A stretch of DNA of 32,106 nucleotides from an archaeon (GCA_026989875.1 JALSIP010000015.1:1-32106); one strand, 5' to 3'; positions 1-32,106 are shown, counted from the stretch's first letter. Translations and numbers: made by a program. Notes: generated by a model from the letters alone, not told the origin.

Positions 1-1
1 A

Positions 2-1789
2 TTCACCCACGTGGTGGCTGGAATAGGCAGCTACGGCAACAACATGGGCATCCCAACGGTGAACGGGGCGGTGCTCTTTGACGAGAGCTATGTGGGCAAC
101 CCCTTAGTTTACTGCGGCACCTTGGGGCTGGTGAAGAAGAGCTGCTACATGCGCTCCGCAAAGCCTGGAGATGTGCTGCTGCTGGTGGGCGGGCGCACAG
201 GCAGGGATGGCATTCACGGGGTTACCTTTGCCAGCTCCGGGCTGGAGGAGGATGCTGAGGAAGCCTTCGGCACGGCGGTGCAGATAGGCGACCCCATAGA
301 GGAGGAGAAGATGAAGCGGGCGATTCTGCGGGTGAGGGATGAGAGGCTCGCGAGCGCCATAACCGACCTGGGCGGCGGCGGGCTCAGCAGTGCCGTGGGC
401 GAGCAGGCGCACCGCTTTGGCTGCGGAGCAGAGGTGCAGCTTGAGAGGGTGCCCCTGAAGTATGCGAACATGAAGCCCTGGGAGATATGGGTCTCGGAGT
501 CCCAGGAGAGAATGCTGCTCATAGTGCCCAGGAGCAGCCTGAAGCGGGTGCTGGAGATATTTGAGGAGGAGGAGGTGGAGGCTTCTGAGATAGGGGAGCT
601 CATCCCCGAGAGGCTGCTCAGAGTCTACTACGGCACCGAGAAGGTGGCGGAGATTGAGCTTGATTTCCTCTTCGGCGGTCTGCCCAGGCCTAAGCGGCGG
701 GCGCTCTGGAAGCCGCCGGAGCTTGAAGAGCCAGTCTTTGAGCCACCAGAGCCTGAGGAGGCGCTGCTGCGGGTGCTTGCCATGCCGAACGTGGCGAGCA
801 AGGAGGAGGTGATAAGAACCTACGACCACGAGGTTAAGGCGCAGACGGTGCTCAAACCCCTGCAGGGCTGCTTTTACGGTCCGGGAGATGCGGCGGTGCT
901 CAAGCCCCTGCGTAACTCCTGGCGGGGCATCGCGGTGTCCTGCGGCATAAACCCGGAGTACGGAAAGATAGACCCCTACTGGATGGCTGCCTCCGCAATA
1001 GATGAGGCGGTGCGCAACAACATCGCCGTGGGCGGGCGAAGAATAGCGCTGCTGGACAACTTCTGCTGGGGCAACCCTGAGAAGCCCGAGAACCTGGGCA
1101 CGCTGGTGAGAGCGGCAAAGGCGTGCTACGACATAGCGAAAGCCTACGCCACGCCCTTCATCTCGGGCAAGGACTCGCTGTACAACGACTCCCCGCTGGG
1201 CAGCGTCACCCCGACGCTTCTGATTTCAGCGGTGGGGGTGGTGGAGGATGTGCGCAGGGCTGTGAGCATGGACTTCAAGCGGAGCAGCAGCCTGGTGTAT
1301 GTGCTCGGCATGACCAGAAGGGAGCTGGGGGGCAGCCAGTACTACAGGATGCTGGGCTTCCTGGGGAGGAGTGTGCCAAGGGTGGTGACGCAGGAGGCTA
1401 AGCGCACCTTCTCTGCAGTGGAGGAGGCGATCCGCAGGGGGCTGGTTAGGGCGTGCCACGACGTGAGCGAGGGCGGCTTTGGCGTTGCGCTGGCGGAGAT
1501 GTGCTTCTCGGGCGGCGTGGGGGCAGAGGTTGAGCTTTCAAGATTGCCCGCAGAGCACATGCGCGTGGACGAGCTTATCTTTTCTGAGAGCAACTCGCGC
1601 TTCATAGTTGAGGTGGAGCAGGAAAAGGCTGGGGAGTTTGAGGAGCTGGTCAGGAGCACGGGTGCGGTTTGCGCCAGGGTGGGCAGCACAGGAGGGGATG
1701 CGCTTGTGCTCAGGTACGGGGGTGAGGAGGTGCTCGCCCTGAGCCTGGAGGAGCTCAGGGACAGCTGGCGGAGCGGGGTGAGGCTGTGA
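2..1789 (+). CDS. purL: Phosphoribosylformylglycinamidine synthase subunit PurL (5' truncated by window edge)
   Basis: The frame is open from base 2 (FTHVVAGIGSYGNNMGIPTV...). It carries PurL motifs (GNNMGIPTVNG, GGRTGRDGIHG, DLGGGGLSSA, SGKDSLYN, HDVSEGG). It overlaps purQ by GTGA. Confidence 0.96.
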   Translation, partial: FTHVVAGIGSYGNNMGIPTVNGAVLFDESYVGNPLVYCGTLGLVKKSCYMRSAKPGDVLLLVGGRTGRDGIHGVTFASSGLEEDAEEAFGTAVQIGDPIEEEKMKRAILRVRDERLASAITDLGGGGLSSAVGEQAHRFGCGAEVQLERVPLKYANMKPWEIWVSESQERMLLIVPRSSLKRVLEIFEEEEVEASEIGELIPERLLRVYYGTEKVAEIELDFLFGGLPRPKRRALWKPPELEEPVFEPPEPEEALLRVLAMPNVASKEEVIRTYDHEVKAQTVLKPLQGCFYGPGDAAVLKPLRNSWRGIAVSCGINPEYGKIDPYWMAASAIDEAVRNNIAVGGRRIALLDNFCWGNPEKPENLGTLVRAAKACYDIAKAYATPFISGKDSLYNDSPLGSVTPTLLISAVGVVEDVRRAVSMDFKRSSSLVYVLGMTRRELGGSQYYRMLGFLGRSVPRVVTQEAKRTFSAVEEAIRRGLVRACHDVSEGGFGVALAEMCFSGGVGAEVELSRLPAEHMRVDELIFSESNSRFIVEVEQEKAGEFEELVRSTGAVCARVGSTGGDALVLRYGGEEVLALSLEELRDSWRSGVRL

Positions 1790-2550
1790 GCAGGGTGCTC
1801 GTGCTGCGCGGTCCGGGGACGAACTGCGATGCCGAGACGGTGTATGCGCTGAGGGAGCTGGGCGCAGAGCCAGAGCTGGTGCACGTGAGGAGGCTGCTCA
1901 GGGGCGGGTGCTCTCTTGAGGAGTTTGATGCCCTCGTTATTCCGGGTGGCTTCTCCTACGGGGACAGAATCAGAAGCGGTGCGGTGCTTGCCAAGATGCT
2001 CAGCCACAGCCTTAAGGGTGAGCTGCAGAGGTTTGTGGATGAGCGCAGACCCGTGCTGGGAATCTGCAACGGCTTCCAGGTGCTGGTTGAGACGGGGGTG
2101 CTGCCCTTCGGGGAGGTGGGCGAGCCCTGCATGGCGCTGATGAAGAATGCATCGGCAAGGTTTGAGGCGAGGTGGGTGCACCTGCTCAGGTGCTCTGAAA
2201 GCGAGCTGCTGGGTGAGCTGCCGCGGGTGAGCGAGATGCCGGTGGCGAACGCTGAGGGCAGGCTGGTGGTGCCGGAGGAGGTGCTGGATGAGCTGCTGCA
2301 GAACTCCCAGGTGGCGCTGCGCTACTGCACGCCCTCCGGAGAACCAGCCTCCGGGAGGTATCCCCTCAACCCCAGCGGCAGCGTCCTTGACATAGCGGCG
2401 CTCACCACGCCCGAGGGCAGCGTGCTGGGAATGATGCCCCACCCCGAGAGAGCCTTCTCCAGATACCTGCACCCCTGCTGGACCTCCGGGAGAGGAAGCG
2501 AGCACGGCAGGCTGCTGCTGCAGGGGTTCGTGAGAAGCGCTGTGGCTTAG
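1786..2550 (+). CDS. purQ: Phosphoribosylformylglycinamidine synthase subunit PurQ (class I glutamine amidotransferase)
   Basis: RGPGTNCDAET, GGFSYGDRIRSGA, catalytic-Cys motif LGICNGFQVL and MPHPERA. Translationally coupled to purL. Confidence 0.97.
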   Translation: MSRVLVLRGPGTNCDAETVYALRELGAEPELVHVRRLLRGGCSLEEFDALVIPGGFSYGDRIRSGAVLAKMLSHSLKGELQRFVDERRPVLGICNGFQVLVETGVLPFGEVGEPCMALMKNASARFEARWVHLLRCSESELLGELPRVSEMPVANAEGRLVVPEEVLDELLQNSQVALRYCTPSGEPASGRYPLNPSGSVLDIAALTTPEGSVLGMMPHPERAFSRYLHPCWTSGRGSEHGRLLLQGFVRSAVA

Positions 2551-3134
2551 CGGCTGCGACAGAGCTCAAGCACCCTCTCAGCCTCTTTCACCTCAGCGGC
2601 GCTGAGGCAGCGCCTCGCCACACGCAGCAGGCGACTTTCAAGCTCACTGCAGCGGTGCCTGCTCAGCTCCACGGCAAGCTCAACCAGAGCGCAGGCACCC
2701 CTGCTGAAAGCCTGCGGCGGTGCCAGCACCTCAACCTCCTCAGCTTCAAGCCTGAGCAGCGCAGCCTCGCTCTCGCCCAGGCTGTCACGCAGGGTGTAGC
2801 GCCTGCTGTCCAGAAGCCTTAGCTCCGCATACGCCAGCGCATCCTTGAGGTAGGGCATGCCGCTGCCGGTGGTGCTGAAGTCAAGCTCAGCCTCGGCATC
2901 CAGCAGGGCGGTCTTCAGGAAGAGCAGCGGGTCGGAGGTGATGTTCAGCACCACCCTGCGGGTCTCGGCGAGGTTGGCGAAGGTGCGGGTGCGGGTGTGC
3001 AGCTTCAGCACGGCGGTGCGGGGGCTGAGCAGGTAGGCTCCCACAGGTGCGGCGTTCGGCATGCCGTGAGCGTCTGCGGTGGTGGCGATGCACTCCACCA
3101 CCCTGCCCCTCCTGAAGCCCAGCCTCTCAAGCAC
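2547..3134 (-). CDS. DUF447 family archaeal flavin-reductase-like protein
   Basis: FRRGRVVECIATTADAHGMPNAAPVGAYLL..TRTFANLAETRRVVLNIT resembles the DUF447 family with an FMN-binding split-barrel-like fold. It abuts the CitG-like gene. Confidence 0.75.
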   Translation of the reverse strand: MLERLGFRRGRVVECIATTADAHGMPNAAPVGAYLLSPRTAVLKLHTRTRTFANLAETRRVVLNITSDPLLFLKTALLDAEAELDFSTTGSGMPYLKDALAYAELRLLDSRRYTLRDSLGESEAALLRLEAEEVEVLAPPQAFSRGACALVELAVELSRHRCSELESRLLRVARRCLSAAEVKEAERVLELCRSR

Positions 3135-4051
3135 TAAGGCTTCACCTCCGTCAGCAGGGCTACGAAGAGGCAGGCGCCCGTGATGTCGGCGGTTGTGCCG
3201 GGGTTGAGCAGATTCCCCCTGCTCCTCAGGTAGGCGTCAAACCTCTCAAGTTCCCCTTCACCTGCACCCGAGGCGAGAACCTGCCTGGCAAGCTCCGAGA
3301 CCTTCTCAGCCTCTGCCCTGCCTGCCTTGCGCTCTATGAGCGAGTCCGGCACCTCTGCAAGCACGTGCAGGTAGCACTCCACAGCCGCCCTGAGCAGGTC
3401 GCCTGTTCTTGAGTAAGCCTCCAGGAGCGCGGGAAGGGCGAGCTCAAAGGTTAGGGGATAGCCCAGCACCAGCTCTCTTGCAATGCTGTCGTGCAGGCTG
3501 AGGCTGAGCACCTGCTTCATGCTTATACCCAGCTCAAGCAGCTCCTGCTCGCTCTCTCTGCTGAAAACGTCCAGCCTCTCCGCACGACCCAGCCTGGGAG
3601 ATGCAAGCCTGATGGCTCTGTAGAGCTGAACCGCATCCTCAGGCGTGGTGGCGTTAATTAGCACTCCGGCTGCCCTTCTCAGGCTGCTGGCTCTGAGCGG
3701 CTCGGACCTGCCCGCGGCGTAGCCGGCGGCGGCGCAGAGGGGTATCAGGAGCATGAGCTCGCCGAGGAGGGTGTTGCCGCCGCCGTGCAGCCTGCGAGTG
3801 TCCCGCACCGCACGCTTTATGAGCTCCCCCAGCCCCACCTTCTCTGCCTTTATCCTGCCCCTGCCCGCAAGCCAGCCGCGCCGGGCAGCGCTTAGGGCGC
3901 TGCTCCACAGCGCTGAGGCGCTTGCAAGAAAGTGGACGTAGGTGGTGTCGCTGAAGCTTTTTGCAGGGGTGACGTTCCCGGGCTTGGGTGCGCTGACCTC
4001 AAGCAGCACCGCAAGCTGCGCCAGGGAGGCGATGTCCCTAAGGCGTCTCAA
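3134..4051 (-). CDS. Triphosphoribosyl-dephospho-CoA synthase-like (CitG family) protein
   Basis: EVSAPKPGNVTPAKSFSDTTYVHF and LHGGGNTLLGELMLLIPL motifs of the CitG/MdcB family. No citrate lyase genes are nearby. Confidence 0.85.
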   Translation of the reverse strand: MRRLRDIASLAQLAVLLEVSAPKPGNVTPAKSFSDTTYVHFLASASALWSSALSAARRGWLAGRGRIKAEKVGLGELIKRAVRDTRRLHGGGNTLLGELMLLIPLCAAAGYAAGRSEPLRASSLRRAAGVLINATTPEDAVQLYRAIRLASPRLGRAERLDVFSRESEQELLELGISMKQVLSLSLHDSIARELVLGYPLTFELALPALLEAYSRTGDLLRAAVECYLHVLAEVPDSLIERKAGRAEAEKVSELARQVLASGAGEGELERFDAYLRSRGNLLNPGTTADITGACLFVALLTEVKP

Positions 4052-4955
4052 CTCCGAGCACCTCCAGCAGGTAGCCAGCCAGCCCGCGCATCTGCTCGCG
4101 GGTCTGCATGAGGGTGCTGGTCCTGAGCAGCCTCATGCCCGGCACCTCAAAGCCTGCCTCCCCTGAGTCAACCACAAAGGTTCCGCAGTACTCGCGGTAC
4201 AGCCTTGCGATTGATTCAGACTCAGGAGGTATGCGGGCTGCGCGCATGAGCACGTCTGCTGGACCGCTGAAGGGTCTGCCCCTCACCAGCGGAGACACAG
4301 CTACGGCTCTGTGCCTGCGCCTTCTGAGCACCTCCGCAAGGTTCTCAAGCCTGAGGATGGGCATGATGCTGGTTACGGGGTTGCTGGGACCTATTATTAT
4401 GGCGTCGCTGCGCTCCAGTGCTCGGACGCATGCACCGCAGGCAGTCCTGCCGCCCTCGTAGCTCACTCCAGTAACCTCGGGCTCTGCAGCATGCTTCACC
4501 AGCCACTCCTGCAGGTTCATCCTGCCCCGGGGTGTGTGGATTACGGTGCTGACGCGCTGGTTGCTCATGGGCAGCACCTGCGCCTCAATCCCCATGCGCT
4601 CAGCCATGCGCCTGGTGGCTTCTTCAAGCGTGAAGCCTCTGCGCAGAAGCTCGCCGCGCACTATGTGGGTGGCTCTGTCAAGGTCGCCTATGCGCAGGTA
4701 CTCCTCGCAGCCGAGCTCTTTAAGCCTGCGGTGGGTAGTGTAGGTGTCGCCGCGTATGCCGTACCACCTGCTCTCGTCAAGAATCCCCGCAAGGGCGTAG
4801 AGCACGGTGTCCACGTCGGGAGAGAAGTGGCCGTGGGGCAGCCAGAGGTCCTCGGCGGTGTTGACTATGACGCACAGCTCCCTCTGGGGCAGGAGCTGGC
4901 ACAGCCCCAGGAGCAGCTTCACTCCACCAGTTCCGCCGGTGAGCAGGGTTATCAT
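4038..4955 (-). CDS. cofD: 2-phospho-L-lactate transferase CofD (coenzyme F420 biosynthesis)
   Basis: MITLLTGGTGGVKLLLGLCQLL..NTAEDLWLPHGHFSPDVDTVLYALAG..RGDTYTTHRRLKELG..GPSNPVTSIMPIL. Start is set to the ATG at 4955, one base after the upstream gene's stop codon; the listed ORF extends to 4973. Confidence 0.95.
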   Translation of the reverse strand: MITLLTGGTGGVKLLLGLCQLLPQRELCVIVNTAEDLWLPHGHFSPDVDTVLYALAGILDESRWYGIRGDTYTTHRRLKELGCEEYLRIGDLDRATHIVRGELLRRGFTLEEATRRMAERMGIEAQVLPMSNQRVSTVIHTPRGRMNLQEWLVKHAAEPEVTGVSYEGGRTACGACVRALERSDAIIIGPSNPVTSIMPILRLENLAEVLRRRRHRAVAVSPLVRGRPFSGPADVLMRAARIPPESESIARLYREYCGTFVVDSGEAGFEVPGMRLLRTSTLMQTREQMRGLAGYLLEVLGVETP

Positions 4956-4956
4956 G

Positions 4957-5343
4957 CTAAGGCACCAGCTCAAGGGAGGAGAAGGGTATGCTGATGTTCA
5001 CGGCAGCCGTGAAAACTGCAGGAATCAGCGAGTACTCCTTAGCCAGGAGCAGCGCCCTCCTCCTGCTCTCACCCAGAACCTGCTCGCCCGGCAGCAGCAC
5101 TATTGCGTAAACCTCCGAGCCCTTCTGAGCGAGCAGATCCGGATGGTGCTCCGCTCTTCTGCCGTACTCTCTTATGCGCTCCGCAAGCTCTGAGAGCTCC
5201 TCCGGCGTGTTCTCCAGCACTTCAGAGAAGTCCCAGGCTCTGAAACCTGCTCTGCCGAGCACATCAAAGGCTACCTTCCTGCAGATTGCGGTGAGCTCCT
5301 CCTCAATTCCCAGAGACCTCTCGTACTCCTCTATGCCTACCAC
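4957..5343 (-). CDS. Conserved-looking hypothetical protein, co-directional with cofD
   Basis: 128-aa ORF that ends 1 nt before the cofD ATG. Mixed alpha/beta composition; no family recognised. Confidence 0.7.
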   Translation of the reverse strand: MVGIEEYERSLGIEEELTAICRKVAFDVLGRAGFRAWDFSEVLENTPEELSELAERIREYGRRAEHHPDLLAQKGSEVYAIVLLPGEQVLGESRRRALLLAKEYSLIPAVFTAAVNISIPFSSLELVP

Positions 5344-5353
5344 CCTTAATCTC

Positions 5354-7144
5354 TCAGAGGGCTAACCTCGGGTCTGATATTGCCACCGGCGATGCCCAGC
5401 ATGCAACGCCATTGTACAGCAGGTGGTCCCTGCGGAAGCTGATTCTTCCGTCTCCGTCGGCATCGTAGAAGAAAGAGGTGTTGCGGAACATATAATACCT
5501 CCACCTCCCGGTGTATGCTCTGATATCGGCGTCGTCATCGGTGTCGCCGTCTCCGTCCAGGTCTCTTGTGCCGTTCAGGCGAAGCTTCAGGAGCAGCGGA
5601 GCATAACTTACGGTGTAAAGGGTGCCGTCCAGCACCTCAGTCTGCCAGACTCCAAGGCGGTGGACTGGAGATAGGAGATGTACCTGCATGGCGCTACCGG
5701 GTATCAGCCGGGTGCCATTGTACCCGAGCGCAGGTGCGCCGTCAAGCAGGGTTACTGAGGAATTTACGTAGAGCAGTGTGACTAGGTCATTTCTAACAGG
5801 CTCTTTTACGGCAAAGGTTCCTCTGAACAGTGCATCTATCTCCTGGCTTGTATTGTACTCTGCGGTGCCGTTGAAGTACACGGCGTATGTTCCGCCCGGC
5901 GGGTCTATGCGCAGGATGACGTAACTGGGATATGAGGTGGCGTTTATCATTACAACGGAGACGTTTCTGCCCTCCACGCTCCACCAGTAGGGGGGATGTG
6001 GACGGGCAGGGACCGGTGAAGGCGCTGGGGCGAGCGCCCTGGTTACCGGCTGACCCATCACAACGGCGTACCACCTGTATATCCTGCCGTCGCTGTCAGA
6101 ATCATCAAACAGCGAGGTGTTCATGAAGGAGTAGTGAATCTTCGTGGATGGTACACGTATGTCGGCGTCGTCATCCAGTATGCGATTTCCGTCCAGGTCC
6201 CTTGTGCCGTCTGAACTCCTGATCCAGAACATGTCGTTGTCAGCATCGTACTGAACTTCATACAGTGTGCCCTCAATCTGCTGAACCTCGTCCTCGCCAA
6301 CCGTGGAGGTGCCGGAGTGCAGGTGTACCTCTATGTTGGTGTCCGAGTCTAAGGAGCCGTTTTCAGATACGCCGGGGATGTGAACGTAGGCGTAGCCCAG
6401 TGCGGGTTCACCGTCAATCAGGCTGACCTGCGACCCCTCTGGAACGTAAACGATGACCACACGGGTGCTGGTGGTGGGCTCCTTGACCACAAAGGTGCCC
6501 GCAAACAGCTCATCTATGTCGTCACTGGTGTTGTAGGTACTGGTGCCGTCAAAGGATATGCGGTGAATGTTGCCGTCTATGGAGAGGTCAACGTAGGGCG
6601 GATTTGCACTGGTGTTAACAACATCCACGAAAACCTGCCTGCCCTCAACCTCCCAGGAATAGGCAACGCCAACGCCCTTAATCCAGACCTGAGGCATACC
6701 TATCCTGATCAGCCCGTTGACCCTGTCAATCTTCGTGACAAAGAACCTGCTGCCACGGATCCTGTCGGAACCATAGGGACCAGAAACCTTGATGAAGGAC
6801 CACCGCTCGGGCGCGGTGAAGTTCAGATACGCCGAATACCTGACGCTGCCTATGCCAGCCTTCAGCTCAATACCGTTGTAGAGAAGAAGGTCTCCGTCGT
6901 AAGGTCCAATTTTTTCAACAAAATACTCTGTACCGTTTATTTTGCTGCCGCCATACGGTCCTGCAACCTGTATCATGTTCATCGGCTCGGCTGTAAAATT
7001 CATGTAGGCATAATATTTCACGTATCCCGTTGTCTGCGGTTTAAATGCTGACGTCACAGCCGGTTCGGCGCCGGAAACAGCAGAGACCTGCCATACAATC
7101 ATAAATATTCCAAACCAGACATACAGGGAAGACCTCCCGTACAT
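5354..7144 (-). CDS. Secreted surface protein with internal duplications and Asp-rich (EF-hand/dockerin-like) motifs
   Basis: N-terminal hydrophobic signal-like segment (SSLYVWFGIFMIVWQVSAVSGA). Two approximately 50-60-aa repeats and two approximately 200-aa repeats. DLDGDGDTDDDADI and DADGDGRI motifs; many N-x-S/T sequons. Confidence 0.85.
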   Translation of the reverse strand: MYGRSSLYVWFGIFMIVWQVSAVSGAEPAVTSAFKPQTTGYVKYYAYMNFTAEPMNMIQVAGPYGGSKINGTEYFVEKIGPYDGDLLLYNGIELKAGIGSVRYSAYLNFTAPERWSFIKVSGPYGSDRIRGSRFFVTKIDRVNGLIRIGMPQVWIKGVGVAYSWEVEGRQVFVDVVNTSANPPYVDLSIDGNIHRISFDGTSTYNTSDDIDELFAGTFVVKEPTTSTRVVIVYVPEGSQVSLIDGEPALGYAYVHIPGVSENGSLDSDTNIEVHLHSGTSTVGEDEVQQIEGTLYEVQYDADNDMFWIRSSDGTRDLDGNRILDDDADIRVPSTKIHYSFMNTSLFDDSDSDGRIYRWYAVVMGQPVTRALAPAPSPVPARPHPPYWWSVEGRNVSVVMINATSYPSYVILRIDPPGGTYAVYFNGTAEYNTSQEIDALFRGTFAVKEPVRNDLVTLLYVNSSVTLLDGAPALGYNGTRLIPGSAMQVHLLSPVHRLGVWQTEVLDGTLYTVSYAPLLLKLRLNGTRDLDGDGDTDDDADIRAYTGRWRYYMFRNTSFFYDADGDGRISFRRDHLLYNGVACWASPVAISDPRLAL

Positions 7145-7226
7145 CTCATCCCCTCCTCTTCACTTTCAATATCCAAAATACCAGGGGACCTGCCCGTATA
7201 TATACCTTTCGTCAAAAATAAAAATA
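7145..7226 (-). promoter_or_regulatory. Promoter region of the repeat surface protein
   Basis: AT-rich stretch with GGTATATATAC (minus strand, about 7194-7204), roughly 50-60 bp upstream of the ORF start at 7144. Confidence 0.55.
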
Positions 7227-7230
7227 GCGG

Positions 7231-8851
<1,621 letters not shown>

Positions 8852-8873
8852 CTCTATGTACTGTGAGAAACCA

Positions 8874-8883
8874 CTTATATAAG
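8874..8883 (-). promoter_or_regulatory. Probable TATA box of the amt-glnK operon
   Basis: CTTATATAAG about 25-35 bp upstream of the amt start codon. Confidence 0.6.
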
Positions 8884-8917
8884 AGGAGTTATAAAAAAAT
8901 TGTTGAGAAATCTTGAC

Positions 8918-8944
8918 AATTTTTATGAACCATTCATAAAAATT
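8918..8944. promoter_or_regulatory. Perfect inverted repeat, putative operator, in the amt/mazG divergent intergenic region
   Basis: AATTTTTATGAA-cca-TTCATAAAAATT (12-bp perfect arms, 3-nt spacer), with a further TTCATAA half-site at 8953-8959. Confidence 0.6.
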
Positions 8945-8999
8945 AATAAATTTTCATAACAATGTGCGGGGTAAGAAATTAATATTTTGGGGGTGAGGT

Positions 9000-9293
9000 A
9001 TGAGCATGCACCTCTCAGAAGCGCAGAGGCTGATAGGGGAGATATACCTCCACAGGGACAGGGAGCGCGGAGCAGAGCGCACCCTGCTCTGGCTGGTGGA
9101 GGAGGTCGGCGAGCTTGCGCGTGCGCACAGGCACGGCAGCAGGAAGGAGATTGAGGAGGAGCTGGCAGACGTGCTCGCCTGGCTGCTGAGCTACGCCAAC
9201 CTTCTTGATATAGAGCTGGAGGAGGCGTTCAGAAAGAAGTACCCCGGCACCTGCACCTACTGCTCCTCTTCACCATGCTCCTGCGGGAAGTGA
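9000..9293 (+). CDS. MazG-like nucleotide pyrophosphohydrolase
   Basis: LLWLVEEVGELARAHRHGSRKEIEEELADVLAWLLSYANLLDIELEEAFRKKYPGTCTYC: MazG EExxE..ExxD pattern plus a Cys-rich C-terminus. Confidence 0.92.
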   Translation: MSMHLSEAQRLIGEIYLHRDRERGAERTLLWLVEEVGELARAHRHGSRKEIEEELADVLAWLLSYANLLDIELEEAFRKKYPGTCTYCSSSPCSCGK

Positions 9294-9297
9294 GCCC

Positions 9298-9930
9298 ATG
9301 CACAGGCTTGAGGGGCTTGACAGGGTTGCGGAGCGCTGCCTGGCAACGGAGCGCTGGGGCTCAAGCGTGGTGTGCATGCTTGCAGATGCCGGGATAACCT
9401 CAACAGGCGTTGGATACTTCAGCGTTGTCGTGCCGAGGGTCAGGAGGTTTCAGAGGGAGTTCGTGAGCAGCGGCAGGATTTGCAGTCTTGAGGAGCTGGC
9501 TGAGGCAGAGCTCGGCGAGCTTATGCGCGTCTGGGGCAACAGGCGGAGCTGGAGGGCTGTGGTTGAAATCGCGGGGGTGCTGCGTGGCTACTCTGGCTCA
9601 GACCGGGAGGCGCTGAGGCGCTGGGCAGCCAGCTCTGTGCTGAGTCGCTGGAGGAGCGACCCCGTGGGCAGAATTAGGGGTGTGGGAATAAACACCTTCC
9701 AGTACCTGCGCATGATGGGGGGTGTTGACACAGTCATGCCAGACAGGATAGTGCGCAGGTTTCTTCAGGAGGTTGCTGGCATCTCGGCGGCGGACGAAGT
9801 GGAGCTGGTAAAGCTTGCTGAAGAGCACGCCAGGGGGGCGGGGATGAGCGCGGCTGAGCTGTGCTTCACTGCCTGGGTCTGGAGCTGCAGTGACAGAGAG
9901 AAAGCGGTGGAGGAGCTGCTTAAAATCTGA
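9298..9930 (+). CDS. Hypothetical protein, possibly HhH-GPD/DNA-glycosylase-like fold
   Basis: 210-aa ORF 4 nt after mazG. The segment DPVGRIRGVGINTFQYLRMMGGVDTVMPDRIVRRFLQEV resembles the helix-hairpin-helix region of the HhH-GPD superfamily. Confidence 0.6.
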   Translation: MHRLEGLDRVAERCLATERWGSSVVCMLADAGITSTGVGYFSVVVPRVRRFQREFVSSGRICSLEELAEAELGELMRVWGNRRSWRAVVEIAGVLRGYSGSDREALRRWAASSVLSRWRSDPVGRIRGVGINTFQYLRMMGGVDTVMPDRIVRRFLQEVAGISAADEVELVKLAEEHARGAGMSAAELCFTAWVWSCSDREKAVEELLKI

Positions 9931-9932
9931 GC

Positions 9933-10895
9933 CTAAGCCGCCCTTGCGGCAAGCTTGCTCAGCCTCTTCACCCTCGCCACCATGTTGGGATGGGTGCTCA
10001 TCAGCTCCATAAGTCTGTCGCTGAGGCTGAGCTTCACCTTCTTCGTGCTCAGGGCGAGCAGCTCGTTGGCATCTATGGTGCCGTTCATGTCTGTGTCAAC
10101 CTGCCTGAGCTCCCTCACCTCGCGGTAGGCTCTCGCGGGGTCGTTGGCGAAGAACGCCTTGTAGCCCTGTATCTGCCTGAGGGTGTCCCTGTCCACGTGC
10201 GCACTGCCGTAAACCAGCTTGTAGAGGGCGCTTGCAAGCGCGTGCGGGGGGTTGCCCATCTTCACGCTGCCCTCGTCGGCGTAGTACTCCCTGATTCTTG
10301 AGCCGTAGAGCACCAGCAGGTTGGTTATGAAGTACAGGATGAAGGCAACCACGCCTATGAGCACGGTGTTGCCCCTGCTCCTGTCTCCGCCGTAGCCCCA
10401 CATGAAACTCCAGGCGAGGTACCAGAGTATCATGGGCACAACGCTCAGGGCGGTGATAACCGCCATGTCCCTGTTCTTGAGGTGGGCTATCTCGTGCCCC
10501 AGCACCGCTCTGAGCTCCTCGCGGCTGAGCATCCTGAGAAGCTGCTCAGTAACGCACACCCTGCCGTCCCTCACCGACCTGCCGAAGGCGAAGGCATTGG
10601 GTATGGGCAGGCTGGAGATGCCCACCTTGGGCTTGGGTATGCCTGCAGCTCTCGCAAGCTCCTCAACCATGCGGTGAAGCTCCGGAGCCTCGCTCTCGCT
10701 GACGTAGCGCACCCGCATGCTCCACTCCACGATCTTCGGCGAGAGCATGTACTGGATGAAGATTATAGCCACGGCAAGCAGACCGTAGGCTATGAAGCTC
10801 TGAATGCCCATGACGCTGGCAACCATAACCACTATGGCATACAGTATGCCGAACATCAGGGCTAACAGCATGTACATCCTGAGCTGAAGCCACAT
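9933..10895 (-). CDS. htpX: HtpX-like M48 family zinc metalloprotease with an EF-hand-like insertion
   Basis: LRAVLGHEIAHLKNRDMAV (HExxH), multiple TM segments, STHPNMVARVKRL C-terminal signature. Start set at the ATG 10895, preceded by GGAGGG; the listed ORF extends to 10916. Confidence 0.94.
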   Translation of the reverse strand: MWLQLRMYMLLALMFGILYAIVVMVASVMGIQSFIAYGLLAVAIIFIQYMLSPKIVEWSMRVRYVSESEAPELHRMVEELARAAGIPKPKVGISSLPIPNAFAFGRSVRDGRVCVTEQLLRMLSREELRAVLGHEIAHLKNRDMAVITALSVVPMILWYLAWSFMWGYGGDRSRGNTVLIGVVAFILYFITNLLVLYGSRIREYYADEGSVKMGNPPHALASALYKLVYGSAHVDRDTLRQIQGYKAFFANDPARAYREVRELRQVDTDMNGTIDANELLALSTKKVKLSLSDRLMELMSTHPNMVARVKRLSKLAARAA

Positions 10896-10925
10896 GCCAT
10901 TGCCCTCCTTCTGCACCTCAGATTT

Positions 10926-11102
10926 TTACCTGAGCATGTAAAAGATAACCACCGCAAGAATTACACCCACTCCAGCCCAGATAAGCCAGGAGGTGCCGGA
11001 GCCGGTGCCCATGCCGCAGGCAGAGCCGGAGCCGTGCTCATGGGCGCCGTGCTCCCTGTGCTCCTTCTTCTCCGGGGCGCCACCACCGCAGCAGCCACTC
11101 AT
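10926..11102 (-). CDS. Small Cys/His-rich, tail-anchored membrane protein
   Basis: MSGCCGGGAPEKKEHREHGAHEHGSGSACGMGTGSGTSWLIWAGVGVILAVVIFYMLR. GAGGTG lies just upstream of the chosen ATG. Ends shortly before htpX on the same strand. Confidence 0.75.
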   Translation of the reverse strand: MSGCCGGGAPEKKEHREHGAHEHGSGSACGMGTGSGTSWLIWAGVGVILAVVIFYMLR

Positions 11103-11220
11103 CTGCATCACCTCACTCCCTTTTAAAACCTCCCACATACAAATACCTTGTGCATTCCACACTGTAAATTATCCCCGCCAGAAGCTTGATGTAATGGCAT
11201 CTGAGCATCCCGCACCCCAT

Positions 11221-11258
11221 GCCGCGGGCAGAGCAGCCGCGGGGAAAACGTTTAAATA
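11221..11258 (+). promoter_or_regulatory. Promoter with duplicated GCCGCGGG element upstream of the small hypothetical / fae-hps operon
   Basis: GCCGCGGG at 11221-11228 and 11236-11243 (15-bp phase), immediately upstream of TATA-like TTTAAATA (11251-11258). Confidence 0.5.
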
Positions 11259-11294
11259 CCCTGTCCGAGAGTGTTGTTATTCCGGTGGTGAACC

Positions 11295-11585
11295 TTGAGA
11301 GAATGCTGCGGAAGCTCAGAGGATAGCGTGTTTCACAAGAAGCTTAAGGTGAAGCTGAAGGAGAAGGGCAAGCAGGGCAGGATACGTTTCCTGTGCGATT
11401 ATCTTGAATACCTGCTCAGGAACGACCGCACCCTGCCGCCAGACTTTCCTGCCTTTGTGAGGGAAATCATGGGGCTGGACGACAGGAAGGGCTACATCCA
11501 TATCAGAATCTGGCATCAGGACAGCGAGCTGGTGGAGTTTGCCGAGGCTTCGGGCTATGAGTACAGGATAGACCACTACGACTGA
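11295..11585 (+). CDS. Small hypothetical protein directly upstream of fae-hps
   Basis: 96-aa ORF (TTG start possible) whose stop is 2 nt before the fae-hps ATG. A TATA-like element lies about 40 bp upstream. Confidence 0.7.
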   Translation: MRECCGSSEDSVFHKKLKVKLKEKGKQGRIRFLCDYLEYLLRNDRTLPPDFPAFVREIMGLDDRKGYIHIRIWHQDSELVEFAEASGYEYRIDHYD

Positions 11586-11587
11586 CC

Positions 11588-12784
11588 ATGATTGATGAGG
11601 AGTTTCTCGTGGGTGAGGCTCTGGTAGGCGAGGAGCCGGAAGTTGCGCACATTGACCTGATAATAGGTCCCAAGAGCGGTGCAGCGGGGAGAGCCTTCGT
11701 CAACGCCCTTGCCCAGCCGCGCATGGGGCACACGCCAATTCTCGGGGTCATAAGACCCAACCTGCCCACGAAGCCGGCGACGCTCATAATCCCCAAGGTG
11801 ACCATAAGAAGCCTTGAGGATGCGGAGAAGGTTTTTGGTCCCGCCCAGAGTGCTGTAGCAAAGGCGGTGGCGGATGCGGTGGAGGAGGGCATTATTCCAA
11901 AATCAGAGGCTGAGAGGCTGGTTGCGATAGTTTCGGTGTTCATCCACCCGAGAGGCAGGGACTACCAGCGCATATACCGCTACAACTACGCAGCAACCAA
12001 GCTGGCGATTCGCAGGGCAATGCAGAAGTTCCCCTGTATAGATAAGGTTTTAGAGGAGAAGGATAAGTCTATGCATGCCATGATAGGTTTCAGGATAAAC
12101 AACCTGAAGCATCCTCCCTACCTGGAGGTTGCGCTTGACATACCCGACTGGCGCCGGGTGGAGGGCATTATAAGGGCGCTGCCCAGGAGCGACGCCATAA
12201 TCATAGAGGCTGGCACTCCGCTTATAAAGCGCTACGGCGTGGAGGTGGTGCAGAAGATTCACCAGCTCCGCCCCGAGAGCGTGGTGGTGGCTGACCTCAA
12301 GACCCTTGACACAGGCAACTTAGAGGCGAGAATGGCTGGCGACGCAACCGCTGACGTGATAGGCTTCTCGGGGCTTGCACCTCTCAGGACCATGGAGAAG
12401 TTCATAGAGGAGTGCAGAAAGGTGGGGGCGCTATCGCTTATGGACACGCTGAACGTGCCAGACCCCGTGGCTGTGCTGAAGAAGCTGAAGGTCAAGCCGG
12501 ACATCGTGGAGCTGCACAGAGCCATAGACGTGGAGCAGAGCCAGGAGAGCGAGTGGGGCAACATAAGCGAAATCAAGAGGGTGTGCGGCGGCAGGACGCT
12601 GGTGGCTGTGGCTGGAGGGATAAGGGTTGAGAGGGTGAAGGAGGCGCTCGCCTCGGGAGCAGACATACTGGTGGTGGGCAGAGCTATCACCTGCGCCAAG
12701 GACGTTACAGGTGCGGCGAGAGCCTTCCTGAAGGAGATGGGCGTGCAGGAGGTTGACCAGTTCCGGGTGATGACAGACTTCTGA
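11588..12784 (+). CDS. fae-hps: Bifunctional formaldehyde-activating enzyme / 3-hexulose-6-phosphate synthase (Fae-Hps)
   Basis: N-terminal Fae (VGEALVGEEPEVAHIDLIIGPKSGAAGRAFVNALAQPRMGHTPILGVIRPNLPTKPATLIIPKV). C-terminal Hps TIM barrel (VEGIIRALPRSDAIIIEAGTPLIKRYG..VVADLKTLDTGNLEARMA..ELHRAID..VAVAGGI). Confidence 0.97.
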   Translation: MIDEEFLVGEALVGEEPEVAHIDLIIGPKSGAAGRAFVNALAQPRMGHTPILGVIRPNLPTKPATLIIPKVTIRSLEDAEKVFGPAQSAVAKAVADAVEEGIIPKSEAERLVAIVSVFIHPRGRDYQRIYRYNYAATKLAIRRAMQKFPCIDKVLEEKDKSMHAMIGFRINNLKHPPYLEVALDIPDWRRVEGIIRALPRSDAIIIEAGTPLIKRYGVEVVQKIHQLRPESVVVADLKTLDTGNLEARMAGDATADVIGFSGLAPLRTMEKFIEECRKVGALSLMDTLNVPDPVAVLKKLKVKPDIVELHRAIDVEQSQESEWGNISEIKRVCGGRTLVAVAGGIRVERVKEALASGADILVVGRAITCAKDVTGAARAFLKEMGVQEVDQFRVMTDF

Positions 12785-12806
12785 TTTTCGGCACACGAAA
12801 CACAAC

Positions 12807-12815
12807 CTTTAAATA
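12807..12815 (+). promoter_or_regulatory. TATA-like element of the surface-protein operon
   Basis: CCTTTAAATAG about 40-50 bp upstream of the ATG at 12856. Same TTTAAATA core as the fae-hps operon promoter. Confidence 0.45.
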
Positions 12816-12855
12816 GAGCGCTGCCAACGGGTAGGTATTTAGGGGGGTTATTTGG

Positions 12856-15800
12856 ATGAACAGACACGCATTAGCCTTATCTGTAGCTGTAGCTCTGTTG
12901 CTGGCGGCTGGTGTTCCTGGTGCCGCACACGGATACTATATCACCGCATCTACCACAAAGATACAGTACGAAAAGGGTGAAGAGGTTGAAATAAAGGGCA
13001 CGGTGAATGCAAGCACACCTGCAACGGTTTACATCACCATATACAACTCATCAGATGTCCTGATACTGAATGAGAGCACCGTAAGCAACGTGAGTGGCAG
13101 CGTATCCACCTTTCACATGGCTATAGCCAATAACTTCTCTGCGGGCAGCTACTATGCTCTGGTTTACAGTGTGCCCGAGGAGAGCGTGAGGCTGGACTTT
13201 GAGGTGGTGGAGAGGGCGCTCTACGTGAAGGTGAGGCTGCTCAACACCACGGATGTGGTTATGGTGAACACCAGCACCGTGGTTACCTCTCCAGCCTATG
13301 CCGGGGGCAACTTCAGCGAGTTTCTTGAGGCGGGGTATGAGGTTCACTACGGAACCTCTGCCATTCTCGGAGGTAACACCTCCTACTTCGTGCTTGTAAA
13401 CCAGACGGCGCCGGAGGTTTTTGACACGGTTTATGTGGATGACGACCCGCGCTTTGAGCTGTACAACTCTGCCGAAGATTCAGCGTCAGCGCCGCTGGTG
13501 GAGACACCGCTGCGTGTGGGGGACAGGGCGGGTGACTACACCGTGGTGGAAGTGGAGTTTGCCACCGGCAACAGGGTGCTTCTGGCAAAGCTCAGGCATG
13601 CTCCGATGTACTCTGCCGGGGAGCAGGTCAAGTATCTGGTGGTGGTCAGGGACTCCGCCGGGAAGATGCTGGACGGTCTGAATCTGAGCGTGGAGCTGCG
13701 CCATGCCAACGGCACCCTAATAACCTCCTCTTCAGGTGTGCTGCAGAACGGCTACCTCACCGGCAGCTTCACCGCACCCGGGCGGCCGGGGAAGTACATG
13801 ATAACCGTGAACGGAACCCTGGGGATGGAGGTGTTCAGCGTTGAGGCATTCAGGCTGTTCGGCAGGATTACCGACATCAGCGGCAACCCCATGACGATTT
13901 TTGCACCTGACCCCAGGGTTAAGCTGGTGGCTATAGCCAGGGCACTCAACGGCGACCTGCTTAACCTCACCAGCGCCTCAGCCGAGCTCACCTACCCCAA
14001 CGGCACCACCTTAAGCTTGGAGCTGAACGCCGAGGGGGCAGGGGTCTACTCTAAGGAGCTCAGCCTCAAGGGGGCACCCGTGGGCGAGTACCGGGTGAGC
14101 ATAAGCGCTGCCTACGCCCAGGCAGTTCAGGAGACTGAGCTCGGGTTCACCATTGCCAGGAGCCGTGCTGAGCTCTATGCCATAAACGTCAGGTTCATAG
14201 ACCAGGCAGACGAGGGCGGCGTGTTTGTGAGCGCCTTCCACCCCGCCGGGGAGGTGACGCTGCTTGCAGTGCTCAGCGATGTGACAAAGGGCGGGCTGAT
14301 GTCCTCTGAGCCCGAGGGTGCGGGCATCATCCCCATAGACGACCCCGCAACGCCTGCTGACGAGTGCGCCAGCAGGGTGGAGCTCACGGAGCTGAAGGAC
14401 GAGCGTGACGTCTCCTACCTGAGCAACGTGAGCGTTAAGATAATGAACCTCTCATCCTTCATAGACTACCTCGCTTCCAGAGGGGAGGCGCCCTCCGAGC
14501 CACCGCCTGAGAGCCTGCTGAGCCAGTGCATGGTGGTGGTGAGCAACCTGAGCAAGCAGGGCGTTTACAGAGCCCAGGTGAAGGTCACCAGGAACGGGGA
14601 GAGCAGCGTTGCTGGCGCAGCCTTCGGCGTGCAGGAGCTTTACGCCTACGGCACAACCGTTGACTTCAACGGCGAGGACTTCGGGTTCAACGTGCCCAAC
14701 TCAACCATCAGGGTGAAGCTCCACGTGCAGAACCTCCTCACCAGGGAGTTTCTTCCACCTGAGAGCATAGTGGATGCGGACATAGTGAGCCTGCGCAGGG
14801 ACTTCCCGAGCTACAGTGAGGTGGATGTAAGCAGCATAGCTCCAACGGTGAACGTCAGCAATGGGGTGCTCTCCTTCAGGGCACCTGACATGGAGGGGTT
14901 CTTCACGATGAAGTTCAGATTCAGAGCCAACGTCAGCGGTGAAATCAGGGAGGGTGTTGGCAGCGCCTTCTTCATGCTCAAGAAGTACATAATATGGGCT
15001 GAGCCCGCATGCAGCTCCGAGCAGGGACCCTGCGTGTTCTCCAGCACCTCAAACATCTCCCTGCGGGTTTACATGGCAGACGCGAGCAGGGGCTCGCTCC
15101 TTGACCTGGGAGCCACGAGCAGTGCGCTGTGCAGCACCTGCGACGGGCTGGTGGCGAAGGTGAAGAGGCTGAGGAATGACCAGCTCGGCAGGGAGATTCC
15201 AGAGCAGGATTACGTGGTTTACGGCGGCAGCATATCTCAGGGTAAGGGAGTGATGAACGTAAGCGCAGCAGGCGGGGAGTTTTCCACGGGGTGGTACGGG
15301 GTTGAGATTGAGGTTTACAGCCCTGCTAACCCCAACGAAAGCTACTACGGCTTCGGGTGGTTTGAGGTGAGGAACTTCTTCGTGGATGTTCTGCCTGTAA
15401 GCATAGAAAGCGGCACGCTGAGAGCCTCCTGGGGCTGGGGCGGCGGGAGCAGCTATCCCGTAAACAGCTCCATAGCCTTCGCCGTGGTGCCCCGCAACCC
15501 GGCTGACTGGAGCATACTCCCGCTGAGCAGCGCAGAGGTGGTGAATGTGCAGCGTGCAGACCTCTGGCCACCGGTGGAGGTTAACTACACGCTGCTTGGC
15601 ATCTCGGAGATGCCGGTGCAGCTTGAGGGCGAGCCAGCTGCGGTGAACGTGACGGTGGTGAACATCTCCGGCATTGAGCGGGAGGGGATGTACAGCATCA
15701 ACGTGAGGGTGAGCACCTCCAACGGCAGCGACATAGGCACGGCGTGGTTTGATGTGGCGAGCTTCATGGTGGAGATGAGCTACCGTGGCATGTATGACTG

Positions 15801-18612
15801 GCCTCCTGTCTTCGGCTCCGGCGAGAATCTGACCCTCACGCTGGAGGGCTTCAACTTTGATGGCTCGCCCCACGCCCTGAGCGAGAACTACACCCGCCTT
15901 GCCGGGATGTACGACATCAAGAGAAACAGACCCGTGAGGGTGAACTCCTCCACCATCTGTGCCGCAAACGTGTGCAACATAACCGTTGACCTGAGCCCGC
16001 TGGCTGGCGGCGAGTACGATGCCAGGGTGAAGGCTGGCGACTCCAGCGGCACCGTTAAGGAGCTGGGAGTCTGGTTCATGGTGCGCAACCTGATGGTGGG
16101 GATTCCGAGCATTGAGGAGCTGTGGCTGTGGGACAAGGACTCCACCAGGAAGCAGCTCCGCCTGGATGGGACGCCGGTTGAGCCGCCAGGCAACTACACC
16201 ACCGCCTACAGCGGCTGCGTGCCGAACCTGATTGAGGATGAGTGGTTCTTCTCGGGGCTCAACCAGAGCCCCAGGACGGTGTGCTTCTACCACAACACCA
16301 CACGCCTGTGGGTGAGCCGGGACACCAACTTCACCAATGCCACCAGCGCACCTCTGGGCGGTGTAATTGAGGACCCCTACGGCGGGCTGTGGAAGGTTGA
16401 GACGCTGAACCTGGAGGAGGTGACGCTGCAGGGCATTAACGTGCTCTCCCGCACCGGCGCATGGGTGAATGCCAGCCTTTCTAAGAGCGGCGTGTTCAGG
16501 CTCGGCAGGGTGGAGGAGCAGTGGCTGGGCGGCTGGGACCCGAGCACCGGCATGCCCCGGGGGCTTGACCTGAACGGCGACGGCGACACCAACGACACCG
16601 CCTACATAGCGCTTTCGGATTCGGCAAAGGCAGGGGTTTACGACACCCTGTTCTTCTCCTTTGACGCCAACTTCTCCCGGCACGGCTCTGTTGGGGAGCC
16701 ACCGGAGAAGCGCACCTTCGCGGGCGGCAGGTTCACGCTGCTCAGCGTTGACCCCAGGGCGGACAGGGTCAGGGTTTACACCCGCAGCAGGGGCGACTGG
16801 GCAGAGCTGGGAGACGTGCGCCTGGGAGATGTGGTGAGGCTGCCTGTCATGGTGACGGCACCCTCCGGCGAGCCCGTGGCTGCCAACGTCTCGGTCTCCC
16901 ACGTGAGGGTGGAGAGCCTAACCCCGGTGGTCATGCCCCTCTCACCGCCGGTCACAGCCACCATCAACGGCACGGGAGAGCTCATGCTCAACCTCAGCCA
17001 GTACAACCTGAGCTCCGGCAGGTATGCCTTTGAGATATCCGCCGAGGTTAACGGCACCGTGGAGAGGCTTGAGGAGTGGATGTGGCCCAGGGTTACGGTG
17101 CGTGCCTTCCTGGTGAGCAGCAGCGCGGGAAACGCAGCCTACGCCGGGGAGTTCAGACCCCTGCCCATGCTGCAGATTGACGGGAGCCAGCCCCTGCCGG
17201 AGCTGTTTGAGGTGAGCACGCCGGCAGGCAACTACTCGCTGGTGATGGAGTACTTGGATGCAGGGGCGGTGTATCTGGGCAACTGCACCTCTCCCCCTGA
17301 TGCGGGTGCCGGCGAAAACTACACCCTGCAGAGCCTGCGCCTCAGCGATGCCAACGGAAGCTACTTCTTCTTCCTGAGCACCGCCAACGCCAGCACGGTG
17401 TGGTTGCGGAAGGGAGACTGCAGCTTTGACGCTCCAGGCACCCAGGTGAGGCGAACCAACGAGTCCGTAAACATCACCCTGGACGGCAGGGTGTACATGA
17501 TGAGCGTGCTTGAGGCAGAGGCTTATCCCGGCGGGCAGGTGCAGCTCGCCATAGGCGCCGCCTCACCTAGCCAGGAGCTGCTGGACAACCCGCTGGTGCG
17601 GGACGCCTTCGGCGGAAGGTGGAGGGTGGTATCCTTCAGCGCCTGGGGCAGGAGCTACAACGCCATTCTCGCGGGCTCTCAGGCGTACTACCCCATGTGC
17701 GCCCAGCTCGGAGTCGTGGAGTGCCTTAAGGCTGCCTACTTCACCACCGACGGCAACTACTCCAAGGCTAATGAGACGCTGGCAGGCATGCCACTGCCGG
17801 GTGGCGAGCTTTACTTAGCCAGAGCTGGACCTTCACCCTGGGACGGCATAGTCATAGCCAACGCCTCCGCAGCCCCTGAGATGCCGGCGGTGGACGTGAT
17901 GCTGGAGGACGGCTATACCCCAAGGTTTGCGGTGCTCAGGGAAGCCAGCATCGGCAGGGACCTTGACGCAGACGGCAACTCCTCTGAGGTCTTCTATGCG
18001 GTGCTGTTTGACGACCTTGCCGACGGGGTTCAGGCACCCACGGCGGTGCTGGTGGATGACGACCTGAATATGACCCAGAGCTGGTGGGGCTTCTGGGATG
18101 CCTCCCAGAACTTCAGCGCCTGGGACTTCTACGGGAATGAGAGCGGCATGCCTGAGCAGAGGGGTGCCATGCCGGCGGCTGGCTGGAGCGGTTTCATCGG
18201 CTTCGGCGTGTGGAACGAGAGCCAGAGCTACGAGCAGCCCTGGTGGAGCATCATGCTCTACAACGGCACCCACCTGCTCATAACTCAGGACAGGTGGAGC
18301 TTCAGCCTCAACGATACCGTGAGCTTCGTGGTGCATGCCTACGACTTTGAGCGCATGCCTGTGCAGGGCGCCAGCGTGAGCGTTGAGGCGGTGGTGAGGT
18401 TCACACCCCTCGGCGCCCAGGTGCTGCAGGAGGGCACCGACTACACCACCTCTGGCAGCACGGCAACAGATTCCAGCGGCTACGCGGTGGTGTCTGTGAG
18501 CCCCGTAAGCTCCTGGGAGGCTGGAGACTACTCCGTCACCCTGAGGGTTGACGGACCTGGAGGCAGCGAGAAGATTGACACCTGGCTCAGGATAGGGGGT
18601 GGTGAGAAGTGA
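12856..18612 (+). CDS. Giant secreted multi-domain (Ig/MG2-like) surface or S-layer protein, 1918 aa
   Basis: Signal peptide MNRHALALSVAVALLLAAGVPGAAHG. Repeated beta-sandwich-like units ending in G.Y...V.......G.A.F.V..F/L.V. Abundant N-x-S/T sequons; two Asp-rich modules. No C-terminal TM of its own. Confidence 0.9.
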   Translation: MNRHALALSVAVALLLAAGVPGAAHGYYITASTTKIQYEKGEEVEIKGTVNASTPATVYITIYNSSDVLILNESTVSNVSGSVSTFHMAIANNFSAGSYYALVYSVPEESVRLDFEVVERALYVKVRLLNTTDVVMVNTSTVVTSPAYAGGNFSEFLEAGYEVHYGTSAILGGNTSYFVLVNQTAPEVFDTVYVDDDPRFELYNSAEDSASAPLVETPLRVGDRAGDYTVVEVEFATGNRVLLAKLRHAPMYSAGEQVKYLVVVRDSAGKMLDGLNLSVELRHANGTLITSSSGVLQNGYLTGSFTAPGRPGKYMITVNGTLGMEVFSVEAFRLFGRITDISGNPMTIFAPDPRVKLVAIARALNGDLLNLTSASAELTYPNGTTLSLELNAEGAGVYSKELSLKGAPVGEYRVSISAAYAQAVQETELGFTIARSRAELYAINVRFIDQADEGGVFVSAFHPAGEVTLLAVLSDVTKGGLMSSEPEGAGIIPIDDPATPADECASRVELTELKDERDVSYLSNVSVKIMNLSSFIDYLASRGEAPSEPPPESLLSQCMVVVSNLSKQGVYRAQVKVTRNGESSVAGAAFGVQELYAYGTTVDFNGEDFGFNVPNSTIRVKLHVQNLLTREFLPPESIVDADIVSLRRDFPSYSEVDVSSIAPTVNVSNGVLSFRAPDMEGFFTMKFRFRANVSGEIREGVGSAFFMLKKYIIWAEPACSSEQGPCVFSSTSNISLRVYMADASRGSLLDLGATSSALCSTCDGLVAKVKRLRNDQLGREIPEQDYVVYGGSISQGKGVMNVSAAGGEFSTGWYGVEIEVYSPANPNESYYGFGWFEVRNFFVDVLPVSIESGTLRASWGWGGGSSYPVNSSIAFAVVPRNPADWSILPLSSAEVVNVQRADLWPPVEVNYTLLGISEMPVQLEGEPAAVNVTVVNISGIEREGMYSINVRVSTSNGSDIGTAWFDVASFMVEMSYRGMYDWPPVFGSGENLTLTLEGFNFDGSPHALSENYTRLAGMYDIKRNRPVRVNSSTICAANVCNITVDLSPLAGGEYDARVKAGDSSGTVKELGVWFMVRNLMVGIPSIEELWLWDKDSTRKQLRLDGTPVEPPGNYTTAYSGCVPNLIEDEWFFSGLNQSPRTVCFYHNTTRLWVSRDTNFTNATSAPLGGVIEDPYGGLWKVETLNLEEVTLQGINVLSRTGAWVNASLSKSGVFRLGRVEEQWLGGWDPSTGMPRGLDLNGDGDTNDTAYIALSDSAKAGVYDTLFFSFDANFSRHGSVGEPPEKRTFAGGRFTLLSVDPRADRVRVYTRSRGDWAELGDVRLGDVVRLPVMVTAPSGEPVAANVSVSHVRVESLTPVVMPLSPPVTATINGTGELMLNLSQYNLSSGRYAFEISAEVNGTVERLEEWMWPRVTVRAFLVSSSAGNAAYAGEFRPLPMLQIDGSQPLPELFEVSTPAGNYSLVMEYLDAGAVYLGNCTSPPDAGAGENYTLQSLRLSDANGSYFFFLSTANASTVWLRKGDCSFDAPGTQVRRTNESVNITLDGRVYMMSVLEAEAYPGGQVQLAIGAASPSQELLDNPLVRDAFGGRWRVVSFSAWGRSYNAILAGSQAYYPMCAQLGVVECLKAAYFTTDGNYSKANETLAGMPLPGGELYLARAGPSPWDGIVIANASAAPEMPAVDVMLEDGYTPRFAVLREASIGRDLDADGNSSEVFYAVLFDDLADGVQAPTAVLVDDDLNMTQSWWGFWDASQNFSAWDFYGNESGMPEQRGAMPAAGWSGFIGFGVWNESQSYEQPWWSIMLYNGTHLLITQDRWSFSLNDTVSFVVHAYDFERMPVQGASVSVEAVVRFTPLGAQVLQEGTDYTTSGSTATDSSGYAVVSVSPVSSWEAGDYSVTLRVDGPGGSEKIDTWLRIGGGEK

Positions 18613-20045
18613 GGAGCGCTGTGATATTTGCACTGCTGCTTGCGCTGCAGGCTGTGCACGCCGCCACGGTGAGCATCAGCCAGCCCGGGGCAGACCCGGG
18701 CACTGTGATGAAGGGCAGGTACTTCACCATAACCGTCTCGGGGCTGAGCGGCAGCGGCACCGCCACGCTGATTCTTCCGACAGGGGTCACGGTGGAGGAG
18801 GGCACCACCAAGTCCTTCAGCTCAGGCAGTGTCTCCTGGACCACCGCGATAGCGAGCCAGACGCTGACGGGGCAGAAGGTTTACGTGAGCATAAGCACAG
18901 CGGGCAGCCCGGTAACCGCTGCCTCTGACCCCTTTGACATCGTGCTCCCCCCATCCTTAGAGCTGAGCGTTTATCCTGCTTCCTTTGTTGAGCCTTCGGG
19001 AGAGAAAACCCTGCAGCTCACCATCAGGAACTGGGGCGAGACCACCGCAAGGGACGTGAGTGTGAGGCTCTCCCTCCCCCGGGGCGTGAGCATAGCCACA
19101 GGAAGTGCCACCCAGAGCATCCCCACGATTCTCGGGGGTACAGGGGGGAACGGTGAGAGCAGGGGCATCTCCTGGGTGCTGAGCTTTGACAGTCCCTCAA
19201 ACGGCAGCATAGAGATAACGGTAACGCCCTCAAATGCCGAAACCAGGTCCGTGAGCGTGCCCGTGGTGGTGTACGGCGCCACCCAGACCCAGCCCGCCGG
19301 CACCGGCGGCGGGGGAGGCGGTGGCGGAGGCGCTGCTGCAGAGCTTCCCAACGTGAAGGAGATTCCGAAGATTCTTTCAGGAAGCCAGTACACCGTGAGC
19401 TTTGACTCCCGCCTGGTGCCGGGACTGGAGAGCGTGCAGATATTTGCAGCCGCTGACCAGTACCTGACCCGGCTGACGGTTGAGAGCTTCCTGAGAAAGC
19501 CGGACTGGGTGAACTTCGCCGAGCCGGAGGGCAGGGTTTACATTTACTACAGGATGAGCTACAGCAAACCGGAGACCTACGTGGAGAAGGCGAGGATACG
19601 CTTCAGGGTGAACGAGAGCTGGCTCAGGGAACAGGACATCAACCCGGAGAAGCTTGCGCTCTACAGGCTGAGCAGCTCCCGCACCTGGGAGCGTCTCTCA
19701 ACAAAGCCCGAGAGGGCGGGAGACGGCTACATAACCTTCTCTGCACTTTCCCCCGGCTTTAGCTGGTTTGCGGTGGCGGGGGAGCCGGGTACCGGCTTCA
19801 GGGACGTTTTCGCCGAGGAAGAGCGCAGCGTGCAGCAGTTGCCTGAGGAGGAGCAGGCTGGCGCAAAGGCTGAGGCTGAGCAGCAGCCTGCAGAGCTTGG
19901 CGCCGAGCTGCAGCCCCCGGCGCCGGAGGAGCAGCCCTCAGCGCCTGCGGGTGAGGAGGGCGAGAAGAAGCGCTGGATATGCGCTCCAGCGGCAGTGCTC
20001 TTAGCGCTGCTGCCGGCTGTGCTGGGAAGACGCATCCGCCTGTAG
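18609..20045 (+). CDS. Secreted PGF-pre-PGF domain protein with Gly-rich hinge, acidic stalk and C-terminal Cys-TM-Arg anchor
   Basis: Signal peptide MRSAVIFALLLALQAVHA; poly-Gly hinge GTGGGGGGGGGAAA; PGF-pre-PGF-like region (SGSQYTVSFDSRLVPGLESVQIF..VEKARIRFRVNESWLREQDINPEKLALYRL..WERLSTKP..YITFSALSPGFSWFAVAG); C-terminus KKRWICAPAAVLLALLPAVLGRRIRL. GTGA overlap with the giant gene. Confidence 0.88.
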   Translation: MRSAVIFALLLALQAVHAATVSISQPGADPGTVMKGRYFTITVSGLSGSGTATLILPTGVTVEEGTTKSFSSGSVSWTTAIASQTLTGQKVYVSISTAGSPVTAASDPFDIVLPPSLELSVYPASFVEPSGEKTLQLTIRNWGETTARDVSVRLSLPRGVSIATGSATQSIPTILGGTGGNGESRGISWVLSFDSPSNGSIEITVTPSNAETRSVSVPVVVYGATQTQPAGTGGGGGGGGGAAAELPNVKEIPKILSGSQYTVSFDSRLVPGLESVQIFAAADQYLTRLTVESFLRKPDWVNFAEPEGRVYIYYRMSYSKPETYVEKARIRFRVNESWLREQDINPEKLALYRLSSSRTWERLSTKPERAGDGYITFSALSPGFSWFAVAGEPGTGFRDVFAEEERSVQQLPEEEQAGAKAEAEQQPAELGAELQPPAPEEQPSAPAGEEGEKKRWICAPAAVLLALLPAVLGRRIRL

Positions 20046-20047
20046 CG

Positions 20048-22087
20048 TCATGCCTTCCCGGCAGCCTTTATCCTCTTTCCACACTTTATGTCAATGCACC
20101 TGAGAGTTCTGTTTTTGCCGGTGCCAATGCTGATCATCGGCAGCCCGCACTCACATTTCCTGTCCGTGGGCTCAATTCTTCCCCTCTGCAGCAGGGGAAA
20201 GGATACGCTGCACTGCGGATAGCCCTCGCACCCTATGAACCTCTTGCCGGTTTTTCTGGAGCGTACTATCCTGAGCTTCCCGCCGCACTCCGGGCACTCC
20301 CCCACCACCTCACTGCTCCTCTTGGTTTCAACGGCATCGCTCAGCCTGCTGCCAATTTCGCTCAGATGCTTCTTGAACTCTTCAATTATCCTCTCAAGCT
20401 CGGCTCTTGCCTCTGCCAGTGTCTTCTCAGGGTCCTCCTCGCCGCTCTGTATCTTCTCAAGCTTCTCCTCAAATCTTCTCGTGAGCTCTTCGCTGATTAT
20501 CTCAGGAACGTGCTTCTCAAGAGCCTCAATCACGCTCATGCCTATGGGGGTTACGCGAATCTGCACCCCTGTTATGTACTCCCTCCTGTACAGCGTGTCC
20601 ACGATATCAGCCCTGGTAGCCTTGGTGCCCAGCCCCCTGCGCTCCAGCTCTGCAACTAAGGTGGCGGGGTTGTAGCGTCTCGGCGGCTCGGTTTCGCCCT
20701 CTTCAAGCGCAACCCTCTCAACCTTCAGGGCATCTCCCCGCTCAAGCTCCGGCAGGCGGTGCTCCTCGGGTCTGCCGTAGGGGTAGATGCTCCTCCAGCC
20801 GGGCTCAAGGGTGCTCTGCAGGGTGAACCTGAAGCTCTCACCCTCTATGTCAACCTCGGCATCCAGCACGAGCCGCCTGCACGGCTCTGCAAAACACGCC
20901 AGAAACCTGCGCACAATAAGCTCGTACAGCTTCGCCTCACCCGCGGGAAGCTTCTTTGGCATAGCCCCCGTGGGGTAAATTGCAGGGTGCGCCGGGTCGT
21001 CCTTGCCGCCCTGGCGGGGTCTGAGCTTCTCCCGCTTCAGCAGCCCCTCTGCAGCCTCCCTGAAGTCGGGATTCGCCGCAAGCTCCTGGATGATTCTCCT
21101 GTAGCCTATGGTGGGGGGGAGCTTCTGGGAGGAGGTTCTGGGGTAGGAGATGTATCCGCTCTCGTAGAGGTTCTGGGCGAGGTCCTGGCACTGCTTGGGG
21201 CTGAGGCGCAGGTGTCTGTAAGCTTCGCCCTGCAGCGTGCCCAGGTCAAAGGGCGGCGGGGGGCGCTGCTCCACCTCCCTGCGCTCCAGCTTCATGACCC
21301 TTGCCTCCTTTGCATCTTTCAGCCTGCTGTACAGTGCCTCTGCACGCGAGCGCTCCTTTATCCTGCCCTCAGCATGAGCCGCCTTTATCCTGCTCCTCTC
21401 TGCCAGGAGCGAAGCGCTGAGCACCCAGAACTTCTCCGGCTTGAAGCTGGCGATTTCCCTCTCCCGCTGCACCAGTATCGCCAGGGCGGGTGTCTGAACC
21501 CTGCCCGCCGAGAAGGTGATGAAGCGCTTTGAGCTCTTCTTCACGGCGTCGGTGAGCGCTCTGGAGGTGTTGATGCCCCAGTACCAGTCCATTATGTGCC
21601 TGGCTTCGCCAGCCTTTACCAGCAGCAGGTCAACCTCTGCCAGGTCCCTGTAGGCTCTGAGTATGTCCACCCTGGTTAAAGCGGAGAAGCGCATTCTCCT
21701 GGCGCTGGTGGCTGAGCATGCGAATCTGAGAGCGTTGTAGCCGAGCAGCTCCCCCTCTATGTCGTAGTCTGTGGCGATTATGAACCTGTCCACCTTCTTA
21801 GAGAGCTCTTCAAGCAGGCGGATGTAGGCTCTGGTGTAGCCCTTGCCCTTCTCTATCTCGTACAGCGGTGCCCACTCCACATCAAAAACCGGATAGCTGC
21901 GGGAGCTCTTCTTCTCCCTGAGGGAGTACAGATGCCCCGCCGCGCTTGCCACGTAAATGGTTTCGCCGTTCACCCTTAGCTCGTAGTAGCTGACCCTGCC
22001 CACGCGCCGTGTCCTGCAGCTATCGGATAGAGCATAGGCTATGCGCCTGCTCACCTTTGGCTTCTCGGTTATTATCAGCGTCCCCAT
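20048..22087 (-). CDS. topA: DNA topoisomerase I (archaeal TopA, type IA) with C-terminal zinc ribbons
   Basis: MGTLIITEKPKVSRRIAYALSD; ATDYDIEGELLGYNAL; SAGRVQTPALAILVQRE; SYPRTSSQKLP; C-terminal CPECGGKL..FIGCEGYPQCSVSFPL and CECGLPM..LRCIDIKCGK. Start set at the internal ATG 22087; the upstream extension of the listed ORF is not protein-like. Confidence 0.95.
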   Translation of the reverse strand: MGTLIITEKPKVSRRIAYALSDSCRTRRVGRVSYYELRVNGETIYVASAAGHLYSLREKKSSRSYPVFDVEWAPLYEIEKGKGYTRAYIRLLEELSKKVDRFIIATDYDIEGELLGYNALRFACSATSARRMRFSALTRVDILRAYRDLAEVDLLLVKAGEARHIMDWYWGINTSRALTDAVKKSSKRFITFSAGRVQTPALAILVQREREIASFKPEKFWVLSASLLAERSRIKAAHAEGRIKERSRAEALYSRLKDAKEARVMKLERREVEQRPPPPFDLGTLQGEAYRHLRLSPKQCQDLAQNLYESGYISYPRTSSQKLPPTIGYRRIIQELAANPDFREAAEGLLKREKLRPRQGGKDDPAHPAIYPTGAMPKKLPAGEAKLYELIVRRFLACFAEPCRRLVLDAEVDIEGESFRFTLQSTLEPGWRSIYPYGRPEEHRLPELERGDALKVERVALEEGETEPPRRYNPATLVAELERRGLGTKATRADIVDTLYRREYITGVQIRVTPIGMSVIEALEKHVPEIISEELTRRFEEKLEKIQSGEEDPEKTLAEARAELERIIEEFKKHLSEIGSRLSDAVETKRSSEVVGECPECGGKLRIVRSRKTGKRFIGCEGYPQCSVSFPLLQRGRIEPTDRKCECGLPMISIGTGKNRTLRCIDIKCGKRIKAAGKA

Positions 22088-22156
22088 GCGGCTGCCTCGG
22101 GGAAAAATTTTTAATCTTAGAGTGCCACCCCTCACAAGTATCAATAATGTTGACGG

Positions 22157-23326
22157 GTGCTTGTTATGAGGTACGCGGAGCGTCTGAACAGGTTGCCGCC
22201 CTACCTGTTCGCGGAGCTTGACAGGAAGGTGGAGGAGAAGAGGAGGCAGGGTGTGGATATAATAAGCTTCGGTGTGGGCGACCCTGACATGCCCACGCCA
22301 GAGCACATCGTAAGAGCCGCCTGCGAGGCTGCCGGGAAGCCCGAGAACCACCGCTATCCGAGCTATGAGGGGAAGCTGAGCTACAGGCAGGCGGTGGCGG
22401 AGAGGTTTGAGAGGGACTTCGGGGTGAAGCTTGACCCGGAGAGGGAGGTTATAGCGCTCATTGGCTCAAAGGAGGGTGTGCACAACATACACTTCGCCTT
22501 TGTTGACCCCGGGGATGTGGTGCTCTGTCCATGCCCCGCATACCCGGTGTACAGAACAGGCACCCTCTTCGCAGGCGGGGTGCCGGAGATTCTGCCTCTG
22601 AGAGCCGAGCGGGGCTTCCTGCCGGACCTCTGGGAGGTGCCGGAGAAGAGGCTCAGGCGGGCGAGGATGCTGTGGATAAACTACCCCAACAACCCCACGG
22701 CGGCGGTGGCGGAGCTGGACTTCTACAGGGAGGTGGTGGACTTCGCAGAAGAGCACGGGCTGATCGTGTGCTCGGATGAGGCTTACGCAAGCATAGCCTT
22801 TGACGGGTACAGGGTGAGGAGCTTCCTGGAGGCGGAGGGCGCTATGGAGGTGGGGGTGGTGATAAACTCCCTCTCAAAGACCTACAGCATGACAGGCTGG
22901 AGAATCGCCTACGCCTGCGGCAGCGAGGAGGTGATTGAGGGGCTGAAGAAGGTTAAGACCAACGTTGACAGCGGGGCTTCGGGAATTATTCAGGATGCGG
23001 CGATTGCAGCGCTCACAGGACCGCAGGACTGCGTGAGGGAGGCGGTGGCAGAGTACCAGAGACGCAGGGATGCGCTGGTGGAGGGGCTGAGAAGGCTGGG
23101 GTTCAGCGTGGACAAGCCGAAGGCTACCTTCTACCTGTGGCTCAGGGTGCCGGGCGGCGACTCCATGGCTTTCGCGGAGAGGCTGCTTGAGGTGGGGGTG
23201 GTGGTCACTCCAGGCGTGGGCTTCGGAGAGCACGGCGAGGGCTACGTGAGGTTTGCGCTGACCCAGCCGGTGGAGAGAATCAGAGAAGCGGTGGAGAGGA
23301 TGGAGGAGGCTGGTCTGGCAGAGTGA
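22157..23326 (+). CDS. dapL: LL-diaminopimelate aminotransferase-like class I/II PLP aminotransferase
   Basis: YAERLNRLPPYLFAELDRKVEEKRRQGVDIISFGVGDPDMPTPEHIV, NYPNNPTAAVA, SLSKTYSMTGWRIAYACG, YLWLRVPGG. Start GTG 22157 or ATG 22166. Confidence 0.9.
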   Translation: MLVMRYAERLNRLPPYLFAELDRKVEEKRRQGVDIISFGVGDPDMPTPEHIVRAACEAAGKPENHRYPSYEGKLSYRQAVAERFERDFGVKLDPEREVIALIGSKEGVHNIHFAFVDPGDVVLCPCPAYPVYRTGTLFAGGVPEILPLRAERGFLPDLWEVPEKRLRRARMLWINYPNNPTAAVAELDFYREVVDFAEEHGLIVCSDEAYASIAFDGYRVRSFLEAEGAMEVGVVINSLSKTYSMTGWRIAYACGSEEVIEGLKKVKTNVDSGASGIIQDAAIAALTGPQDCVREAVAEYQRRRDALVEGLRRLGFSVDKPKATFYLWLRVPGGDSMAFAERLLEVGVVVTPGVGFGEHGEGYVRFALTQPVERIREAVERMEEAGLAE

Positions 23327-23410
23327 TGGGCATGCTGCTGGCTTAGCATGCTCGGTAAATGCCGGCATTGGATATTTGTTGGCATTTGTTAACACAATCA
23401 TATACTTGCG

Positions 23411-24451
23411 ATGAACATCGCAATACTTAGCAGATGGAATGCTACATGCGGGGTTTCCATGCATGCTGAGCTTGTAGGGAGGGAGTTCCTGAAGATGGGG
23501 GATGATATAACCGTGTTTGCTCCCTACGTTGAGAGCGCAGACCGCTGGTGGCATCACAGGCTGATAAAGGAGGATGAGAGCTACGTGGTGCGCTGCTACG
23601 AGGAGGTGGACCCTCAGGGGAGAGGCGGCAGGATAGACATCCCCAGAGTGCTGGAGCACGAGTTTGATGCCCTCATCGTGGAGTCCTACGCCAGCCTGCC
23701 CTACGCCGATGTGGAGAGGCTTGCGGGGGAGGTGGATGCAGAGGTGCTGCTGGTGGTGCATGAGGGCGGCGCAGAGCAGCTCAGGTACACCTCCTTGGAG
23801 GTCTTTGACAGGGTGGTGGTGTTTGATGAGCGCTACGTGCGGGAGGTGCTCGCCGGCAGGGTGCCTGCGGAGAGGGTTGCCATTGTCCCCTTCCCCTGCC
23901 ACCCGGTGTCCCGGGGTAAGGGGCGGAGAAGGCGAGGGGGCAAGCTGAGGTTCTTCTCCTTCGGCAGGCAGCCCGTGAAGGAGTATGCCCCCTACATCGC
24001 CGCCCTTGACAGGCTGAGCGAGAGCTATGAGCTGGAGTACCTGGTGGTCAGAGCAGACGAGCACCGCATAGAGGCTGAGAGGGACTGGCTGATTCAGAGG
24101 CACCAGAGGCTTGACACGTCGCAGATTTACGAGTACCTGCACAGCGCGGATGTGCACCTCCTGCCCAAGGGCGGCACCCACTACGTGGTGGTGTCCTCAA
24201 CCCTGTGCCAGTGCCTCGGTGCCCTCTGCCCCACGGTGGCTCCAGCCACCAGGCACTTTGAGATGCTGCCCAGCAGGAATGGTGTCTCGCCGGTGGTGCT
24301 GTACAGCAGCGTGGACGAGCTGGTGGCGAAGCTGAGAAGGCTGGTGGAGGATGACGACTTCAGGGCTGGCGTGCTCAGGATGGCGGAGGAGTATGTGAGG
24401 CAGAACAGCTCGGAGAGGGTCGCCAGAAGGCTCAAGCAGCTCATGGCATGA
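23411..24451 (+). CDS. GT4-like glycosyltransferase (group 1 family)
   Basis: N-terminal MNIAILSRWNATCGVSMHAELVGREFLKMGDDITVFAPY; KLRFFSFGRQPVKEYAPYIAAL; C-terminal donor-binding-like region. Confidence 0.82.
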   Translation: MNIAILSRWNATCGVSMHAELVGREFLKMGDDITVFAPYVESADRWWHHRLIKEDESYVVRCYEEVDPQGRGGRIDIPRVLEHEFDALIVESYASLPYADVERLAGEVDAEVLLVVHEGGAEQLRYTSLEVFDRVVVFDERYVREVLAGRVPAERVAIVPFPCHPVSRGKGRRRRGGKLRFFSFGRQPVKEYAPYIAALDRLSESYELEYLVVRADEHRIEAERDWLIQRHQRLDTSQIYEYLHSADVHLLPKGGTHYVVVSSTLCQCLGALCPTVAPATRHFEMLPSRNGVSPVVLYSSVDELVAKLRRLVEDDDFRAGVLRMAEEYVRQNSSERVARRLKQLMA

Positions 24452-24454
24452 GCT
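24438..24454. repeat. Near-perfect palindrome spanning two convergent stop codons
   Basis: AGCTCATG-g-CATGAGCT. It encodes L-M-A-stop on + and L-M-P-stop on -. Confidence 0.85.
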
Positions 24455-25121
24455 CACGCCGGTAAACCCTGTGCCTGAGCTGGCGAATCTCCTCGGTAAC
24501 GTCTATCTGCTGAGGGCAGACCGCCCTGCAGGTGCCGCAGGTGGTGCACAGGTAGAGTCCCTCGCTCACCGCTATGCCGAGACGGTCAAGCACATCCCTG
24601 GGGTCGTGCACGAATCTGCTGAGCAGCCGGAAGAGCGCAGGTCCAGCGAACTCCTTGGTGTGGGTGTGGGCTGGGCAGGAGCTCATGCAGCACCAGCACT
24701 CTATGCATGCCTTCGGCTTCTCCAGCGCCCTGAGCCTTGAGAGCTCAATCCTCTCCACACCTCCCGGGGTGCTGCCGCCTCTGTGCAGGTAGGGGCGGAG
24801 GGAGGCTATCCTGGGTCTGGCGCTCTGCAGAGCCACAGCCAAGTCCTTTATCACGGGCAGGTTCCTGAGGGGCTCAAGGAGCATTCCATCTTCCACGTCT
24901 GTCCTGCACGCCAGAACTGGCTTGCGGTTCGCCAGCACGGCGCAGGAGCCGCACTGCCCCGCCCTGCAGGAGCTCCTGTAGGCTATGTTGGCGCCGTAGC
25001 GCTCGTTTATCTGCTGGAGCGCATCTATTATCTTCATGTGGGGGTGATGCTCCACCTCGTAGCTCTCGTAGCGTGGCTTTTCATCAACCTGCGGGTTGTA
25101 CCTGAAGATTGTGAGCCTCAT
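24441..25121 (-). CDS. Fumarate reductase / succinate dehydrogenase iron-sulfur subunit
   Basis: SSCRAGQCGSCAVLANRKPVLACRTDV ([2Fe-2S]); CIECWCCMSSCPAH and CTTCGTCRAVCPQQI cluster motifs. Follows the flavoprotein gene. Confidence 0.92.
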   Translation of the reverse strand: MRLTIFRYNPQVDEKPRYESYEVEHHPHMKIIDALQQINERYGANIAYRSSCRAGQCGSCAVLANRKPVLACRTDVEDGMLLEPLRNLPVIKDLAVALQSARPRIASLRPYLHRGGSTPGGVERIELSRLRALEKPKACIECWCCMSSCPAHTHTKEFAGPALFRLLSRFVHDPRDVLDRLGIAVSEGLYLCTTCGTCRAVCPQQIDVTEEIRQLRHRVYRRELMP

Positions 25122-25133
25122 GCTTGTGCCTCC

Positions 25134-26822
25134 TCAGGGTGGCATCTTGGTGATAACGGGATCAGCCGTGCGCAGCAGCATCCCTCCATCCGCCCTGCTC
25201 ACCACGATGTTCTTCACCCACCTGGGGTCCTCTTCGGGATAGTCGCTGCGGTAGTGGGCGCCCCTGCTCTCTGTGCGGAGAAGCGCGCTCCTGGCAATCA
25301 TCTCAGCCACCAGAAGCATGTTCTCCAGCTCAACCGCCGTAAGAAGCTGCAGGTTGTACCTGAGCCCGCTCTCAACGCCCACCTGCTCAACACGCTGCCT
25401 GAGCTCTGAAATCTTCCTGAGGGCTTCTTCAAGGCTCTGCCTGCTCCTGATTATCCCCACCTTCTCCCACATCACCCGCTGAAGCTCCGCACGCAGGGTG
25501 TAGGGAAGCTCACCCTTGCCTGACTCAAAGCGGTAGATTCTGCGGTGCTCTTCTTCAAGGGCTGCGGTGTCTATCCTTGCGTGGCTCCTCTTAGATGCCG
25601 TCAGGGCTGCACTTCTGCCGGCAATCGCCCCGAAGACCTGGGTCTCAGCTAAGGAGTTGCCGCCAAGGCGATTGGCGCCGTGCACCCCGCCGGCGCACTC
25701 GCCGCAGGCGAAGAGGTTGGGCACCGAAGAGCGGCACTCGGGGTCTATCCTCACGCCGCCCATGAAGTGGTGGGCGCTCGGAGAAACCTGCATGGGCTCC
25801 CTCCTGATGTCCACCCCAACGTCTAAGTACTGGGAGAGCATGGTGCCCAGCTTCTGCTCTATGACCTCGTCGGGTACGTGGGTGACGTCCAGGTAAACAC
25901 CCCCGTGCTCCGTCCCCCTGCCCTCCGCTATCTCCCTGTATATCGCCTTGGTTACCACGTCCCGGGTGGAGAGCTCAGCCCTCTCCTGGTCGTACCTGAG
26001 CATGAAGCGCTCTCCTAAGGCGTTGTAGAGCTTGCCGCCTTCACCTCGCACCGCCTCTGTAACGAGCAGCCCGCTGGCGGAGGGCGGATAAACCATGCCC
26101 GTGGGGTGAAACTGAACCATCTCCATGTCTATGAGCTCGGCGCCCGCGTTGTAGGCGAGGGCGTAGCCGTCCCCGGTCTTCTGGAAGGGGTTGGTGGTTA
26201 TCGCGTAAACCCTCCCCGCACCGCCAGTTGCAAGTACCACCGCCTTTGCTCTGAAGAGCAGAAACCTGCCGTGTATCAGGTCAAGACCCGTCGCACCCGC
26301 AACGGCGCCGTCCGCCAGGAGAAGCCTGGTGATGGCTACCTCTTCAAGCACGTCTATGCCGAGGCGGTAAACCTCCTCCTTGAGGGCGCTCATCATCTCG
26401 TGCCCTGTCCTGTCGCCCCTGTGCACGGTGCGTCTGAACCTCTGACCGCCGAAGTAGCGCTGGTCGTACTTCTCCGGCTCAACACGGTCAAACACCGCCC
26501 CGAACCTCTCAAGCTCTATCAGACGCTCGGGCGCATGCTCCACAAGAATTTCAACCAGCTTCTGGTTGTTCAGCCACCTGCCGCCTATGATGGTGTCCTC
26601 AAAGTGGTGCTCCCGGCTGTCAGAGGGGTCAACAAAGCTGAAAGCGGCGTTGTAACCACCTTCTGCCATAACCGTGCAGCCGCTCCTGCCGAAGAGCCCC
26701 TTGACAACCACCAGAACGTCGGCACCATGCCTCCTCGCCTCTATGGCGGCTCTCGCACCGGCGCCGCCGCCTCCTACCACCAGCACGTCGCACTGGTAAA
26801 CATCGTCAACAAGCTCCGGCAT
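25134..26822 (-). CDS. Fumarate reductase / succinate dehydrogenase flavoprotein subunit
   Basis: CDVLVVGGGGAGARAAIEARRHGADVLVV; REHHFEDTIIGGRWLNNQKLV; HRGDRTGHEMM; FHPTGMVYPPSASGLLVTEAVRGEGG; NLFACGECAGGVHGANRLGGNSLAETQVFG; HYRSDYPEEDP. Confidence 0.95.
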   Translation of the reverse strand: MPELVDDVYQCDVLVVGGGGAGARAAIEARRHGADVLVVVKGLFGRSGCTVMAEGGYNAAFSFVDPSDSREHHFEDTIIGGRWLNNQKLVEILVEHAPERLIELERFGAVFDRVEPEKYDQRYFGGQRFRRTVHRGDRTGHEMMSALKEEVYRLGIDVLEEVAITRLLLADGAVAGATGLDLIHGRFLLFRAKAVVLATGGAGRVYAITTNPFQKTGDGYALAYNAGAELIDMEMVQFHPTGMVYPPSASGLLVTEAVRGEGGKLYNALGERFMLRYDQERAELSTRDVVTKAIYREIAEGRGTEHGGVYLDVTHVPDEVIEQKLGTMLSQYLDVGVDIRREPMQVSPSAHHFMGGVRIDPECRSSVPNLFACGECAGGVHGANRLGGNSLAETQVFGAIAGRSAALTASKRSHARIDTAALEEEHRRIYRFESGKGELPYTLRAELQRVMWEKVGIIRSRQSLEEALRKISELRQRVEQVGVESGLRYNLQLLTAVELENMLLVAEMIARSALLRTESRGAHYRSDYPEEDPRWVKNIVVSRADGGMLLRTADPVITKMPP

Positions 26823-26849
26823 CGCAGAACCTCGCCAACTGATGCGAGG

Positions 26850-26898
26850 TTATCAAAGGGAAAGATTCCAAAAAAATTATCAAAGGTTACCCGTAACC
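26850..26898. promoter_or_regulatory. Divergent promoter region, fumarate reductase operon / tRNA-Lys
   Basis: TTATCAAAGG repeated at 26850-26859 and 26877-26886, plus inverted repeat GGTTAC-cc-GTAACC at 26885-26898. Confidence 0.45.
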
Positions 26899-26908
26899 AA
26901 TGCCATCC

Positions 26909-26983
26909 GGGCCCGTAACTCAGTCTGGCTAGAGTGGCTGGCTCTTAACCAGTTAGTCGCGGGTTCAAATCCCGTCGGGCCCG
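26909..26983 (+). tRNA. tRNA-Lys (anticodon CTT)
   Basis: Cloverleaf folded by eye: acceptor GGGCCCG/CGGGCCC; D stem ACTC/GAGT; anticodon stem-loop GCTGG-CTCTTAA-CCAGT; T arm GCGGG-TTCAAAT-CCCGT; discriminator G. CCA is not encoded and no intron is seen. Confidence 0.95.
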
Positions 26984-27188
26984 TAAGCACCTCATGGTTT
27001 TTACTGCTCTGCTTGCGGGGATGAAGCCAGAGTCTGAGCGATTATGCAACGTACTGTGCGGGTGTGAAAGTTGAGCAATGGGGGGTGCACATGTCTAACA
27101 CCGGAGTAGGGATTTGCGCCATCTTTTGATTTTTTTGCGAAAGTTGAATTGCACTCTCAGTGGGGAAGACGTCCTGTTGCGGACAGAA

Positions 27189-27290
27189 AGATATATGCGA
27201 GTTCAGGAGGACTGTAGTTTACTATGCCTGAGAGCTTCAGCTCAACTGGATACCAGTTGCGCTGAAATATACCCGGAGAGAGCATCCCGG
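27189..27290 (+). ncRNA. Candidate unannotated structured RNA (AGATATATG promoter-like box plus strong hairpin)
   Basis: TATA-like AGATATATG at 27189-27197, then hairpin TTCAGC-t-CAACTGG-ata-CCAGTTG-c-GCTGAA at 27236-27266. No convincing ORF. The 3' boundary is arbitrary. Confidence 0.3.
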
Positions 27291-27447
27291 CTATAATTCC
27301 TCCTCCACTCATGGCTGGTAAAGCATCCAGCGCCACAGATATATGGGTTACCCCTTATTTGGATGGACCCGCCCCAGCTTCCGAAAATTTTTTAAACGGT
27401 AGCGGGGTTATGTAAAGGGAGTTTTCCGGCTACATGGAGGACGTGCA

Positions 27448-28080
27448 GTGGCGAGAGTGGCGAGGAGACGCAAGGTAGATACCTGGAAGACGAAGAAGTG
27501 GTATGAGGTGCTTGCGCCGCCCATGTTCGGTGAGGCGGTGATAGGGGAGACTCTCGCGAGCGAGCCTGAGAAGCTGCTGGGCAGAAGCATAGAGGTTACA
27601 ATGCGTGAGATAAACGGGGACTTCAGCAAGAGCCACATGAAGCTGAAGTTTGAGATTGTGGATGTGCGGGGCAGCAGGGCGCACACTCGCTTCAAGGGTT
27701 TTGCCCTCTCCAGGGAGTACATGCGCAGTCAGATACGCAGGAAGAGCACCCGTGTTGAGGGCATTGTTGACGTCTCAACAAAGGACGGGCACAGGCTGAG
27801 GATAAGAATCATAGCCCTCGCCTTCGGCAGGGCGCAGACCTCCCAGGAGCGGGCTATACGCAGGATACTGGTGGAGAGGATAAGGGAGTTTGCAGAGCAG
27901 CGAGACCTGGACACCTTCGTGCAGGAGGTTGTTGGAGGCAGGATTTCCGCAGAGATATACCGTGAGGCGAGCAAGATTTATCCCCTGAAGAGGGTTGAGG
28001 TCAGGAAGATAAAGGTGCTTCAGTATCCCGCAGCCGTGCCCGCATCTTCTGAGGCGTCTGCTGAGGCGGTGACAGCTTAG
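27448..28080 (+). CDS. rps3ae: 30S ribosomal protein S3Ae (eS1)
   Basis: VDTWKTKKWYEVLAPPMFGEAVIGETLASEPEKLLGRSIEVTMREINGDFSKSHMKLKFEI..RFKGFALSREYMRSQIRRKSTRVEGI. GTG start. Confidence 0.96.
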   Translation: MARVARRRKVDTWKTKKWYEVLAPPMFGEAVIGETLASEPEKLLGRSIEVTMREINGDFSKSHMKLKFEIVDVRGSRAHTRFKGFALSREYMRSQIRRKSTRVEGIVDVSTKDGHRLRIRIIALAFGRAQTSQERAIRRILVERIREFAEQRDLDTFVQEVVGGRISAEIYREASKIYPLKRVEVRKIKVLQYPAAVPASSEASAEAVTA

Positions 28081-28093
28081 CTTCTGGCTGAAG

Positions 28094-28807
28094 GTGGGGC
28101 TGATGTATGCACTGCTGCTCCTGCTCCTGCTGGGAGCGGTTATCTACTGGAAGCGCGTGCTTGACGCCAAGGGTACGCTGCTTGCAACCTTCATGGGGGG
28201 TGCGGTTTACGCATCTGGCGGCTATGCCTGGCTTTTCCTGCTGCTGAGCTTTCTTTTTCTGGGTTTTGCCACCACCCGCTACAGGTTCGGCTACAAGAAG
28301 AGCATGGGCGTTTGCGAGGCTTCAGGGGGATGCAGGGGTCCCGCAAACGTAATCGCCAACGGCGCTGTGCCTGTGCTTTTTGCGCTCCTCAACATGGCGC
28401 ACGAGTCGGTGCTGTTTGCGGCAGGCTACGTCGCCAGCGTGGCGAGCGTTACCGCAGACACCCTGTCCTCTGAGCTTGGAGTGCTCAGCAGGCAGAGGCC
28501 GGTGCTCATAACCACCCTCAAACCCGTAAAGCCCGGCACAGACGGCGGTGTAACGCTGCTGGGCGAGGCTGCTGGCGTGGCGGGGGCGCTTTTCGTGGCT
28601 CTTCTGTCAGCTCTCACCGGGGTGGCGCCCGTGAGTGTGAGCTTAGCTGCTGGCGTGGCGGGCGGAATCGTGGGGTTTAACGTGGACAGCCTGCTGGGTG
28701 CCACCTTAGAGCGCCGCAGGCTGCTGGAGAACACAGGTGTGAACCTGCTCTCAAGCCTCGCCGGGGGTGTGGTGGGCTCCGCTGCAGCGCTTGCGCTTCT
28801 GCGATAG
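28094..28807 (+). CDS. DUF92 (TMEM19/VTE6-like) integral membrane protein
   Basis: Multiple TM helices; LDAKGTLLATFMGGAVYASGGYAWLFLLLSFLFLGFATTRY, GPANVIANGAVPVLFAL and ADTLSSELGVLSRQRPVLITTLKPVKPGTDGGVTLLG match the DUF92 family. Confidence 0.88.
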   Translation: MGLMYALLLLLLLGAVIYWKRVLDAKGTLLATFMGGAVYASGGYAWLFLLLSFLFLGFATTRYRFGYKKSMGVCEASGGCRGPANVIANGAVPVLFALLNMAHESVLFAAGYVASVASVTADTLSSELGVLSRQRPVLITTLKPVKPGTDGGVTLLGEAAGVAGALFVALLSALTGVAPVSVSLAAGVAGGIVGFNVDSLLGATLERRRLLENTGVNLLSSLAGGVVGSAAALALLR

Positions 28808-28837
28808 TTATTTATTCTCCCGGCACCAGCATGAGGC

Positions 28838-29815
28838 ATGCGTGCCGAGGCTTACCGCAGGCTGCCCCTTGAGGAGCTTCTCCTCAGAGCCTGGGAGCTC
28901 AGAAGGCGCAACTTCCGGGATGTGCTACACCTCTCGGCGCCCTCCATGAAGTGGTACCGTTCCGAGAGGTACGCCAACAGCCCCTCGTGCTTTGTCAGCG
29001 TGAGCATCACGGGCAGCGAGTGCGCTCTTAAGTGCAAGCACTGCGGGGGCAGGCTGCTGGAGAGCATGCACCAGGTGCGCACTCCAGAAGAGCTGGCTGA
29101 GCTGGGCAGGAGGCTTGTTGAGAGGGGTGCCAGGGGTGTGCTGGTGAGCGGTGGCGCCGATGCCAAGGGCTGCGTGCCTCTGCGAGGGTTTGAAGGCGCT
29201 CTGAGGGAGCTCAGGGAAATGGGGCTCAGGGTGATTGTGCACTCGGGCATAGTGGGGGAGGATGATGTTGCTGCCCTGAGACGGGCGGGTGTTGAGCAGG
29301 TGCTGCTGGACGTGATAGGCTCTGAGAGCACCGCAAGGGAGGTGTACCACCTCCAGGCAATGCCCGAAGACTACCTGCGCAGCATGCGGCTGCTCCGAGA
29401 GGCCGGGATAACCATAGCCCCTCACGTGGTGGTGGGGCTGCATGGCGGCAGGGTGGTGGGGGAGTACAGGGCTCTTGAGATGATAGCCGAAGCGGGGGCA
29501 GAAATCGTGGTGGTGGTGGCTCTCTCGCCGATGCCGGGCACCGCCTACGGGAGCGTCAGCCCGCCGGCGCCGGAGGAGGTTGCAAGAGTGGTGGCGGTTG
29601 CCAGGCTTTTAAACCCGCATGCGATGCTCAGCCTCGGATGCGCAAGGGCGCCCGCGGACAAGAGGAGGATTGAGACCCTCGCCATAGATGCGGGAGTGAA
29701 CACCATTGCCTACCCGAGCGATGAGGCGGTTTCGCATGCGGAGCGGCGAGGACTTGAGGTGGTCTTTTCAGAGCTCTGCTGCACCCTTGCTGGAGCGGGA
29801 GCCTGGCGGAGATGA
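28838..29815 (+). CDS. Radical SAM protein, probable LipS2-type lipoyl synthase component
   Basis: CALKCKHCGG (CxxxCxxC) radical SAM cluster; biotin-synthase-like N-terminus; C-terminal FSELCCTL. Overlaps a lipoate ligase gene by ATGA. Confidence 0.75.
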   Translation: MRAEAYRRLPLEELLLRAWELRRRNFRDVLHLSAPSMKWYRSERYANSPSCFVSVSITGSECALKCKHCGGRLLESMHQVRTPEELAELGRRLVERGARGVLVSGGADAKGCVPLRGFEGALRELREMGLRVIVHSGIVGEDDVAALRRAGVEQVLLDVIGSESTAREVYHLQAMPEDYLRSMRLLREAGITIAPHVVVGLHGGRVVGEYRALEMIAEAGAEIVVVVALSPMPGTAYGSVSPPAPEEVARVVAVARLLNPHAMLSLGCARAPADKRRIETLAIDAGVNTIAYPSDEAVSHAERRGLEVVFSELCCTLAGAGAWRR

Positions 29816-30804
29816 GGCTGCTTGAGCTGGGCTACATGGGCTGGAAGCAGAGCCAGCTCGTGTACCATGCGCTGGCTGAGCTGGGCGAGCCGGCGGTGGT
29901 GCTGCAGAGAACCGCCCACACCTACTTCTGCCTGGGGATGTTCAGCCCGGCTGAGGACCTGAATCTGAGCTTTCTGGAGAGGCGTGGCATCCCGTGCTTC
30001 AGACGTGCCATAGGCGGTGGCACGGTGCTCCTGGACAGGGAGCAGCTCTTCTACCACGTGGTTATTCCCAGAGAGAGCGAGCTTGCACCCGTGAGGGTCT
30101 CAACCATGTACCGCAGGTTTCTCAAGCCGGTGATTGACACGTATGCCGAGCTCGGAGTGAAGGCAAGCTACAGACCTGCCAGCGACATCGTTGCGGAGGG
30201 CAGGAAGGTCTCCGGCAACGGCGCAGGTGTGGTTGGCGAGTGCCTGGTGCTAAGCGGCAGCATGCTGCTGGACTTCAACTTTGAGCTTATGGCAGAAGCC
30301 CTCAACCTGCCGGGGCGCCTGAGGAGAAGGGCGCTGGAGCTGATGCGGGAGAGGCTGGGAACGCTGAAGCAGCTCGCCGGAGAGGTTGATGCGGCAGAGC
30401 TGAGACGAATGCTCGCGGGCAGGTTTGAGGACCTCTTCGGCGGCTTTGAGAGCGGAAGGCTCAGCTTGGAGCTGGTGCGGGAAATGCGCAGGCTTGAGGG
30501 CAGGTACACGAGCAGGGAGTGGCTCTACGCCCGGGGCAGGAGGCGGCAGGGGACGCTGCTCAAGATAGCGGAGGGCTGCTACCTAATTCACACGAAGCTG
30601 GCGGGCGTGGAGCTGAGTGCGGAGCTGCAGGAGGGTGTGCTGGGGAATGTGCGTGCTCTCAGAGGCGGCAGAAGGCAGCGGGAGCTTGAGGATGCGCTTG
30701 CGGGGGTGAGGGCTGAGAGGCAGAAAATCTTAAATATCTTAGCCGAGAGACTTGGCTGTACCGAGGAGATTGAGAAGGCGGCAGAGCTTCTTGCAGGAGG
30801 ATGA
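29812..30804 (+). CDS. Lipoate-protein ligase A family protein
   Basis: RRAIGGGTVLLDREQLFYHVVIP and GRKVSGNGAGVVGECLVLSGSMLLDFNFELM (catalytic Lys region) of the LplA/LipB fold; C-terminal accessory domain. Confidence 0.92.
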   Translation: MRLLELGYMGWKQSQLVYHALAELGEPAVVLQRTAHTYFCLGMFSPAEDLNLSFLERRGIPCFRRAIGGGTVLLDREQLFYHVVIPRESELAPVRVSTMYRRFLKPVIDTYAELGVKASYRPASDIVAEGRKVSGNGAGVVGECLVLSGSMLLDFNFELMAEALNLPGRLRRRALELMRERLGTLKQLAGEVDAAELRRMLAGRFEDLFGGFESGRLSLELVREMRRLEGRYTSREWLYARGRRRQGTLLKIAEGCYLIHTKLAGVELSAELQEGVLGNVRALRGGRRQRELEDALAGVRAERQKILNILAERLGCTEEIEKAAELLAGG

Positions 30805-30807
30805 GGG

Positions 30808-31263
30808 ATGAAGAGCGAGACTGAGCAGGTGCTCAGGGTGGGTGAGTACGTTTTTCCCCTTGACAGGTACTACTGCTCCTATCAGAACTCTCACCTGTGG
30901 CTCAGGATGGTTGATGAGAACATCGCCGAAGTGGGCATAGATGCCTTCCTGAGCGAGACCGCCGGCAGGCTGAGCTACCTCAGCGTGAGCTCGGAGAGGC
31001 TTGAGCGGGGAAAGAGCTTTGCAACCATTGAGTCTGCGAAGTTCGTGAGCAGGCTCGCAGCACCTGTGAGCGGCGAGGTGGTGGAGCTGAATGCGGAGGT
31101 GCTGGCAAATCCCTCCAGGGTTAACGAGGCGCCCTACGATGCCTGGATTCTCAGGGTGAGGCTCGCCTCGCGGGAGGAGCTTGAAGCTGAGGGCATGCTC
31201 AGGAGCGCTGAGCAGATAAGAGCCTGGATTGAGAGAGAGATTGAGAGGCTGGAGGAGGAGTAG
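30808..31263 (+). CDS. gcvH: Glycine cleavage H-protein-like lipoyl carrier protein
   Basis: NSHLWLRMVDENIAEVGIDAFLSETAGRLSYLSV..GKSFATIESAKFVSRLAAPVSGEVVELNAEVLANPSRVNEAPYDAWIL. Lipoyl-Lys motif ESAKFVSRLAAPVSG. Confidence 0.92.
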   Translation: MKSETEQVLRVGEYVFPLDRYYCSYQNSHLWLRMVDENIAEVGIDAFLSETAGRLSYLSVSSERLERGKSFATIESAKFVSRLAAPVSGEVVELNAEVLANPSRVNEAPYDAWILRVRLASREELEAEGMLRSAEQIRAWIEREIERLEEE

Positions 31264-32106
31264 TGGAGAGCCCGGAATACGTTCAGACCTCCACGGCTGG
31301 TGCAATAACCCTGGGGCTGATGAAGGGCAGGTTCCACCGCGGGGCAAAGCTGAGGGCGCTGAACCTGCTCCTCACCTACCGGGATGGCTGCAAGGGGGCG
31401 TGCGCATACTGCGGGCTCTCCAGAAGACGGGTGGAGGGCGAGAGCTTCATCAGGGTGGAGTGGCCGGTGTATGCGGTTGATGAGATTCTTGAGAGGCTCA
31501 GGGGCAGGGAGCTGGTGGAGAGGGTGTGTATCTCCATGCTCACCCACCCCAGGGCATACCGGGACACCATAGAGCTTGCGGGGAGGTTTGGAGAGCTCAT
31601 GCCGGTGTCTGTGCTCGCTTCGCCGATGCTGATTCGCTCGCCGGAGCAGCTTGAGAAGCTCAGGGAGGCGGGCGCAGATATGTGCGGCATAGCCGTGGAC
31701 TGCGCCACTCCGGAGCTCTTTGAGAGGCTCAGGGGCAGGGGTGCAGGAAGCGGGCACCGCTGGGAGCAGTACTGGAGGGTGCTGGAGTGGGCTGTGGCAT
31801 GCTTCGGCAGGTACAACGTGAGCGTGCACCTGATTGTGGGGCTGGGCGAGAGCGAGCAGGAGATGCTTGCCACGGTGCAGCGTGCCTACGACCTGGGCGC
31901 TGAGGCGCACCTCTTCGCCTTCTACCCCGAGCCGGGCTCGCCAATGCAGCAGCATCCCAGGGTGCCCTTAGAACAGTACCGCAGGGTGCAGCTTGCCAGG
32001 TACCTGATTCACACCCGGCAGGCGAGGTTTGAGGATATGAGGTTTGACAGCCGGGGAAGGGTGGTGGGCTACGGGGTGGACGCAGAGACGCTGAGAAGGG
32101 TGGTGG
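31263..32106 (+). CDS. Radical SAM protein, probable LipS1-type lipoyl synthase component (3' truncated by window edge)
   Basis: GTG start overlaps the gcvH TAG by 1 nt. VESPEYVQTSTAGAITLGLMKGRFHRGAKLRALNLLLTYRDGCKGACAYCGLSRRRVEG (CxxxCxxC); the frame is open to the window end. Absent from the supplied ORF track because there is no stop in the window. Confidence 0.8.
   Translation, partial: MESPEYVQTSTAGAITLGLMKGRFHRGAKLRALNLLLTYRDGCKGACAYCGLSRRRVEGESFIRVEWPVYAVDEILERLRGRELVERVCISMLTHPRAYRDTIELAGRFGELMPVSVLASPMLIRSPEQLEKLREAGADMCGIAVDCATPELFERLRGRGAGSGHRWEQYWRVLEWAVACFGRYNVSVHLIVGLGESEQEMLATVQRAYDLGAEAHLFAFYPEPGSPMQQHPRVPLEQYRRVQLARYLIHTRQARFEDMRFDSRGRVVGYGVDAETLRRVV

Follow-up and report, generated by a model that had tools for sequence, protein, structure and literature searches.

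A putative bacterial-type LipS1/LipS2 lipoyl-assembly operon in an archaeal genome without the known lipoate clients tested

Introduction

What purpose does a complete set of genes for lipoyl-cofactor assembly serve in an archaeon in which none of the usual lipoate-dependent enzymes tested is found? The LipS1/LipS2 pathway, together with clusters that combine it with GcvH-like acceptors, has already been published (PMC6067878, PMC9585515, PMC10332631). Only 8% of the archaea with LipS1/S2 possess sHdr (Tanabe 2023, PMC10332631), and in those with LipS1/S2 but without sHdr the role of lipoate is often open. The stretch of DNA analyzed here, called the window (32,106 nt), carries such genes in the order lipS1-lpl-H1-lipS2, forming one operon. 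They belong to a small genome family that keeps the full assembly set and two lipoyl proteins without the known clients tested, so that the partner of a lipoyl protein can be searched for directly among few candidates. We conclude that the four genes are very probably a dedicated, putative LipS1/LipS2-type operon for lipoyl-cofactor assembly.

The host genome and the operon

The host is a Hydrothermarchaeota MAG (G000, completeness 99.96%) of a hot-vent archaeon. Its closest named relative is the Candidatus Hydrothermarchaeota MAG S140_74, with 84% identity, and Candidatus Pyrohabitans JdFR-16 and JdFR-17 are named members of its family; relatives were picked up by scanning genome contigs with an alignment of close LipS1 sequences. 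The window is the complete contig C15, which ends inside gene 4, and lipS2 is for this reason truncated. The 3' portion of the gene lies on contig C115 (7558-8031, minus strand), which shares with C15 a 308-nt overlap containing a single amino-acid difference; the 158 C-terminal residues read from C115 bring the joined LipS2 to 337 aa.

The original prediction had described a compact lipoate-assembly operon, and its layout proved accurate: the four reading frames lie where it had placed them, both radical SAM genes contain CxxxCxxC (Table 1), and the junctions are exact, with an ATGA overlap at 29812-29815, a gap of 3 nt at 30805-30807 and a 1-nt TAGTG overlap at 31261-31265. The type of operon, LipS1/LipS2 with a lipoate ligase and a GcvH-like protein, is supported by NCBIfam matches and by the Pfam domains of genes 1 to 4 (Radical_SAM+BATS, LplA-B_cat, GCV_H and Radical_SAM, respectively), and the classical LipA said to be missing is indeed absent from the operon and, by profile search, from the entire genome. 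The expression "self-contained" is unsupported as worded, given that the genome encodes, at other loci, a further H protein and a further ligase, LplA-DUF116.

Table 1. Positions of the operon features in the window
Feature	Position	Strand	Remarks
TATA-like box ATAGTTATTTAT	28804..28815	+	23-34 nt 5' of lipS1; overlaps the stop of the upstream DUF92 gene
lipS1	28838..29815	+	325 aa, radical SAM + BATS
LipS1 CxxxCxxC (C62, C66, C69)	29021..29044	+	invariant, 16 aligned sequences
LipS1 H196	29423..29425	+	invariant in two alignments; ligand role from PMC9585515
LipS1 C268, auxiliary-cluster ligand (T. kodakarensis C230)	29639..29641	+	invariant; role from PMC9585515
LipS1 C314-C315, auxiliary-cluster ligands (T. 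kodakarensis C276-C277)	29777..29782	+	invariant; role from PMC9585515
lpl, two-domain lipoate-protein ligase	29812..30804	+	330 aa, divergent "type II" branch
H1, GcvH-like lipoyl carrier	30808..31263	+	151 aa; PF01597, 90 bits
H1 lipoyl-attachment lysine K78 (ESAK)	31039..31041	+	aligned with the lipoyl lysine of a solved GcvH and of E. coli GcvH
lipS2, 5' part	31263..32106	+	281 codons, to the end of the window; rest on C115:7558-8031 (-)
LipS2 CxxxCxxC (C43, C47, C50)	31389..31412	+	invariant
LipS2 C89, auxiliary ligand (T. kodakarensis C85)	31527..31529	+	invariant; role from PMC9585515
LipS2 H189, likely auxiliary ligand (T. kodakarensis H178)	31827..31829	+	invariant; role from PMC9585515

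The cassette genes are under purifying selection (dN/dS of 0.16-0.23 against the nearest relative) and their order is conserved in each of the nine family genomes in which LipS1 was found, the operon missing, among the ten family genomes, only from G001, which is 62% complete; the gene set is therefore not due to chance. Because the upstream neighbors differ between genera, rpS3ae-DUF92 in g1 and g3 and another gene in g2, it is the cassette itself that constitutes the conserved unit. The TATA-like box is probably its promoter, and an AT-rich element (ATAAATATTTAA and similar) is found at roughly the same position before lipS1 in the g1 and g3 relatives. The 668-aa gene directly 5' of lipS1 in genus g2 was considered as HdrDE-like and rejected, as it encodes an OB-fold protein and not an Hdr.

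LipS1 and LipS2

Gene 1 had been labeled LipS2-like and gene 4 LipS1-like. These labels are reversed, since NCBIfam names gene 1 LipS1 (NF053742, 223.1 bits, E 5e-66, with bioB as runner-up at 56 bits) and gene 4, even truncated, LipS2 (NF053743, 184 bits), and the tree agrees. The score of gene 1 narrowly misses the curated cut-off of 230 for NF053742, which is a curation threshold and not a biochemical feature, and the LipS1 of three relatives (G002, G003, G004) score 230.1-245.8; the full-length LipS2 of relatives, which make up a divergent branch carrying a C-terminal insertion, reach 230-234 bits, below the curated cut-off of 270 for NF053743. When 71 LipS1/LipS2 rows were placed in one tree together with BioB, LipA and other radical SAM proteins, LipS1 constituted one side of a branch (SH-aLRT 88; the starred set is the 26 LipS1 rows) with the window copy within it, and LipS2 one side of another (support 100*). 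On the basis of the tree and of the predicted ligands, we file gene 1 as a divergent LipS1 and gene 4, independently of the cut-off, as a divergent LipS2.

The order of sulfur insertion and the cluster ligands were described by Neti 2022 (PMC9585515). In LipS1, the six cysteines (three of the radical SAM cluster and three of the auxiliary cluster) and the histidine are all invariant in our alignments; H196 was taken to correspond to H159 of T. kodakarensis, a species whose sequence lay outside the alignment. LipS2 shows invariance over 20 sequences for its radical SAM cysteines, for C89 and H189, and for the C-terminal pair (the C276/C279 equivalents); the host's own pair was read on contig C115. 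The spacing of this pair is either C-x2-C, seen in seven archaeal sequences, or C-x8-C, seen in bacterial sequences, in the host's family and in G073 (e.g., L043:2707-3759). The predicted structure of LipS2 from the relative G002 (pLDDT 88.8) most closely resembles biotin synthase and human lipoyl synthase. In other archaea, two LipS1 paralogues accompany a single LipS2 in each of the clusters L045, L046 and L047 (genomes G021, G055 and G033).

From these sequences, we infer that the cassette is active as a lipoyl synthase set. Lpl would activate free octanoate with ATP and attach it to K78 of H1, after which LipS2 would put sulfur at C8 first and LipS1 at C6 afterwards, each enzyme presumably donating the sulfur from its own auxiliary [4Fe-4S] cluster.

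Comparison with known clusters

The lipS1-sLpl(AB)-lipT-lipS2 clusters that accompany LbpA in sHdr sulfur oxidizers (PMC6067878; PMC10332631) also combine two radical SAM enzymes, a ligase and an adjacent GcvH-like acceptor, and they share with the host the bacterial C-x8-C form of LipS2. The host differs in that no sHdr core was found, H1 does not have the LbpA cysteines, the order is lipS1-lpl-H1-lipS2, lipT is not in the operon and the ligase is from the type II branch. The LipS1/LipS2 and LplAB of Thermococcus kodakarensis (PMC9585515) are likewise archaeal and present equal cluster-ligand residues in both enzymes, whereas in the host the LipS2 pair is C-x8-C, not C-x2-C, and the ligase is one fused protein; in addition, a glycine cleavage system is present in G026, the genome with the LipS1 nearest the Thermococcus-type model, and not in the host genome. 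The typical archaeal cluster, lipS2-lplA-lplB-lipS1 (PMC10332631), also gathers every function in a single cluster, but the host presents a mirror order, a fused ligase and an H protein within the operon. Judged by its sequences, the cassette is a bacterial-type variant of the LipS1/S2 operon in an archaeon. What is new here is the bacterial-type LipS2, the separate ligase branch, the H protein within the operon and the absence of a known client. In the main text of Tanabe 2023 (PMC10332631), no reference to Hydrothermarchaeota was found.

Lipoate ligases and DUF116

Lpl scores 105 bits against PF21948, and it retains the RR-GGG motif, the catalytic lysine, the accessory domain and the catalytic fold; its AlphaFold model has a pLDDT of 92.5 and the top PDB matches are all lipoate ligases. 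The second ligase of the host genome, of type I, is encoded on C51 (L130:8419-9999), fused to DUF116, and belongs to a different clade from Lpl (100/99*). Alicyclobacillus, a gemmatimonadote and an actinobacterium also have ligases in the type II clade, and in each case a ligase from the other clade is encoded nearby. Fusions of LplA with DUF116, 517-556 aa long, adjoin LipS1/S2 at several other archaeal and bacterial loci, which suggests that DUF116 may belong to lipoate assembly; a literature search found no paper linking DUF116 with lipoate. The ligase-DUF116 fusions listed are G000:C51, L041, L051, L056, L143, L145, L147, L150 and L192, often with LipS1/LipS2 adjacent.

The presence of two ligases of separate clades and two H proteins in the host genome recalls the LipM-GcvH-LipL relay of lipoate in Bacillus subtilis. 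By analogy, H1 could be an assembly carrier on which Lpl and LipS1/S2 complete lipoate, LplA-DUF116 then handing it to H2. The bacterial clusters L141, L144 and L148, in which a type II ligase stands together with a type I ligase, are consistent with such a transfer, as are the end cysteines, absent in H1 and present in H2. However, the ligase lysine is present in both host ligases, which may both be ATP-dependent ligases with different targets, and no type I ligase turned up in G008 and G009. We consider a relay unlikely.

The H proteins H1 and H2

H2, the second GcvH-like protein, is encoded on contig C47; it has cysteines at residues 12 and 154, and its lipoyl motif is ESGK. H1 has no or one end cysteine, never a pair. 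Cysteines near both ends are a feature of LbpA, with archaeal exceptions (PMC6067878). H1 and H2 are sisters, and their closest kin are H proteins encoded in sHdr-like clusters together with Etf-like genes, the Etf label being given on visual inspection of the sequences. For the cassette ligase and the H proteins taken together, the nearest relatives come from bacterial clusters like the type II sHdr defined in PMC11582611. A further GCV_H match, on C59, was set aside because, judged from its sequence, it is the biotinyl domain of a pyruvate/oxaloacetate carboxylase-like protein.

This kinship of both H proteins and ligase, as well as the cysteine pair of H2, positioned as described for LbpA (PMC6067878), could mean that H1 and H2 belong to, or are left over from, an sHdr-type system of sulfur oxidation. 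An sHdr cluster has the form C1B1AHC2B2 or C1B1AHB3+etfAB. Yet the host genome has a single full HdrA-like gene, a canonical HdrA2 (C107), profile searches found there no sHdr-type HdrA and no short sHdrA-like gene, and H1 is without the pair. One clade uniting all cysteine-pair H proteins, as expected if the pair of H2 and LbpA had arisen only once, was weakly rejected (AU p 0.034), so that the pair of H2 may be convergent. Taken together, an sHdr origin appears quite unlikely.

Known lipoate clients

Profile searches of the host genome found no GcvT, GcvP, E2 of 2-oxoacid dehydrogenases or LipA, and its CCG genes have no linkage to HdrA. The original prediction assumed a dedicated H protein, for which gcvP, gcvT and sHdr genes were sought elsewhere in the genome, and none was found; because gcvP and gcvT were not found, H1 is not the H protein of a glycine cleavage system. 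The host genome is without any known lipoate client among those tested, lipoyl users having been sought by their PF00198 or PF01597 domains. GcvT, GcvP and E2 are likewise missing from the ten family genomes, barring a GDC-P match below cut-off in G003; such absences rest on draft MAGs and the genes might sit on missing contigs, against which stand the completeness of 99.96% and the agreement within the family. Ordinary support of glycine cleavage or of a 2-oxoacid dehydrogenase is therefore very improbable: H1 does score as GCV_H, but these enzymes are absent, and the grouping of H1 with true GcvH is rejected (AU p 0.0014).

Across the order, families f4, f5 and f8 have genomes with LipA and E2 and without a strong LipS1, and f1, f2, f9 and f10 have LipS1/S2 with GcvH-like proteins and without E2, gcvT or a full gcvP. 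The two lipoate systems, LipS1/S2 with GcvH-like proteins versus LipA with E2, replace each other across the order.

An Hdr-type enzyme as candidate partner

The steps beyond cofactor assembly are read from gene neighborhood and kinship. Lipoyl H1, H2 or both would be dithiol or sulfane-sulfur carriers for Hdr-type disulfide enzymes, as LbpA is for sHdr. By this analogy, the client may be an Hdr-type enzyme, a possibility to which we give a little less than an even chance. The strongest candidate is the membrane HdrDE/DsrMK-like fusion adjoining H2, a protein of about 670 aa of HdrDE/DsrMK/TfrB type whose N-terminal half is hydrophobic and whose C-terminal half consists of Fer4+CCG. H2 adjoins this gene in G000, G002, G006 and G007, the adjacency missing in G003 and G004, and the Hdr/DsrMK neighborhood concerns H2, not H1. 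GcvH-like genes also stand beside HdrC-HdrB in G020, G021, G044 and a deltaproteobacterium.

We propose, tentatively and as a somewhat unlikely extension, that Hydrothermarchaeota may harbor a novel lipoate-dependent process in which lipoyl H proteins are dithiol substrates of a membrane HdrDE/DsrMK-like complex and are supplied by the LipS1/S2 operon and the DUF116-fused ligase. If true, DUF116 would be a lipoate-assembly module. Three features could be tested as extensions of the pathway, namely the second branch of ligases, the fusions of LplA with DUF116 that adjoin LipS1/S2, and LipS2 in its C-x8-C form. The idea that H2 substitutes for DsrC beside the DsrMK-like protein was weakened by the presence of DsrC in G000 and most relatives.

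Two further loci contain HdrD-like genes. On C41 of the host genome (L124:7845-10015), a GlcD-like FAD oxidase stands beside an HdrD-like CCG protein that shares 54% identity with the C-terminal portion of the HdrDE-like protein adjoining H2. In Desulfosporosinus (L142:1-8924), E2, a ligase-radical SAM fusion, two GcvH-like proteins, an FAD oxidase, an HdrD-like protein, LipS2 and LipS1 are encoded in one row.

Other genes in the window

A 1918-aa ORF (12856-18612, plus strand), in which MG2 (macroglobulin-like) was the sole domain found, is directly followed by a gene (18609-20045) without Pfam match. Positions 11588-12784 (plus strand) encode a fusion of formaldehyde-activating enzyme and hexulose-6-phosphate synthase (PRK13307). 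Finally, a TfrA/TfrB-like fumarate reductase/succinate dehydrogenase pair is encoded at 24441-26822 (minus strand), matching PRK06263 with 801 bits, above cut-off, and PRK06259 below it.
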